This document shows, in pieces, positions 1 to 64,000 of a DNA stretch of 64,000 bases (the stretch's first letter is position 1; every line of letters begins with the position of its first letter). This DNA is from Herpetosiphon geysericola (GTDB lineage Bacteria > Chloroflexota > Chloroflexia > Chloroflexales > Herpetosiphonaceae). Under the pieces are notes generated by a model. The model did no database searches and was not told the DNA's origin. It saw only the letters and a program-made list of their open reading frames with translations. A program made the position numbers and the translations under genes. The DNA lies in the NCBI RefSeq assembly GCF_001306135.1, contig NZ_LGKP01000004.1, forward strand, positions 1 through 64,000. The letters run 5' to 3'.

Positions 1-560
1 GTCGACGTCGCGGTTGGCAATTCGGTCGCGGTCGCGGTTGGCACATCGGTCGACGTCGCCGTTGGCAATTCGGTCGCGGTCACAGTTGGCAATTCGGTCG
101 ACGTCGCCGTTGCGGTGTTGGTCGCGGTTGCGGTTGGCACATCGGTCGACGTCGCCGTTGGCAATTCGGTCGCGGTCACAGTTGGCAATTCGGTCGACGT
201 CGCCGTTGCGGTATTGGTCGCGGTTGCGGTTGGCAATTCGGTCGGCGTCGCCGTTGCGGTGTTGGTCGCGGTTGCGGTTGGCAATTCGGTCGGCGTCGCC
301 GTTGCGGTGTTGGTCGCGGTCGCGGTCGCGGTGGCTGTTGATTCAGCAATTGACGTTGCAGTGGCTGTTGGTTCGTCAGTTGCGGTTGCGGTCGCAGTTG
401 GCACATCGGTCGACGTCGCCGTTGCGGTTGGTTCGTCAGTGGCTGTTGATTCAGCAATTGGCGTTGCGGTTGCAGTATTGGTTAGGGTTGCAGTTGCGGT
501 TGCAGTATTGGTTAGGGTTACAGTTGCGGTTTTGGTTGGAGTTCTCGTGGGTGTACTTTC
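1..560 (-). repeat. Coding tandem repeat encoding Thr-Ala-Thr spacer
   Basis: This is the 3' part of the RCC1-type gene. Short units coding Thr-Ala-Thr, Asn-Thr-Ala and Pro-Thr recur imperfectly, with larger units of about 60-110 bases reused almost unchanged. Such low-complexity spacers change length easily by recombination. The opposite strand shows long valine-rich open frames that are only the mirror of these codons. Confidence 0.8.
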
Positions 561-1460
561 AATCGGCACACCTAATTGACCATAACCATTCTCACCCCAA
601 CACAAAATCCGCCTATCGCTCTTAATCGCACAGGTATGCATGGAACCAACACTAACGTACATAAAACTACCAGCCGGAACACGGATCGACGAGCCGAAGC
701 CCCAACACGAAACCTGTGACGTGTTGTAAACTCCACAGCTATGTGAATCACCAATACTCAGTTGGCTAAACGGCAGCTGGGGCACTTCGGGACTATTTTG
801 ATCTTGGCTATGGTTATTCCAACAGCTGATACTATTATCGACTGCCAGCGCACAAGAAGTACGATCTCCAACACTCAGATCACGATAGGTACCACTTGGC
901 AACGGTGGTGATGGATTCTCACTATCTTCACTACCCCAACAGACTAGTTCCTGAGCAGTATTAATTGCACAAGCATACAAAGTACCAACACTAATTTTGG
1001 TATACGCTCCTGCTGGGGCATTGAGTGCGCCATCTGTATTCCATCCCCAGCACTGCAAGCTTTGATCAGTTTTGATACCGCAGCTATGGGCTGCGCCCGA
1101 ATCAAGCGCGCTAAAGGTGCCTGTTGGTGCATTGGTTTGACCATGAGTATTCGATCCCCAACAGGCAAGAGTTTGGTCAGGATAGCGAATCGCACAACTG
1201 AAAGCACTGCCCGAACTAATCTCGCTATATGATCCAGATGGGGGTGTTGATTCATACGATTGATTAAATCCCCAGCACTGAATGGTTCTGGTTGTTTTAA
1301 TCGCACAGGTATGGATTGTCCCTGCACTTACCCGCTGATAGGTATCGACAAAGGGCGCGGCCATAACTTGAGGGGGTGACTTGGGAAACACCAGCACAAG
1401 CAGCACGAGGCCGATAATCCACCAAAGCAGAGCTGGCCGAAAACGTGATTGTTGACGCAT
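1..1460 (-). CDS. Secreted RCC1-repeat protein with Thr/Ala-rich tail (partial)
   Basis: The reading frame opens at ATG 1460 behind a strong GAGGAG ribosome site and stays open to base 1, so the C-terminus is missing (more than 486 residues). Residues about 9-25 are a hydrophobic signal or anchor. Residues about 45-300 hold seven RCC1-type propeller repeats, each with a Cys-Ala or Cys-Gly followed about ten residues later by Cys-Trp-Gly. The paired Cys in each blade suggests disulfide-stabilised extracellular blades. After residue 305 the chain becomes a Thr/Ala/Pro/Asn-rich spacer. RCC1-like propellers bind proteins or surfaces; the ligand is unknown. A cell-surface or secreted location is inferred from the signal and spacer. 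Confidence 0.85.
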
Positions 1461-1697
1461 AAATTCTCCTCGCAGGACAGCATTGATCACAGCACATAGG
1501 CTAAGCTAACCGTAACAGCAAACCTGCTACGGCATCGACCCAAACCAGAGCTTCATGATTTGGTTGGGAAATAGCAAATTCTCTCGAAGAATAGGCTTAT
1601 TATATGCGAGGATTATGCCAAATCAAGTACCAAAAGTACTTTTCAGCAGGGTCATTGATCAGAATGATGTGCCCACGTTCACCGCTCACAAACATAA

Positions 1698-1733
1698 ATC
1701 CAGCCCGCGTTGCTCCTACAACCCGGGCTGGAT
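1698..1733 (-). terminator. Hairpin downstream of the GH16 gene
   Basis: A 10-bp perfect inverted repeat (ATCCAGCCCG / CGGGCTGGAT) with a 16-base loop lies 24 bases past the stop of the minus-strand GH16 gene. The T-run after it is weak, so termination is likely but not certain. The rest of 1461-1756 shows nothing else I can name beyond a 6-bp dyad at 1624-1640. Confidence 0.55.
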
Positions 1734-1756
1734 GAAACGAAACCATGTGCGCCAAC

Positions 1757-3106
1757 TTAGCGTTGATAGACCCGCACCCAATCAACATACATGCGTTGCG
1801 GAAAAACGCTGCTTACTGGTGGGTCAAGCGGCCAATCGCCTCCAACCGCAATATTGAGCAAAATATAGAATGGCTGATGGAATTCGGTTTTACCGCTGCC
1901 AGTAATTGGCAAGACCAGCGGCTGGCCATTATCGTTCCGCAACAATGGCTGACCATCAATCGTCCAGCGAATTTGCTGCGCATCCCATTCAACCCCAAAT
2001 ACGTGATAGGCATCTGCATAGCTGCCGCTGGGCAGATTTTTGGCTTGCGCGCCATCGTTGCGGTCGCCATTTTCCGCCCACCACATATAGCCATGGGTGC
2101 GATTATCACCACATTCGCTGCCACATTGGCTGCCGCCCACCAATTCCATAATATCGATCTCGCCAGAAGCTGGCCAATTGCCTTGATTGCCCATCATCCA
2201 GAAGGCTGGCCAAATGCCATTACCATACGGCAAGCGCATGCGGGCTTCAATGCGGCCATATTGCCATGAACGTTTGCCTTGGGTCACCAAGCGCGCCGAG
2301 GTATATTGGCACTTGCCATACCAGCAGTTGTAATTGGCGGGATTTTCCTTGCGCGCTTCGATGAGCAGGGCCTTGCCATCTTCGGCAGTGGCATCTTGAG
2401 TGATACTCACATTTTGGCCATTGGTGTAATATTGGCGCTCGTTATTGCCGCCCCCATCGCCATTGACAATATAACGCCAATTGCTTTGATCAATCGTCGG
2501 CTGGTTAAATTCATCGCTCCAAACTAAGTTCCAATTGCCAGTTTGGGTTGGAGTTGGCGTGCGTGTTGGGGTAAGGGTTGGGCCTGGAGTGCGAGTTGGG
2601 GTTGGATTCGCCACCGTGCCATAGACCTCAAGCTCCCACAGCGAGTAGCCCCATGGCGTGCCTCGCGTAGTTGCATAAACCCGCAAATAACGCCCGCTAC
2701 CAGTAACATTCAATTCGTCGTTGTTGCCATCACCAGTCATCGTGCTATAGATCGTCGTCCAATTTGTGGCATTGGTTGACACTTCGAGCCGATAGGCTTT
2801 GGCGTAGGCAGCTTCCCATTTGAGCAGCACCCGATTAAGATTATAGGTCGCGCCAAGATCGATCCGCAACCATTCAACCGAGGTTTCGGCGCTGGCCCAA
2901 CGCGTTGCAGCATTGCCATCAACTGCTTTGCTCGCTTCAAAGCCAGCACCTTCAATCGATGAAGCAAGTGCAGGCCGCCCAAACGCCAGATTCACCCCTG
3001 TTTGGGCTTGAATCGAACGCGGCAGCCCAAGCAGCCCAAATAGCCCAAACACACCAAGCAGCAGCAAGATTCGCAGCTGAAATACCGGTTTAGTACGCTT
3101 CATCAT
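1757..3106 (-). CDS. Secreted GH16 beta-glucanase (laminarinase-type) with F5/8C domain
   Basis: The 449-residue protein should hydrolyse beta-1,3 or mixed-linkage glucans outside the cell. It has a signal peptide (residues 1 to about 35), an F5/8 type C (discoidin, CBM32-like) domain (about 36-167), a Pro/Thr spacer (about 168-191) and a GH16 catalytic domain to the end. The catalytic signature GEIDIME, carrying the nucleophile and acid/base Glu, sits near residue 315-322. I start at ATG 3106, nine bases after AGGAG; an in-frame TTG at 3112 is too close to that site. The F5/8C module closely resembles the one in the chitinase at 18009-19646. Substrate choice within GH16 is not settled. Confidence 0.9.
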   Translation of the reverse strand: MMKRTKPVFQLRILLLLGVFGLFGLLGLPRSIQAQTGVNLAFGRPALASSIEGAGFEASKAVDGNAATRWASAETSVEWLRIDLGATYNLNRVLLKWEAAYAKAYRLEVSTNATNWTTIYSTMTGDGNNDELNVTGSGRYLRVYATTRGTPWGYSLWELEVYGTVANPTPTRTPGPTLTPTRTPTPTQTGNWNLVWSDEFNQPTIDQSNWRYIVNGDGGGNNERQYYTNGQNVSITQDATAEDGKALLIEARKENPANYNCWYGKCQYTSARLVTQGKRSWQYGRIEARMRLPYGNGIWPAFWMMGNQGNWPASGEIDIMELVGGSQCGSECGDNRTHGYMWWAENGDRNDGAQAKNLPSGSYADAYHVFGVEWDAQQIRWTIDGQPLLRNDNGQPLVLPITGSGKTEFHQPFYILLNIAVGGDWPLDPPVSSVFPQRMYVDWVRVYQR

Positions 3107-3121
3107 CAACAAGCACTCCTA

Positions 3122-3139
3122 AAATTACTTAATTAAGTA
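3122..3139 (-). promoter_or_regulatory. Putative operator upstream of the GH16 gene
   Basis: A perfect 14-bp palindrome TACTTAATTAAGTA (3126-3139) lies between a plausible -10 (TATACT on the minus strand, about 3145-3150) and the GH16 start. The 12-mer ATTAAGTAATTT (minus strand, 3122-3133) recurs at 19700-19711 upstream of the chitinase gene, also downstream of a plausible -10. A repressor site shared by the two secreted glycan hydrolases is inferred. Confidence 0.45.
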
Positions 3140-3314
3140 TTAAGAGTATAAAGCGAAAGCGCCGAGCACAACTGGGGTAATTACAGGGGTAAAACTGGGG
3201 CAAATTAAATTTACGCCACTGCTTGACAGGCTTGCTATAGTGATGGGCTAGGGAGAAATGTGTTTGCTGGTGATCGTAACCTAGCGCGAGTTAACTAGCA
3301 AGGAGAGTGTCTTA

Positions 3315-6300
3315 ATGAATCGTGATCAACTGTTGGCCGAGTTCGAGCAATTAAGCTATAGCCAACGAATTAAACGCATGGTTGGATTGGGCCAACAAGC
3401 AGCCAACGATCCCCAAAGCGCCCAATTAATCGAGCAATTAGCCCAAAGTAGCAGCATTTACCAACGGCGTTTGGCCTTGTGGAGTTGCTACGGCAGCCAC
3501 GATAGCAGCTTGATTCGGCGCTTTATCAGCGATCCCGCCCAATCGTTAATTCGCTTAGCACTTGCTTTAATCGCTGTGTATGGCAATGATCCTGATGTAG
3601 CAGCCAGCTTGGGCCAATTAGCTGCGCCATTTTGGCGCAAAGCGCTCAAATTATTGGCTAAACAAGGTCGATTTAATTTAATTGATGATTTTTTGGCAAC
3701 CCTAGAGCCACAACAGCTGCAACCTTATCAATTATTCGGCTCAGAACAGTATTACAACCAGCATCAACAAAGCATTATCCATCAACTTGCACCAGCAGAC
3801 TGGAGCCACTTTGCGCGTTTCAAGCCACGCGAATGTGCCGAGGCAGTTCAGCAGATTTTGCAAAATGAAGCCCTGAATATTACCCATAAGTTAAGTATTT
3901 TCAACCGAGCCATTCCCGATCTGGTAACCTATGATCCCGATCGGGCGCTCGCTCTGCTCCAAACAGCGCTTGAGCAAAAAATCGCGCTCCAATGGTTGGA
4001 GTTGCAAGCTATTGCCAATCAGCGGCCCAAAGCTATTGCCAATTTAATGATTCAGCAGCAACAAGCAGCCTCGATTAACTGGGGCAACTTGCTCAGCAAA
4101 TTGGATTTGGCTCAGGTTTTACAGTTGGCTGAACTCAATTTGCTACCGCGACCAAGCCTATGGTTGCAAAAAATCCCCAGCGCCTATCGCTCAGCTGTGT
4201 ACGCCGCTCATCATCGCGAATGGTACAACGAGCAGTTGATGCTCGCCGATGATGCTATTTGGCAAGCGCTGCCAAGCAACGAACGCCAGTATGAGGCACG
4301 GCGGATTCAGCAACTGCCAAACACCGCTGCAAATCTGCAGTTGAAAATTCGCTATGCAGCCTATTTGCCATGGGATGAAGCATGGGCAGCGTTGCAACCA
4401 GCACTCAAACATAACGAGGCCGAATTGCGCGGCGAAGCACTTGCTTCGTTAATCAAAATTGTGCGCTATCAGCCAGAATATGCCCAAACCAGCTTGGATT
4501 TAGTCCATGATCGGCGCAACGAACAAGATCCCGTCCGCGTTAAGCTGCTGTCGGCGTTAAGCGAACTGCCTGCGCGACGGTGGCAAGCAGAGCATCTTGC
4601 CAGCATCGAGCAAGTTATTCGTAGCAGCCTCAATGCCCGCGATTGCTCCGATACAAGCATTCGCTTATTACAACGCTGGCTGAGCAAATTGCTCGAAGTG
4701 CATCCCCAAGCGAGCATCGAATTAATTAGCCAGATTAGCCGCGAACGGGGCCAGCTCTTTGTGCAACGCCATGGCCGCGAACTCAACGCCAGCGAGGCTC
4801 AAGCCTTAGCGGCGGCACTCTTGCCAATTATGCAATCATGGCAGCGCCGCCAGCAAGCAGAAGATATTTTAAGCATCATCAATTTTGTTGGCCATGCAAT
4901 CAAGGATGTACCCGAATTGTTGGCAATGCTTGAGCAAATCGCCAATGATACGATTGATTGGGCTGCTATGCGTGCCGTTTATGTGCTGCATCGTTATGCC
5001 CGTTCAACGTTTAACCAAGTTGTGCCGCGCATTTTGGCCAACGATCGCAGCTGGATTACCCAACCGCTGATCGTGAATTTTGTGCATACCAAACGCCAAG
5101 ATTTGCTGACCCCATTTTTGCCTGCCCAACGCTACAAAGGTAAATTTAGCACTGGCGATGCAGGCTATATTTTGCCCATTCAGCGCGGCTTTGAGCGCTG
5201 GACAACCAGCCAGCAACAAATTTTTGCCGAAGCAGTCATTACCCAAACCGAGCAAGAAGACTTACAACACCAATATTTAATCGAATATGCGCAGCGTTTA
5301 GCCTACCTTAGCGAGGTTGCACCAACCCGCCTGATTGAATTGGCCCAGCTTAACGCCCCCATTGAGGTGCTGCGCGATAAAGCCCTTGAGGCATTAAGCC
5401 GCCGCGAAACTGGCGATGGCGTGCCAACCCTGCTCGAAGCCTTGGACGATGGCCGTGCCCGCGTGGCGATTTATGCCTTGCGCCGAGTTTTATTGCGAAT
5501 GCCAACGAGCCAAGCTTTGGCAATTTTGCGTAGTGTGCCAAGCAATAAAATAACTGTCGCCAAAGAAACCATCCGCTTAATCGGCGATCTCAAGAATCGG
5601 GATGCCTACCAAGAATTGTTGCGTTGGAACGAGCGTGAGTTACATCGCGATGTGCGGATTGCCCTCGTCCATGCGCTCAACAACTACCTTGATCAACCAG
5701 AAACCTGGCAGATCTTTGAACGCTTGCTGAGCCATGAAGAAACAACGGTGGTCAAGAGCCTCACCACACTTTCGCTCGCAGGCCAGCCGCTCAGTATGCA
5801 CGAACGACTGTTCCGATTATTGGCAGCACTGATCGAACATCCTCAGCTTGAAGTTCGCGAAGAAGCGGTTGGCCGCTGTTTCTTCTTTTACGGCACCGAC
5901 CGCCAACGAATTTTGGTTGAACCATTGACCAAAGCGCTGACTTCAGGGATTGCACAGCTCCGCCATTCAGCGATTAAGTCGCTGATTAATATGTATGCAA
6001 TTAAGGATTCAGCAGTTATTGTTGGAATTGTGCGCGAGCATTTGGCAAATCGGGCGGTTATCTACGAACTGATTAGCACGCTTGATCGCCAAGTGAGTTC
6101 ATTTGAAGAATATCACCCAGTCGGCCATGCGATTATCAAGGAATTAGCTCGCGACCGCTTTACGACCCATCTGCAAATTCGCTTGGCGGGCCATTGCTAC
6201 ACTGAACAAGCATGGTTTGATTTCGTTCAGCAGTTGCAGCACCAAGGCTTGCTCAATATTAATAACTTTCGGGCGGTCTTAGAAGTCGTTGAATCGGTTG

Positions 6301-6539
6301 CTAATCGGCGTTGGCTAGCTCAGCCAGCGCAACTCGAAAGCTTGTTCTATCAATCCAACGCTGCTTATTTACGCCGGATTGGCCTCGCCGCCTTTGGCTT
6401 CAAAACCAAACGCCTGGGCTGGCATCCCGCCGATTATCAACGCCTCGCCGAATATCAGGCCGACCCCGATGAGTTGGTTGCAGTCCCAGCCCAATTTATC
6501 TTTCCGCCGCACGTTGAAACCATTGATATCCCCCAATAG
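3315..6539 (+). CDS. Large HEAT-repeat protein
   Basis: A 1074-residue protein with no signal peptide or membrane segment, so probably cytoplasmic. It is almost wholly alpha-helical, rich in Leu, Ala, Gln and Arg. From about residue 690 to 930 it contains recognisable HEAT/PBS-lyase-like repeats (for example segments reading EVLRDKALEAL and ARVAIYALRRVL). Such solenoids are protein-protein scaffolds; no catalytic motif is visible. The start follows AAGGAGAG at normal spacing. A hairpin and a small gene follow on the same strand. The partner and pathway are unknown. Confidence 0.75.
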   Translation: MNRDQLLAEFEQLSYSQRIKRMVGLGQQAANDPQSAQLIEQLAQSSSIYQRRLALWSCYGSHDSSLIRRFISDPAQSLIRLALALIAVYGNDPDVAASLGQLAAPFWRKALKLLAKQGRFNLIDDFLATLEPQQLQPYQLFGSEQYYNQHQQSIIHQLAPADWSHFARFKPRECAEAVQQILQNEALNITHKLSIFNRAIPDLVTYDPDRALALLQTALEQKIALQWLELQAIANQRPKAIANLMIQQQQAASINWGNLLSKLDLAQVLQLAELNLLPRPSLWLQKIPSAYRSAVYAAHHREWYNEQLMLADDAIWQALPSNERQYEARRIQQLPNTAANLQLKIRYAAYLPWDEAWAALQPALKHNEAELRGEALASLIKIVRYQPEYAQTSLDLVHDRRNEQDPVRVKLLSALSELPARRWQAEHLASIEQVIRSSLNARDCSDTSIRLLQRWLSKLLEVHPQASIELISQISRERGQLFVQRHGRELNASEAQALAAALLPIMQSWQRRQQAEDILSIINFVGHAIKDVPELLAMLEQIANDTIDWAAMRAVYVLHRYARSTFNQVVPRILANDRSWITQPLIVNFVHTKRQDLLTPFLPAQRYKGKFSTGDAGYILPIQRGFERWTTSQQQIFAEAVITQTEQEDLQHQYLIEYAQRLAYLSEVAPTRLIELAQLNAPIEVLRDKALEALSRRETGDGVPTLLEALDDGRARVAIYALRRVLLRMPTSQALAILRSVPSNKITVAKETIRLIGDLKNRDAYQELLRWNERELHRDVRIALVHALNNYLDQPETWQIFERLLSHEETTVVKSLTTLSLAGQPLSMHERLFRLLAALIEHPQLEVREEAVGRCFFFYGTDRQRILVEPLTKALTSGIAQLRHSAIKSLINMYAIKDSAVIVGIVREHLANRAVIYELISTLDRQVSSFEEYHPVGHAIIKELARDRFTTHLQIRLAGHCYTEQAWFDFVQQLQHQGLLNINNFRAVLEVVESVANRRWLAQPAQLESLFYQSNAAYLRRIGLAAFGFKTKRLGWHPADYQRLAEYQADPDELVAVPAQFIFPPHVETIDIPQ

Positions 6540-6552
6540 CAACCTCGCTGAA

Positions 6553-6587
6553 CCATGGCTCTCTCCAACGTTGGCAGAGAGCCATGG
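6553..6587 (+). other. Perfect 12-bp inverted repeat hairpin
   Basis: Arms CCATGGCTCTCT and AGAGAGCCATGG enclose an 11-base loop whose first ten bases, CCAACGTTGG, are themselves palindromic. It lies 14 bases after the HEAT gene stop and just ahead of the ribosome site of the next gene. There is no T-run, so it is more likely an mRNA-stability or translation-control hairpin, or a mobile palindrome, than a plain terminator. Confidence 0.6.
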
Positions 6588-6607
6588 CCATCCAAGGAGA
6601 TCAAGCC

Positions 6608-7117
6608 ATGGCGCGCAGCTATCAGTATTGTGGCCCTATCGAACTGAGCCACATGCCCGATCCATTGCCAAGCCGCAGCCAAATTTGCCAGCGGGCTGAT
6701 GCGGAGGCATGGATTGCAGCGCAGCGGCTCGGCTCAGCCAAACATCAGCAACTCACTGCAACCTTTATCATCGATCAAGCGCTGCAGCTGTGGCTTGCTG
6801 ATCAACGCTCTGAGCATGTAGTTTGTGCTCGTGGCGCTGCGGTGCTGGCCGCTGGCGAGATTAGCTTTGAGCTGGAAGCAAACCGCCTCAGCCGCTGTGA
6901 ATTAACCAATCAATCGACTGGCTATTGCCCCGAGCCAGCTTCGTGGGCTGTCGTTCAGCAGGTGCTCGATTCAATCGGCCTGTCACATGATGGCGCTTGG
7001 GCAACCAGCTATGAGTTTCGGTGCTGCCCAGCGTGTACTATGCTCAACTTAATCAAAGAGGGCTGGTTTTTCTGTGCTGTTTGCGAGCACGAGTTGCCAC
7101 GCCAATGGAATTGCTGA
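6608..7117 (+). CDS. Hypothetical protein with C-terminal Cys pairs
   Basis: The 169-residue protein is not recognised. I start at ATG 6608 because AAGGAG lies eight bases upstream; an earlier in-frame ATG at 6584 falls inside the hairpin. The C-terminal 35 residues hold CCPAC and, 13 residues on, CAVC, a spacing that could form a zinc ribbon. Other Cys residues occur near the N-terminus. There is no signal peptide or membrane helix. The gene lies 68 bases after the HEAT-repeat gene and may be co-transcribed with it. It ends 14 bases from the convergent hsdR gene. Confidence 0.6.
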   Translation: MARSYQYCGPIELSHMPDPLPSRSQICQRADAEAWIAAQRLGSAKHQQLTATFIIDQALQLWLADQRSEHVVCARGAAVLAAGEISFELEANRLSRCELTNQSTGYCPEPASWAVVQQVLDSIGLSHDGAWATSYEFRCCPACTMLNLIKEGWFFCAVCEHELPRQWNC

Positions 7118-7131
7118 GCATTAAGCACTCA

Positions 7132-10100
7132 CTAAATCTGGCCACCAATCTCTTTGAATTTTTCAACAAAGGCTGAGATTTTTTGAAAAACCCGCTGCTT
7201 TTTGAGCTTGTATTGTGGGTTGAGCGGACTCATCGGGGGCAAGGTTGCATTCAGTTCGGTGCCGTTTTCGCTGGCATATTCGCGGCGCAACGAGGCTAGG
7301 ATATAGCGCTTGGCCGCAGCTTCATTCAGGCCTTCTGAATGAATGAGTTCTGCTGCTTCGCGGGCTTGCTCCGCCTGGGCAAAGGTAAAAAACGCTTCAA
7401 TAATTGTGGCTTTATCTGCAATCGCGTCAAGGTTGGTCTGGTTGATAAAATCCACAATCAGGCTTTCTTTGGCGCGGTTGTTCAGGCTGGCCCGAATCGA
7501 GCGCCGCACTTCGTCGATGAGCTGGCCTTTGGTTTTGTGCTTGGTATTTTGCTCGAAAATCAGTTCTAGGATGTAATCAAGGTTAATTTCCTGCGATTTG
7601 AGCAAATCGACCTCAAACACGACATCATCCCAATCAATGCTCGATTCTGCTGTTTCGGCGGCGGATTTTTCGCGGCGCAGCCAATCGCGAATGTCGTTAT
7701 AGGTCGAGCGGTAATCCTGAATCGTGCGTTCGCTGGGAATATGGATGGTTTGTAGCTCTGCAAGGCTTGCATCAGTTAAATAGTGCTCGTTCTTGAAGGC
7801 TTCGAGCGCCTGCGGATCAGTTTGATCAATCAGTTGCAAGGCCTTGAGGCTGGCAAATTCATCGTAGTTTTGCAGCACGTTCTCGACCCGCAAATACTCG
7901 CCAAACAGTTTTGCAAAATCCTTTTTGTCTTTTTCGCGCACAATTGCATCTGGCTCAGGAAAGCGCTGTTCTAGCTCGCTAACCACGGCAATAAAGCCGC
8001 GCCGCGCTTCACCAGTAATCAAATCGGTGAAGCCTTGCATATATTCGCTGTAGCTTTTTTCAAGCACCACGTTTTTGGTGTTTTTATCGCCAAACAGGGT
8101 AATTGCATCAATCGTTGCTTGCTCAAGATCGCGAAAGGTGACGATGTTGCCAAAGGTTTTGGTGGCATCGTAGATGCGATTGGTGCGCGAATAGGCTTGC
8201 ATCAAGCCGTGATAGCGCAGATTTTTATCCACAAACAGGGTGTTGAGCGTTGGCGCATCAAAACCAGTGAGAAACATTCCCACCACAATCAGCAGGTCGA
8301 TGTCTCTGGCAATCACGCGCTTGGCAAGGTCGCGGTAGTAGTTTTGGAAGCCGTTGCTATCGACGCTGAAGTTGGTTTTGAACAAGCTATTGTAGTCGGC
8401 AATCGCGGCGCTTAAAAACTCTTTGGCGCTCAGATCCATGGCCGAAACATCAAAGCTTTCGTCGCGAATTTCGCCAACTGCATCTTGCTCTTCGTTGGCG
8501 GCGAAGGAGAAGATGGTTGCAATCTTCAGCGGCTTTTTTGTATATTCAGGCTCGTTTTGGAGCTTGCTCAACGTGTGGTAGTAGGCTTTGGCGGCCTCGA
8601 TGCTGCTGACGGCAAACATGGCATTAAAGCCTTTGCTGCCCGCTTGCAGCCGATGGGTTTTTTGACGAAAAATGTTCAGCAGATAACGCGAGATTTCGCG
8701 AATTCGCGCTGGGTGCAGCATTGCCTGTTTATATTCAGCAGCGCTGAGTTTTTGCTCGTCGGTTTCACTTTCGAGCGCCGCAAATTGGGGCCGCACGTCG
8801 TTATAATCGACCTTGAACTTGAGTACCTTTTCATCGCGAATCGCATCGGTAATCACATAGGCATGCAATTCGCGGCCAAAAACGCTGGCGGTGGTGTCGG
8901 CGCCAAGGGCATTTTTCGGGAAAATCGGCGTGCCAGTAAAGCCAAATTGGTAGAATTTTTTGAATTTCTGCTTGAGGTTTTTCTGGGCTTCACCAAATTG
9001 GCTGCGATGACATTCATCAAAAATAAATACAACTTGTTTGTGATAAATCGCCAAATCGCTTTCAGTGCGCATCAGGTTGTTGAGTTTCTGAATCGTGGTG
9101 ACGATGATTTTGTTGTCGTCTTGGGCGAGATTGCGCTTAAGTCCGGCGGTGCTGTCGGAGCCGTTGACGCTATCGGGCGAAAAGCGCTGGTATTCTTTCA
9201 TGGTTTGGTAATCAAGGTCTTTGCGATCGACCACGAAAAACACTTTATCAATAAACGGCAGTTCAGTTGCCAAGCGCGCAGCTTTAAAACTGGTCAGGGT
9301 TTTGCCCGATCCAGTCGTATGCCAGATGAAGCCGCCGCTTTCGGTATTGCTCCATGTTTTGGCCTGATACGAGCTGTTGATTTTGCGCAAAATGCGTTCG
9401 GTAGCGGCAATTTGATAGGGTCGCATAATCAGCAGGGTGTTGCTCACATCAAATACTGCATAGTTCAACACAATATTCAACAGGGTATTTTTCTGGAAGA
9501 AGGTGGCGGTAAAATCTTTGAGGTCTTTGATGGGGCTGTTATCTGCTTGCGCCCAATTCATGGTAAAATCGAAGCTGTTTTTGTTGCGGCTCACGGTATT
9601 GGCAAAGTAGCGGGTGTCGGTGCCGTTGGATATAACGAATACTTGCAAATATTTGAATAACGAGTGCTCGCTATTGAAGCTTTCTTTGCTATAACGATGG
9701 ATTTGGTTGAAGGCTTCGCGAATTGCAACACCACGTTTTTTCAGCTCGACTTGCACCAACGGCAAGCCATTGACCAAAATCGTCACATCGTAGCGATTGG
9801 CATGGCTGCCAGTTTGTTCAAATTGCTTGATCACTTGGACTTTATTGCGGGCAATCGTCTGTTTATCGAGCAAATAAATATTTTGAATGTGGCCATCGTC
9901 AAAGACGAAGTCGTGAATATAATCATCGTGAATTTTGCGCGTTTTTTCAATAATGCCGTCGCTTGGTTTATCCAGATATGTTTCGACAAAGCGTAGCCAC
10001 TCGCCAGCAGAAAACTCCACGTTGTTCAGGCTTTGCAGTTGCTCACGCACATTGGCCAACAGCGCTTGCTGGGTGTTTAATCCAGCCACGTATTCATAGC

Positions 10101-10239
10101 CCTGCGCTTGCAAATCCTTAATAAATTCGCGTTCCAAGCCAGCTTCGCTTTGGTAGCCCTCAGCCAGCCGCAACTGCTTGGTATAGTGATCGAGCACAAT
10201 AAAATTGTTTGATTCGGCAATTGTTGTGTAATCGGTCAT
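7132..10239 (-). CDS. hsdR: Type I restriction enzyme R subunit (HsdR)
   Basis: The 1035-residue ATP-dependent translocase and endonuclease subunit works with HsdM2HsdS to cleave unmodified DNA. The N-terminal nuclease domain shows the PD-(D/E)xK residues (D151, then E165 and K167). The Walker A motif TTGSGKT lies at about 308-314 and a DECH box at 408-411, followed by the second helicase domain and a helical C-terminus. I start at ATG 10239 behind AAAGGA; the upstream in-frame 45 codons run through repeat DNA and are not protein-like. Unusually, 436 bases of repeat mosaic separate it from hsdS, so it probably has its own promoter or is read through. Confidence 0.95.
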
Positions 10240-10675
10240 GGTTTTTCCTTTAGATTGAGCCACCATGCTGCGGCTATGGGCTTTGATCCACGAAGGGCAC
10301 GAAGGGCACGAAGGACGGAAACCACGAAGCGCGCGAAGATCACGAAGGTTGATTTTTTGGCCCCAGATTGGCACAGATGTATTTGATTATGTTCTTGCTC
10401 AGCCCAAAACCAACAGCCAACAGCCATCGTTCCTCTGCGCCTCTGCGTTAAAGGCCAGAAACCACGAAGCACACGAAGGACGCGAAGGTTGATTTTTTGG
10501 CCCCAGATTGGCACAGATGTATTTGATTATGTTCCTGCTCAGCCCAAAACCTAGCGCCTGATCCCCGACCCTTATCCCTGACCCCTCGGCTATTGGCTTT
10601 CATCCCTGATCCCTCATCCCTTCGCTCTGTTCTATGTTCTTTTTGACTTTTGACTTTTGACCTTTGACTTTAATC
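10240..10675. repeat. Repeat mosaic between hsdS and hsdR with a 90-bp direct repeat
   Basis: No gene is visible. Two 90-bp copies (10322-10411 and 10462-10551, period 140) differ at about six positions. They are surrounded by short motifs seen in other gaps of this window: CCACGAAGNNCACGAAG, a CTCTGCGCCTCTGCG string, a GATCCCTGACCCCT string and TTGACTTTTGAC runs. The region interrupts an otherwise tight hsdMSR operon. Confidence 0.85.
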
Positions 10676-11878
10676 CTAGGCCTCAACTGGCTTTGGGAAG
10701 TTGAACAGCAGGTCGCGGTAGTATTCGTATTGTTGCTGGCGCAAGGCGATTTCGCGCGGCAAACCTTCGCTGATTGAGTTGGTCAGCGCGTCGAATTTGT
10801 CGAGAATGGCAACAATTCGCGCTTGTTCTTCAAGAGGTGGAACAGGGATGGAAATTTTCTTTACAGTTGGAACTGTTAGTTGAGGTATCCCTCCATCGGT
10901 TCCTCCGATTGGAGTCATATCTAATATATAATTCAGGTATCTCGTTAAAATTAGACTTTTGTTTGGTACTAGTGTTATTAGACGAATAATAGGAGTGAAC
11001 TTTCCCTCTCGGAGAGTGTGATAGCCAATTTTCGCACCTCTGGCTGAAATAGTTACTGCATCACTTTCAATCTTGTATCCATCGGTAAAGCCGTACAATC
11101 CTTTGTCTCCAGTCGCATTAGCATAAATTGGATAAGGAAACTCAACGGTAGGTTTAGTTTGTCCTTTGGCATGATTTTCTGGTAAATCGCCACCAGCTGA
11201 AATAGATAAACAAACATCATTTAAAATTTTCCAATGCACTTCGCTGTCTTCAAAACTCAACAATTGATCACGATAATAGCTATATTGTTTTTTACGGGCG
11301 GTCAGCTCGGCGGTCAGCTCGGCGGTCAGCTCGGCAAAGCCGTCCAAAATCGTAACGATTTTGGACTGGATTTGCCGCGATTTTTTTGGATTTTCAGGGC
11401 ATGGGATGGGAATTTGATACTGCTTCAGTTTTTGTATTCCTATAATCTCTAATCCCCCACTCTTATTCGCGTTCTCCTTGCACCATTCACCAAAATTAAA
11501 AAAGCAATAGAAGAGAAATTTCATATCTAATCTATTTTTATAATAATCAACAACTGAAAAATTAGTTATCTGTTGATTTGTTAAAAATGGTACACGAACC
11601 AAAGCATGTTCACCTAATGTGGCAGTTGTCGACATTATCAGTGAATTGGCTGGGAATAGCTTGCCCTTTACTGCAGATGCTGAAATATGTTGAATTGAGT
11701 CTGAAAGTATTCTTCCATTAGTACGAATATCTTCCATTCTAAACCATGGGATAATCCCGTCTTTCCAATATTCATTAACTGTTTTTGAAGGTGTGTAACC
11801 GTTTTTTAAATGAAAAATCTCTGAAACAGCCTTCCACTCCACATTAACCCCATCCAGCAGTTTTTCCAAGTAGCTCAT
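10676..11878 (-). CDS. hsdS: Type I restriction specificity subunit (HsdS)
   Basis: The 400-residue DNA-recognition subunit has two target-recognition domains (about 15-170 and 215-370), each followed by a conserved helical spacer; the second spacer resembles the first. The central spacer contains three tandem Ala-Glu-Leu-Thr units encoded by three identical 12-bp repeats. In the EcoR124I family the number of such tetrapeptides sets the gap between the two half-sites. The start ATG overlaps the hsdM stop (ATGA). Base composition in the recognition domains is more AT-rich than in the flanking genes, as is usual for horizontally shuffled recognition domains. Confidence 0.93.
11300..11335 (-). 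repeat. Three perfect 12-bp tandem repeats in hsdS
   Basis: The unit GGTCAGCTCGGC occurs three times without a mismatch. It encodes Ala-Glu-Leu-Thr on the minus strand, in the central spacer of HsdS. Copy number can change in frame by slipped-strand pairing or recombination. Confidence 0.95.
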
Positions 11879-13431
11879 GCCTCAACCTCTTCAGATTCAA
11901 GCTCAGCAACAATCGCATCAATTTCCTTGCGCAGCTGGTCAATTCTGGCGACCGTGATTTTTAAATTGGCGTTGAGCTGCGCAATATCGACCACTTCGCG
12001 TGTATCTTGGGCTTCGACATAGCTGCTGACCGACAGATTGTAATCGTTGGCGACAATCGTTTCATAGGCCACCGATTGAGCGAAGTGCGCGACATTGGCC
12101 TTGCTCTCGAAGACCTGCATAATCTGCTCGATATGGGCATCGGTCAGGGTGTTATTGTTGGTTTCTTTTTTGAATAACGCGCTAGCATCAATAAACTGGG
12201 TGTTGGTATCGGTTTTATGTTTAGAAAGCACCAAAATCGTCACCGCAATCGTGGTGCCGTAAAACAAGTTAGGTGCGAGCGCAATCACCGTTTCCACGAA
12301 ATTATTATCAATCAAATATTGGCGAATTTTCTGCTCGGCGCCGCCGCGATAAAAAATCCCTGGGAAGCAGACGATTGCAGCGCGGCCTTTGCTCGAAAGA
12401 TAACTAAGCGCGTGCAGCACAAAAGCAAAATCGGCCTTGGATTTGGGCGCTAAAACCCCTGCTGGGGCAAAACGATCATCGTTGATCAAGGTTGGGTCAT
12501 CAGAGCCGATCCATTTTACCGAGTAGGGCGGATTAGAAACAATCGCATCAAACGGCTTATCGCCAAGAAATTGTGGGTCGGTCAGGGTATTGCCAAGCTG
12601 GATATTGAACTTATCGTAATTGATGTTATGCAAAAACATATTCATGCGCGCCAAGTTATAGGTCGTGTGGTTAATCTCTTGGCCCCAAAAGCCATCTTCA
12701 ATAATATGGGCATCGAAATGCTTTTTAGCTTGCAACAACAACGAGCCAGAGCCAGCAGCGGGATCGTAGATTTTATTGACGCTGGTTTGCTTGTGCATGG
12801 CGAGTTGGGCAATTAGCTTGGAGACATGCTGCGGCGTGAAAAACTCGCCGCCAGATTTACCAGCATTGGCAGCATAATTGGAGATCAGAAATTCATAGGC
12901 ATCGCCGAACAAATCGATCTGACTCCCTTCAAAATCACCAAAATTCAGCCCGGCAACACCTTTGATCACCGCTGCCAACCGCAAATTTTTATCCTTGACC
13001 GTATTGCCAAGGCGATTGCTAGTAGTATCAAAATCGGCAAACAGGCCTTTGATATCATTTTCGGACGCATAACCGAGGGCCGAGCTTTCAATTGCCGCAA
13101 AGATGCTGGCGAGGTCGGTATTTAAGCGTTCGTTGGTATTGGCAGTTTTGGCGATATTGGCAAACAACTGGCTAGGGTAGATAAAGTAGCCCTTGGTTTT
13201 AATCGCATCGTCCTTGATTTCGGGTGTAATGACCGTATCAGCAAGCTCGGCGTAGTTGATACTTGCGTCGCCGCCCTCGAGGTAGCTGGCGAAATTCTCG
13301 CTAATAAAACGATAAAACAGCGTGCCAAGCACATATTGTTTAAAGTCCCAGCCATCGACAGAGCCGCGCACATCGTTGGCAATCTGCCAGATTTGGCGTT
13401 GGAGTGCGGCGCGTTGTTGGTTGCTTGTCAT
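11875..13431 (-). CDS. hsdM: Type I restriction-modification methyltransferase (HsdM)
   Basis: The 518-residue N6-adenine methyltransferase has an N-terminal helical HsdM domain. The SAM-binding motif I (AGSGS, 226-230) and the catalytic motif IV NPPY (300-303) are intact, and the C-terminus is coiled-coil-like and rich in Glu and Ile, contacting HsdS. It is the first gene of the hsd operon; the upstream AGGAAA site supports ATG 13431. It overlaps hsdS by four bases. Length and order are typical of an EcoR124-like (type IC) system. Confidence 0.95.
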
Positions 13432-14060
13432 GGTGCTTTCCTGTCTAATTCCTTACTTGACCTGGCTGCTGACGAGCTGGTGCGGAAGATAATTGTTTTG
13501 GATACTGCATAGTTATCTTTCTCCTCCCTTCCGTCCCTCCGCTGGAGGGAGACGCATGGGGTTTTCATCCCCTGCACCCCTAATATTTGGGTTGGGGATT
13601 ATTACGGTTGCTTCTATTGCCCCATCCTTCTCGCCTTCGCGTTCTTCGCGTGCTTCGTGGTTTCATCCTTCGTAGAATTTTTCGCCTCCCTTCCGTCCCT
13701 CCGCTGGAGGGAAACGCTGGGGGTTTTCATCCCCCTGCACCCCCTAATATTTGGGTTGGGGATTATTACGGTTGCTTCTATTGCCCCATGCTTCTCGCCT
13801 TCGCGTTCTTCGCGTGCTTCATGGTTTCGTCCTTCGTAGAATTTTTCTCCTCCCTTCCGTCCCTCCGCTGGAGGGAAACGCATGGGGTTTGCATCCCCCT
13901 GCACCCCCTAATGTTTGGGTTGGGGATTATTACGGTTGCTTCTATTGCCCCATGCTTCTCGCCTTCGCGTTCTTCGCGTGCTTCGTGGTTTCTCAATCCT
14001 GACCTCTGATCCCTGATCCCTGACCCCTCATCCCTTCGTGCTCTTCGTGCTCTTCGTGGA
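13432..14060. repeat. Tandem array of about 163-bp repeat units
   Basis: No gene is visible. Three head-to-tail copies begin at 13523, 13685 and 13849. Each starts with a core CCTCCCTTCCGTCCCTCC, then GCTGGAGGG (forming a CCCTCC/GGAGGG hairpin), then a GGGG-TTTTCAT-CCCC hairpin, and ends with TTCGCGTTCTTCGCGTGCTTC. The third copy runs into GATCCCTGACCCCT-type repeats and a TTCGTGCTCTTCGTGG string that touches the stop codon of the next gene. Open frames across the array change nothing but the repeat and do not look like protein. Confidence 0.9.
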
Positions 14061-14588
14061 TCAAAGCTTCGCAGCGGCTTCAAGGTAGGCATTTTTGAGC
14101 GCAACATAGTTTTCGGCAGTGCGTCGAATGCGCTCATGCTGGGCTGGATCGAGCGGGCGAATTTTGCCAGGAATGCCCAAAACCAGCGAATTGGGTGGCA
14201 CGATCATGCCCTCGGTAACCAAGGCGCGGGCGCCAATCAACGAGCCAGCCCCAATCTGAGCGTGGTTCAAAATCACTGCGCCCATGCCAATCAGCACATC
14301 ATCGGCGACAGTACAGCCATGGACAATTGCGCCATGACCAATACTCACGCCAGCGCCAATTGTCAGCCAAGCATCGGGGTCGGCATGCAAAATTGAGCCA
14401 TCTTGAATATTGCAGCGTGCGCCAATGCGAATCAGGCCTTTATCGCCACGAATCACCGTCATCGGCCAAACGCTCACGTCGCTAGCTAACTCGACCGCGC
14501 CACAAACCAACGCTTGGGGCGCAATATAAACCCCTTCCGCACGCGCAACACAATCGCCAACGCAGGGAAATTGATAGTTCACAATCAA
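14061..14588 (-). CDS. Gamma-carbonic-anhydrase-like hexapeptide protein
   Basis: A 175-residue left-handed beta-helix protein of the YrdA/PaaY/CaiE family, usually a cytoplasmic trimer with Zn or another metal held between subunits. The expected His triad is present (H68 in ILHAD, H85 and H90 in GHGAIVHG), as is the family motif SVWPMTVIRGD. Hexapeptide repeats cover residues about 20-140, followed by a C-terminal helix. It follows the PhzF-like gene by four bases, so the two are co-transcribed. The TGA stop lies in a TTTGATCCACGAAG string that belongs to the dispersed repeat. Carbonic anhydrase activity cannot be assumed. Confidence 0.85.
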   Translation of the reverse strand: MIVNYQFPCVGDCVARAEGVYIAPQALVCGAVELASDVSVWPMTVIRGDKGLIRIGARCNIQDGSILHADPDAWLTIGAGVSIGHGAIVHGCTVADDVLIGMGAVILNHAQIGAGSLIGARALVTEGMIVPPNSLVLGIPGKIRPLDPAQHERIRRTAENYVALKNAYLEAAAKL

Positions 14589-14592
14589 GTAC

Positions 14593-15492
14593 CTATGCTA
14601 AAACATGGCCGCGCAGAATCGTCAAAGCTTCGCCGCCAATGCGCGAACTCATCACTTGGGCATCTTGATCGAACTCGACGGCAACCTCAACTCGGCCAGG
14701 CCGCCCCATGGCATCGCCTTGTTCAGCGCGATACTGCACCACATTGCTACCATCTGCTTGGGCAATAAGCCCAACCCCAACCAACAATGCGCCAAGTGGG
14801 CCTTGGGCTGAGCCAGTTACTGGGTCTTCGTCAATGCCAATGACAGGGCCGAAAAAGCGCACATGCACTGCGCTCTCAGCATCCAGCCCTTCCAAGCAGT
14901 ACAGCGTTAATGCAGTTAGTTGATGGCTTTGACAGAGGAAACGCACATCATTCATATTGGGCTTAATTGCCAAAAGATTCGCCAGATTATGACAACCAAT
15001 ATAGCCATATTCGCCGCCACGCGTTGGTGGAACATCGCTACGAATATCTGCTTCATCCAAACCCAGCGCGGCAGCCAAAGCCACAATTTGCAAATCGAGC
15101 GGCTCGAATTCGGGCACAGGAATATCGAGCCACACTTTACAAGCAGAGGTTTCGCTTGCTTGCAGCTCAACCGCCAAAATGCCTGAAGCAGTTTCAATCG
15201 TATACTGACCAGGAATCACCAAATGGCCGCGTTCGGCTAAGGCATGGCAAGCGGCAACCGTGGCATGGCCGCACAACGGCACCTCGACAGTTGGCGTAAA
15301 CCAACGCAATTGCAAATCTGCTTGGCTACTTGGCAGCACAAACGCCGTCTCAGAAACATTCATCTCGCGGGCTAAGCGTTGCATCACTACGGGATCAAGT
15401 CCAGCAGTATCGAGCAACACCGCCGCTGAATTACCAGTGAACGGAACCCGAGCGAAGGCATCAACTTGGACAATTTCGCGCCAGCGTGGCAT
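14593..15492 (-). CDS. PhzF-family isomerase
   Basis: The 299-residue protein belongs to the PhzF/diaminopimelate-epimerase fold family of cofactor-free isomerases. Family landmarks are the N-terminal DAFARVPFTGNSAAV, the catalytic Glu region (NVSETAF), LCGHATVAACHAL and the C-terminal DPVTGSAQGPLG. Most genome-encoded members have unknown substrates, and no phenazine genes are nearby. It is the first gene of a two-gene unit with the gamma-carbonic-anhydrase-like gene. The start at ATG 15492 follows AGGATCG. Confidence 0.88.
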   Translation of the reverse strand: MPRWREIVQVDAFARVPFTGNSAAVLLDTAGLDPVVMQRLAREMNVSETAFVLPSSQADLQLRWFTPTVEVPLCGHATVAACHALAERGHLVIPGQYTIETASGILAVELQASETSACKVWLDIPVPEFEPLDLQIVALAAALGLDEADIRSDVPPTRGGEYGYIGCHNLANLLAIKPNMNDVRFLCQSHQLTALTLYCLEGLDAESAVHVRFFGPVIGIDEDPVTGSAQGPLGALLVGVGLIAQADGSNVVQYRAEQGDAMGRPGRVEVAVEFDQDAQVMSSRIGGEALTILRGHVLA

Positions 15493-15559
15493 AGAACGAT
15501 CCTCAAACTAGGGTTAATCTAGCTTCATTCTAGCACGATGCAGCGAACATGATGAAGCT

Positions 15560-15919
15560 TTAGCGTTGCTTGCGCAGCCGAAAAGCCCCATCAAGCACAC
15601 CAACAACCAGCCAAATCAGGGTCGCACCAAACAATTGCAGGCTCGAAAAGCCCAGGCTAAAGCCAAGCACTAGCAAGCCAAGCACAATTGCAACGTGCAG
15701 ATAAACCCAGCGGGCTTGATAGGCAGCGGGATTTTTGGTCAGGCGGGTAGTTAGCCAAAGCATGGCAATCGCCGCTAGCAAACCAAGCACCCCATAGAGC
15801 TGGTTAATTTGGCTGCTTGGATAGGCCAGCATCAGCGCTAAGCCAAAACTAGCTGCGTTCAACATTCTGGCGAGCAATAGGCTTAACGTGGAGTTTTTGA
15901 AGGCATTGAGCGTGGTCAT
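15560..15919 (-). CDS. Small four-helix membrane protein
   Basis: The 119-residue protein is not recognised. It has four hydrophobic segments (about 15-33, 40-57, 70-88 and 92-110) with a basic C-terminus, so it is an inner-membrane protein. I start at ATG 15919 behind GGAG. It sits alone between the PhzF-like gene and repeat DNA. It resembles general small DoxX- or SdpI-like four-helix proteins only in layout. Confidence 0.6.
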   Translation of the reverse strand: MTTLNAFKNSTLSLLLARMLNAASFGLALMLAYPSSQINQLYGVLGLLAAIAMLWLTTRLTKNPAAYQARWVYLHVAIVLGLLVLGFSLGFSSLQLFGATLIWLVVGVLDGAFRLRKQR

Positions 15920-16539
15920 GGTAAATCTCCTCAATCAAAACATATGAGTTAGAGTTTAACACAAACAGCTAGCAATGGGAATACTCTGGTTGGGGGAGAA
16001 GAGCATAGAACATAGAGCATAGAACATAATCCAAATAATCTGTGCAATCTGTGGCTAAAAATCGTGCTTCGTGGTTATCTTTCTCCTCCCTTCCGTCCCT
16101 CCGCTGGAGGGAAACGCCGAGGGTTTTCATCCCCCTGCACCTCCTAATAGTTGGGTTGTGGATTATTGCTTGGAGGTTGGGGAGAAGAGCATAGAACATA
16201 ATCCAAATAATCTGTGCAATCTGTGGCTAAAAATCGTGCTTCGCGGAATTTTTCTCCTCCCTTCCGTCCCTCCGCTGGAGGGAAACGCGGGGGTTTTCAT
16301 CCCCCTGCACCCCCTAATATTTGTGTTGGGGATTATTACGGTTGCTTCTATTGCCCCATGCTTCTCGCCTTCGTGCTCTTTGTGCTCTTCGTGGATCAAA
16401 CTTTCGCGCTCTTCGCGTTCTTCGCGGTTTCTTCCCTTCGTGGATCAAACGCTTAATTGACATTCATGGTCAACCTGTTATGATGATCCCGTTCCGGTAT
16501 CGTTTCCAGCCCGTTTCATAGCTAGATAGAGGTAGTGCT
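15920..16539. repeat. Repeat mosaic with a 172-bp tandem duplication
   Basis: No gene is visible before the LacI start. A 172-bp unit is duplicated in tandem (16015-16186 and 16187-16358). Each copy joins an AGAGCATAGAACATAAT string, a CTGTGCAATCTGTGGC string, and the CCTCCCTTCCGTCCC core (starts 16085 and 16257). The array continues as CTTCGTGCTCTTTGTGCTC and related strings to about 16455. Confidence 0.88.
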
Positions 16540-17559
16540 GTGCGCTCAAAACAATCAACAATTACCATTCACGATGTTGCCAAAGCGGCAGGCGTTTCAG
16601 TCAGCACAGCATCGCGAGTGCTGAACAACAAAGCTGATGTTTCGCCAGAAACCTACAAAAAAGTGCGCCAAGTGATTGACGACTTAAACTATACCGCTAG
16701 TTTAGCCGCCAAAAGCATGCGTAGCCGCACAACCAATGTGCTTGGCCTGTTGGTGCCCGAGTTAATCGAAGTCTACTACCACGAAGTGATCAAAGGCGTT
16801 GGCGCAGCAATCGAAAATTCTGGCTACGATTTATTAATTTATACCAGTGGCAGCCCAACCCGCAACAAACGAGCTTCATGGGAGCGCGAGCATGTGGCCT
16901 TGTTGAGCAGCGGCTTGACCGACGGCTGTATTATCGTTTCGCCCTCGGCGCCAACCTTTCAACAAAACGCCAATATTGTGGTGATCGATCCTCATGGCGC
17001 GGGAGCAGAAGTGCCATCGGTCGTCGCAACCAATCACGAAGGGGCGATCCAAGCTGTCGATTATTTAGTGAGCCTTGGCCATCGGCGGATTGGCTTTATT
17101 CAAGGCCATCCTACGGCGTGGAGCGCCCTGCAACGCTTTGAAGGCTACAAAGCTGGGCTAGACAAAGCTGGCATCGAATTTGAGGCCGCCCTGGTTTGCG
17201 ACGGCGATTTTACTTCGGCCTGCGGCAAAGCAGCGACCTATCACCTGATGAACCAGCCCAATCCGCCAAGCGCCATTTTTGCCGCCAACGATCGCACCGC
17301 AATTGGCGTGCTTGAAGCAGCCCAAGAACTAGGCCTCAACGTGCCGCAAGATCTCTCGGTGATTGGCTTCGATAATATTCCCGAAACGATGCAAACAACC
17401 CCACGCCTTACCACGATTGATCAATCAATTCGGGAGATGGGGTCGTTGGGCGTGCGGCTCTTAATCGAGATGCTGCAAAATCGCGAATCGGCGCAGTTAT
17501 TACACACCGTGCCAACCAGCTTGGTTATTCGCGATTCGTGTTGGATGCGCAAGCAATAA
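16540..17559 (+). CDS. LacI-family transcriptional regulator
   Basis: The 339-residue repressor or activator begins with a LacI-type helix-turn-helix (residues about 9-32: TIHDVAKAAGVSVSTASRVLNN) and a hinge helix, then a periplasmic-binding-protein-like sensor domain to the end, which binds a sugar or nucleoside. The start is GTG 16540 preceded by AGAGGT. No sugar-uptake genes are adjacent, so its regulon is elsewhere or includes the chitinase region; this is not shown by a visible operator. It converges on the minus-strand thioredoxin-like gene with an 8-base gap. Confidence 0.92.
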   Translation: MRSKQSTITIHDVAKAAGVSVSTASRVLNNKADVSPETYKKVRQVIDDLNYTASLAAKSMRSRTTNVLGLLVPELIEVYYHEVIKGVGAAIENSGYDLLIYTSGSPTRNKRASWEREHVALLSSGLTDGCIIVSPSAPTFQQNANIVVIDPHGAGAEVPSVVATNHEGAIQAVDYLVSLGHRRIGFIQGHPTAWSALQRFEGYKAGLDKAGIEFEAALVCDGDFTSACGKAATYHLMNQPNPPSAIFAANDRTAIGVLEAAQELGLNVPQDLSVIGFDNIPETMQTTPRLTTIDQSIREMGSLGVRLLIEMLQNRESAQLLHTVPTSLVIRDSCWMRKQ

Positions 17560-17567
17560 CACTGGAT

Positions 17568-17903
17568 TTAGGCGAGATTAATACCCCGCCGACGGAGTTG
17601 TTCGACAACGGCTGCAAGCACTTTAAGCGGCTGCAAGCCCCCAACAAACAACACCTCATCATCAAATAAGGCAATTGGATAGGGCCAGCCTTCTTCAGCA
17701 AAATACTCAAGCTGATTGACGTGTTGCGCTTGTACCGCCGGATCATCAAGATCATAATAATTGACGCTCACTTGGGCGCCAACCAAGCGCTCCAACGAGA
17801 GTGCAACCGAATTTGCAACCTTCAACGAAGGCATGCGCGGGCCTCAGCCATAGCCACAACTGGCATCACTCGAACGCCCAAATATTTCCAATCGATATAC
17901 CAT
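17568..17903 (-). CDS. Thioredoxin-fold protein with an in-frame UGA (possible selenoprotein)
   Basis: From ATG 17903 one frame runs 111 residues if TGA 17844-17846 is read through. The deduced order is beta (YRLEIFG), a loop SCGYG-[UGA]-GPR, helix, beta (VSVNYYDL), helix, beta-beta (YPIALFDDEVLFVGG), helix: a full YuzD-like thioredoxin fold with Cys16 and the UGA position spaced CxxxU, where a redox Cys would be expected. Translation from ATG 17834 (88 residues, GAGG seven bases upstream) would lack strand one and the whole active loop. A promoter-like TATACT sits upstream of the longer start. Selenocysteine is an inference; a sequencing error, a disabled gene or a short-start protein remain possible. 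Confidence 0.6.
17819..17831 (-). promoter_or_regulatory. SECIS-like hairpin after the in-frame UGA
   Basis: CCTTC-GTT-GAAGG forms a 5-bp stem with a G-first apical loop beginning 17 bases after the UGA on the minus strand, with a possible outer GCA/TGC extension. Position and a G at the start of the loop match the loose bacterial SECIS pattern. A stem this short can arise by chance. Confidence 0.3.
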
Positions 17904-17939
17904 CAACGACCTAGACTAAAAAAGAATTCTGCTGGCAAA

Positions 17940-17967
17940 AGTATAGCAGATATCGATCAGCAACAAA
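17940..17967 (-). promoter_or_regulatory. Putative promoter of the UGA-containing gene
   Basis: On the minus strand TATACT (17945-17940) follows a TTGTTG string by about 15-16 bases. It lies 37 bases ahead of ATG 17903 and directly behind the chitinase terminator, so the gene has its own promoter. Confidence 0.45.
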
Positions 17968-17990
17968 AAACGGGGCAAATTGCCCCGTTT
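17968..17990 (-). terminator. Rho-independent terminator of the chitinase gene
   Basis: A 10-bp perfect stem AAACGGGGCA / TGCCCCGTTT with a 3-base loop is followed by six T on the minus strand, 18 bases past the chitinase stop. Confidence 0.9.
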
Positions 17991-18008
17991 CTGCATCGCT
18001 AGTTTGTT

Positions 18009-19646
18009 TTACTGTTGTTGCCAGAGCGCTGGCACATTGGCTGGCTCCCAGCCGACCAGCGAGGTATGGGCTTGCAAACAGCTATAGTTTTTGCCAGCAT
18101 AACTGACTTTCGCGCCAACTGCATAGGCCGTGTTTGGCTGCCAAGCGGGAGTGCCCGTGGTTGGCGTGGCGGTTGGGTTTGGCCGTGGCGTGGCGGTTGG
18201 GTTTGGAACGCTGGTCGCGGTTGAATTTGGCCGTGGGGTGGCGGTTGGGCCATTGGCTGGCGTGCCATAGACTTCCAACTCGAATAATGAAACGCCCCAT
18301 TCGGTTGCTTTAGCAGTGGTATAAATCCGCAGATAGCGGCCAGTTCCGCTCAGGCTCAAGTTGTCGTTGCCGCCATCGCCGTTGCTGGTGCTATAGATCG
18401 TTTGCCAATTGTTGGCATCGTTGGAAACCTGCACCTGATAGCCGCTCGCGTAGGCTGCTTCCCAATTGAGAATCACCCGATTGAGTGCATAGCTGCTGCC
18501 AAGATCGACCTGCAACCATTGCGGATTGCTCCAAGCGCTCGACCAGCGGGTTGAACTATTGCCATCGACCGCCAAACTTGCGCCATAGCTGCTGGCTTCA
18601 GTCGATGAGGCGGTGGCGTTGCGGCCCCGAGCGATATTCGTGCCATTTGGATTTGGCGTTGGGGTTGCGGTCGGGCCACTATTGCCCATCACCGTGTCGT
18701 AAATTGTACTTACTAGCGAGGTACTGTCTTTAGAATCTTGCGACATTTCCCAATACATAATTCCAGCGGCGTGAGTAAGCAAATATTGGGTTTTGCGCCG
18801 AATCGTTGGCTGGCCATTGTAGCAACCATACACGCCATTGACCGTCGCGCAATCGCGATTGGCGTTATCGCGGTTGGCGGCAACTGCTTGGGCATAGGTG
18901 AAGCTTTCGCCAGGCCGCGCATAGAATGGCACGCCAAGCACAGCCTTCGAGGCAGGCAGGCCACGATTAAGCCAAAAATTCAAGCTATTGATCGACCAAT
19001 CGTAGTTGGCATGTGGTTCGCCACCATCGTAGGCCATAATATTCAGCCAATCAACATAGCCAAACACATCGGCGGCCACGCCATCGGCGGCAGAACCATC
19101 GGAAACCACGGCGGCGGTCAGCAATTTGCCTCGGCTATGCATTGCGGTTGATAAGCCGCTCATCAAGGCCGAATAATTGCCAGCAGACGAAGCCTTGGGA
19201 TATTCCCAATCAATATCAACCCCATCAAGATTATATTGATTGACGAAATTCACCATATTATTGATGAAGTTGGTGCGTGCAGTTGGGCTAGCACCCAAGA
19301 CCTCAAACGTAGCATCAACCGAGCTGCCGCTCCAGCCGCCCACCGAAATAAAAACCTTAACATTGTTGTTATGCGCCAAGCTCACCATCGATTGCAATTT
19401 GCTTGGGTTATCCAAGCTGCGCAGGCTGCCATCGGCGTTGGCCAGTAAAAAAGCATAATTGATATGGGTGATTTTGCTATATTGAATGCTATTTACATCG
19501 CCTGCCCACGAAGGCATATAGCCAATACTCATAAAGCCGTTGGGCAAACTCGCTGCTCGCGCCGCCGGAACCTGCCGCGCCTGAAGATTGAATACCAAAA
19601 AGAGCAAACAAACAATACTTAAAATTGCAAAACGCCAACGGGCCAT
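18009..19646 (-). CDS. Secreted GH18 chitinase with F5/8C and CBM5/12 modules
   Basis: The 545-residue enzyme should cleave chitin or related beta-1,4-GlcNAc polymers outside the cell. It has a signal peptide (1-32) and a GH18 barrel (about 36-325) with the catalytic DGVDIDWE at 141-148. After a Thr/Pro linker come an F5/8C domain (about 340-465), an Asn/Pro/Thr spacer and a C-terminal chitin-binding CBM5/12 (about 500-545, with AWQPNTAYAVGAKVSY and a WEP motif). ATG 19646 follows AGGAGGATC. It is monocistronic, with a terminator behind it. The F5/8C module is paralogous to that of the GH16 enzyme. Its upstream region shares a 12-mer with that gene. Confidence 0.95.
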   Translation of the reverse strand: MARWRFAILSIVCLLFLVFNLQARQVPAARAASLPNGFMSIGYMPSWAGDVNSIQYSKITHINYAFLLANADGSLRSLDNPSKLQSMVSLAHNNNVKVFISVGGWSGSSVDATFEVLGASPTARTNFINNMVNFVNQYNLDGVDIDWEYPKASSAGNYSALMSGLSTAMHSRGKLLTAAVVSDGSAADGVAADVFGYVDWLNIMAYDGGEPHANYDWSINSLNFWLNRGLPASKAVLGVPFYARPGESFTYAQAVAANRDNANRDCATVNGVYGCYNGQPTIRRKTQYLLTHAAGIMYWEMSQDSKDSTSLVSTIYDTVMGNSGPTATPTPNPNGTNIARGRNATASSTEASSYGASLAVDGNSSTRWSSAWSNPQWLQVDLGSSYALNRVILNWEAAYASGYQVQVSNDANNWQTIYSTSNGDGGNDNLSLSGTGRYLRIYTTAKATEWGVSLFELEVYGTPANGPTATPRPNSTATSVPNPTATPRPNPTATPTTGTPAWQPNTAYAVGAKVSYAGKNYSCLQAHTSLVGWEPANVPALWQQQ

Positions 19647-19699
19647 ACACTGATCCTCCTACAAATTGGGAGTCGGCTTGCTGCTTCGTAATTTCAATG

Positions 19700-19744
19700 A
19701 AATTACTTAATAATACCTTAGCATAGCCCAATCAGCGCTGTCAA
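19700..19744 (-). promoter_or_regulatory. Chitinase promoter with shared operator-like 12-mer
   Basis: On the minus strand TTGACA (19744-19739) is followed after 18 bases by TAAGGT and then ATTAAGTAATTT (19711-19700). The same 12-mer lies between -10 and start of the GH16 gene. The downstream position would suit a repressor. Confidence 0.45.
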
Positions 19745-19793
19745 GCACTTTCTTAAAAAAGTTTTATATATCTTTATTTGGGATGGTTGGATG

Positions 19794-20357
19794 CTAAAGA
19801 TACAGTGCGTTTAATGGCTGCAACAGGGCAAGCAAGCCACCTAAGCCATCTGCTGCTGGCAATTTGGCAATGGGGCTAAGTTGCAGCCACGTCGTGCGAA
19901 CTTGATTAACCAGCTCAAGATTATGAATATCTCCGCCATACCAACGTTGCCAGAGCAACAAGGCATAGGCCGAGCGCAAAACTGGCGCCCGCACGCGCAC
20001 ACTCAGCGGACTATAACGAGCTGGGTGCAAATGCACGCGCTGCTCAGCAGCATCGCCCCAACGCAACACCCAATTTGAACTATCGCTCAAGGTTAATAGT
20101 TGATAGTGGTCGTTGCTTGCCAACCATGCTGCATACTCTGCATCAGTCTCAATCCTATGTTGGTCGAGTTGCGCCAGCACTTGGCTGTTGATTTGGGCTG
20201 GCGTTAATGTACCAAGATACAAATCCATCTGGGAATTGCCAATTTTTTGTAGGCCTGCGAACAACCCTGTTTGCGCGCCATGGTGCAAGCCTGCGAGGGT
20301 TTGCAGCGCCCAACGGGCATGATGTTTCCAGCAATTTAAACTCGTCTGAAGCGCCAT
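19794..20357 (-). CDS. Hypothetical protein
   Basis: The 187-residue protein is not recognised. It has no signal peptide and no clear membrane helix. It is rich in Leu, Ala, Gln and Trp and probably helical at both ends with a short beta-rich middle (LTLSDSSNWVLRWGDAAEQRVHLHPARYSP). I prefer ATG 20357 over 20360 because AGGTG lies four bases before it. It diverges from the cyclase gene at 20409 with a 51-base gap, so the two may share control elements. Confidence 0.55.
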   Translation of the reverse strand: MALQTSLNCWKHHARWALQTLAGLHHGAQTGLFAGLQKIGNSQMDLYLGTLTPAQINSQVLAQLDQHRIETDAEYAAWLASNDHYQLLTLSDSSNWVLRWGDAAEQRVHLHPARYSPLSVRVRAPVLRSAYALLLWQRWYGGDIHNLELVNQVRTTWLQLSPIAKLPAADGLGGLLALLQPLNALYL

Positions 20358-20408
20358 CATTCACCTATGCTATACTCAGCCAATCCTACTTGCTACAAGG
20401 ATCGGCCT

Positions 20409-21086
20409 ATGTCACAATTTATCGATCTGAGCCACACAGTTGAAGCTGGCATGATAACCTACAAGGGCCTGCCAGCCCCGATTATCTGCGATTTTCTAAG
20501 CCGCGAGGCCTCGCGCAGCGTCTACGCCGAAGGCACCGAGTTTCATATTGGCAAAATTGAACTGGTTGCCAACACCGGAACCTATATTGATAGCCCGTTT
20601 CATCGTTTTGCAGATGGCAAGGATTTAGCCGAATTAACATTAACTCAAATTGCTGAACTTGAGGGTGTGCTGATTCGCCATGATCTTGCCAATGGGCGGG
20701 CAATCGAGGCTTCAGCATTTGCTGGGCTTGATCTCAAAGGTAAGGCGGTGTTGGTCAACACCAATTGGGCGCAACATTGGCGCACCGACCAGTATTTCGA
20801 GGGCCATCCGTACTTAACAGCGGCGGCAGCTGAGTATTTGGTACAGGCGCAAGTCACCTTGGTTGGCATCGATTCATACAATATTGATGATACTGCTGAT
20901 GGCAGGCGGCCAATGCATACCATTTTATTGGGCAACAACATTCCGATTGTTGAGCATCTTTGCCAGCTTGAGCAACTGCCAAGCACTGGCTTTCGGTTTT
21001 CGGCAGTGCCCGTAAAAATCAGGCAATTTGGCACATTTTCGGTGCGCGCCTATGCGCGGCTTGATGGAGAGAGGATTGAGCAATGA
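20409..21086 (+). CDS. Cyclase-family (kynurenine formamidase-like) metal hydrolase, atypical
   Basis: The 225-residue protein belongs to the cyclase/kynurenine-formamidase family (PF04199), metal-dependent hydrolases of amides or lactones. The family's HxGTHxDxPxH signature appears here as NTGTYIDSPFH: the first two metal His are Asn and Tyr, while Asp and the last His remain. This may mark a separate subfamily rather than loss of function. ATG 20409 follows AAGGA; an earlier ATG at 20367 has no ribosome site. It overlaps the next gene by four bases (ATGA), so the pair is co-translated. Substrate unknown. Confidence 0.8.
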   Translation: MSQFIDLSHTVEAGMITYKGLPAPIICDFLSREASRSVYAEGTEFHIGKIELVANTGTYIDSPFHRFADGKDLAELTLTQIAELEGVLIRHDLANGRAIEASAFAGLDLKGKAVLVNTNWAQHWRTDQYFEGHPYLTAAAAEYLVQAQVTLVGIDSYNIDDTADGRRPMHTILLGNNIPIVEHLCQLEQLPSTGFRFSAVPVKIRQFGTFSVRAYARLDGERIEQ

Positions 21087-21520
21087 GTGAGCAACCAAGC
21101 TACGATACGCCCTTGCCACTGTTTGTCTATGGCACGTTGCGCACAGGCGAATACAACTGGAAAATCTACCTTGAAGGCAAGACCCGCAGCGAAACCCCTG
21201 CCATTGTGCAGCAGCACCAACTGTATGCCAATCGCTACCCGTATGTGATTCCAGGCGAAGGCACTGTTGTTGGCACGTTGGTCGAAATTAAGCCAGCGCT
21301 GTACGCAGCAGTCATGCGCGAGATCGATGAGTTAGAGCAATTTAGCCCCGCTGGCAATAGTTGGTATTTGCGAGTAGCGCGCTATGTTGAAGTTGGCGAG
21401 CAACGCATTTTAGCCTGGATGTATTACGCTGGCGAACGAGTTAGCCAACATTTAACCAACGATCATCGGATTGTTGATGGTGATTGGGTAGGCTGGAATC
21501 GGCAACATAATCAAGCCTAA
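21083..21520 (+). CDS. Gamma-glutamylcyclotransferase-like (AIG2) protein
   Basis: The 145-residue protein has the AIG2/GGCT fold signature YGTLRTGEYN near the N-terminus and the catalytic Glu in DELEQF (about residue 80). Family members release 5-oxoproline from gamma-glutamyl amines or amino acids. It is translationally coupled to the cyclase-family gene, which suggests both act on the same amide-type substrate; that link is an inference. Cytoplasmic. Confidence 0.85.
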   Translation: MSEQPSYDTPLPLFVYGTLRTGEYNWKIYLEGKTRSETPAIVQQHQLYANRYPYVIPGEGTVVGTLVEIKPALYAAVMREIDELEQFSPAGNSWYLRVARYVEVGEQRILAWMYYAGERVSQHLTNDHRIVDGDWVGWNRQHNQA

Positions 21521-22039
21521 GGGGTTAGGGGCTGGGGATCGGGTACCTGTTCAATCCCCAGCGGCTTTGCAACCCCAACATATGTTCCGTATAGCCAAAA
21601 GCCCATAGCCTATAGCCAATTTCCCTTCGTGCTCTTCGTGCTCTTCGTGGATCAAAACTTCGCCTGCTTCGCGCTCTTCGCGGTTGCGCTGCGAGGGATC
21701 GGGGGTCAGGGGCTAGGGATCAGTTCCTTTTGCCAAAAGCCTGATCCGCTCTGCGCCTCTGCGTTAAAACCTTTCTTCGTGCGCCTCGCAATTTCGAAAC
21801 ATCGCATTCTTCGCGATTTAGTTGCTAATTCCTTCCCACTGAAATCTAATCCTTTATCAATGATTCTCCTCCCTTCCGTCCCTCCGCTGGAGGGAAACGC
21901 CGGGGGTTTTCATCCCCCAGCACCCCCTAATGTTTCTCCGTGGATTGTTTTAAAGCTTCCTTCACCCTAACCTTCGCGATCTTCGCGGTTTCTTCTCTTC
22001 ATGCTCTTCGTGGATCAAAGCGCTAAAGTGACGCTGCTT
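21521..22039. repeat. Repeat mosaic after the cyclotransferase gene
   Basis: No gene is visible. The stretch strings together GGGGTTAGGGGCTGGGGATC-type, AGCCCATAGCCTATAGCC, CTTCGTGCTCTTCGTGG, CTCTGCGCCTCTGCG and one CCTCCCTTCCGTCCC core (start 21868) with its GGGGG-TTTTCAT-CCCCC hairpin, then CTTCGCGATCTTCGCGG. It ends just before the stop of the gene at 22040. Confidence 0.85.
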
Positions 22040-22282
22040 TTACCAGTTGTTCAAGCGCTGAATCAAAAAATCTAGTCTCTCGTCAGAAATGCCTTGCCGA
22101 TACCAAGCATAAATGTAGGTTACGACATCTGGGTCGAGATCCAACGCAAAATAGAAATAATCGGCCATTTCACGCCCAAGGCCAAGGCTTTTGAGAATAT
22201 ACAGGATTGCTGATGGTTGCCAATTTTCATTATGTAATCGAATAATCAATGCTTTGATCGTTTCATGAGTGTGTTTACTCAT
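22040..22282 (-). CDS. Small hypothetical protein
   Basis: The 80-residue protein is not recognised. It is mostly helical, with a central acidic and aromatic stretch (FALDLDPDVVTYIYAWYRQG). It has a weak AGG site before ATG 22282. The gene lies 13 bases behind another unknown minus-strand gene, and both are more AT-rich than their neighbours and boxed in by repeat mosaics on both sides, which points to an acquired two-gene cassette. Confidence 0.5.
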   Translation of the reverse strand: MSKHTHETIKALIIRLHNENWQPSAILYILKSLGLGREMADYFYFALDLDPDVVTYIYAWYRQGISDERLDFLIQRLNNW

Positions 22283-22295
22283 AACAACCTACTTT

Positions 22296-22676
22296 CTATC
22301 CGCGACCAAAAAAATACGTTACAAGTCTATGCTCTATACCATATTTATCATCACGATCAAATAGATAAAAAAAGTAGCCAATACTCCAAGGCAGAAACCT
22401 CTCACCGCCCAATGGGCTTTGCTTACGCAATGGATCATCACGATCAAGAATATAAAAGAATTTAGGGTGACATATGCTCAAATATTGCATTTCTGAAATT
22501 ACAGCTGGAATACCCACGTAGATAATCCCTAGCTGATTCGCTTGATTCGGCTCAGGTTGATAATTCATAATCATATCTTTTGATAAATTATTAATCCTAA
22601 TAGACTTAAATTGATCAATCCCAGCAATTATATTGATAACATATTGATTAGGATCAAAAATGGTTAATATTTGCAT
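22296..22676 (-). CDS. Hypothetical protein, AT-rich
   Basis: The 126-residue protein is not recognised. It is rich in Ile, Tyr, Asn and Asp, with two copies of a DRDD motif (ILDRDDPL and LFDRDDKY) about 30 residues apart. There is no signal peptide. Upstream AAAGAAAGA is a poor ribosome site. It is paired with the small gene at 22040. The composition is unlike neighbouring genes and suggests transfer. Confidence 0.45.
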   Translation of the reverse strand: MQILTIFDPNQYVINIIAGIDQFKSIRINNLSKDMIMNYQPEPNQANQLGIIYVGIPAVISEMQYLSICHPKFFYILDRDDPLRKQSPLGGERFLPWSIGYFFYLFDRDDKYGIEHRLVTYFFGRG

Positions 22677-23139
22677 AGCAATCTTTCTTTGATAATCATA
22701 GCTTTTATTTCTCCTCCCTTCCGTCCCTCCGCTGGAGGGAAACGCTGGGGGTTTTCAGCCCCCAACACCCCCTAATGTTTCTCCGTGGATTGTTATTACG
22801 CTTGCTTACCCCTAACCTTCGTGCGCTTCGCGTTCTTCGCGGTTTCACAGCGAGCGGTCATGGTCAGGGGCTAGGGATAGGTATCCGTGAAGTGCCAATC
22901 GACTGTTGCCAAACCCGTTCATCGTTCCGCATAGCCAAAAGCCTATAGCCCATAGCCTTCTCCCCTTCGTCGCTTCGCGTTCTTCGCGGTTTCTCCCCTT
23001 CGTGCTCTTTGTGCTCTTCGTGGATCAAAATTTCGCCTGCTTCGCAGTTGCGCCGATGCTTGACGTGAGCAACAAGCTTGACTAAACTCAAACCTTGAAG
23101 CCGAGTTTACGATTCACAGCCTTCGGGCAGGGAGACTCT
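22677..23139. repeat. Repeat mosaic before the asparaginase gene
   Basis: No gene is visible. One CCTCCCTTCCGTCCC core (start 22713) with its GGGGG-TTTTCAG-CCCCC hairpin is followed by CTTCGTGCGCTTCGCGTTC, GGTCAGGGGCTAGGG, AGCCTATAGCCCATAGCC and CTTCGTGCTCTTTGTGCTC strings up to about 23045. The last 90 bases should hold the asparaginase promoter, which I cannot place with confidence. Confidence 0.82.
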
Positions 23140-24105
23140 ATGCACAACGTTGTGGTTATTACAACGGGCGGCACAATTTCCACCAAACGCACACCGCAAT
23201 GGAGCGGCGCAGTTCCAATGCTCAAAGGTGATGATTTTTCGGCCATGCTGCCTCGCGGCGAATTTAATGTGAGCTTTCAAGATTTCACCAACTTGCCAAG
23301 CAGCCATATTACCCCAACCATGGCGCTTGATTTGGCTCAACGAGTGAATAGCCAATTGCTGGGCGAGGCCGATGGCGTGGTTGTGACCCATGGCACCGAT
23401 ACCTTGGAAGAAAGCGCCTTCTTATGCGATTTATTGATCGATTCGAATAAACCAGTGATTTTTACTGGCTCGATGCGGATTGCCACCGATATTGGCTATG
23501 ATGGCGTTACCAACCTGACCGGAGCAATTCGCGCTGCTGCGTCCCCGCAAACCCGTGGGCTTGGCGTGATGGTCGCCTTCAACGATCGCTTGTTCTCGGC
23601 AGCAACGGTGCAAAAAATCGATTCGCAAACGGTTGATGCCTTTGATGCACCTGGTTTTGGCCCGATTGGCAGCTTGACTGGCGCAACCGTGCGAATTCAT
23701 CATCAACCAAGCGGTCGCCACTATATTCCCTGTTCGCGATTGGCCGAACGCGTCGATTTGATTTACGCCACCCAAGGCGCCGACGATCGCCAACTGCGCG
23801 CTGCCATCGACACCAACTCGCAAGGCATTGTGATTGCGGCCTTTGGTGGCGGACGCGTACCGCCGTGGTGGTTGCCAACCATTCAAGAAGCACTCAACAA
23901 GCGGATTCCGGTGGTGGTGACGACCCGTTGCTTAAAGGGCATTTGCTATGACGAATATGGCTACGTTGGCGAATATCACGATCTCAAACGCTTGGGCGTT
24001 ATGTTTGCCCAGCAACTTTCGCCAGTTAAGGCCCGCATCAAATTAATGGTTGCCTTGGGTGCTGCCGCGCATCCCCAAGAATTGCGCGATTGGTTTGCAG
24101 AGTAA
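23140..24105 (+). CDS. L-asparaginase
   Basis: The 321-residue protein hydrolyses L-asparagine to aspartate and ammonia. Both catalytic threonine motifs are present: TTGGTIS with Thr12, and VVTHGTDTLEE near residue 88, with the family motif GSMR after it. There is no signal peptide, so a cytoplasmic enzyme is likely. I start at ATG 23140 behind GGGAG; the open frame upstream of it is repeat-adjacent and not protein-like. A hairpin terminator follows. Confidence 0.9.
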   Translation: MHNVVVITTGGTISTKRTPQWSGAVPMLKGDDFSAMLPRGEFNVSFQDFTNLPSSHITPTMALDLAQRVNSQLLGEADGVVVTHGTDTLEESAFLCDLLIDSNKPVIFTGSMRIATDIGYDGVTNLTGAIRAAASPQTRGLGVMVAFNDRLFSAATVQKIDSQTVDAFDAPGFGPIGSLTGATVRIHHQPSGRHYIPCSRLAERVDLIYATQGADDRQLRAAIDTNSQGIVIAAFGGGRVPPWWLPTIQEALNKRIPVVVTTRCLKGICYDEYGYVGEYHDLKRLGVMFAQQLSPVKARIKLMVALGAAAHPQELRDWFAE

Positions 24106-24124
24106 CTAGGCTAGGATTAAATCA

Positions 24125-24164
24125 AAAGCGTCCTGCACCATCACAAAATGGGGCAGGACGCTTT
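24125..24164. terminator. Bidirectional terminator between asparaginase and the GalT-like gene
   Basis: A 12-bp perfect stem AAAGCGTCCTGC / GCAGGACGCTTT with a 16-base loop lies between convergent genes. AAA and TTT flank it, so it can act on both strands. Confidence 0.8.
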
Positions 24165-24175
24165 CCGATTAAGCT

Positions 24176-25342
24176 TTAGCGGCTAGGGAAACGTCCTGCC
24201 AAAGCATTGGCAATATTAAATGGGTCGCTGGCAACAACGGTTGCTGCATAGAGTTCCATCGCCCCAATATCCGAGCCACGGCTGTTCGGGTCGCCGCGAT
24301 CAACAATCCGCACGATGGTTGGCAGGTTGTCCCACGATTCAGGGGTGTCGGTCAGCGGCGGCAGGGTCATGCTCACATTGAAGCTTTGCACGCCCAACTC
24401 AGTCACAAAACAATCGAGCACATGATAAAGCGATTGAGCCAATTCCTGCGGATCGTTGCCAAACAGCACAACCTCTTTTTCCTTAACTGGCGTGAGCGAG
24501 ACAAAGCCATAGGTGTTGTCGCTATGAATATTTAAGCTCAAACCTAAGGCCCGATGTACCCGCCAAACATCTTGGAAATAATTGCTGTTGTTTTGCAGCT
24601 GATATTGCTCAGCAGTGCGCCGCAACATCTCGACCTTGGGATAGGCCATGCCATGCGAAACCGACATTTGAGCATGGCCATGAATGACCGATGCTCCCGA
24701 ACGCCAGAGACTATTCCAAATAAAGAATGGATAGATCGCTTGCGGATCGGCACTATGCACTGCATCGAACCAACGCCCAGCAGTCTGAATATAGTCTTCG
24801 ACCCGTTCGAGATTGAAATTGAGCGGATTATGTTGATCGAAGATCAGCACGCCATGCCAGCCATCGAATTTGGCGACGTTGGAAGCGCTAAGGCAATAGC
24901 GCCCGCGCACCCGCCCAAAACGATCTTCTGGTGTACCACTTTCAGGCGTACAAAAGCCCGCTTCATCTTGCGGGCCAGCGCTAGCAGCAATAATCTGATC
25001 AATATCCGATTGATAGCGACCTTGTTGCGGGCGTAACCCACGAATCCGGTTAAAAATCGCTCCCTCGAGCGTCCAGAGGTTGGTCACTCGAATAATTTCT
25101 TGATGCAAGACAGCTTCGACACTGCCAAAAGCGCGTTCAATCCAGCCATGCATTCGGTCTGGTGGATGAATTGTGCCATGGCTCACATCAACGCGGAACA
25201 GTTGTCGCCACAGGGCGGCAACCGAGGGCGGCAAGCCCGCCACCAAACGCGGCAGATGAGTGATCACGGCTCCTCCGTGGTTATTACTAAAGAAGGCTTC
25301 TTCAAACGAATCCATAGTCCACAGCGACTCACGAACGCTCAT
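24176..25342 (-). CDS. GalT-like / HIT-superfamily nucleotidyltransferase
   Basis: The 388-residue protein carries the HIT-superfamily active-site motif as SVIHGHAQMSVS (about residues 225-236), as in galactose-1-phosphate uridylyltransferases and related phosphorylases. Other GalT zinc ligands are not obvious. I start at ATG 25342, six bases after GGAG, which lies inside the end of glgA; the two genes overlap by 14 bases. The coupling to glycogen synthase suggests a role in sugar-nucleotide or glucose-1-phosphate handling for storage polysaccharide. The exact substrate is not known. Confidence 0.75.
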   Translation of the reverse strand: MSVRESLWTMDSFEEAFFSNNHGGAVITHLPRLVAGLPPSVAALWRQLFRVDVSHGTIHPPDRMHGWIERAFGSVEAVLHQEIIRVTNLWTLEGAIFNRIRGLRPQQGRYQSDIDQIIAASAGPQDEAGFCTPESGTPEDRFGRVRGRYCLSASNVAKFDGWHGVLIFDQHNPLNFNLERVEDYIQTAGRWFDAVHSADPQAIYPFFIWNSLWRSGASVIHGHAQMSVSHGMAYPKVEMLRRTAEQYQLQNNSNYFQDVWRVHRALGLSLNIHSDNTYGFVSLTPVKEKEVVLFGNDPQELAQSLYHVLDCFVTELGVQSFNVSMTLPPLTDTPESWDNLPTIVRIVDRGDPNSRGSDIGAMELYAATVVASDPFNIANALAGRFPSR

Positions 25343-26840
25343 TCGCGTCTCCATAGCTAGCGCGTGGCCGACGCGCTGCACGACTGACGAGAGCTCGGCG
25401 ATACAGTTCATCGTAGCGTTGCGCCGAACGTGCCCACGACCAATCACAGTGCATCGCCCGCTTAACTGCGGCCTGCCAGAGTTCTTGGTGTCGATATAGC
25501 TCTAGGGCACGCATCATGGTGCCATACAGCGATTGACTCTCTGGCTGGGTAAACCCAAAGCCATTGCCGGTTCCGGCATAGGTGTTGATATTCTCAACGG
25601 TATCAGCTAGCCCACCAACCGCGCAAACTAACGGTAAACAGCCATAGCGCTGAGCAATCAGTTGATTCGTGCCACCTGGCTCAACCAACGATGGCATTAA
25701 TAAGACATCACTTCCAGCATAACATTGATGCGCCAATGCTTCATTGAAGGTCAGCGCCAACGCAACCTGCTGTGGATAGCGTTGCTGCAAGCTGCTGAGC
25801 CATTCATGATAACGCGCTTCGCCAGTCCCCATAACCACCCATTGGAATTGATGATGGCTTAGTAATGCTTCGATGGTTTCTGCTAACAGGCCCAAGCCTT
25901 TTTGATCGTTCAAGCGCCCAATGAAACAAAATAAGGGCTTGTTAGGATCAAGCTCCAAGCCCAATTGCTGTTGCAGCGCCGTTTTACATGCTTGTTTGCC
26001 CGTCAGATCGTCGTGGCTGAACGCTTGAGCAAGGTACGAATCAGTAGCAGGATTATAGCGCTGATTGTCAATGCCATTCAAGACCCCAAACAAGCGATCG
26101 CGCCGGTCGCGCAGCAATGGGTCGAGGCCTTCACCAAATGCAGGGGTTAATATTTCCCGGGCATGGGTCGGGCTGACCGTATTGATCATATCGGCATAAT
26201 AGATGCCACGACTCATTAAATCGACCACTCGATGCAAACTTGGCATATCAGAATGCGCAATATAGCCATATTCTGCAATGCCCGCCATCTCCAAGACCCG
26301 TTGGCCAAAGACCCCACGATAGGCAAGCGTATGAATGGTATAGAGCGAGGCGGTATTCGCAAAAAATTGATCATCACGATATGAGGTGCGCAGCCAGTTA
26401 GCCACAATCGCCGCATGCCAATCGTTGAGATGCACAACATCTGGTTGCCAGCCTTGCGCGCGAGCAATTTCGAGCGTGGCTTTGGCCCAAAACACAAAGC
26501 GCTCAGCATCGCCATCGCCAAGGTATACCTCTGGCTGACCAAACAATCGCTGGTTCTCGACCATCCAAACTTGCACATTGCTATCAGGCAATCTGGTGCT
26601 ATACCAGGTTGCTGGTTCGGCAGCGTCGGCTAAAGGCACAGTCAGATTGACCTGGCTTGGTTCAAGCTGCCAGCGGGTAGGATCAATGTGACCATAACGT
26701 GGCATCGCCACAATCACTTCGTGGCCTAAGGCCTGCAAGGCGCGCGGCAACGAGGCAGCAACCTCGGCTAAACCACCGGTGCGGGCAAATGGCTCGACCT
26801 CAGAGGCCAAATATAAAATCCGTAAGGCTTGTTCATTCAT
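25329..26840 (-). CDS. glgA: Glycogen (starch) synthase, GT5
   Basis: The 503-residue glycosyltransferase elongates alpha-1,4-glucan from ADP- or UDP-glucose. Landmarks are the N-terminal FARTGGLAEV (residues about 18-27, where the usual KTGGL Lys is Arg20), VHLNDWHAA, and the C-terminal LMPSLVEPGGTNQLIAQRYG with the GT5 Glu. The Lys-to-Arg change occurs in the nucleotide-sugar site and may alter donor preference. I start at ATG 26840 (MNEQALRILYL); the preceding open codons are not homologous-looking. It is the first gene of an operon with the overlapping GalT-like gene. Confidence 0.9.
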   Translation of the reverse strand: MNEQALRILYLASEVEPFARTGGLAEVAASLPRALQALGHEVIVAMPRYGHIDPTRWQLEPSQVNLTVPLADAAEPATWYSTRLPDSNVQVWMVENQRLFGQPEVYLGDGDAERFVFWAKATLEIARAQGWQPDVVHLNDWHAAIVANWLRTSYRDDQFFANTASLYTIHTLAYRGVFGQRVLEMAGIAEYGYIAHSDMPSLHRVVDLMSRGIYYADMINTVSPTHAREILTPAFGEGLDPLLRDRRDRLFGVLNGIDNQRYNPATDSYLAQAFSHDDLTGKQACKTALQQQLGLELDPNKPLFCFIGRLNDQKGLGLLAETIEALLSHHQFQWVVMGTGEARYHEWLSSLQQRYPQQVALALTFNEALAHQCYAGSDVLLMPSLVEPGGTNQLIAQRYGCLPLVCAVGGLADTVENINTYAGTGNGFGFTQPESQSLYGTMMRALELYRHQELWQAAVKRAMHCDWSWARSAQRYDELYRRALVSRAARRPRASYGDANERS

Positions 26841-27036
26841 GCAGACTGCTTTACGCTGAATTGCGATAAGAAAGCCGCCCGTGCCTTTGCGTGCATGGTC
26901 GGCCTCGACTGTGCTTGCTATGCTACCACATAGCCATTGCACAATGCAAACCCATGGCTAAGAACATAGCGCAAAGAGCATAGAACATAGAATTGCCAAT
27001 CAATCGAGTACGCTAGTACGAAAAGAAGCAGAAAAT

Positions 27037-27075
27037 GCAAACCCTCTGCTTCATAGGTTGAAGCAGAGGGTTTGC
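27037..27075 (-). terminator. Strong hairpin terminator of the YciF-like gene
   Basis: A 16-bp perfect stem (GCAAACCCTCTGCTTC and its complement) with a 7-base loop lies 25 bases past the stop, followed by a T-rich stretch on the minus strand. Confidence 0.88.
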
Positions 27076-27099
27076 TCAAAGCGCAATTTAAATCAACGC

Positions 27100-27597
27100 T
27101 TATTCACCAACAGCTCGCCGATTAATTGTTTTTTCGGCAATTTTGGTGAGGTTATGATCAGTTTCGCCTTCTTGATCAAGAATTTTTTGCAAGCGTTCGG
27201 CGATGCTATTCATCCCAAGCTGTTTGGCCCAGGTGCGAACACAGCCATAGCCAGCCATTTCATAGTGCTCAACCCGTTGAGCTGCTGCAATCAGCCCAGC
27301 ATCCATCACTTCAGGATCAGCCTTTTCTTTCATGAAATCTTGGCCTTCGCGCAAGATTCCTTCCATTGCTTTGCAGCGGTGGTCGGCTGGTTTCTTGCCC
27401 AAATCGGCAAAAATATCATCAAGCGTAGCGCGTTGAACTTTGGTTTCTTCCAGATGCTTTTCGAAGGCAGCCCGCAACACAGGCGCAGTCGCTTGCTTGG
27501 CCATCATTGGTAAAGCATCGAGAATCTGAGTTTCTGCATCATACAGATCGCTGAGATGTTCATGCAACAGATCATCGAGTGTTTTAAGGGTGGTCAT
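27100..27597 (-). CDS. DUF892 / YciF-like ferritin-fold stress protein
   Basis: The 165-residue four-helix protein matches the DUF892 (YciF) family: LLHEHLSDLYDAETQILDALP at the N-terminus, then EHLEETKVQ and an EHYEMAGYG motif, with Glu and His that could bind a di-metal centre. YciF-like proteins are stress-induced in other bacteria; the reaction is unknown. I choose ATG 27597 over 27600 because GGAGG is then six bases upstream. It is a single-gene unit with its own terminator. Confidence 0.88.
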   Translation of the reverse strand: MTTLKTLDDLLHEHLSDLYDAETQILDALPMMAKQATAPVLRAAFEKHLEETKVQRATLDDIFADLGKKPADHRCKAMEGILREGQDFMKEKADPEVMDAGLIAAAQRVEHYEMAGYGCVRTWAKQLGMNSIAERLQKILDQEGETDHNLTKIAEKTINRRAVGE

Positions 27598-27682
27598 CAT
27601 CGTCCTCCATAGGAATCACAAGATCATCTTCTATGCAATGCTATCAAGCAACAATCGTACCACCCCGATTCTTCAGCCCAGT

Positions 27683-29968
27683 TTATCGGTCAATTCGGGC
27701 CATCGTCAGCGGCGCATACAGCCGATATAGCGGGGCAATTGGCGTTGGCGAAATTGTTGCGCTTGGCGTGCTAGTTGGCGTTGGTGTATTGGTTGGCGTT
27801 GGCGTGCTAGTTGCGGTCGCAGTCGTCGGCGTGCTAGTCGCCGTTGCGATATTGGTCGGCATTGGCGTATTGGTTACGGTCGCGGTGTTGGTCGCGGTTG
27901 GTGTATTGGTTGGGGTTGGAGTTAATTCTGGGCTGGCAAAATTGAATACAGCAACCCCCAACGAATCAGTTTCGCCGACTTTGCTAAAATCGCCAACTGC
28001 ATACAAGCGGTTATAATCGACCGCAAGTTTGCGCACTGCCCCATTCGGATAGCTTGCCAAAGCGCTAAAGCTATTACCATCAAAGCGCGCAATTGGCCCA
28101 GTCGTCACGCCATCGACCTGCATAAAATCGCCGCCGATATACAAGCCGCCACCTTCAAGGCCTTGCATCGTGGTAATTGGCCCATTAAATTGGGCTATTT
28201 CGATCAGATTCAACGCTTGATCAAAGCGATAGAATTGACCATCGCTATTCGCCATATACAGCTCATTGTTCCAAGCAACAAAATGATGGTCAATTTTGCC
28301 CAATTCATGGATTTTAACATCTTGCCATTTAGTACCATTCCAGTGCGAGAGATGGAGAAAATACACCCATTGTAATGCCTCAAACTCAATTCTAGTGAAT
28401 TGATTTTGATGGACAAAAATTTGCTCCCCATAATCCCAGTATGATTCGCTCGTTTGGCGTTGGATAAGGTTTTGACCATCAAACTCAACCAGCCCGGTAA
28501 TTGGGAGATTCGCTTGCATTGGGGCAAGCAAGGTGAACAATTGTTGGCCAGAACGATGCCATTTAATATAGCTCGTTGTGCTCAGCACACCACTTTGCCA
28601 AGCATTATTCTCCCAATGCCAAATATTGCTCGCTGGCGCAGCGATACTCAAAGCACGCGGAAAATTCAACAAGACATAGGCTTGTTGGCCTAAGCTATGT
28701 AATTGGGCCTCAATAAGCGCCGTATCACCAGTTGCCAGCGTATTCCATTGGCTGCCACTCCAGCGTTGAATTGTGCCCAAATTCGTAGCAGTCAATTGCT
28801 TGGTGATAATCATTGGTTGACCAAGATCGCCAGCGATGGCCTGAACATGCTGCTTGCCAACAAAACTGCCTAGCCCTTGGGCGGTGCTGCCATCCCACGC
28901 GACCAACTGCTGAGGCTGACCATCAAGCGTCATATGGCCACCAAGATAGAGCGTTTCACCATCGGATGCCAAGGCACTAAGCTTGGTAATTTCAAAGGGC
29001 AATTGAGCTGGAACCCATTGATCTTGGTTCAAAACCCAAAGCTGATTGCCACTTTGCATATACAACGTATTATCAAAGCCAACCAGCGCATCAATCGGCC
29101 CAGGATGGGTTGGCCCAATCAGCTCCCGTTGACTATTGTGCCAACGATACACTTGGCTTGGAAAGGGAGCATACCACGATCGCGTGACAAGGTAGGTGCT
29201 GATACCAATTGTATAAGCTTGTAAATGCATTGTGGGCCAGCCAAAATTAATCGGAACCCATTGATTTTGTTCTAGTCGCGCAAGCTGTGCAGGTTGGAAG
29301 TTAAACTTCCAAAATTCACCAGCAGCAACTAAGCCCTCAGGCGTGCTGATAAAGCTACTGACCGTATCGTTGAACTCGATCAGTTGGGGGGTCACTGTCC
29401 CATTCCATTGAGCAACCCCAAATGACTGCCACCCATTAAAGCCACTAAAGTTGCCGCCAATATACAGCGTATCGCTATAGACATGCAGCGCATAGGCAAT
29501 TGGCTCGGCGAATTCTTGCTCAAGCGTTCCCCATAGGCCTTCGCCAAAGGCCTGAAAATTCGTTCCATCCCAAGCAGCGATATGATTAATTTGGCGATTC
29601 TGCAGGTCCGTAAATTGGCCCGCAACATAGAGCGTATTGCTATAGGTTGCAACGGCGCGAATTTTATTAATATCATCTGCATGCAAGTTGTAGTTTGTCC
29701 AGGTTGCGCCGTCCCATTTGGTTAATCCATTAATTGCTTGACCATTGACCGAGTGAAAATCGCCAACCACATATAGATCGCCATTTTGATCGAGGGTTAA
29801 TGAGGAGATCGTGGCTGGTTGTTGCAAGTTTTGGCCAAGGCTACTATCCCATGTGCCGCTGATGGGCAACCCGCTCGCTGGTTGGCGCGCATTCACGCCC
29901 AGTAGGCTACTCAGCGCAAGCAGCGCCACACTCACCAAGCCAATTGACAAACGCAGAGTAGAACGCAT
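27683..29968 (-). CDS. Large secreted beta-propeller protein (Rax2/kelch-like) with Thr/Pro tail
   Basis: The 761-residue protein has a signal peptide (1 to about 28). Many blades of about 50-70 residues follow, with motifs such as LYVVGDFHSVNG, LYVAGQFTD, LYIGGNFSG and LYIGGDFMQVDG, each followed by a WDG or FDG motif. This resembles Rax2-like or delta-60 propellers. After residue about 685 comes a Thr/Pro/Asn/Ala spacer and a short C-terminal tail LYRLYAPLTMAR. Binding of a surface polymer or partner is likely; no enzyme motif is seen. I start at ATG 29968, which gives a clean signal peptide; GAGAGG is 12 bases upstream. Confidence 0.82.
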   Translation of the reverse strand: MRSTLRLSIGLVSVALLALSSLLGVNARQPASGLPISGTWDSSLGQNLQQPATISSLTLDQNGDLYVVGDFHSVNGQAINGLTKWDGATWTNYNLHADDINKIRAVATYSNTLYVAGQFTDLQNRQINHIAAWDGTNFQAFGEGLWGTLEQEFAEPIAYALHVYSDTLYIGGNFSGFNGWQSFGVAQWNGTVTPQLIEFNDTVSSFISTPEGLVAAGEFWKFNFQPAQLARLEQNQWVPINFGWPTMHLQAYTIGISTYLVTRSWYAPFPSQVYRWHNSQRELIGPTHPGPIDALVGFDNTLYMQSGNQLWVLNQDQWVPAQLPFEITKLSALASDGETLYLGGHMTLDGQPQQLVAWDGSTAQGLGSFVGKQHVQAIAGDLGQPMIITKQLTATNLGTIQRWSGSQWNTLATGDTALIEAQLHSLGQQAYVLLNFPRALSIAAPASNIWHWENNAWQSGVLSTTSYIKWHRSGQQLFTLLAPMQANLPITGLVEFDGQNLIQRQTSESYWDYGEQIFVHQNQFTRIEFEALQWVYFLHLSHWNGTKWQDVKIHELGKIDHHFVAWNNELYMANSDGQFYRFDQALNLIEIAQFNGPITTMQGLEGGGLYIGGDFMQVDGVTTGPIARFDGNSFSALASYPNGAVRKLAVDYNRLYAVGDFSKVGETDSLGVAVFNFASPELTPTPTNTPTATNTATVTNTPMPTNIATATSTPTTATATSTPTPTNTPTPTSTPSATISPTPIAPLYRLYAPLTMARIDR

Positions 29969-30145
29969 AGTTAATCGTATCCTCTCAATTAAGCACATAA
30001 TCCTCGTTTGAGGATACTAAAGCAGCGCCAACATGTGCGCACATTTTCCTGCATTACTAATAGCTGGTCAATATGAAAAAAGTGAACTGCCTAGGTGCTG
30101 GTTGGAAGAAATGAGTCAATTGATGAATATTTGGAGTCTATGTTG

Positions 30146-30541
30146 ATGAAGCCAATAACCCGCCGAATTATTGTGCTTGGCGCGATTATCCTCAGTGGCA
30201 TTGGGTCGCGGCTGGTTTCGAGCGGATTCGTGCTATTCGATAATTATCTTGGCGATGCGTTGTATGCGGCAATGTTGTTTATGCTGCTGCTTGTGCTTGC
30301 GCCGAGGCTGACGCTCGCCAAGGCAGCGCTGATTAGTTTTGGGGTTGTGGTGCTAATCGAGCTGTTTCAACTGACAAACATTCCGCTTGCCATGCGCAGC
30401 CATGAGAACAGCCTGTTGAGGCTCATAGCGATCGTCCTTGGCACAACCTTTAATGGCTGGGATCTGGTGAGTTATGCAATTGGAATACTTATCTTTTTTG
30501 GCTATGAAGCCTATTGGGCACGGGTTGAAGTAGCACAATGA
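30146..30541 (+). CDS. DUF2809-like small membrane protein
   Basis: The 131-residue inner-membrane protein has four hydrophobic segments. The layout (GIGSRLVSSGFVLFDNYLGDALYAAMLFMLL, then VVVLIELFQLTNIPL and GTTFNGWDLVSYAIGIL) fits DUF2809 (YjgA/VanZ-like fold). Function is unknown. I start at ATG 30146 because GGAG is nine bases upstream; ATG 30140 is only three bases away. It converges on a minus-strand gene with a 4-base gap. Confidence 0.75.
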   Translation: MKPITRRIIVLGAIILSGIGSRLVSSGFVLFDNYLGDALYAAMLFMLLLVLAPRLTLAKAALISFGVVVLIELFQLTNIPLAMRSHENSLLRLIAIVLGTTFNGWDLVSYAIGILIFFGYEAYWARVEVAQ

Positions 30542-30545
30542 AGCA

Positions 30546-30914
30546 TTATGGTGAAATGATGTGCGCATGCTCACGAAAAAGCCATGCCAGAAAGGCCGAA
30601 CCGTAATAGTGACAGCCTTGCGCAGTTGTATCAATTGGATGGGTCGCAATCTGCTCAATTGTTATCCAAACCCCGACCAACAGCACCCCATCGTCAGCAA
30701 GTTGCTGCCAACAAGCTTGCATGCCTGCGCGCAGCTGAGGAAACCACGTAAGGGTTGGCGCAACTGCGGCCTGTGAAGCCACTACCATCAGCCTATCGCT
30801 CGTTGGATCATCCACGACATGATAATCAAAAGCGCACCAAAATGGCCTGCCAGCATGATTGATTCGGGGAGCAAAGCGGCCACTTAATGGCGTGGTAATG
30901 CGCCAGTGCTGCAT
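30546..30914 (-). CDS. Hypothetical protein
   Basis: The 122-residue protein is not recognised. It has an N-terminal stretch rich in Arg, Pro and aromatic residues (HWRITTPLSGRFAPRINHAGRPFWCAF) and a C-terminal beta/alpha part, with no signal peptide or membrane helix. The ribosome site is poor. It lies between the DUF2809-like gene and tRNA-Arg. Confidence 0.5.
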   Translation of the reverse strand: MQHWRITTPLSGRFAPRINHAGRPFWCAFDYHVVDDPTSDRLMVVASQAAVAPTLTWFPQLRAGMQACWQQLADDGVLLVGVWITIEQIATHPIDTTAQGCHYYGSAFLAWLFREHAHIISP

Positions 30915-30967
30915 ATATCACTCATGTGCTTTTGGATTTGCCCGCTAACGTTTGGAAAGAAGGGTTT

Positions 30968-31044
30968 TGGCACGGACGGCGGGACTCGAACCCACGACCG
31001 TCGGTTTAGAAGACCGATGCTCTATCCAACTGAGCTACGCCCGC
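30968..31044 (-). tRNA. tRNA-Arg (anticodon TCT)
   Basis: A complete cloverleaf on the minus strand: acceptor GCGGGCG paired with CGTCCGT (two G-U pairs), a D arm with TAGCTCAG, an anticodon stem TCGGT/ACCGA with loop CTTCTAA, and a T arm with TTCGAGT. CCA is encoded. It reads AGA codons, which are rare in this window. Confidence 0.97.
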
Positions 31045-31114
31045 CAATATTGAGGGATCATGGCTTGCCATGACCCCTAGAGTATAGCATATTCTGGGCA
31101 CGTGGTGAGCAAGC

Positions 31115-32278
31115 CTAAACCCTAATAATCCATGATGGTTCGTAATCAGTATGGCCCTTTAATTCATAGCATTGTAATGGCGGGCAGGCATTGAGTTGCC
31201 GCCCAAAGCAGACTGCCAAAGCAGCAGGCATTGCTGCAAACAGATGCACCAGCGGCGAATCTTGCGCCAATAATTCACTGCGAAAGAAATGGGCTAGGGC
31301 GCTCGCTTGCAAACTTGATTCAATATCAAAACGTTGCTGATCGGCTTTGGCATACAGGTTGCGCTGTTTGAGCTGCTGGAGTTGGCGTTCAATATAGCGT
31401 TCAATTGGTTGGACGACTTTGGCGACTGGTTGGGTAATTGCCCATTCCATGCTTACAGCTTGCCCTTGATTAAGCATGCTGATTTGGGTTTTTAGCCCAT
31501 GAGCAGTGCCTTGGGCATTGCAATTCCACCAAGTTAGGGCCTTGTTGAAGTCGTTTGCCACCCAAAGCTGTTCAAGCCCAGAAACCCTGGTGTTGAAGGT
31601 TGCGCCAATCAGCAGCGCAGCGGTTAAATGCACCTGCGGCAGAATCAATAAGCGTTCAATTGCTTGCCCAACAATCACATTTTTAACATCAATAAGCGCC
31701 TGCTGAATAACTGGCCAGGCTGCGTTATCAATGGCATAATCCTGCGTCCAATCGCTCCAATCGAGGGCAATATGCGCGCCTTTGGCTGGGGCAGCGGTGT
31801 GAGTGGTTGCCAGCAGGCTCAGCCAGGAAGGGTCATTTTGACGCATAAAGCGCTGAAAAACCAGCTTCAACAATGCTTGTGCTATCTGCACTGGGCTATG
31901 GTGGTCGAGTTGCCAGCTCTGTTGCAATTGCGCAAACGGTAGATATTGAAAGTTCGCTGCTTCACGAACTTCGGCGATTTCTACTCCATCACACACCAGC
32001 CACCACGGCGTTTCGGGATGTTCTTGCAAATAGAGAATCGCTACCCCAAGCGGCTGATCAACGCTTACTTTGAGTGAATCGAGATAGAGCACGACTCCTT
32101 GACTAGCAGCGATATGTTCGCGAATGGCGCTTGCTGCATGGCTTGGATCACGTTCGACACCCAAGCCACGCACCCGACATTCACGCGCCAGATCTGCCCG
32201 AGCAGGCTTGCTATTTGGGGCAAGCCAGAGGCTAAGCGGGCGACTTTCAGGGTGATAGATTGGCTCAAATTGGTTCAC
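31115..32278 (-). CDS. SAVED-domain protein with N-terminal TIR-like region
   Basis: The 387-residue protein has a C-terminal SAVED domain (about 160-387). Family hallmarks are QVHLTAALLIGATFNTRV, the LW segment and the late LVHLFAAMPAALAVCFGRQLN motif. SAVED domains sense cyclic oligonucleotides and switch on fused effectors in CBASS and related defence. The first 110 residues (GVVLYLDSLKVS and nearby strands) resemble a degenerate TIR or receiver-like fold; this is uncertain. Start is GTG 32278, whose AGGAGG site overlaps the stop of the upstream lipoprotein gene, so the two are translationally coupled. No nucleotide cyclase is seen nearby, so it is an orphan sensor. Confidence 0.78.
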   Translation of the reverse strand: MNQFEPIYHPESRPLSLWLAPNSKPARADLARECRVRGLGVERDPSHAASAIREHIAASQGVVLYLDSLKVSVDQPLGVAILYLQEHPETPWWLVCDGVEIAEVREAANFQYLPFAQLQQSWQLDHHSPVQIAQALLKLVFQRFMRQNDPSWLSLLATTHTAAPAKGAHIALDWSDWTQDYAIDNAAWPVIQQALIDVKNVIVGQAIERLLILPQVHLTAALLIGATFNTRVSGLEQLWVANDFNKALTWWNCNAQGTAHGLKTQISMLNQGQAVSMEWAITQPVAKVVQPIERYIERQLQQLKQRNLYAKADQQRFDIESSLQASALAHFFRSELLAQDSPLVHLFAAMPAALAVCFGRQLNACPPLQCYELKGHTDYEPSWIIRV

Positions 32279-32286
32279 AAAACCTC

Positions 32287-33684
32287 CTACTTAATCTTAC
32301 GCACTAGCGGCGACCAAACTCGGTAGCCGTTGGCAATAATGCTGGCATGCATGCTGCGACTATTAATTTGGGCTGTATTGACGATTAGGCGGCGCTCATT
32401 GGTGCTGACGCTAGCACGAAAGCTAATCACGGCACTCTGCGAATTGGGAATTGTGCCGCTCCACTGCACGCTATTGTTGTTGATCGTTGGCGCTGGCAAG
32501 CTGCTTGGGCTGATTGTGGCGCTGGCTGGAACAATCGTCAAGCCAGCTGGCAATTGATCATTCATCGTTTGCGAACTGCCCGTGCCAACCACAGTAATCG
32601 CATAGCGCAATTGTTGACCTTGATCAACGCCACCAAATTCTGCAAGCTTGCTTGGCTGCGGTGCGGCACTGGCTACAACTGCTGCCGAATCGGCGGTAAA
32701 TTGCAAACTTGAGCTATCAACCGCCTCGAAATGCTCGCCCCGAATTTGATCAAACGCACTGCCCAAATCACTATCATCCCAATTTGGATGCGGCGCGCCG
32801 GAAATATACCAATCCGATCCATTATCAGCCACAATGATGCCATAGCGTTGCATGGCGCGTAAAATAACTTGCACCTCGCTGGAAAAGCCCGCAATATCGA
32901 ACGAGGCTTTGAGTCGAAAACGCATGCCCATTGGTGGCACATTCAGGTCAGTAAGCGACGAGGCAAAATGGCGGGCGGGCCAGACATAGGCTTTTTGCGA
33001 ACGCTGAATGGTAAAGCGAATTGCATGGCGAATTTCGCCTGCTTGCACCTCTTCGTAGCGCACTAAACCAGGCAAAATCGGCAAGCCCGCTGCATCTGCC
33101 GAAGTCCAGCCCGCAGGCCGTAACGCATTCGAACGCAAATCGAAGATCGCGCCGTTGCTGGCATTCCAAGTTGTATCGTTAATCTTGGTTGCATTGTAAA
33201 GTTCGTAGAGTTTGCACTCGCCCTCGCGCACCACCAACACATGATGGTCGCTGCCATGTTCGCGCGGCGCATTCGGTGGCACGGGATATTGGCCTGCGCC
33301 AGTGGTTGGGTCGCTCTCATCAGGATAATCGATGAAATTCACGCTTACGGTTGGTTGATTGGCAGGCACAACCACATATGGAATGCCAATTGGGCCGCCA
33401 TTCCATTGGCCTGCGCCAAAATCTGGGTGCAAGCTTTCGCTGGCGCCAATGCTGGCAATATATTGGCTCGAACGCGGGTGCACAGGCAAATTGTCGATTG
33501 GCGTGTTCCAAATATTATCAAGCGGAAAAACCGGGCATTGACCAATGCTTGGCGAGCTTTGGGGAGTCGGCGGAAAATTGGTAGGATTGGCGGGCGTGCT
33601 CTGGGCACTCGGTGGCCCAGCCCAATTGGAACTGCAAGCAGCAATCAAGCCAACCATTAAAGCAACAACAAGTATGCGACGCAT
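32287..33684 (-). CDS. Secreted lipoprotein of unknown function with C-terminal DUF11-like domain
   Basis: The 465-residue protein has a lipoprotein signal (lipobox LIAAC, Cys17), a Pro/Ser/Thr linker, and a large domain (about 45-330) beginning CPVFPLDNIWNTPIDNLPVHP and holding REHGSDHHVLVV, which I do not recognise as a known enzyme. A C-terminal beta-sandwich (about 350-460) looks like DUF11 or another Ig-like repeat. ATG 33684 follows AAAGGAGG. It is the first gene of an operon with the SAVED-domain gene, an unexpected pairing of an exported protein and a cytoplasmic sensor. Confidence 0.75.
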   Translation of the reverse strand: MRRILVVALMVGLIAACSSNWAGPPSAQSTPANPTNFPPTPQSSPSIGQCPVFPLDNIWNTPIDNLPVHPRSSQYIASIGASESLHPDFGAGQWNGGPIGIPYVVVPANQPTVSVNFIDYPDESDPTTGAGQYPVPPNAPREHGSDHHVLVVREGECKLYELYNATKINDTTWNASNGAIFDLRSNALRPAGWTSADAAGLPILPGLVRYEEVQAGEIRHAIRFTIQRSQKAYVWPARHFASSLTDLNVPPMGMRFRLKASFDIAGFSSEVQVILRAMQRYGIIVADNGSDWYISGAPHPNWDDSDLGSAFDQIRGEHFEAVDSSSLQFTADSAAVVASAAPQPSKLAEFGGVDQGQQLRYAITVVGTGSSQTMNDQLPAGLTIVPASATISPSSLPAPTINNNSVQWSGTIPNSQSAVISFRASVSTNERRLIVNTAQINSRSMHASIIANGYRVWSPLVRKIK

Positions 33685-33825
33685 CAAGGCCTCCTTTGGT
33701 TTTGCTGCGGACACAACGCCATGGCCAGTCTATCACAGGCTTTTGGGCTGTCGCTAGCCAATTTGCCACGATTTTCACCCCAGCTCAACCAGAAGCATGA
33801 CACTGGCTGAGCCGCTTGATTCAAT

Positions 33826-33854
33826 TTGACATGCCAAGCCAATCGTGCTATAAT
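33826..33854 (+). promoter_or_regulatory. Consensus sigma-70 promoter of tRNA-His
   Basis: TTGACA (33826-33831), 17 bases, then TATAAT (33849-33854): a perfect match to the housekeeping consensus, 34 bases ahead of the tRNA. Confidence 0.95.
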
Positions 33855-33887
33855 CCTAACGCCTTAGTAACTGAGGCAAAAAAATGT

Positions 33888-33963
33888 GGTGGCTATAGCT
33901 CAATGGCAGAGCGCCTCACTGTGGCTGAGGATGTTGAGGGTTCGAGCCCCTTTAGCCACCCCA
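33888..33963 (+). tRNA. tRNA-His (anticodon GTG)
   Basis: A complete cloverleaf: acceptor GTGGCTA paired with TAGCCAC, plus the extra G at -1 (33888) opposite C73, which is the histidine identity element. The anticodon loop is CTGTGGC, and TTCGAGC is in the T loop. CCA is encoded at 33961-33963. Confidence 0.97.
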
Positions 33964-33968
33964 TTCAA

Positions 33969-34013
33969 ACGATTCCCGATTAGCAACAACTAATTGGGAG
34001 TCGTTTTTTTAGC
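33969..34013 (+). terminator. Terminator of tRNA-His
   Basis: A stem of about 15 pairs (ACGATTCCCGATTAG against CTAATTGGGAGTCGT, with G-T pairs) is followed by seven T on the plus strand. Confidence 0.88.
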
Positions 34014-34032
34014 CCAAAAACATCATGCAAAA

Positions 34033-34065
34033 AAGCCAGTTCCTTATTTTCTAAGGAACTGGCTT
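34033..34065 (-). terminator. Terminator of the mannitol PTS operon
   Basis: A 14-bp perfect stem AAGCCAGTTCCTTA / TAAGGAACTGGCTT with a 5-base loop, followed by a T-run on the minus strand, lies 22 bases past the stop of the last gene of the operon. Confidence 0.9.
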
Positions 34066-34087
34066 GATATTTAATGTCAGTACAAAT

Positions 34088-35821
34088 TTAGCCTTGCCAG
34101 AAATGTTCAATTAACGCTTGTTCTGCTTCAGGATTCCAAACATTGCCCTCGCCAAGTTTCGTAGCAACCTCAGGGCAAATGTTGTGCAATTGATCAATTC
34201 CAGTCAATGGTAGGCCGCTCAACTGCGGGAAAATCACGACTTTGCCTGCATAGGTTCCGGCCATCATGGCTTTGACGCCATCAAGCGCTGCTTCGATGCC
34301 ACCAACCGCCGCCACCGAGCGATTTGGCGATAGCTCGCCAGCCAAGGTTTTTTGAATCACCGTGGCCTGGTCGCTAATCCGCGAGCCAGATGTGCCTGTA
34401 AATTGAGCATTGGCCAAATAGACATTGCTCAAATTCAATGGCGCAAAGGTGCCATTCGGGACGCCTGCAAACAACACCAGCATGCCATTTGGCGCAAGCA
34501 AGGTGGCAGCATCGCCCATCAACGGGCCACTTGGAACGCTCACAATCACATCATCAGCGCCAAGATCGTCGGTTTCGAGCATAACCGTGGCATGCAACGA
34601 ATTTTCAACGGTTGGGTTGATCAAGACCAAGCGTTTGCCGCGGGCCTCAGCCAAGCTCCGAAATAAGCGATCCAAAGCGCGCAAACGATCATCGTTAACA
34701 TCGGTTGCAATGATCGTGCGTGGCCCATTCGGCAATTCAATTGCCCGTTGGACGTGCATTTGGCCCATCGGGCCACCAGCGCCAACAAAGACCGCTACGC
34801 CATGTGGCTGCAAATCGCAACGATTGCGTGCTTCACCATAGGCTGCGCTAATGTCTGCGCTGTTTGTGCCAACGTAAGCAATATAATCGTAGTGAATGCG
34901 CCCAACATCAATCTCAGGCAAGCCATCGAGCGCAGTTTGGCCAACCAAATTAAACGTGCCACGCCGGGCCACCAAACGCGCAGCAGCACTAACTTGGCTC
35001 GCCGAGCGTGGATCAAGCACAATCACATCGTCAAATCCTTGGTTGCTGGTCAATTCGCTGCGTAGCGCGGCGTAATCATCAATCCTCAAGCCATCGCGCA
35101 CAATAATTTCGGCCTTGCTGGTTTGTTGCACAAGGTCGCGCAATTGCTGCGGTACATCGCTCAACACAATTCTGGCTGGCGCATCCAAGCCAGTGCTAAA
35201 ACTGTAGCTGGTTTGATCATTCGCATTGCCAATAATCCATAATGTGCCACCAACTTTGGGTTCAAGGCGGCGGCGCTGGGTGTAGGCTCCTTCGACACAG
35301 GCCCATGGCTCGGTCAATGCGGTTTCGGCGTAGCCCATACCCGCACCAACTGGCAAGACATAGGCTCCATCGTCTGCATTCAGCACTTCCTCGCCAAGCA
35401 GGTGAAATTGAGTCAGGCCACCAGGAATCGTATAGCCATAGGCCGTACTCATGCCATCTTGGTAAATATCGGGCTGAATCGCCAAACGCTGGCCTGGCTG
35501 ATACTGAGCTTGCAGATCTTTGCCAACTTTGAGCACGGTTAAGGCTGCTTCGTGGCCTAAGCGGGTTGGCTCGCTGGCCAAATCGCGATTATATAGCTTG
35601 GGATGGCGACCACCCTGCTGAATTAACTTGACATCGGAGAAGCACATACCGACCGCATCGACCCGCACTAATAATTGATTATCGGCAGGCTCGCTCACGG
35701 CAAAGGTTTCAGGTTGGGCATCGCGCCCAATATTTTCAACCCCAGCCCCATACATATTCCAAGCAACCGTGGTTGCGGCAATCGGGTCATCAGGCGCTTG
35801 GTAGTGGTCAAAAGTGGTCAT
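34088..35821 (-). CDS. MDR-family zinc-type dehydrogenase (polyol-phosphate candidate)
   Basis: The 577-residue protein is a large medium-chain dehydrogenase. The N-terminal GroES-like domain shows GMCFSDVKL and the LGHEAA catalytic-zinc region. A Rossmann part includes AVFVGAGGPMGQMHVQRA. It is longer than usual alcohol dehydrogenases (about 350 residues) and resembles L-sorbose-1-phosphate reductase-like proteins. Its ATG overlaps the stop of the HPr-EI gene (ATGA), and it closes the operon. Oxidation of the imported sugar-alcohol phosphate is the natural inference, since no MtlD-type dehydrogenase is present. Confidence 0.75.
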   Translation of the reverse strand: MTTFDHYQAPDDPIAATTVAWNMYGAGVENIGRDAQPETFAVSEPADNQLLVRVDAVGMCFSDVKLIQQGGRHPKLYNRDLASEPTRLGHEAALTVLKVGKDLQAQYQPGQRLAIQPDIYQDGMSTAYGYTIPGGLTQFHLLGEEVLNADDGAYVLPVGAGMGYAETALTEPWACVEGAYTQRRRLEPKVGGTLWIIGNANDQTSYSFSTGLDAPARIVLSDVPQQLRDLVQQTSKAEIIVRDGLRIDDYAALRSELTSNQGFDDVIVLDPRSASQVSAAARLVARRGTFNLVGQTALDGLPEIDVGRIHYDYIAYVGTNSADISAAYGEARNRCDLQPHGVAVFVGAGGPMGQMHVQRAIELPNGPRTIIATDVNDDRLRALDRLFRSLAEARGKRLVLINPTVENSLHATVMLETDDLGADDVIVSVPSGPLMGDAATLLAPNGMLVLFAGVPNGTFAPLNLSNVYLANAQFTGTSGSRISDQATVIQKTLAGELSPNRSVAAVGGIEAALDGVKAMMAGTYAGKVVIFPQLSGLPLTGIDQLHNICPEVATKLGEGNVWNPEAEQALIEHFWQG

Positions 35822-37926
35822 TGGTCGAACGCTCCTTGGCGTACTTCGGCGGCAGTGGCACAGGCCAATGCACGACGGGCAGCTGTTTGGCACTGAGCAA
35901 AGTTCAAGGCCCGAATTTGGGCTTTAACCGTTGGAATGGCGGGCACGCTGACGCTCAGTTCATCAACGCCCAGCCCAACCAAAATTGGTACAGCTTGCGG
36001 ATCAGCGCCCAACTCGCCGCAAACTCCAACCCATTTGCCAGCAGCATGGGCCGCCTCAACCGTGCGCGCAATCAAACGTAGCACCGCTGGGTGTAAGCCA
36101 TCTGCTTGGGTGGCCAAGGTTGGGTGGGTGCGATCCATCGCCAAGGTATATTGGGTCAGGTCGTTGGTGCCAATTGAAAAGAAATCAACTTCATTAGCCA
36201 AAAGATCGGCCATTAATGCAGCTGAAGGCACTTCGATCATGATCCCGATTTCGATTGGTGGCAGCTGTAATTCAGCTCGAATCCGCTCAATTTCAGCTTT
36301 GGCAAGGCGTAATTCACCAGCATCGGCAATCATCGGGAACATAATCCGCAAGCGGCCAAAACTGGCAGCGCGCAAAATTGCCCGCAATTGGGTTTGCAGC
36401 AACTCAGGGTGAGCCAAGCACAACCGAATGCCGCGCTCGCCCAAAAATGGGTTTTCCTCGGCAGGCAAGGCTAAGTATGGCAACGGTTTGTCGCCGCCAA
36501 TATCGAGCGTGCGCACAATCACTGGTGCAGCGCCCATGGCTTGGGCAATATCGCGGTAGGTTGCAAATTGCTCGGCTTCGGTTGGGGCTTGGGTACGCTC
36601 CAAAAACAGAAATTCGGTGCGCAATAAGCCAACGCCATCGGCTCCCAAACTTGTGGCTTGTTGGGCTTCGCTCAGGCCGCCAATGTTGGCCACAACTTCA
36701 ATATGCTGGCCATCAACGGTCGTGGCTGGCAATTTGGCGCTGCGCATAGCCAAGGCTTTGTGCTCGCGCTCGCGTTGCTGAGCAGTTTTGGCAGCAGTTA
36801 TCGCCTCAGCCGCTGGGCTAATTAATAACGTCCCAGCAGTGCCATCAAGAATAACCTCGGTACCAGTGGCCAATTCCAAGACGCTCGGTCCAGCGCTAAT
36901 CACTGCTGGCAACCCCAAGGCGCGAGCCAAAATCGCCGTATGCGCATTCGGGCCACCCACCGCTGTGCAAAAGCCCAGCACTTTGGCCGGATCAAAGGCT
37001 GCGGTTTCCGAAGGCGTGAGATCATAGGCAACCACAATCATGGGCTGCTTGGTTTTGGCCCAATGTTCGTCAAGGCTGGCGGCTTCGGCTCCAGCCAACA
37101 AGCGCAGCACGCGCTCGCCAACGTCGCGCAGATCGCTCGCGCGCTCGGCCAAAAGTGGATCGTCAAGTTGGGCAATTGCCGCAGCCTGTTGATTGATCAC
37201 TGTTTGCCAAGCCACCGCTGCCGCCTGCCCAGCCTGAATCGCGCCATGCACTGCTTCGAGCAACGCTGGATCGGCCAGCAGATCGCGGTGAACATCGAAT
37301 ATTGCTGCTTCGCTGGCATCAGCCCGTATCAGCACTTGTTCGCGTAGCGCCACCAATTGTTGTTGGGCGGTGCTCAAGGCTGCTTGCAAATGCCGTAGCT
37401 CAGTATCCACGCCGCTAAATGTGTGGTTAATCTCAATTCGTGCCCGTTCGTAGCGCAAAATTGGGCCAACCGCAATCCCAGGCGCACCAGCAATCGCTTG
37501 GATGCTTGAGCCAGCCTTGATCGGTTCAGCACGAATTGGGGCGCTGACTGGCACAACGTCAGCCACAGCAATGCTTGATTCGGCGTGACTATGGCCGTTG
37601 TGCGTGCCATTGCCGTTGCGAGCAGCAACTAAGGCATTCTTGACGCTATCATGGGTTGCGGGGCCTTCGCCTAAGCCTTCGCGCACGGCGCTTGCCAATG
37701 CTTCGGCGGCCAACGCCTCATCCTCACCATTTATGTCAATTTGAACCGTTTGGCCGCAACCAACACCCAAGGTCAAAATTGCGATCATGCTTTTGGCGCT
37801 AACTCGCTTGTTGCCAGCCCGAATATGCACCGTCGATTTGAATTGTTTTGCAAGGTCGACCAGCACTCGGGCAGGCCGCGCATGCAGGCCTGCCGAGTTG
37901 TGAATGACCAAATCAAGCTCCTGCAT
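35818..37926 (-). CDS. HPr-Enzyme I fusion of the phosphotransferase system
   Basis: The 702-residue protein fuses HPr (1 to about 90) to Enzyme I. HPr shows the phosphorylatable His15 in GLHARPA and the regulatory Ser46 in AKSMIA. After a linker rich in Gly, Asn and His, Enzyme I shows the swivel-domain active site GGPNAHTAILARALGLP (near residue 330), then DIGGDKPLPYL and the C-terminal CGELGADP. It transfers phosphate from PEP to EIIA. I start at ATG 37926, 14 bases inside the EIIA gene. A dedicated fused HPr-EI suggests that the organism's PTS is confined to this locus, which the rest of the genome would have to confirm. Confidence 0.93.
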   Translation of the reverse strand: MQELDLVIHNSAGLHARPARVLVDLAKQFKSTVHIRAGNKRVSAKSMIAILTLGVGCGQTVQIDINGEDEALAAEALASAVREGLGEGPATHDSVKNALVAARNGNGTHNGHSHAESSIAVADVVPVSAPIRAEPIKAGSSIQAIAGAPGIAVGPILRYERARIEINHTFSGVDTELRHLQAALSTAQQQLVALREQVLIRADASEAAIFDVHRDLLADPALLEAVHGAIQAGQAAAVAWQTVINQQAAAIAQLDDPLLAERASDLRDVGERVLRLLAGAEAASLDEHWAKTKQPMIVVAYDLTPSETAAFDPAKVLGFCTAVGGPNAHTAILARALGLPAVISAGPSVLELATGTEVILDGTAGTLLISPAAEAITAAKTAQQREREHKALAMRSAKLPATTVDGQHIEVVANIGGLSEAQQATSLGADGVGLLRTEFLFLERTQAPTEAEQFATYRDIAQAMGAAPVIVRTLDIGGDKPLPYLALPAEENPFLGERGIRLCLAHPELLQTQLRAILRAASFGRLRIMFPMIADAGELRLAKAEIERIRAELQLPPIEIGIMIEVPSAALMADLLANEVDFFSIGTNDLTQYTLAMDRTHPTLATQADGLHPAVLRLIARTVEAAHAAGKWVGVCGELGADPQAVPILVGLGVDELSVSVPAIPTVKAQIRALNFAQCQTAARRALACATAAEVRQGAFDQ

Positions 37927-38386
37927 GATGCCTTTCCTCGTTGTAGGCTTCTTCCTCACGCGCTCGCCCTAAGTGCTCAAGAATCTGCAACGGATCGCTG
38001 GTTTGGGCTAAATGCTGGACAATTTGCTCATCCTCGATCACTTCGGCCAAATTGGCCAACACGCCAACATGCTCATCGGCGTTGGCGGCAATCCCAATCA
38101 CCAAATAGGCCAACTCGCCTGGCTCCCACTCAACACCAGCGGGAAACTGCACCACAGCGATGCCAGTGCGCAGCACATCGGCCATATTTTCGTGCTGGCC
38201 ATGCGGAATCGCTACCCCATTGCCAAGATAGGTTGAGATAACTTGTTCGCGCTGCAACATGCCAGCCACATAATTAGCCGAAACACAGCCGCTAGCAACT
38301 AATAAGGCTCCAGCTTGTTGAATGGCCTCGTGTTTACTCGCAGCGCTGGCGCCTAGCCGAATCGTTTCGCTTGATAAGATTGGCAT
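37913..38386 (-). CDS. mtlF: PTS EIIA, mannitol/fructose type
   Basis: The 157-residue cytoplasmic protein carries the EIIA-Mtl active site GNGVAIPHGQ with His62. It passes phosphate from HPr to EIIB. I start at ATG 38386 behind GGAGG. The earlier open codons overlap EIIB and are rejected. It sits one base after the EIIB stop and overlaps the HPr-EI gene. Confidence 0.92.
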   Translation of the reverse strand: MPILSSETIRLGASAASKHEAIQQAGALLVASGCVSANYVAGMLQREQVISTYLGNGVAIPHGQHENMADVLRTGIAVVQFPAGVEWEPGELAYLVIGIAANADEHVGVLANLAEVIEDEQIVQHLAQTSDPLQILEHLGRAREEEAYNEERHHAGA

Positions 38387-38387
38387 T

Positions 38388-38708
38388 TTAGGCCTCCACC
38401 AGATCAGTGCCATCCTGCAAGCTTTGCACAACCTGATCGAACACTGGATCGTTGAGGAATTGGCTGAAGGCAATCACCACGGCATTTGGCGCTTGCTTGC
38501 GGGCAAAATCGGCCAAGCCTTTATGCACCAACACCAGTTTGGCATCGGTTGGCAACGAGCGCACCGATTTATGCACCACGCTAATGCTCAGATTGGCTTG
38601 TTTGAGTTTCTTTTTGAGCGCAGTAACGCCCATAAAACTTGAGCCAATCCCTGCTTCACAGGCAAATACGATGGTTGAAACATCGGCGGCGGCAATTGAT
38701 TGAGCCAT
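38388..38708 (-). CDS. PTS EIIB, mannitol type
   Basis: A 106-residue stand-alone EIIB domain with the phosphocysteine loop VFACEAGIGSSFMG (Cys17), matching EIIB-Mtl. It takes phosphate from EIIA and gives it to the sugar bound by EIIC. In many bacteria B is fused to C; here the split copy follows EIIC by 25 bases and has its own AAGGAGG site. Confidence 0.93.
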   Translation of the reverse strand: MAQSIAAADVSTIVFACEAGIGSSFMGVTALKKKLKQANLSISVVHKSVRSLPTDAKLVLVHKGLADFARKQAPNAVVIAFSQFLNDPVFDQVVQSLQDGTDLVEA

Positions 38709-38733
38709 AACAAACCTCCTTGTTTGAAATTAA

Positions 38734-39804
38734 TTAGTGAGCGGCAACGGTTGCGCCAGTCATTTCGGCTGCTTCTTGTTCGGCTTCAACAGCTTCTTGG
38801 CCTGGGAAGAGTTTGAGCAACACCGAGCCAACCACAAATGAGCCGATAATCCCTACAACCACACCACCTAAGACCGCAAAATGGCCGCCGCGTGGAATAA
38901 CCGCAAAATAGGCAAAGATCGAGCCAGGTGATGGCGTGGCAACCAAACCAGCATCCCAAATCACAAACCAGAGGTCGGCCACAATCCCACCAGCCCACAT
39001 TGCCACAATCATCATGGGGCGAGCCAAAATATAGGGGAAATAGATTTCGTGAATCCCGCCGAGGAAGTGAATCACGGCAGCACCTGGAGCCGATTGCTTG
39101 AGGTTGCCTTTGCCAGCAAACCAGAAGGCCAAGAGCAATCCCAAGCCTGGACCAGGGTTACTTTCGAGCAAGAAGTGAATCGCCTTGCCACTCTCTTTGA
39201 CTTCCGCCACACCCAAGGGGCCAAGAATCCCGTGGTTAATCGCGTTATTGAGGAACAGCACTTTGGCTGGTTCGATCAGAATATCGGCGACTGGTAACAA
39301 GCGCGAATCAATGAGGAATTGCACGCCCGAACCTAAGCCATCGCTCAAAAATTCCACAACTGGGCCGATTGCCACATTGGCCAAGAGCACTAAGCCAGTT
39401 ACCAAAAAGCCAGCAGAAAAGTTATTGATCAACATTTCAAAGCCGGTTGGCATTCGATCTTCGAGGAATTCGTCGATTTTCTTCATCAAATAGCCACCAA
39501 GCGGCCCCATAACCATGGCCCCGATAAACATCGGAATATCGGCCCCGACGATCACACCCATAGTTGCGGCAGCGCCAACCACCCCACCACGGGTATCGTG
39601 AATCATCTTGCCACCAGTGTAGCCAATCAAGGTTGGCAACAAATAGGTGATCATTGGGCCAACCAGCTTGGCAAAGTCTTCGTTGGGAATCCAACCAGTG
39701 GGAATAAACAGAGCGGTGATTAAGCCCCAAGCAATGAACGCACCAATGTTCGGAACAACCATTGCAGCCAAGAAGCTGCCAAAGCGCTGAATATGCTGTC
39801 GCAT
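38734..39804 (-). CDS. mtlA: PTS EIIC, mannitol transporter
   Basis: The 356-residue membrane permease has about eight to ten hydrophobic segments and the EIIC-Mtl signature [13 protein letters not shown], with [10 protein letters not shown] further on. It imports mannitol or a close polyol as the phosphate. I start at ATG 39804 (MRQHIQRF), with AGGAG ten bases upstream. The C-terminal 20 residues are an acidic Glu/Ala tail where EIIB is normally fused. It is the first gene of the five-gene operon. Confidence 0.93.
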
Positions 39805-40158
39805 GATGGGCGTTTCTCCTTTGAAGTCATTGTTAATCGTCGTTGATTGGCCGTGGATTTCAGAATGGTGGTTCTGCTCGCTAACGCCCGGGTTGTTCGC
39901 GGAGCAACAGTCACCCACGGTTTCACACACACCGCTAAGAAGAGGTTCGCCGTGGTGTTTTGGCAGTGCCCTACACCATCGCGACGCTCCTGTCGTAGAT
40001 TGTCAATCGAGGGAGATAGCTCCGGATGGACAGAGGTTCGATGTGTTTGTTCTATTCTTACGGTACAAGCGTTTTAGGCCATTGTCAAGCCATAAAACCC
40101 ATTTTATTAGTTTGCTTTTTATTCGCTCAATTGCGACAAAATGCGATTATTTCGCAGC
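39805..40158 (-). promoter_or_regulatory. mtlA promoter/operator and long leader
   Basis: On the minus strand TTGACA (40088-40083) and TACCGT (40065-40060) are 17 bases apart. An ATAAAA-CCCA-TTTTAT dyad (40092-40107) lies just upstream of -35. The block 40073-40141 is repeated upstream of mtlR. The transcript would have a leader of about 245 bases before ATG 39804 with several short inverted repeats (for example GTCGT/GCGAC around 39985) and no convincing small gene. I do not recognise a known riboswitch. Confidence 0.65.
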
Positions 40159-41700
40159 CTAAACCATCCACTGGGTGAGCGCGGCAATATCTTCTGGGTG
40201 CAACATCGGATGCACTTGGATGACATCAATCGGCACACTAGCCAGAGCGAGCGGCGCAGTTGTAATCACCAAATCCGCCTTGGCCAAACGTTCTGCAGAG
40301 AGCTCGCGCATCGATAGCACTTCAAAAATGCCAAGCTTGGGAAAACGCGCTTTGAGCCGCGCCACCAGAAGTTGGGTTGTGGCCATACCACTTGGGCAAA
40401 CCACCAAAATATTGCGGGTTTGGACTGGTCGCGCCCGCACAACCGCCGCGCGCAAGAGCAAAATCAGTTCAGCGCGGGCATCAAGCGGCAAGGTTACGCC
40501 GATCGTCGCCAACAAAGTTCGATCAATCATGTCGGCCATGCGCCGCTCGGCTGCATAGCGCTCGCTCAGGGTTTCGCTGGCCTGATGGGTCGGAACCCAC
40601 AAGCCAAAGCGTTGACGATTGCAAGCAGGCGGAATTAATGCCTCTAAGCCATCACGTAAAAGCTGATCGTTGGCTAAAGCTGGCACAGTGTAGCTTGTGG
40701 CAATCAGATCAATCAATCGATTGATTAAGTTATGGGTCACATGATCAGTTTCGCGTTGCTTGAGCCATGGTCGTTCGCGCGCGGCACAGACCAGTTGCAA
40801 ACTCAAGCCAGCAATTTCGGCCTGTCTAGCGCTTGGCGTTTGCTCCAAGCCATAGTCAATGATTAATTGGCTGGCAATTGGCCAAACTACTTGTTGCTCA
40901 AGCCAATGCAAGGTTTCAGGATGCCACGTCAGGTAATGCTGGGCGCTGATCCGCTGCTGTTGCAAGGCCAAAGCCAAACTAAGCAGGCTGATTGCCTGAT
41001 CGCTAAAGCGGGCATTTAACTGTGCTTCAGCCCAAATGACCTGCTGTTGAGCCTCAGCCAAATCAAGCTCGTGCAAAAAGCTATTGATCCGTTGAATAAT
41101 TGGCAAGAGCGCTGCATCCTGCTGCAACACAAAATCAAAGCCAACCCCAGCCTGAAGCGTGATAATTGGCAAACTGAAGGGCACATCGCCCCATAACAAG
41201 GCTGCAATTGCTTGGCGTTTGGCCAATTCCGGCCCTTCAATCCAGCAGCCACGATGTTGCCGCCGCACCACTTGCAAGCCAAAACTTGCCAACCAAAGCT
41301 CCATCACATCGAGATCTTTGAGCACCGTCGTGCGCGCAACTGCCAAATCGTGCTGAAGCTGGTTGAGGGTCAATGGTTCAGGCGTAATTAACAACACCAA
41401 GCCCAAAAGCTGGCCGCGTTGCTCCGGCGTAAGAATCAATTGAAATTTGGCTTGCGATTCAAGCTCAGCATGCAGGCGTTGGCGTTGCAATGGCGAGCAG
41501 ATCAGTTGAATGCCAACCCCTGGCACTTGGCGTAAACTGGCGTGGCGCCGAGCCAACCAAAGCTTAATACTGCGTAAACTATAGGAAACTTGGCGTGGCG
41601 TGAGATGCAAAGACTGGCCGAGCGCCGCAGCCCCGATTGGGGTTTCGGTGGTGAGCAAAAGGTACAATAGATCACGTTGAGCAGTCGTCAGCGACAGCAT
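40159..41700 (-). CDS. mtlR: MtlR-like PRD-containing transcription activator
   Basis: The 513-residue regulator has two N-terminal helix-turn-helix/Mga-like segments (about 1-60 and 85-150). PTS-regulation domains follow (about 190-400), then an EIIB-Gat-like domain with VVCPSGMATTQLL (near residue 420). There is no obvious C-terminal EIIA domain. Such proteins activate mannitol genes when phosphorylated by HPr or dephosphorylated by EIIB. The gene precedes mtlA on the same strand with its own promoter, and the shared upstream block suggests it also controls itself. Confidence 0.9.
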   Translation of the reverse strand: MLSLTTAQRDLLYLLLTTETPIGAAALGQSLHLTPRQVSYSLRSIKLWLARRHASLRQVPGVGIQLICSPLQRQRLHAELESQAKFQLILTPEQRGQLLGLVLLITPEPLTLNQLQHDLAVARTTVLKDLDVMELWLASFGLQVVRRQHRGCWIEGPELAKRQAIAALLWGDVPFSLPIITLQAGVGFDFVLQQDAALLPIIQRINSFLHELDLAEAQQQVIWAEAQLNARFSDQAISLLSLALALQQQRISAQHYLTWHPETLHWLEQQVVWPIASQLIIDYGLEQTPSARQAEIAGLSLQLVCAARERPWLKQRETDHVTHNLINRLIDLIATSYTVPALANDQLLRDGLEALIPPACNRQRFGLWVPTHQASETLSERYAAERRMADMIDRTLLATIGVTLPLDARAELILLLRAAVVRARPVQTRNILVVCPSGMATTQLLVARLKARFPKLGIFEVLSMRELSAERLAKADLVITTAPLALASVPIDVIQVHPMLHPEDIAALTQWMV

Positions 41701-41756
41701 ACGTTTACCCCATAGTGTGGAGCGAAATAGGTTCCCTACAGTGAGAGATTGTGTTT

Positions 41757-41838
41757 ATGCTAGCTGCGATTTAGCCCATTGTCAAGCCCTAAAACACGTT
41801 TTATTAATACATTTTTTAGTAGGGCGATTAAGACAAAA
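41757..41838 (-). promoter_or_regulatory. mtlR promoter/operator, duplicate of the mtlA block
   Basis: On the minus strand TTGACA (41785-41780), 17 bases, TAGCAT (41762-41757). A palindrome TAAAACACGTTTTA (41790-41803) lies just upstream of -35. The block 41770-41838 matches 40073-40141 over 69 bases, best from the -35 through the dyad and again at the distal GACAAAA end. Confidence 0.7.
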
Positions 41839-41893
41839 GTGGATGATTTAACTATCTGCTTTCACAGCTTAATCAGCAAAATAGCAGCATTAA

Positions 41894-41927
41894 CAACCCC
41901 TCTTCCAACGGGTTGGAAGAGGGGTTG
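41894..41927 (-). terminator. Hairpin terminator of the gene at 41941
   Basis: A perfect stem of about 15-16 bp (CAACCCCTCTTCCAAC against GTTGGAAGAGGGGTTG) with a very short loop lies 13 bases past the stop. Confidence 0.85.
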
Positions 41928-41940
41928 AAGCAAGCGCTGC

Positions 41941-42879
41941 TTACTTCGCTTCGTCAGCTGGTTTTGAATCCTCATTGACGATCGGAATATTGGTTGCTTG
42001 GGTTTGTTCAGTGGCCTGAGGTTGTTCAGGGGCTGGTGGCCCATCCAATTGGCGCAAAAAGCGATCGGTATAGGTTTCTTCTGCTGGGTCGAAGTGCTTG
42101 GCAGCCCGCTCAAAATATGGCGTAGTGACACGGCGAGCAAACTCAAGCAAGCCCTCTTCTTGAATCGCATTCAACGACTCGCGATAATATTCAAAAATAT
42201 GGGTATTGCCCAAGCTCCAGCCAGCTTGCAACGCGCCTGCGGCAACCACAGCTGAAACATCAAGCAACGATTGGCCTTCGGTGCGGGCGGTTTCGCGCAG
42301 TTGGTCGAAGGTATCGGCCAAAGCGGTTGGGGCAGGCAAGCTGCTGGCATTGGCTTTGATCGTTTCCCACGAGCTGCGCAAAGCTGAAACATCAAGCGGT
42401 GGCAAGTCCACGGTATCGGCGGCTACGCCGGAGGTACCTTCCAAGCGTTCGAGCAAGGCATCGACCGAATCGATATTGGCTTCTGCTGGCAACAATTGGC
42501 GTTGTTGCAACTCAGATACTAGCGCCGCCAAATAGGTGCGCGTGCCGCTCGTCACATCGGAGGCTGCGGCCAAAAACCACAGCGGCGACCAACCAAGGCT
42601 CAAAAAGCCGACCAATTCGACAGCATTGCCAGCGATTTTGCGCTTGGTCAGTTCTTCAATACCCATCGTTTCGTCAGTATAGACATTTTTTACATCGCCA
42701 ACCAATTCGATTGTGATGCGCAGCAAGCGTTCAAATGTTACTTGATAGAGCCGCGTATTGCGCAAACTCTTGGGAACGATTACATTGCTGGCCTCGTTGA
42801 CCAAGCCGCCAACTAAGGCTGCGCCTGCTCGTAGCGTGCGCTCTGGCAACGAAATCACATAATTTAGTGGTTTATCCAT
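41941..42879 (-). CDS. Hypothetical helical protein
   Basis: The 312-residue protein is not recognised. It starts with ISLPERTLRAGAALVGGLVNEASNVIVP, has a moderately hydrophobic stretch (about 95-125: KIAGNAVELVGFLSLGWSPLWFLAAASD) that may associate with membrane, and ends in a Gln/Glu/Pro tail. I choose ATG 42879, six bases after AAAGGAG; the ATG at 42885 touches that site. It is a single-gene unit with its own terminator, upstream of the mtl locus and downstream of repeat DNA. Confidence 0.65.
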   Translation of the reverse strand: MDKPLNYVISLPERTLRAGAALVGGLVNEASNVIVPKSLRNTRLYQVTFERLLRITIELVGDVKNVYTDETMGIEELTKRKIAGNAVELVGFLSLGWSPLWFLAAASDVTSGTRTYLAALVSELQQRQLLPAEANIDSVDALLERLEGTSGVAADTVDLPPLDVSALRSSWETIKANASSLPAPTALADTFDQLRETARTEGQSLLDVSAVVAAGALQAGWSLGNTHIFEYYRESLNAIQEEGLLEFARRVTTPYFERAAKHFDPAEETYTDRFLRQLDGPPAPEQPQATEQTQATNIPIVNEDSKPADEAK

Positions 42880-43093
42880 CGACATCTCCTTTGACAGCAC
42901 CTGATCTAGGCTTGTACTAGGACGCTGCTCGCTACAAATTTGTTTTAGCCATTTTGATCCACGAAGCGCACAAAGGCTGAAACCGCGAAGAGCGCGAAGG
43001 GCACGAAGAATTATTTTTTGCCACGAAGCGCACGAAGGATGGCTATGGGCTATGGGATTCAGTTTTTTGACTTTTGACTTCATCCCTCATAAT
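42880..43093. repeat. Short repeat mosaic between the 41941 gene and eboF
   Basis: From about 42950 the gap holds GATCCACGAAGCGCACAAAGG, GAAACCGCGAAGAGCGCGAAG, CCACGAAGCGCACGAAGG, GGCTATGGGCTATGGG and TTTTTTGACTTTTGACTTC strings, the same parts list as the other mosaics but mostly in the opposite orientation. Confidence 0.8.
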
Positions 43094-44470
43094 TCATCCT
43101 TCTATAAGGTGTCGCCACAAAATTTGGTAGACATCGGTGGCATGCAAGGCAGCTTCGGGCAAAAGCTCTGGCTGATTGGTCAGCAACAGTGGCGCATGAT
43201 CAGGATCGCTGCTAATCACGCCATGCGAGCCGCGCACGACCGTTGGATCAAGCCCAATCACATCCATCACATAGCGAAAGCCGAGCTTTTTCTTGGCCAA
43301 GGTCATGCCAATTTTGGCCATTGGCACGCGCAAACTGGGGTCAACAAACAGCTCAGCAGGGTCGTAGCCTGGCTTACGATGAATATCCACCGCCCGCGCA
43401 AAATCAGGCGCACGCTGATCGTCAAGCCAATAGTAGTAGCTAAACCATGCATCAGCCTCGGCGATTGCCACCAACTCACCAGCGCGCTCGTGATCAAGGC
43501 CATATTCGCGTTTGCCTTCAGCATCAAGCACTTTGGCAATGCCCGGCGTAGCTTCAAGCAAGGCTTTGACGCGTTCCAAATAGCTTAAATCATTCACATA
43601 GACATGGGCAACTTGATGATCAGCCACAGCAAAAGCTTTGCTCACGCCAGCATCAAGCAATTCGCGGCCCAATTCTTCGCGCACAGCAATTAAGCCTGCT
43701 GCCCGCAACAAGCGATTAATTGCCACTGGTCGATTAACGCTGGTAATGCCATATTCCGATAAAATAATGATTCGAGCGTTGCGTTGCGCGTAAAAATCAA
43801 GTAAATCGCCAACAACTTGATCAATTTCAGCCAATTGCGCTGCACAGCGTTCAATATTCGCGCCATATTGCTGAAAACAATAATCTAAGTGCGGCAGATA
43901 AATTAAGCTCAACGTTGGATTATAGCGCTGCTCAACAGTTTTGGCTGAGCTGGCAATCCAACGTGATGAAGCAATTGAAGAATTCGGTCCCCAAAAATTA
44001 AATAACGGAAACTGACCAAGCTCACGTTGCAAATCATCACGTAATTCGGCTGGCTGGCTGTAAATATCAGGCAATTTTCGCCCATCAGCAGGATACATCG
44101 GGCGCGGCGTGACGGCAACATCAGCTGATGAATACATGTTGTACCACCAGAACAAATTGGCACAGGTAAAGCTTGGATCAAGCGCTTTGGCCGCTTCCCA
44201 AATTTTCGGAGCCTGCACTAATTTATTTGATTGACGCCAAAATTTAACTTCACATTCATCACGAAAATACCAGCCATTGCCCACAATTCCATGTTCGCTG
44301 GGCATTTTGCCAGTTAGGTAGGTTGCCTGCATGCTACAGGTTACAGCTGGAACAATTGGTTTAATTGAAGCTTGGGCAGTTTTGTGCTGCCATGCGCGTA
44401 AGCGTGGCGTATGTTGGCCAATTAATGAAGGCGTTAGGCCAACAACATTAATTACAACAGTTTTATGCAT
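43094..44470 (-). CDS. eboF: EboF: alkaline-phosphatase-superfamily phosphodiesterase
   Basis: The 458-residue protein is of the nucleotide pyrophosphatase/phosphodiesterase group. Landmarks are the N-terminal VVINVVGLTPSLIG, the nucleophile region PAVTCSMQATYLTGKMPSEHGIVGNGW, YLPHLDYCFQQYG, LSEYGI and GSHG/PDHAP metal-site motifs. It follows eboC by one base and ends the eboE-eboC-eboF unit. Ebo proteins support export or processing of small secondary-metabolite precursors in cyanobacteria and others. No signal peptide is evident. Confidence 0.88.
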   Translation of the reverse strand: MHKTVVINVVGLTPSLIGQHTPRLRAWQHKTAQASIKPIVPAVTCSMQATYLTGKMPSEHGIVGNGWYFRDECEVKFWRQSNKLVQAPKIWEAAKALDPSFTCANLFWWYNMYSSADVAVTPRPMYPADGRKLPDIYSQPAELRDDLQRELGQFPLFNFWGPNSSIASSRWIASSAKTVEQRYNPTLSLIYLPHLDYCFQQYGANIERCAAQLAEIDQVVGDLLDFYAQRNARIIILSEYGITSVNRPVAINRLLRAAGLIAVREELGRELLDAGVSKAFAVADHQVAHVYVNDLSYLERVKALLEATPGIAKVLDAEGKREYGLDHERAGELVAIAEADAWFSYYYWLDDQRAPDFARAVDIHRKPGYDPAELFVDPSLRVPMAKIGMTLAKKKLGFRYVMDVIGLDPTVVRGSHGVISSDPDHAPLLLTNQPELLPEAALHATDVYQILWRHLIEG

Positions 44471-44471
44471 T

Positions 44472-45326
44472 TTAGGTTCCTTGAATAGAGCGTTGAGCCA
44501 ACCGAGTAAGGCCAAAAGCGGCAATTGCCAACGAGCAAGCCCATAAATTGCCAGCAACAATGCATACGAGGGCATCGAAGAGGCTAATGCCTGCAATCAA
44601 ACGGCCAATCGCTGGGCCAATCAAACGCTGGCGATAGACCAAACTGATGCTGTGCAAGACCCAACTCAGCAAGCCCACACTCACAATAATCGGGCTAAAA
44701 TCGGGCGTAACTAAAGCATAGCCAGCCGGCAGCAGCACACACAACGCAGGCCACAGCGCCTTCAATTGCGGGCGTAGCTCCGATTTGGCGATAAAGGTAA
44801 AGCCCATCACATAGCAAAAGAGCAGGCCAACTGCCAGCCAGGCCTGCCACGAAAAATCAACACCCAAGGCCACAATTGTGCTGAGATAAACCAAAATCCG
44901 TGTGCCAGCCATCAGCAACGGACTGATTGGATTGGTTTTATGCCAAAAATCGTAGAGCACAATCAAGCCAACCAAGCAACTAGCCCACAGCAAACCAGGC
45001 AAACTCACCAGCGCTACACAGCCTAGGCCAACCACAAACAAGCCAATTGTCAGCAACAAAGCAGCTTTGCGACTGACGCGACCGCTGGGCAAAGGCCGAT
45101 TTGGCCGTTCACGCAAGTCGATCGCATAATCGCACCAATCGTTAAACACCATGCCAGCGCTATAAAAGAGGCTAAATGCCAGCGCAAGCAGCCAGACCCG
45201 CCAATCGCCGATGCTCACGCCAGCCAAGGCCACGCCAGCTAAGGTATTGCTGATCACGGTCGGATTATTGGAGATCCGCATCAACTCCAAATAGCCAAAC
45301 CAGCCAGATTTAGGCTTTGAGTTCAT
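44472..45326 (-). CDS. eboC: EboC: UbiA-family prenyltransferase
   Basis: The 284-residue integral membrane protein has about eight helices. The first Asp-rich motif is NDWCDYAID (62-70) followed by RPNRPLPSG, and the second region is LYDFWHKTN. UbiA enzymes attach prenyl groups to aromatic or sugar-like acceptors. In ebo clusters the acceptor is unknown. I start at ATG 45326, 17 bases inside eboE, so translation is coupled. Confidence 0.88.
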   Translation of the reverse strand: MNSKPKSGWFGYLELMRISNNPTVISNTLAGVALAGVSIGDWRVWLLALAFSLFYSAGMVFNDWCDYAIDLRERPNRPLPSGRVSRKAALLLTIGLFVVGLGCVALVSLPGLLWASCLVGLIVLYDFWHKTNPISPLLMAGTRILVYLSTIVALGVDFSWQAWLAVGLLFCYVMGFTFIAKSELRPQLKALWPALCVLLPAGYALVTPDFSPIIVSVGLLSWVLHSISLVYRQRLIGPAIGRLIAGISLFDALVCIVAGNLWACSLAIAAFGLTRLAQRSIQGT

Positions 45327-46509
45327 GCAACACCCACGCATATTCTCGCGCAATCGATTCGGTGAGAGCGAGCTTTAATTGGCTTGGCAGCACATCCCAG
45401 GTATAGGTTTCGATTTCTAAATGCTGGCTGTAGGGCTGCTCATTCAAAAACTGCAAACTTTCTCGCAAGGCTGATTGGGTGGCATTGAGCACCCCAAAAC
45501 TGCTTGTAAAAATCGGCACATGAAAATGAATGCGCCATTCGCAGGCTTGGGGATCATCGATGGCAGCTAAGGCTTGGGGCAAATCGCGGTAGTGCAGCAA
45601 CGAGCCATCACGATTGCGCTGAATCACTTGGTGCAAATAAATTGCCTCGCTAAATGGTGCTAAGGCTGTCGCCACAGCCTGACGATCGGCCCCAAGCTGC
45701 ACTTGCAAGGCCGAGCTTAGCTGCACTTTGGCAATGCTCATGCCTGCTGCTTGATAATTGGTAATCACCGTGCGCGGCGCTTCGTAGGCCACCGCACAAT
45801 GGCAGGTATCCAAGCAAGCGCCAACATGGCGGCGAATCGCAGTTTGGGCTTCGTGCAATGAGCAATTGAGCATGGCCGCCAATTCGGTAGCGCCAACAGC
45901 AAGCAACTGTTCAAAATAGCTGATCAGTTCGCTGCTGGTTTCGAGCAAGCCATCTGGTTCTGGCTCAAAGGCCAGTTGAATGAAAATGTCGCGCTCGCGT
46001 TCAAGCAGCACCAAGGCAGCAACCACATGCAGCACATGGCGATTGAGCAAAGCCCAAGGCACACTGGCTAAATCAGCAAACCATGGTTTGTAGCTCAACG
46101 GGCTGGTCGAAATTGAGCCATGCATACCCTTGGGCAGCAGCGCCGCCAAAATCTCGATCAAGCGCAGCGTATAGGCAACCCGTTCAGGCTCGCGCCAATC
46201 GGGCGCATGCACCTGATCTTTGACAGGTTGTTGATGAAACGGGTGATAAGGAAAGCCATTCAGGGTAAAAACATATAAGTTATGTTCAGCAAGCCAGGCT
46301 TGAAAGGCAGCTAAAGCAGTTGGCTGCAATAATTCGTGGCTTTCTTGGCCCGAAAGCCGCAGGCCAATGCCAAACGCTTGGTCGGGCGCGACCCGCTGTT
46401 TGAGATCGAGCACATGTTGTTGTAAGCCAGCCAAGACTGCTGGCCAGCCATTGGCAGGGTGAATATTGGTGCAATAGGTCAGTTGTAATTCACGCTCTAG
46501 CACATCCAT
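45310..46509 (-). CDS. eboE: EboE: sugar-isomerase-like TIM-barrel protein
   Basis: The 399-residue protein matches EboE, called metabolite traffic protein: N-terminal LTYCTNIHPANGW, FTLNGFPYHPFH, and HVGACLDTCHCAV with potential metal-binding Glu, Asp, His and Cys as in xylose-isomerase-like barrels. It is the first gene of the eboE-eboC-eboF unit. ATG 46509 follows AGGATTATATCA. It diverges from the STAND gene with 72 bases between starts, so both promoters lie in that gap. Confidence 0.88.
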   Translation of the reverse strand: MDVLERELQLTYCTNIHPANGWPAVLAGLQQHVLDLKQRVAPDQAFGIGLRLSGQESHELLQPTALAAFQAWLAEHNLYVFTLNGFPYHPFHQQPVKDQVHAPDWREPERVAYTLRLIEILAALLPKGMHGSISTSPLSYKPWFADLASVPWALLNRHVLHVVAALVLLERERDIFIQLAFEPEPDGLLETSSELISYFEQLLAVGATELAAMLNCSLHEAQTAIRRHVGACLDTCHCAVAYEAPRTVITNYQAAGMSIAKVQLSSALQVQLGADRQAVATALAPFSEAIYLHQVIQRNRDGSLLHYRDLPQALAAIDDPQACEWRIHFHVPIFTSSFGVLNATQSALRESLQFLNEQPYSQHLEIETYTWDVLPSQLKLALTESIAREYAWVLHELKA

Positions 46510-46581
46510 TGATATAATCCTAGTGGCAAAATACTCAGGGCTAGTTTAACATACTATTATTTTACAGCTGCTTAATTATAG

Positions 46582-49098
46582 ATGGATCAGAGCATTATGA
46601 CTGATGTAGTTGTACGCTGGACAGCAGAAGCGATTCAAGAAGCGATTCAAAAACCCACAAAGTTTTTAGCTAATCCTCATTGGTTGCAGTATAGTCAACA
46701 ACTCGGTGGCATTACCCAACTATATACCTATATGACAACAATGCCTTTAAAAGAAAAAGAACAACTTTTATTAGCAACTCTGCTGCAATATCCTGGTGCT
46801 TCTGTCGATACCTATACTCAATTGTTACATATTCATCATGCAACCTTTCATCGCCACCAAAAACAGCTTTTTGAACACTTAGCTGCCTGTCTTAATAGTC
46901 AACAAGTTGATCATCCAAACCATGATCGCTCAAAAGAGCTTGCGAAATTCTATGGACAACCAATTATTGGACGTGAACAAGAGCAAGCCTTAATCCAACG
47001 ATTATGTGCGCAAAAAGAGATTCGTTTGATTACGTTAACTGGTTTAGGTGGGATTGGAAAAACAAGGCTTGCCTTGAGCGTTGTTTCTCTCTTAGAACAT
47101 TCATTTAATCATAGAATAGTATTTATTCGATTAAATGAATTTGATACTAAACAAGCAGCATTGCGCACCATAGCCAATAAGTTTGGAATTATTGAATTAA
47201 ATAAACACTCATTACTACAGCAAATTCAAGAATATTTATATACAAAACAATTACTACTCGTCATCGATAATTTGGAGCATCTAGTCGATTTCGATCAAGT
47301 AATTGATCATCTGATTAAAAATACAGTTTCTATAAAAATACTTATTACAAGCAGGAAAGTATTAAATTTAAACTATGAACACGTTATTCTTATAAATCCA
47401 TTAGATTTTCCTGACGAAAATATCTATAATTGGCAAGATATTGCCGAATATCCAGCTATTCGATTATTTTATCAATGTGCTACTGCGGCTAATGCTAATT
47501 TTCAAATTACTAGCCAAAATATATCCTTTATTAGTAAAATCTGTCGATTAGTTAGTGGTATTCCCTTAGCAATTGAAATTATTGCTGCCTATATTCGCTA
47601 TTTGTCAATCGAAGATTTATATACAAATATACAGCAATCATTATTAGATATTAATACGACACTTACTAATCATCCACCACAGCATAAAAATATACATAGT
47701 ATTATCGATTGGAGCTTCCAGCAATTAGATCCGGAAACTCAGGCATGCTTTATTTTGCTTGGTTGTGGTCAGAGTTATACGTGGGATTATGCAGCAGCTC
47801 AATCATGGACACAACTAGAGCAATCAAGCTTGAATCGTTGCTTACAGCGATTAATTGATTATCATCTGCTTCAGGTTGATGGATCGAATCAAACAACTCG
47901 CTATTCAATGCATACGGTTGTAGCTGTATTTATTGAATATCTATTCCAAGCAGATGCGCAATGTGATAGTGTTATGCAACGTTATTATGCTTATTATGCC
48001 CAACATATGCAACAAGCTGCAACAAAAATTCAAGCAACAAGCTTGCAAGCTCCGATCTATGCAGCAATTAAGCAAGAATATCCCCACTATCGACGAAGCT
48101 TAACATGGTTTCTAAGCCAACCAAGTGGGAGCCATGCGCTTGAATTGATTCGCTCATTATGGCGCTTTTGGTTGACTCAAGGATTTGCCGTCGAGGGCTA
48201 TGGGTGGTGTCAGCAATTATTAGCGTCGCAAACTCTCTCAAACTTGGAACTAGCACGACTTAATTTGATCACCGGCAATATTGCCCGTTTACAAGGCGCA
48301 TTACACGCTGCCAAAGAGCTTTTTAAACGCACATTAGGCTTATGGCAAGCGCTTGAGCATAGCGAAGGCATTGCGTGGGGTTTAGCAAATTATGGGCTAA
48401 CCGCAGTGATGATAGGCGATTATGCAGAGGCAAAACACTATCTTGCTCAGGCAATTGAGCATACCCAAAAGCATAATCATGGCTCAATTCAAGCTATTTG
48501 TTATGGTAATTTGACCGAATTGGCGCTCGAACAAGCCAATTATGCAGATGCAGCCGCCGCTGCGCAACAGGCGCTGATCTATTGGCAAACCCACAACGAT
48601 CTATGGGGCCAAGCTACGGTTTTGCGCTATCAAGCCATTATCCATTTTGAGCAACGCCGTTTCAACGAATGTAAAGAGTGCCTTGAAGCTGCATATCAGT
48701 TTGGTTTATTAGCAGGTGACCACAGCCTCATCGGCATGCTCGCAACCCATCTTGGCGCGCTGGCAATCCACAATGCTCATTTAGCTCAAGCTTACCAATG
48801 GCTGTATCAAGCATTAACAATCCATCAGCAGCTTGGTGATCTGTGTGAATTAGCGCGAACCCTTGAATATTTGGCATGTTATTACACAACGATCCATAGC
48901 TATGAGCGAGCTTTGACATGTTTGAGTCGTTCCGATAAGCTCCATCGGCAAACCCAACGCCAGCGTTCGGTCTACGAACAGACACAATTTACTGCGTTAT
49001 TGGATCAAGTAAAACATACTTTAGGTTCCGATTGGATTGGGATTTGGCATCTTGCGCACCAACAGGCAGTTGAAATGCAAATATTGGCTCAGCCATAA
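46582..49098 (+). CDS. STAND (NB-ARC) ATPase with TPR repeats inside the ebo cluster
   Basis: The 838-residue protein has an N-terminal region (about 55-110) that looks like a winged-helix HTH. A STAND ATPase follows, with Walker A GLGGIGKT (about 153-160) and Walker B LLLVIDN (about 224-230), then a winged-helix and arm region. From about residue 550 on there are tetratricopeptide repeats (LNLITGNIARLQGALHAAKE onward). Such proteins are signal-gated switches acting as regulators or in defence. It is transcribed against the ebo genes and divides them. The first 1.5 kb is clearly more AT-rich than the flanking genes, suggesting insertion by transfer. Confidence 0.85.
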   Translation: MDQSIMTDVVVRWTAEAIQEAIQKPTKFLANPHWLQYSQQLGGITQLYTYMTTMPLKEKEQLLLATLLQYPGASVDTYTQLLHIHHATFHRHQKQLFEHLAACLNSQQVDHPNHDRSKELAKFYGQPIIGREQEQALIQRLCAQKEIRLITLTGLGGIGKTRLALSVVSLLEHSFNHRIVFIRLNEFDTKQAALRTIANKFGIIELNKHSLLQQIQEYLYTKQLLLVIDNLEHLVDFDQVIDHLIKNTVSIKILITSRKVLNLNYEHVILINPLDFPDENIYNWQDIAEYPAIRLFYQCATAANANFQITSQNISFISKICRLVSGIPLAIEIIAAYIRYLSIEDLYTNIQQSLLDINTTLTNHPPQHKNIHSIIDWSFQQLDPETQACFILLGCGQSYTWDYAAAQSWTQLEQSSLNRCLQRLIDYHLLQVDGSNQTTRYSMHTVVAVFIEYLFQADAQCDSVMQRYYAYYAQHMQQAATKIQATSLQAPIYAAIKQEYPHYRRSLTWFLSQPSGSHALELIRSLWRFWLTQGFAVEGYGWCQQLLASQTLSNLELARLNLITGNIARLQGALHAAKELFKRTLGLWQALEHSEGIAWGLANYGLTAVMIGDYAEAKHYLAQAIEHTQKHNHGSIQAICYGNLTELALEQANYADAAAAAQQALIYWQTHNDLWGQATVLRYQAIIHFEQRRFNECKECLEAAYQFGLLAGDHSLIGMLATHLGALAIHNAHLAQAYQWLYQALTIHQQLGDLCELARTLEYLACYYTTIHSYERALTCLSRSDKLHRQTQRQRSVYEQTQFTALLDQVKHTLGSDWIGIWHLAHQQAVEMQILAQP

Positions 49099-49116
49099 AC
49101 CTAGCTGAGCCAATAT
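49081..49116. terminator. Bidirectional terminator between the STAND gene and eboB
   Basis: A 13-bp perfect stem ATATTGGCTCAGC / GCTGAGCCAATAT with a 10-base loop overlaps the stop codon of the plus-strand STAND gene and ends 7 bases from the eboB stop. Confidence 0.8.
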
Positions 49117-49122
49117 TGATCT

Positions 49123-49953
49123 TTAATCGGCCAATGCTTGCGCAAGTGGCGCGAGCTTAAATTTGGGGCTTTGGCTCAAAAAGCGGCTGGGATTGGTATA
49201 CACCACCTCGTGAATCCATTGCTGTGAATGGCCACGGCGGCGCATTTCAAACATACAATTGGGAATTGCCAGCGGTTGACTTGGACCCCAATCGCAGGCT
49301 GAAGCGACACATAAACGCTCAGTGCCATATATTTCGAGCATATCAATCGCGCGGCCTGGCGAAACTTTGGTCATCGGATAGAGCGTCAATCCCGCCCAAA
49401 AACCATGTTCAAGCACCATGCGAATCGTGTGCTCTTCAACATGATCAACCAACACCCGACTGGGGTCGATGCGGCTGTTGCTAGCCAAGGTTTCTACAAT
49501 TGCCTTGGTGCCTTTGTATTTATCTTCAAGGTGCGGGGTGTGAATATGAATCAATTGATTGTGCTCAAGCGCCAATTCAACATGATCGATAAAGGTGGCT
49601 AGCTCGTTGCGGGTCACTCGATTTAGGCCAATTTCGCCAATTCCCAGCACATTTGGGCGCTCCAAAAATTGTGGGATTATTGCCAAAACTTCACGCGCTA
49701 GTTCGCGATCTTCGCCTTCTTTGGGGTTCAAACAGAGCCAGGTATAATGCTGAATGCCATATTTGGCGGCGCGTTGTGGTTCAAACTCGGTTAAATGTTT
49801 AAAATAATCAGCAAAGGCACTGGCAGAAACCCGATCATAGCCAGCCCAAAATGCTGGTTCAGTCACCGCAACACAGCCAGTCAAGGCCATGGCATGATAA
49901 TCATCGGTGGTGCGCGAAACCATATGCGCATGCAAATCGATATAGTTGATCAT
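49123..49953 (-). CDS. eboB: EboB: TatD-like metal hydrolase
   Basis: The 276-residue TIM-barrel hydrolase has TatD-type metal ligands: DLHAH (His8, His10), Glu in GIGEIGLN (near 105), [16 protein letters not shown] and the late Asp in SACDWGPS. It matches EboB. It overlaps the upstream 100-residue gene by four bases (ATGA), placing it last in the eboD-small gene-eboB unit. Confidence 0.88.
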
Positions 49954-50252
49954 TGCTCGCTCTCCTTGGCAGCGCCATAAGCACTTTGGCCATCGCGTTC
50001 AGCGCGTAGCTCGCTACTCAGATCGCTCAACAACATTTGAATCCGTTCGACACGGCCAAATTCGCTGCTATTGAGCGCTGCAAGCGCTTCGCGAAAAGCC
50101 TTGATTCGAAAATCGTCGTTGGCATTGTGCTCAATCGAACGATCAAAGCGATCCAAAAAGGCAGCAATATCTAAGATTTTGGTCCGATGCTCAATAAATT
50201 CAAGCTCGATTAATTCACGTTGGGTCTTTGGGCAAGAGCCTTCAATCTGCAT
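49950..50252 (-). CDS. Small helical protein of the ebo cluster
   Basis: The 100-residue protein is not recognised. It is charged and fully helical ([27 protein letters not shown] and a C-terminal [16 protein letters not shown]), with a likely coiled coil. It sits 12 bases after eboD and overlaps eboB. Position would suit EboA, but EboA is about twice as long and I see no resemblance, so I leave it unnamed. Confidence 0.65.
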
Positions 50253-50264
50253 ATCATCCTCGTT

Positions 50265-51422
50265 TCAAGCGCGTTCGGCTAAAGAGCGAATGGCTTGTTG
50301 CATAACGCTTAAATCAATTGTATGAACGTCATAGGGTTGGCCGATGTCACGAATTAATGTGATGGTTAATTGGCCGCCAAGGTGTTCACGAAACTCAGTC
50401 AAGCCACTCAACAGGCTTTGGGGATGCATTGGCTGCTCAAGATAGCTGCTCAAGGCTGGGTGATAAAGATCGAAGCCAACCGCAGTTAAGCAATTTAACA
50501 CCCGTTGCCAAGTAGGCTCAGCTAAATCACCCAGCAAATAGCTATAGGTGCAATCGAGCGCAATGCCAATCGCTACTGCTTCGCCATGACGCAAATTGTA
50601 ATCGCTGAGATATTCAAGTTTATGCGCTGCCCAATGGCCAAAATCCAAGGGGCGCGCCGAGCCACGCTCAAACGGGTCGCCACCAGCAATGTGAGCAAGA
50701 TGCAGCTCGGCACAGCGAAAAATCTGATCCTGCATTACCGCCAAATCGCGCTGCTGAAGCGCCGATGTCGTTTGCTCAATCGTGGCAAAAAAGGCAGAAT
50801 CTTTGAGCAAAGCCACCTTAATTGCCTCGGCAATGCCGCTACGCCAATCGCGCTCACTGAGCGTGGTCAGAAAGTGGCTATCGTTGAGCACAGCGTAGGG
50901 TGGCGCAAACGTGCCTAGAAAATTCTTTTTGCCAAAGGCGTTGATACTATTTTTCACCCCAACTGCTGCATCGTTTTGAGCCAAAACCGTGGTTGGCACG
51001 CGAATCAAGCGCACGCCACGATGGGCGGTTGCCGCCGCATAGCCAACCATGTCGATTAATGCCCCGCCACCAATCGCCATCACATACGAATGGCGATCGA
51101 TCGCATAGCGATTAATCCCTGCATAGACTGCCTGTAATGGCTCGCTACTATGTTTAATCGCTTCGCCGCCAGCCAGCACCAGGCTTGGCTCGACCAATTC
51201 AAAGGCTTGACTAGCTTGGGCATAGGCCTCAATCTCGGCTAAGAGGGTCGGGTGATGCTCAGCCACAGCTTGATCAAGCACAACCCAAAGCTTGGGCTGG
51301 CTCAGCGCTGGAGCAAATATAGACGCTAAACATGGGTTAGCTCGGTCAAAAAGTTTATGAGTGCAATGCACTGGATACGAATAACGAACTTCAAACGCTT
51401 GCTGGATCGAACGCATAGCCAT
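50265..51422 (-). CDS. eboD: EboD: 3-dehydroquinate-synthase-like protein
   Basis: The 385-residue protein belongs to the sugar-phosphate cyclase/dehydroquinate synthase family. Landmarks are the NAD-binding AIGGGALIDMVGYAAAT, RVPTTVLAQNDAAVGVKNSIN, the metal-binding AEAIKVALLKD, FGHWAAHKLE and RHGEAVAIGIALD. It matches EboD in being a cyclase with an ebo context rather than the aroB of the shikimate pathway. First gene of the eboD-eboB unit; ATG 51422 follows GGTAGAG, and 51416 is an alternative. Confidence 0.88.
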   Translation of the reverse strand: MAMRSIQQAFEVRYSYPVHCTHKLFDRANPCLASIFAPALSQPKLWVVLDQAVAEHHPTLLAEIEAYAQASQAFELVEPSLVLAGGEAIKHSSEPLQAVYAGINRYAIDRHSYVMAIGGGALIDMVGYAAATAHRGVRLIRVPTTVLAQNDAAVGVKNSINAFGKKNFLGTFAPPYAVLNDSHFLTTLSERDWRSGIAEAIKVALLKDSAFFATIEQTTSALQQRDLAVMQDQIFRCAELHLAHIAGGDPFERGSARPLDFGHWAAHKLEYLSDYNLRHGEAVAIGIALDCTYSYLLGDLAEPTWQRVLNCLTAVGFDLYHPALSSYLEQPMHPQSLLSGLTEFREHLGGQLTITLIRDIGQPYDVHTIDLSVMQQAIRSLAERA

Positions 51423-51452
51423 CTCTACCACTATGAGCAAATGCTCCAAATA

Positions 51453-51478
51453 CTAAAATTAGAATATTCCAATTTTAG
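51453..51478 (-). promoter_or_regulatory. 26-bp near-perfect palindrome upstream of eboD
   Basis: CTAAAATT - GAATATTC - AATTTTAG with one mismatched pair, centred 44 bases ahead of the eboD start and 24 bases after yggS. AT content argues against a terminator; it looks like an operator for the ebo genes. Confidence 0.5.
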
Positions 51479-51501
51479 CATAGCTTGTAGTAGGCCGTTA
51501 T

Positions 51502-52248
51502 TTAGCGTGCGCCAAACAACGCAGTGCCTACCCGCACAAACGTCGAGCCTTCCTCGATAGCCACCTCAAAATCGCCGCTCATGCCCATCGAAAGCTCTGG
51601 TAAGTGGCGATCAAGCTCCTGCTCAAGCGCATCGCGCACGTCGCGCAAGGCTCGAAAGCATGGCCGCACCACGCCCGCAACATCATCAGAATAGGGCGCA
51701 ATAGTCATAAAGCCCTGCAAATCGATCAACGGTAATTGAGCGATCGCCCGAACTTCGGCCACAAACTCGCGCCACGCAGGGTTGCGCAGGCCACCAGCTA
51801 AGGCAAAGCCATCTTTGGAGCGCTCACCAGAAACATTGACTTGCAGCAAAATTGGCAAGGGCTGCGGAATTACCGCCGCTTCTTCATCAACAATCCGGTT
51901 GAGAATTTCGGCCAATTTAAGGCTATCGATTGAATGAATTAATGAAAAAAGCTTGGCAGCGCGCCGCGCCTTGTTGCGTTGCAAATGGCCGATTAAATGC
52001 CAGCGAGTTTCAGCAAGTGCCGCGGGCGTTTGCAGGGCAATTTTCTCCTCGGCCTCTTGCACCCGATTTTCGCCCACATCGTGAATGCCAGCCGCCAACA
52101 CTGCATTGACCCGCAGCATTGGGTGGGATTTGGTGACCGCAATCAAGCGAACGCTGGCAGGATCGCGCTGACTGCGCTGAACAGCCTGGTCGATCCGTTG
52201 CTGAATCTGGGCAATTTGTTCCAACAATTGAGCCTGATCAAACGGCAT
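51502..52248 (-). CDS. yggS: YggS/PLPBP-family pyridoxal phosphate homeostasis protein
   Basis: The 248-residue protein is a single-domain alanine-racemase-like barrel that binds pyridoxal phosphate on Lys40 (LIAVTKSHP). Family motifs GENRVQEAEEKI, WHLIGHLQRNKAR, HSIDSLKLAEIL and the final SMGMSGDFEVAIEEGSTFVRVGTALFG are intact. It keeps free PLP and amino-acid pools balanced. It overlaps pgeF by 11 bases, so the pair is co-translated. Confidence 0.95.
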   Translation of the reverse strand: MPFDQAQLLEQIAQIQQRIDQAVQRSQRDPASVRLIAVTKSHPMLRVNAVLAAGIHDVGENRVQEAEEKIALQTPAALAETRWHLIGHLQRNKARRAAKLFSLIHSIDSLKLAEILNRIVDEEAAVIPQPLPILLQVNVSGERSKDGFALAGGLRNPAWREFVAEVRAIAQLPLIDLQGFMTIAPYSDDVAGVVRPCFRALRDVRDALEQELDRHLPELSMGMSGDFEVAIEEGSTFVRVGTALFGAR

Positions 52249-53044
52249 GACGTACCTCGCATAGACCAATCACCGCAGCAAAGCGACCGGTAGCTCCGGC
52301 TTCGTGACGATGTGAAAAGAATCTATCATTATGACAAGCTGTACATAAATTCATGTTAATCAGGTTGGCAGGTTGAATGCCAGCTTGCAGCAACCAATGG
52401 GCATTTGCCGCCCATAAATCAAAATGCGGACGCTGTTTGCCAAGTTGGCGCAACAACACATGGGTCGAATGCTCACCAAACGCTTGTTCAACCGCGCCGA
52501 TCACTGGCTGATCGACCTCATAGCAGCATGGTCCAATCGCTGGGCCGATGGCTGCCAGAATGTTGGCTGGCTCGGAGCCAAATTGGGCTTGCATGGTTGT
52601 GATGACCACTTTGGCAATATTATTAACTGTGCCTTGCCAACCAGCGTGAGCCACGCCAACCGCCTGAGCAATCGGATCGAAAAAGAGCAATGGTGTGCAA
52701 TCGGCAAAATTGGCCCACAGCACCAGCCCAGGCTGGTTGGTGACTAAGCCATCGGCTGGCGGCAAGGTTGTTTCGCGCTCGCTCGCGCCGCGTCCGCGCT
52801 GCAATTCGCCCACCACAGCGACGGTCGTGCCATGGATTTGGCCCGCCAAAACCGCATCATCCAAGTTAAAGCCAACCTGTTCTGCAAAGCGGCGGCGATT
52901 TTCCAAGACGGCAGCGGGATCGTCGGGCCGCGAAAAACCAAGATTGAGGGTTGCATGGGGTGGTTTACTGACCCCACCTTGGCGGGTTGAAACGCCATGA
53001 ATCAACTCAGGATACCGCAAGAAGCGTTGGATTTGCTCGATCAT
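52238..53044 (-). CDS. pgeF: PgeF/YfiH laccase-domain protein (peptidoglycan editing factor)
   Basis: The 268-residue protein is of the multicopper-oxidase-like YfiH family, which in Escherichia coli removes wrong amino acids from peptidoglycan precursors and is often listed as polyphenol oxidase. Metal-site motifs are present: LAGQIHGT, FADCTPLLF, HAGWQGTV and IGPCCYEV. ATG 53044 follows GGGGG. It is the first gene of a unit with yggS, a pairing common in bacteria. Confidence 0.93.
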   Translation of the reverse strand: MIEQIQRFLRYPELIHGVSTRQGGVSKPPHATLNLGFSRPDDPAAVLENRRRFAEQVGFNLDDAVLAGQIHGTTVAVVGELQRGRGASERETTLPPADGLVTNQPGLVLWANFADCTPLLFFDPIAQAVGVAHAGWQGTVNNIAKVVITTMQAQFGSEPANILAAIGPAIGPCCYEVDQPVIGAVEQAFGEHSTHVLLRQLGKQRPHFDLWAANAHWLLQAGIQPANLINMNLCTACHNDRFFSHRHEAGATGRFAAVIGLCEVRHAV

Positions 53045-53136
53045 GCCAACCCCCATCAGATTGCTTGAATTTAACCAGCAATGTAAAGCGTGCTAGCGCC
53101 CATCATAACACCAGATACAGCTTGGTTGAGAAGCAA

Positions 53137-53177
53137 AAATCCCCCTTGAATGGTTTTTTGCCATTCAAGGGGGATTT
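53137..53177 (-). terminator. Strong hairpin terminator of the phasin-like gene
   Basis: A 17-bp perfect stem (AAATCCCCCTTGAATGG and its complement) with a 7-base loop lies 29 bases past the stop; the minus strand continues with TTTTTGC. Confidence 0.88.
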
Positions 53178-53205
53178 GCACTTTGCGAAGCAGCAGGCCT
53201 AGGGG

Positions 53206-53601
53206 TTAGGCGTTGCGGCTTTTCTTCAATTCTTCCACCCGAGCCGAAAGTTGGGCAATTTTGTCGCTCAACTCGTCAATATCGCGCTTTGATGGAATAT
53301 TCATGCGGTTAAGCACTTGTTCGAGCCGTGATTCAACCCGTGATTCAGCTTCATCGGCAACATGCTCAACTTCGCGTTTGCGGCGCGAAAGCACATCATT
53401 CAACAAGGTTTTAGCTTCGCGTTCGGCAACTTCACCACGATCGACCAAGCGACCAACGAATTGTTCCATTTCGTCGCGGGTCATGGCGACAGCGCCAACA
53501 GCAGCCAACATCAATTTGCGCACACCATCGACAAATGGCACGCCACGATCGTCAGCATCTTTCTTGATTTCATTCAAGTTTACTTCGATTTCATCAGCCA
53601 T
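53206..53601 (-). CDS. Phasin-family protein
   Basis: The 131-residue acidic and helical protein has the phasin-like pattern VRKLMLAAVGAVAMTRDEMEQFVGRLVDRGEVAE and a C-terminal coiled coil (IPSKRDIDELSDKIAQLSARVEELKK). Such proteins coat polyhydroxyalkanoate granules or serve as small structural proteins. It lies 63 bases after another phasin-like gene that shares the phrase LNxxNIPSRK. ATG 53601 follows AAAGGAG. Confidence 0.82.
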   Translation of the reverse strand: MADEIEVNLNEIKKDADDRGVPFVDGVRKLMLAAVGAVAMTRDEMEQFVGRLVDRGEVAEREAKTLLNDVLSRRKREVEHVADEAESRVESRLEQVLNRMNIPSKRDIDELSDKIAQLSARVEELKKSRNA

Positions 53602-53664
53602 TACAATAACTCCTTTGGATTGACCTATCGCTCACCAGTTGTTTCAGTATAGCACCGCGCCAAA

Positions 53665-54402
53665 TTAGCCGCGAAGCGCTTCGATCCGACGTTCAACTTC
53701 GCGTTGAACGGTAATGCGCTTGGCGTGGCTGGCTTCAAACAATTTGACGTGATGTAATTCGGCGATGCCCAAGCCATCGAGCTTGGCAATGGCTTCTTCA
53801 GCACGCAAGGTCTCGTAGCCAGCAAATGGCTCGCGAATTTCGCCATCGACGGTCAGGTGTTTGGCAACCGATTGTTCAATTTCGCGTTGAACGGTGACGC
53901 GTTTGGCGTGGCTGCTTTCGTAGGCTTCCAAAGCAAACAGTTCATCAAGGCTCAAAGTTGGCAACAAAACAATAATTTCTTCGGCAGTAAGATTTTCGTA
54001 GTTGGCAACTGGGGCGATGCTGCCATCGCTGCCAAGTTCGCGCAATTGGGCGTTAAGTTGGGCGATGCGGGTATCGAGCACGCGCAAGGTTTTGCGTGAA
54101 GGAATGTTCAAGTTTTCCAAGACATCGCTTACACCGCGCTCAACAGTTTGGCTAGCATCTTGCACATCGTTATTCAAATTGTTTTGCTCGCGGCGGAGGC
54201 GCACATTCAAATCTTTCAAATCGCCGCGAACTCCTGCGGCTACTTTTTCGCCGCGCTTGATCAATTTTTTGAAGGTTTTTTCACCGTTATCGATGGCCAA
54301 CCCTGCAATCCCCAAGCCTGCCAACCATGAACGGCGAGCAACTTTTTGGGCGCTTTTGACTTGTTTTTCAGTCGTGTCAGCAATTTGGCGAATGATCGTC
54401 AT
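53665..54402 (-). CDS. Phasin-like protein with duplicated C-terminal domain
   Basis: The 245-residue protein has an N-terminal phasin-like part (about 1-125: a weak hydrophobic RRSWLAGLGIAGLAI, then long helices with LENLNIPSRKTL). Two tandem copies of a domain of about 48 residues follow (about 132-180 and 196-243), each reading Tyr-Glu-x-Leu-x-Ala-Glu-Glu and ending SHAKRxTVQREVE. I start at ATG 54402 behind AAAGGAG. It precedes the smaller phasin gene on the same strand, and the two share a promoter. Confidence 0.78.
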   Translation of the reverse strand: MTIIRQIADTTEKQVKSAQKVARRSWLAGLGIAGLAIDNGEKTFKKLIKRGEKVAAGVRGDLKDLNVRLRREQNNLNNDVQDASQTVERGVSDVLENLNIPSRKTLRVLDTRIAQLNAQLRELGSDGSIAPVANYENLTAEEIIVLLPTLSLDELFALEAYESSHAKRVTVQREIEQSVAKHLTVDGEIREPFAGYETLRAEEAIAKLDGLGIAELHHVKLFEASHAKRITVQREVERRIEALRG

Positions 54403-54827
54403 AGATCGCTCCTTTGGGTAAACCGCCAAGCGGCAGTTTTTTTATAGCATGTGTTGTTGTTTCGATGTCATGACGCGTTGCGTTATCAAGAATATAACAC
54501 AGCGCGTCATAAGTGTCAAGAGCGATTAATCACAGAATTGGTGATCTCTCCGATTTACTGGCCGCTGATCCCTAACACCTACTGCCTCAGCTATGCTCTT
54601 GGCTATTGGCTTGGGGATATGGGAACAGCAATCAAACAATCATTCGTGTAATTCGGGTAATTCGTGGCGAAGAGAGATTAGGCGATTAGCTATTGGCTTT
54701 GGGAACCTAATCTGTGGTCATCTGTGGCTCAAATGTACTTCGCGGTTCCATTTTGCGAGCGCCTAACTGCTTGTTCATCAAGCAACATTGAGGCCATGCA
54801 CGCTGATGCTGCATTGATGATTCAAAA
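54403..54827. other. Phasin promoter with inverted repeat, then repeat mosaic
   Basis: On the minus strand TTGACA (54519-54514), 17 bases, TATATT (54496-54491) form a near-consensus promoter. It is embedded in an inverted repeat ATGACGCG (54470-54477) / CGCGTCAT (54503-54510) with inner GTTAT/ATAAC. From about 54560 to 54760 the gap holds mosaic strings (GATCCCTAACACC, TTGGCTATTGGC, TCTGTGGTCATCTGTGGC). No gene is visible. Confidence 0.7.
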
Positions 54828-55358
54828 TCAAAGCTCTTCGCTAATTGCTTGAATCAACAAAAACGATTGCAGAAGCCGGTGCAGCGCAAGCGGCAAATTT
54901 GCCCCAAGCAAAGATAAACCTTTAAGATGATAATAATATGACGTTGATTCAAGCATAATTTGCCCATTGGAAAGCACAAATAGCGAACTCTCATTTCGAT
55001 TTGGACATTTAATTCTGCCAATTGGGGCAATTTGCAAACCACTCAGCCGGATGTAGGTATGAGAATACCAAAAGGCTGCCTCGCTAAATGCTGGGGCCAG
55101 CTGTGGCAGTAATTGAATCTCAATTGGGTCATCAGTCCATGCAAATAGCGCTTCCAAGCTTGCATCGAGCGGCCATGGCTGGGCTAGAGTTGCACTATTG
55201 AACTGAAAACCACCATAACGGCTCAATAACTCAATCAGCTGGGGAAAGATTGGGTATTGCTGCTGACGCAGCTCATAGAGCCATGGTTCAGGATCGATCT
55301 GTGCATCTGACTGCCAGCCTGCTGCTAACAACAGTGAATCAATAATTGGCTTAATCAT
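54828..55358 (-). CDS. SUKH-3-like immunity protein (second of pair)
   Basis: The 176-residue protein has the SUKH-3 layout: LLLAAGW, DPEPWLYELRQQQYPIFPQLIELLSRYGGFQF, then a mixed alpha/beta domain with IAPIGRIKCP and LSNGQIMLES. SUKH proteins are immunity partners of polymorphic toxins or sit in other self/non-self loci. ATG 55358 follows AAGGAG, which lies in the last codons of the upstream paralogue, so the pair is coupled. No toxin gene is visible next to it. Confidence 0.72.
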   Translation of the reverse strand: MIKPIIDSLLLAAGWQSDAQIDPEPWLYELRQQQYPIFPQLIELLSRYGGFQFNSATLAQPWPLDASLEALFAWTDDPIEIQLLPQLAPAFSEAAFWYSHTYIRLSGLQIAPIGRIKCPNRNESSLFVLSNGQIMLESTSYYYHLKGLSLLGANLPLALHRLLQSFLLIQAISEEL

Positions 55359-55360
55359 GG

Positions 55361-55921
55361 CTACTCCTTGGCTACATTATCAAACAAAACTGCATACTCA
55401 GCTAAGGCATTCAAGCCCTCGCTGGGCGTGGTTCCCCAAATTTTCAAAGCCGATTTAGCCACATCAGCCAAACCACCCCAACGCATATTGTAGAATTGGC
55501 CAGTCATAATCCAACCATCAGAAGTCAAAAAAATCGTGCTTCCCACATCATACGAGCCAATTGGGCAAATCAAACGCCCATAATCGACAATCAACGGATG
55601 GTTAAGCCAGTAGGGCGCAGCTTCATAATCGGCATGCTGAGAATACGCAGGAATGAAATTCTCAAACATTCGCCAAAGCCGATAGGGAATTCCGTGATGC
55701 TCAAAAACTTGATCAGCAAAAATAAATCGATTATGGCTACCTAAGGTTGTTAGGCCACCAAATTGGCGTAAAAATGCTTCAGCCAGCGGAAATAGCGGAT
55801 ACGTCGCTTCTACAATGTGCTCAAGATGCACTGTAGGATCAACATCGCGCGCTGGAGTCCAGCCAAGTTGGCGATAGACGGTTTCGGCGATTGGCGAAAG
55901 TTGGAGTTCAAGTCTTTCCAT
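55361..55921 (-). CDS. SUKH-3-like immunity protein (first of pair)
   Basis: The 186-residue paralogue of the downstream gene reads VYRQLGWTPARDVDPTVHLEHIVEATYPLFPLAEAFLRQFGGL, then LICPIGSYDVGSTIFLTSDGWIM. I start at ATG 55921, ten bases after GAGGAA; a start at 55957 is possible but adds a tail that the sister protein lacks. The tandem pair probably arose by duplication and divergence. Confidence 0.72.
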   Translation of the reverse strand: MERLELQLSPIAETVYRQLGWTPARDVDPTVHLEHIVEATYPLFPLAEAFLRQFGGLTTLGSHNRFIFADQVFEHHGIPYRLWRMFENFIPAYSQHADYEAAPYWLNHPLIVDYGRLICPIGSYDVGSTIFLTSDGWIMTGQFYNMRWGGLADVAKSALKIWGTTPSEGLNALAEYAVLFDNVAKE

Positions 55922-56264
55922 TAATAACAATTCCTCAATCGATTCCACATACAACATATGGACGCTGATGAAGTTCCATATTGAGCTTCATGCTGAGGAT
56001 AGTTTAACGAAGCAGCTTGATTAAGTATAGGAGCTGCAGATGAATGGTGCAGAGTTTGCCTATCAATTTGCCAGAAATTTCTAGCTTTTGGGGAGCACTG
56101 AAGCGTGGCCTAGCGGCCTAGGTGGGGAAATCTGTGCATAGCGTTTAGCTTAAATCGGGGCCAGCCGATCATGAGTTAATTTAACGAAGCGCACATTGAG
56201 CACGCGCAATAGGCCAGCTCGTTGCCCCAAAGCATTCTATGGCGCTTATGGATCGAGGCCGATG
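55922..56264. other. Gap without recognisable gene
   Basis: I see no gene, tRNA or mosaic unit. A TTTAACGAAGC string occurs twice (about 56006 and 56180), and a CCTAGCGGCCTAGG partial palindrome lies near 56110. The promoter of the SUKH pair and the 3' end of the response-regulator transcript should lie here. Confidence 0.5.
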
Positions 56265-56921
56265 CTAGATGCTGTCACGCTGATGCAAGCCATGCTCAAC
56301 CGCTAAGAGTGCTGCTTGGGTGCGATCGCCAACCTCAAGTTTGGCTAAAATCGTACTCACATGATTGCGGACTGTGCCTTCAGAAAGCCGAAGATCGTCA
56401 GCAATACTGGCGTTGGTATAGCCCTTGGCAATCAGATTGAGAACCGTTCGCTCTCGTTCGGTTAGGCGCTGGGTCAATTGGCTTGTTGCTGGGCTGCTAC
56501 GCGCTTGGGCAACCTGATTCAGCAAGCGGCCAGTTACATGCGGGTCGACGTAGGCATTGCCTGCAACCGTGCCGCGAATCGCAGTCACCAAGTCGCTGTG
56601 GGCCAAGTCCTTGAGCAAGTAGCCTGCTGCTCCAGCCCGAATCGCCTCAAATAACCATTCATCATCATCATAGGTTGTCAAGACAAGCACCTTCACGCTT
56701 GGTTGGTTCGCCCGAATCTGGCGGGTGGCTTCAATGCCATTCATAACAGGCATTTTGAGGTCCATAAGTACCAGATCTGGTTCCCATTCAGCACTGAGAT
56801 GGACTGCATCACGACCATTACTCGCGGTAGCAACCACCTTAAGATCGGGGTCAAGATTGAGCATAATCGAGAGGCCATCACGCACGACCGCCTGATCGTC
56901 ACAGATTACGAGCTTGATCAT
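56265..56921 (-). CDS. NarL/FixJ-family response regulator
   Basis: The 218-residue DNA-binding response regulator has a receiver domain with Asp54 (LVLMDLKMP), Asp8-Asp9 and the Lys in YLLKDLA. The C-terminal LuxR-type helix-turn-helix is about 150-210 (LTERERTVLNLIAKGYTNASIA, then VRNHVSTILAKL). It is activated by the kinase next door. I start at ATG 56921, six bases after AAGGGG; TTG 56924 is too close. The ATGACA-type dyads upstream of the operon are candidate binding sites. Confidence 0.94.
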   Translation of the reverse strand: MIKLVICDDQAVVRDGLSIMLNLDPDLKVVATASNGRDAVHLSAEWEPDLVLMDLKMPVMNGIEATRQIRANQPSVKVLVLTTYDDDEWLFEAIRAGAAGYLLKDLAHSDLVTAIRGTVAGNAYVDPHVTGRLLNQVAQARSSPATSQLTQRLTERERTVLNLIAKGYTNASIADDLRLSEGTVRNHVSTILAKLEVGDRTQAALLAVEHGLHQRDSI

Positions 56922-56924
56922 CAA

Positions 56925-58232
56925 TTACCCCTTTCCATAAAAATGCACCGTGACGCAGGTTCCTGCATTGGGCCTACTGGTTATGAAGATCGTGCCGCCA
57001 AGTTCCTGAACCCGCTCTTCCATGCCTGCAAGGCCGAAATGGCCGTTGAGTGGTGTGGCCGTAAGGTCAAAGCCACATCCATCATCGCGCACCGTTAGGC
57101 AGAGGTCGCCATCATCGTGGCTCAATTGCACCAGCAGCTGTTGAGCCTGCGCATGCCGAATCGTATTCCGAATGGCTTCTTGGGCCACGCGATAGAGACA
57201 GGTTTCGATCTCAAGCGCCATGGGTGGAAGCAAGGGCGGAATCTCAAGCGCAAGCGTAAGTGGGTTGGTGGCAGCCAGTTGCTCCGCCAATTGGCGAACG
57301 GCCAGCGCAAGCCCCAAATCGTCGAGTGGGCGCGAGCGTAAGGCTTTCAAGGCAAGGCGCGTCTCTTGAAGTCCATGGCGTGCTGCCTCCAAAGCTGAAT
57401 CGTGCAAACTATGACTGGTTTGTGGATCAATCGTGCGATACAGTTTGGCAGCCTCCAACTGAACAATTAAGCCACTCAGCGCATGAGCCAAGGTGTCATG
57501 TAACTCCCGAGCCACCCGATTGCGCTCACGGCTGATGGCAAGTCGTTCTTGGGTGCCTGCATAATGACGCAGCTGAGCATGGGCCTCGCGCAGGGCCGCA
57601 TTCTGCAAACGAAGCCGCTGCATCAACGCCGAGAGCGCATAGCCAAAAACCAAAAAGGTGCTGGTTTGCACAATTGTGATTGCAACTGCTGAGCTAAACC
57701 GTGGCGCGCGCAGCAAAATAGGCCCCAAAATCAGCGCACCCGTGGCAAAACAAAACCACACAACCTGACGCCAACTATACGTCCATGCAACCATCACAAC
57801 GGCCACACATAACATCGGGCATAGACGCAGAACGACCAAACCAGGCTCGGCGCTAATTGGGCCTTGGCCGCTTGTAATCAGCGGAGTAAGAGCGATTGGA
57901 ACGACCGAGATCAGCGCCAGAATTAGCGGCATAAACCAGCGGCCTAAAGTCCGTTGGGCCGCATCCCAGCTGGCTAAGCCAAATACAATTCCCGCTAAAG
58001 CCATATGAATTACATAATAGAACCATGGCAAGGGATAGGCGCCTGGTCGTGAGATTAATGAAACCCAATCAAGGCCCGTTAAAATCAAAAAATAGCTTAT
58101 CCACAACAACGCCACACTTTGTAAAATCCGTTTAATCGTCAAGCCGCCACTTCCATGCTCGGGGTCGTGGACTGCATTTAACAACGGGTTGGATTGGCTG
58201 GCGCTAAACGTGGCTGCCTCGTGGACATGCAT
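56925..58232 (-). CDS. HisKA_3-type sensor histidine kinase
   Basis: The 435-residue membrane kinase has about six hydrophobic segments in residues 35-215, then a HisKA_3 dimerisation motif with the phospho-acceptor His in RVARELHDTLAHALSG (near 245). The HATPase domain shows YRVAQEAIRNTIRHAQA, DDGCGFD and GHFGLAGMEERV. There is no large periplasmic loop, so it likely senses within the membrane, in the manner of DesK or LiaS. I choose ATG 58232, six bases after AAGGA. It is followed by its response regulator with no gap. Confidence 0.93.
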   Translation of the reverse strand: MHVHEAATFSASQSNPLLNAVHDPEHGSGGLTIKRILQSVALLWISYFLILTGLDWVSLISRPGAYPLPWFYYVIHMALAGIVFGLASWDAAQRTLGRWFMPLILALISVVPIALTPLITSGQGPISAEPGLVVLRLCPMLCVAVVMVAWTYSWRQVVWFCFATGALILGPILLRAPRFSSAVAITIVQTSTFLVFGYALSALMQRLRLQNAALREAHAQLRHYAGTQERLAISRERNRVARELHDTLAHALSGLIVQLEAAKLYRTIDPQTSHSLHDSALEAARHGLQETRLALKALRSRPLDDLGLALAVRQLAEQLAATNPLTLALEIPPLLPPMALEIETCLYRVAQEAIRNTIRHAQAQQLLVQLSHDDGDLCLTVRDDGCGFDLTATPLNGHFGLAGMEERVQELGGTIFITSRPNAGTCVTVHFYGKG

Positions 58233-58273
58233 AGACATTCCTTGCGGTGGTCATGGGTCAGTTGCCCGTCCGC

Positions 58274-58413
58274 ATTATAGCATGGCGATTTTTGGGGTCG
58301 CAGTGCCAAATGTCATGATCTTATGGCCAGACCCTATGACAAATGTCATCCCTCATATGCGGCCAAATAATGACATTTGGCACGTAGGGCCAAGCCCCAT
58401 GCCGTGCTATACT
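58274..58413. promoter_or_regulatory. Divergent promoter region with three evenly spaced dyads
   Basis: GTGCCAAATGTCAT (58303-58316), ATGACAAATGTCAT (58336-58349) and ATGACATTTGGCAC (58370-58383) are centred 33 and 34 bases apart; the outer two are exact inverted copies of each other. A minus-strand promoter (-35 TGCGAC 58302-58297, 17 bases, TATAAT 58279-58274) abuts the left site. A plus-strand promoter (-35 TAGGGC 58385-58390, 17 bases, TATACT 58408-58413) abuts the right site. Poor -35 boxes next to the dyads suggest activator-dependent promoters, probably served by the adjacent response regulator. Confidence 0.75.
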
Positions 58414-58484
58414 CCGCAAACTTTCTTAGCTTGCGCTCCATACATTGGTTGGCAACGTCATTCCTACCTGGCCTTGGAGGTTCC

Positions 58485-61400
58485 ATGAAAATCCGATCGC
58501 ATAGCGCTGTGTGGCGTACCGTGTCGCTTATCGTCGCCGTTCTTGGGTTGATTTTGTTTGGCGTTGGCTTCGGCAATCAGGCCGAAACTCCGCAGCGCAT
58601 GATCACCCGCGCTTGGGAACGGGCTGGGGCAAGTGGCAGCTATCGCTATCAGGCAAGCATCGAGCAAATAACCTATCCGGTTGCCGCAATCACCAGCGCA
58701 GGCAGACAACCGCAGGTTGATCATGTGGCGATCGAAGCTCAGGTTGATGCAGCCAAGCAGGAACTCGAAATGCAGCTGTGGAATGGCGCCGATCGCAATC
58801 CCGCCAAAGCGCATTCGCTCCGCGTGCATAACGGACAGGTGGAGCAACGCCAAGGTCTTGGCGCTTGGCAACCAGGCGATGTGCAGGATCTGAATGGGAT
58901 TGCGCCCGCAGGAAATTTGCTGAGTTTTCTGATTGCAGCCGATGATGTGCAATTGCTTGGGCAGGAAACCAGGGCCTTTGAAACGGCAGCGGGAGCCGCG
59001 CTGGATCTGACGCTCACCTATGATCATGTTAGTTTTTCGCTCGATGGCAGCAGCTTGGCTGACCAACTCGGGCCCATGCTTGAGCAGCACATTCGCGCAA
59101 GTCGCAATATTCCAGCTCATGTCGTTCTCGACGCAGGCCAAGCCTATCGCACCATGCAAGGTCGTGGCGAGCTGTGGATTGACCAAGCAGGTCTGCCGCG
59201 GCGCATTGCCTTAACCATTGAATTTCCCGCCCAACGTGGTCAAGGTCGTTCGGTTGCCACAATTGTTGGCGATTATAGCAACTTCGATCACAGCCGTTTA
59301 GCGCTTGCCTCAACCCCATTCAGCGCCGACCCCATCACGTGGATTCGATTTCGTCTGATCGAAGGCTTGCCAGCTTTGCGCCTGCTGGTGCTGCAAATGG
59401 CCAGTATTGGGCTGCTGCTCGCGGTGATTGCGCTCTGGATGCGCCGCTTACACAACCGCACCGTGCATACCTACACCGTGGCGCTAGTAATTCTCTCCCT
59501 GCTGACCACACCATTGTTCCGCGCCGATGTGACCGAGGCCTTTGCCGCTGAGCAAAAGACCGAACAAACTGAGCGCGAGCAGCAGCTAGGCCAACAGCAA
59601 CAGCTGAATGATGCTGTCGCCAGCCAAAAAACCAGCGCATGGAACCCTCAGCGCAATCCGCAAACCAGCCCAACTCAGCCAGCAATCGTCGATGGCGAAT
59701 TAACCGCCTTGTTGACCGAGCAACCAGCGTTGGCCTTACCTGGCATGCTAGCCTCAAGCGATACAACCGATAGCGATAGCGATGGCTTGACCGATTATGA
59801 TGAGGCAATTTGGGGTGCTTGCCCGAGTGCGAGTTCTAGCAGCGATCCTTGTGTTGGGGTTGCTGATCCAACCGATAGCGATGGCGATGGTCTTGAGGAT
59901 GGCACGGAAGTGCATCAACTTGGCACCTTGCCCGACGAAGCCGATAGTGATGGCGATGTAATCGACGACAACCTCGAAGTAACGGGATTCGCGCTCGGCG
60001 GAACCCAGTGGTATCTCGACCCCTATGCCAGTGACAGCAATAGCGATGGCCTGACCGATGGGATCGAGTGTCAAGTTTGGGTTGCGATGTCGAGCGCCTA
60101 TGATCCAACGGCGGCCTGTCCCGATAGCGATGGCGATGGCCAGCCCGATGTGTTTGATCTCGATAATGATGGCGATGGAGTTAACGATGCGGTTGATACC
60201 TCGCCCAACGGCGTCATCCCGCAAACCTTCACTGGTGATACGCCGCTTGCATTAAGCATCAGCCAGCTTGAAACCAATAAGCCAGTGTATGTTGATTTTC
60301 AAATTACCCCGACCAATCCTGAGCACCTTGATTATTTTGGGACTGTGCTCGATTGGCCGAGCGGCGATAGCGCTGGGCAAATTCAGCGCCATTTAGAAAC
60401 CACCTTCGCCGACACCGATAACCAAACCTTGCGCAGCACTGATCCGAACGCCGCCAACGGCGATATTCGGCTAACGCCCATGCTCCAAATTCGCATGCCC
60501 TACACCAGCGGCCACTACGCCAATTTGCCAGTCAATGCCACCTATAGCGGTAGCGATCGCGAGGTTAATGTTGGGGTTGATAGCTGGATCGATAGCAGTG
60601 CAATCGAGCGCTATGACCTCAGCGTCTACGATTCGAGCAGTGGCGATGGCGAACTATTGGCCTATCTGCCAGTCAGCTATATATCCGATGAAAGCGATGG
60701 CGGCGTGGTTGGCTTTACGGCGCGCATGTTCTATCAACCAAGTCAAGGTAGCAATGGGCGAGCAACGTGGGGAGCAGCCCACGAGGTGCGTTTGGTCTGG
60801 CTGGTTGAAATGCTCACCGATAGCTGTAGCGACGAAAGCGATCTTGCCAGCTGCGAAGATAGCTACGCGATCATCCAAACCTATTACGATCAATGGACAT
60901 TGGCTGGCTTGACCGTAACCGAGGAACATGGCACTGATACAGCGATTGTCTACGAAAATCCTGTTGAGGATACTAATCTCGCACTCGATAGCGATTTGTG
61001 GGTCGCTAGCTGGAACATGAGCAACAGCTTTTTGCGTGGGCGCGATTGTAGCAGCATCAATGGCAGCGGCATCTGCACAAGCAATGGCAACCGCGATGTA
61101 ACAATCAGCAATTTGGCGAATAGCATTGATGGCTGGGCGGGTGGCGCAGCAAACCATGATCTCGCAGTGCAACGCGTTACCTACGACCACCATGATGCCT
61201 ATGTTGAAGATTTAACGATCACGCGGACTGCCGCCTTGTTGAGCAGCGTATTTACGCCCTATGCCGGCCAAACCAATCCAACCTTGCTCTTTGCCAGCGA
61301 ACATCAAAGCCGATCGGTGAATGTTGATGACAGCAGCGTTACCAGTAACGCGATTACGCTTAATTTTGATGCAGCAAGCGTGCCATTGGTGACCGAAGCG

Positions 61401-64000
61401 CGCATGAGTTGGGCACCCTACACCTATAGCAATGGCGGGTGGGGCAACTACGACCCAGAGCAATATTTAACCCTTTTGAACACCCTTGTAGTCGACGACG
61501 AATTTTTTCAAGCTGATGGCTCAAGCACCAGCCTCGATGAGGTAAGCGGTAAGCAGCTGTGGGCCCAAAGCTATTATGCAGCCTTGTTGCAAGGACTCTC
61601 GGAAACGGTCGAAAGCGCTGGCACAGTGCTGTGGACGCAGAGCACTGATCTAGCGGAAAGCCTCTATACGCCAGGCTGGCCATCGTCGACCCCGAAGGGC
61701 TTTACTTTTATTGGCAACGCCTACCTCAGCACGATCATCGAATCGGTCAGCAAGTTTGCCAAATATAAGGCAATGGGTTATAGCGGCTATAGCTTTTGGA
61801 GCGTGATCAATCATGCCTATAAAAAGGGCTTTACCCAATATACCTTTGCCTTTGAACGCTTGCTACAAAATAAAAAGAGTATAGCGTTGCATGGTTTAAT
61901 TGGGGTAACCACGATTGGCTTGGCGGTTGGGGCAACCTTGTTTGCGGTGGGCTACCTCACTGGCGATGATGCAAGCTTTCAGGCTGGCGTTTATATTCTG
62001 AATGCAGCGACCGTGGTTGGGGTTGGCTTGTATATCGCCAATATGGTGCACAAATTCTATACCCTCTACCAAACGGGTATGGGCGTAAGCGCGGTCTTAA
62101 AATCGACGACCATGGCCAATTTTAAAGCGGTGGGCAAGTTTGGCTTGCTGCTTGGAGTGCTCATTCCATGGATCATTTTTCTCGCCACGTCAGGGGATGT
62201 GTTGTGGAGCATGATTACAACTGGTGATGGGGGCAGCATTGCCTTTACGGTCTATGTGGCCTATACCATCGCCAGCACCATTATTACCGTGGTGATGTTT
62301 GCCTTGGAATATGTGCCAGGGATTGGCCAATTGTTCTCGTTCCTGTTCTTTATGGTCTATTTTATCGATGGCATTCTGGCGATTGTTGGCCAGCAAACGG
62401 TCTTTGACCGTATGACCGAAGCGCTTGCCAAGCTGCTCTACGATGTTGACTTAGTGATCAAAAACATGGATTCGTCAGATCGCTTAACGCTTGATATTGT
62501 CAATCGCAGCCTTGGCACACCCGAAGATGGGTTTATCGTGACCAATAGCATCTCGTACACGATGCGGGTCACCAACACCCTGCTCTATGGCACGCAATAT
62601 TCAGCAGCCGATGCCAATAAGGCCTCGTTCCTCTACACCCTCGACGATGAGCCAGTCGATTATCATACTCAAATTAACAAGGGCGATATGCGTGGCGACT
62701 GGGTTGCGATTGGCGGGCGCAAAATTCAATTGACCAAAACGATTGAATCGGTCGAGGCATTAGCTTTGACGCGGGTTGGCGTTGGCATCAATCGCTCGCT
62801 CGATGGCTTGCTCTATTTGAGCGAAGCCTATCAGGTGCCCTACTCTGGCTGTTGGCTTGATCTGTTTAGTTGTAGCACCGAAACCGTTGGTGGCTCCAGT
62901 GAAATTAATATTGGGGCTAGCGAAACCCTCGATATTTTGCCCGCAAGCATAAGCGAATTTTATGCCCTCGACTGGAACGAGGATGGAGCGTTGCAGTTTC
63001 CCAGCCAACGCGATCATGATGGTGATGGCTTGCTCAGCAGCGCTGCGGGCGGAGTAGACCCTGAGGATCTAAGCCGCGATGCTGATGGGGATATCTTGCT
63101 TGATAGCTACGAATTGGCCCAAGGCAGCGACCCAGAAGCAAGCGATAGCGATGGCGATGGGCTTGATGATGCCCGCGAATTGAGCCTTGGCACCAATCCT
63201 TTGCGCAACGATAGCGATGGCGATGGGCTTGACGACAAAACCGAAAGCACCACCGGCTGGATCATCAGCTACAGTGATACTGCGGACAATCGCCGTTATA
63301 CACGAGTTTGGTCGAATCCCAATGTTGGCGATATTGATGATGATGGTTTGAACGATTTACAAGAGTTCGTCTATGGCTTCAACCCATGGGTCGCCACCGA
63401 TGCCTCATTAATTGACAATCTTGTGCAATTTGCCGAAATGAACGTGCAGGAAACTGCGGCGGCAACAGTGTTGCTACGGCTAGAAGAACCTGCCGATGCA
63501 ACCGTGTTTGCCAATAGTGCCAGCGCCACCAGCTTTAACTGTGCCAGCACCGCCACTTGCCCAATCGCGGCCCAAAGTGGGCGTTATGGCACTGCGGCCA
63601 ATTTCGATGGCAGCAACGATTATCTCGAAGCCAGCGTTCAGCTCAATCCCACGGCCTATACCCAAGCAGCTTGGGTCTATCCCACCAGCAGCGATACGAA
63701 CTTTCATGGGATTGTTGGCTATGACAACGGGGTGTTGGCCCAACGCGCACCAAGCATCTACCTGTTTCAGGCGGGACGGGTGCAAGTTGGCTTTGGCGAT
63801 GGCAGCACATGGAACAGCCTTTCAATCAGCAGTGCCATGCTCAGCAGCAACACGTGGAATCACATTGCCAGCACCTTTGATGGCAGCACCATGCGCATCT
63901 ATATCAATGGGGTTGAGCAAGCGAATTCAACCGCAGCCAGCGGCAAAGTGCCCTATCCAATTAGCAATTTGCGGGTTGGCCGCATCGATAACTATTTCAA
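58485..64000 (+). CDS. Giant surface protein with calcium repeats, internal membrane block and LamG domain (partial)
   Basis: The frame opens at ATG 58485 behind TTGGAGG and stays open to the window end (more than 1838 residues). In order: a membrane anchor (about 9-28); a globular domain; a second membrane pair (about 295-345); thrombospondin type-3 calcium repeats DSDSDGL, DSDGDGL (about 425-580); a long unknown region; four to six hydrophobic helices (about 1130-1310, nt 61870-62400); more DxDGDG repeats (about 1505-1620); and a LamG/concanavalin-like domain from about 1670 on. Divergent from the two-component pair. Role unknown; a surface adhesin or toxin-delivery protein is possible. Confidence 0.8.
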   Translation, partial: MKIRSHSAVWRTVSLIVAVLGLILFGVGFGNQAETPQRMITRAWERAGASGSYRYQASIEQITYPVAAITSAGRQPQVDHVAIEAQVDAAKQELEMQLWNGADRNPAKAHSLRVHNGQVEQRQGLGAWQPGDVQDLNGIAPAGNLLSFLIAADDVQLLGQETRAFETAAGAALDLTLTYDHVSFSLDGSSLADQLGPMLEQHIRASRNIPAHVVLDAGQAYRTMQGRGELWIDQAGLPRRIALTIEFPAQRGQGRSVATIVGDYSNFDHSRLALASTPFSADPITWIRFRLIEGLPALRLLVLQMASIGLLLAVIALWMRRLHNRTVHTYTVALVILSLLTTPLFRADVTEAFAAEQKTEQTEREQQLGQQQQLNDAVASQKTSAWNPQRNPQTSPTQPAIVDGELTALLTEQPALALPGMLASSDTTDSDSDGLTDYDEAIWGACPSASSSSDPCVGVADPTDSDGDGLEDGTEVHQLGTLPDEADSDGDVIDDNLEVTGFALGGTQWYLDPYASDSNSDGLTDGIECQVWVAMSSAYDPTAACPDSDGDGQPDVFDLDNDGDGVNDAVDTSPNGVIPQTFTGDTPLALSISQLETNKPVYVDFQITPTNPEHLDYFGTVLDWPSGDSAGQIQRHLETTFADTDNQTLRSTDPNAANGDIRLTPMLQIRMPYTSGHYANLPVNATYSGSDREVNVGVDSWIDSSAIERYDLSVYDSSSGDGELLAYLPVSYISDESDGGVVGFTARMFYQPSQGSNGRATWGAAHEVRLVWLVEMLTDSCSDESDLASCEDSYAIIQTYYDQWTLAGLTVTEEHGTDTAIVYENPVEDTNLALDSDLWVASWNMSNSFLRGRDCSSINGSGICTSNGNRDVTISNLANSIDGWAGGAANHDLAVQRVTYDHHDAYVEDLTITRTAALLSSVFTPYAGQTNPTLLFASEHQSRSVNVDDSSVTSNAITLNFDAASVPLVTEARMSWAPYTYSNGGWGNYDPEQYLTLLNTLVVDDEFFQADGSSTSLDEVSGKQLWAQSYYAALLQGLSETVESAGTVLWTQSTDLAESLYTPGWPSSTPKGFTFIGNAYLSTIIESVSKFAKYKAMGYSGYSFWSVINHAYKKGFTQYTFAFERLLQNKKSIALHGLIGVTTIGLAVGATLFAVGYLTGDDASFQAGVYILNAATVVGVGLYIANMVHKFYTLYQTGMGVSAVLKSTTMANFKAVGKFGLLLGVLIPWIIFLATSGDVLWSMITTGDGGSIAFTVYVAYTIASTIITVVMFALEYVPGIGQLFSFLFFMVYFIDGILAIVGQQTVFDRMTEALAKLLYDVDLVIKNMDSSDRLTLDIVNRSLGTPEDGFIVTNSISYTMRVTNTLLYGTQYSAADANKASFLYTLDDEPVDYHTQINKGDMRGDWVAIGGRKIQLTKTIESVEALALTRVGVGINRSLDGLLYLSEAYQVPYSGCWLDLFSCSTETVGGSSEINIGASETLDILPASISEFYALDWNEDGALQFPSQRDHDGDGLLSSAAGGVDPEDLSRDADGDILLDSYELAQGSDPEASDSDGDGLDDARELSLGTNPLRNDSDGDGLDDKTESTTGWIISYSDTADNRRYTRVWSNPNVGDIDDDGLNDLQEFVYGFNPWVATDASLIDNLVQFAEMNVQETAAATVLLRLEEPADATVFANSASATSFNCASTATCPIAAQSGRYGTAANFDGSNDYLEASVQLNPTAYTQAAWVYPTSSDTNFHGIVGYDNGVLAQRAPSIYLFQAGRVQVGFGDGSTWNSLSISSAMLSSNTWNHIASTFDGSTMRIYINGVEQANSTAASGKVPYPISNLRVGRIDNYF

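Follow-up and report, generated by a model that had tools for sequence, protein, structure and literature searches.

Thioredoxin-like selenoproteins and related families

Among prokaryotic selenoproteins, several thioredoxin-like families have been described, which comprise Trx with UxxC, Sec.1 with CxU, Sec.2 with UxC, SaoT, HUIPC, and SELENOW-like proteins with CxxU (PMC13188914). The bSECIS model asks for a loop of 3–9 nt with a G in one of its first two places and a stem of 4–16 bp at 16–37 nt from the UGA, with a free energy limit of -7.5 kcal/mol or lower (PMC13188914). A review table of 2026 compiles 119 prokaryotic Sec families and has no entry for DUF1462 or YuzD (PMC13188914). The DUF1462/YuzD family (PF07315), represented by the structure 1xg8 of SA0798 from Staphylococcus aureus, has no assigned function. 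Here we describe a gene in the window, i.e., the whole analyzed stretch of 64,000 nucleotides from Herpetosiphon geysericola (NZ_LGKP01000004.1, positions 1 to 64,000). To judge from its sequence and that of its homologs, this gene very probably encodes a selenoprotein of a family that is related to DUF1462/YuzD and, more distantly, to the arsenite metallochaperone ArsD, and we regard it as nearly certain that its in-frame UGA at 17844–17846 is read as Sec.

A Herpetosiphon gene with an in-frame UGA

On the minus strand of the window one frame extends from ATG 17903 to the TAA at 17570–17568, and its sole interruption is the TGA at 17844–17846 within SCGYG-[TGA]-GPR. This is the same frame that had been noticed in an earlier reading of the DNA made without database searches, hereafter the sequence-only reading. 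Read through, the predicted selenoprotein CDS (17568–17903, minus strand) gives MVYRLEIFGRSSDASCGYG-U-GPRMPSLK..., a product of 111 residues with the predicted Sec as residue 20, to which homologs align over the whole length. Cys16 (codon 17856–17858, minus strand) is likely the resolving Cys. The alignments show CxxxU here and CxxxxU in other branches, with a replacement of this Cys in two members (see below). Pro76 (codon 17676–17678, minus strand) is invariant in the broad alignment and immediately precedes a strand, which we take to be the place of the cis-proline known from the thioredoxin fold. The promoter-like TATACT that had been pointed out upstream of the long start was found at 17945–17940 (minus strand) and is assigned as a -10 element by consensus only; TGCTATACT upstream is present also in L002 and L003, two other Herpetosiphon species. 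An Rfam scan of the gene region returned sub-threshold chance matches only. Elsewhere in the window, repeats with lengths of about 91 and 164 nt lie between genes in two clusters (13515–14068 and 16014–16474). They occur in several copies, the best of which are 92–96% alike, and many spurious ORFs are listed on them.

A comparison of six Herpetosiphon species revealed a pN/pS of 0.167 upstream and 0.181 downstream of the UGA. The DNA 5' of the start codon varies far more among these species, some of which have another upstream gene. By this measure purifying selection is acting on both sides of the UGA, and both evolve as protein. The codon at the Sec position is TGA in all six species, and a correction of the bases at 17844–17846, by which the sequence-only reading expected its claim to fall, did not occur. 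The same reading had proposed to look for selA, selB, selC, and selD and had made its claim depend on selB and selC; all four genes are present in the window genome. SelB is encoded at C10:16063-17928 (320 bits), selA was found with 535 bits, the tRNA-Sec gene selC with 62 bits and likewise by ARAGORN, and selD, a Sec-containing form that itself has one in-frame TGA, with 376 bits. Moreover, selA is present in 10 of 12 TGA carriers of a first set, in which the completeness of the two others is about 75%. A second set of 12 genomes likewise has selA in 10; it was missing from G086, a TGA carrier that is 88% complete, and from G292, whose match is doubtful.

A conserved SECIS-like hairpin downstream of the UGA

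The UGA is followed by a SECIS-like hairpin, GCCUUC-GUU-GAAGGU, at 17818–17832 (minus strand). Its stem GCCUUC/GAAGGU starts 11 nt after the UGA and has 6 bp when one G-U pair is counted, and its loop GUU, with the G in first place at 17826, starts 17 nt after the UGA. The sequence-only reading had described a G-loop hairpin with a stem of 5 bp starting 17 bases past the UGA; the hairpin is there, but it is the loop and not the stem that starts at this distance, and the stem is 1 bp longer. The register is fixed among the relatives, as the loop starts 17 nt after the UGA in each of the 42 members tested, which come from Chloroflexota and from the class of the Coriobacteriales, with G first in 41 of them. 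Over these 42 members the mean stem length is 7.6 bp, compared with 1.9 bp expected from synonymous-codon randomization. For the 6-bp stem of the window sequence alone, the same randomization gives a p of about 0.05, and for single members mostly 0.005 to 0.05, whereby a combined probability would not be a true one because the members are related. The hairpin counts do not include five sequences (L063, L068, L070, L071, and L074). In the Dehalogenimonas-like L068, L070, and L071 the loop lies 3 nt further downstream, and in L074 the motif differs. L063 (G181:C6, about 292–300) has the hairpin and the TGA together with a frame shift of 1 nt just 3' of the UGA, which is probably a sequencing or assembly error.

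Furthermore, the hairpin covaries. Over 24 distinct sequences 89% of the cells pair, double changes occur at six of the eight pairs, and the covariation score was reached by none of 500 shuffles and collapses in slid registers. The double changes in the stem often accompany amino-acid changes between the branches; from L007 to L008 (Herpetosiphonaceae), a T-A pair became C-G via a synonymous CCT-CCC and a conservative Lys-Arg exchange. Among the third group of relatives, from the phylum to which an Eubacteriales MAG belongs, the hairpin is kept in 13 of 15 Sec members and absent from each of the six Cys members tested; the Sec members L151 and L157 have no hairpin in register. The family hairpin fits the published bSECIS rules for spacing, loop, and stem. 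The minimal hairpin of the window alone folds at -5.8 kcal/mol, which is weaker than the -7.5 limit, while the 54-nt stretch downstream of the UGA folds at -15.2 kcal/mol with the same hairpin within the fold, and the hairpins of several relatives have -7 to -10 kcal/mol. The UGA at 17846–17844 would be decoded as Sec by SelB together with Sec-tRNA(Sec), directed by the hairpin as candidate SelB site, a mechanism we infer from established bacterial Sec biology and whose parts are seen in the sequence.

Distribution of the family

A tblastn search of 60 related genomes identified a relative in 12 of them, with identities that go down to about 34%. These relatives come from different genera and families, and every one of them contains a single in-frame TGA, which sits at the Sec position wherever it was read. 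Searching 400 Chloroflexota genomes with a profile revealed more Sec members in other parts of the phylum, along with a single Cys member, L066. A GTDB scan with the profile of the second Chloroflexota branch then yielded members, each of them with TGA, in one MAG of the Eubacteriales and one of the Coriobacteriales. In the class of the Coriobacteriales MAG, 64 of 398 genomes matched, 63 of these with TGA; the motif in this class is CFSGG-U-GPSWSPEEIT. In the phylum of the Eubacteriales MAG, 83 of 398 genomes matched; nearly all of the best-scoring members have TGA and the lower-scoring ones mostly do not, and those of the latter that were read carry TGC or TGT in its place. As far as these matches reach, the family is spread over Chloroflexota, the class of the Coriobacteriales, and the phylum of the Eubacteriales MAG. 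The homolog search suggested for the read-through protein, run with tblastn and with profiles, has led to TGA homologs in three groups and to Cys codons at the same place in distant members. These homologs extend N-terminally through the UGA, and do not all begin at the position of ATG 17834, the outcome that the sequence-only reading had named as speaking against it. No relative was found in plasmids by tblastn or in viral contigs by a single-protein scan.

The active-site motif of the family is C-x3/4-U-G-P. At the Sec column, the 66 members read have Sec in 55 cases and Cys in 11, and Trp never occurs. A tree of the family needs three Sec/Cys changes and is weakly resolved because of the few columns; the Cys members are mostly found in a clade of their own, with L162 (CFSGG-C-GPGED) placed among Sec members. 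In L010 (ATRHG-U) and L011 (YSRHG-U), from the genomes G024 and G021, Sec is retained and the upstream Cys is replaced. The sequence-only reading is thus qualified in that the Sec position, and not the upstream Cys, is general. L012 (G009), from the same family of genomes, kept both C and U, and its frame ends early. L074/L079 (G132:C145) is a second, divergent protein of the same genome, with SCG-U-GSSCGPSCGSDC and a family-like C-terminal part. Four candidates were not accepted as members: L067 is doubtful, and L069, L072, and L073 resemble dehydrogenases and seem to be unrelated to the family.

Predicted fold and profile matches

An AlphaFold2 model computed with seven sequences (pLDDT 86.9, pTM 0.80) has the order of strands and helices of thioredoxin. 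In this model residue 20 lies in the loop that leads into the first long helix, and Pro76 immediately precedes a strand. The model agrees with the view that reading through gives a thioredoxin fold and that a product of the short start would be devoid of the first strand and the active loop, as had been proposed from the translation. The nearest solved structure is the YuzD-like 1xg8 with a Foldseek TM of 0.64 and a Z of 9.4 over 100 residues (rmsd 3.4), a fold match that alone does not prove DUF1462 membership; by Foldseek it is followed by ArsD (3ktb, 3kgk, 3mwh), and thioredoxins come next. The DUF1462 profile PF07315 matches the window protein with 19.9 bits, which is below the Pfam gathering cut-off of 25, and gives weak matches to 8 of 10 near members. 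Several Sec members exceed this cut-off, namely L062/L083 with 42.9, L064/L084 with 33.0, L094 with 30.4, and L065/L086 with 29.1 bits. With the ArsD profiles of Pfam and NCBIfam the window protein has no match, and the best-scoring relative, L152, reaches 25.4 bits with PF06953 (cut-off 27) and 24.3 bits with NF033727 (cut-off 90). None of the models of NCBIfam release 20, including those for selenoproteins, was above its cut-off for the family; the Cys relative L172 scored 18.8 bits with HUIPC_Trx_selen (cut-off 105).

With the homologs and the model at hand, other ways of reading the UGA can be weighed. If it were a true stop, the protein would start at ATG 17834, from which an ORF of 88 residues indeed exists, and the upstream frame would be a relic. 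However, the Met encoded there is not conserved beyond the GPRMPS branch, where Val, Trp, Gln, and others take its place, purifying selection is as strong on the supposed relic as on the remainder, and the short form would be an incomplete version of the modeled fold. Moreover, a stop does not account for the kept TGA, the SECIS-like hairpin after it, and the Cys of distant members, and we consider this possibility very unlikely. A UGA read as Trp or another residue, due to suppression or a change of the genetic code, would be in line with a frame that continues past the UGA. Yet the column holds Sec or Cys in all homologs read, and neither the hairpin nor the Sec machinery would have an explanation, so that this reading appears even more improbable than a true stop. 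Incorporation of Sec remains our interpretation of the UGA.

Neighboring genes and possible function

The window gene has a same-strand, chitinase-like neighbor on one side and a convergent gene for a LacI-type regulator on the other, both named from sequence. Two further Herpetosiphon species, as well as two other genera of the same taxonomic family, have the gene directly 3' of a gene for a protein of about 340 residues. Nine distinct loci have a thioredoxin-reductase-like gene (CxxCD) close to the Sec gene, and the three such neighbors that were scanned are all above the TIGR01292 cut-off. In L188 trxA lies 12 nt upstream of the family gene, OsmC-like genes are neighbors in several loci, and in L131 and L132 a seleno-PDO gene (UPYC) is located near the family member, so that two selenoprotein genes are close together. 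This seleno protein disulfide oxidoreductase, HIQVFVTPT-U-PYC, is encoded around 7267 on the reverse strand in L131 and around 6328 in L132. No TrxR or Trx gene adjoins the family gene in the Herpetosiphon and Coriobacteriales-class loci examined. In L176, L178, L179, L182, L186, and L187 one copy of the family adjoins a queC-like gene (named from sequence), and some of these genomes have another copy near a TrxR gene.

From the predicted fold, the conserved Sec and Pro, and the TrxR-like, trxA, OsmC-like, and seleno-PDO neighbors of the relatives, we assume that the protein probably acts as a selenol oxidoreductase that is linked to thioredoxin and thioredoxin reductase. The product would be a 111-residue protein of predicted thioredoxin fold with Sec before the first long helix, whose selenol may attack an oxidized or electrophilic substrate. 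A selenylsulfide could then form with the upstream Cys where this is present, and thioredoxin/thioredoxin reductase would regenerate the protein. An internal selenylsulfide in all members was rejected, since L010 and L011 lack the Cys.

The protein might instead handle metal(loid)s or selenium and sulfur, with the Cys/Sec pair binding and passing on As(III), Hg(II), or selenium species, similar to ArsD with arsenite and without electron shuttling; this differs from our preferred explanation in function alone. ArsD being the second family by fold and the sub-cut-off ArsD matches of L152 point in this direction, and so does the gene context of a distant Sec branch. In L134, L135, and L136 (Dehalogenimonas-like G154, G126, and G087), the gene for a Sec protein with the motif SC-U-GP[KR]GQSSET has on one side a gene for an ACR3 arsenite pump (TIGR00832, 465 bits) and on the other one for an SO_0444-like transporter; upstream there is also an ArsR-like gene. 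The Sec protein of this branch is possibly an ArsD-like selenoprotein, as far as can be told from sequence. In L173 (G822), YedE-like and TusA-like genes, named by eye from sequence, follow the Sec gene directly, which suggests a link to selenium or sulfur handling. However, the arsenic-gene context is limited to L134–L136, a branch that is linked only weakly to the rest of the family (E about 1e-4), and no ars genes were found near the members examined from Herpetosiphon, other main-branch Chloroflexota, or the class of the Coriobacteriales, while several main-branch loci adjoin Trx/TrxR genes. Metal(loid) handling as the function of the family is therefore rather unlikely. Similarly doubtful is a combination, in which a YuzD/ArsD-type branch of the thioredoxin fold has adopted Sec in three or more bacterial groups and its branches serve both Trx/TrxR redox reactions and metal(loid) or selenium handling; if both roles were true, this would be a selenol-based metallochaperone-like family, a type that the sources searched do not describe. 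For the window protein the thioredoxin-linked oxidoreductase is the role we favor, and such a redox role can be tested directly, given the Sec/Cys pairs, the fixed register of the SECIS, and the neighboring TrxR genes.

Comparison with known systems

The open-access papers searched contain no relevant link of YuzD, DUF1462, Herpetosiphon, or Coriobacteriia with selenoproteins. The sequence-only reading had proposed an unlisted selenoprotein family, and this holds with respect to NCBIfam, the 119-family table, and the open papers. We therefore consider the proteins a new selenoprotein family, of known kind, that is unlisted in NCBIfam release 20, the 2026 table, and open papers. Gene callers that treat TGA as stop cut or miss these genes, and therefore the family loses its likely catalytic residue in the databases for many genomes. 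Compared with the described families, DUF1462/YuzD is the best fold match and shares the thioredoxin-like fold and the length; several Sec members are above its Pfam cut-off, whereas the window protein is below. A selenocysteine form of DUF1462/YuzD is not recorded in the sources searched, and the family described here offers a functional lead for these proteins. ArsD (PF06953, NF033727) has, like the family, a Cys-rich loop that precedes the first helix and has Cys-Gly-Pro at its end. It is second-best by fold with weak profile matches of relatives, but the scores are all below the cut-offs, the window's branch has no ars context, and the family has Sec in place of Cys. The CxxC or UxxC active site of classical thioredoxins is not found in the family, whose motif is CxxxU or CxxxxU. 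From the thioredoxin-like selenoproteins listed at the outset, the family differs by its C-x3/4-U-G-P motif and by having no above-cut-off NCBIfam match, whereas it has in common with them the place of Sec, within the active loop of the thioredoxin fold, and a SECIS that follows shortly after.
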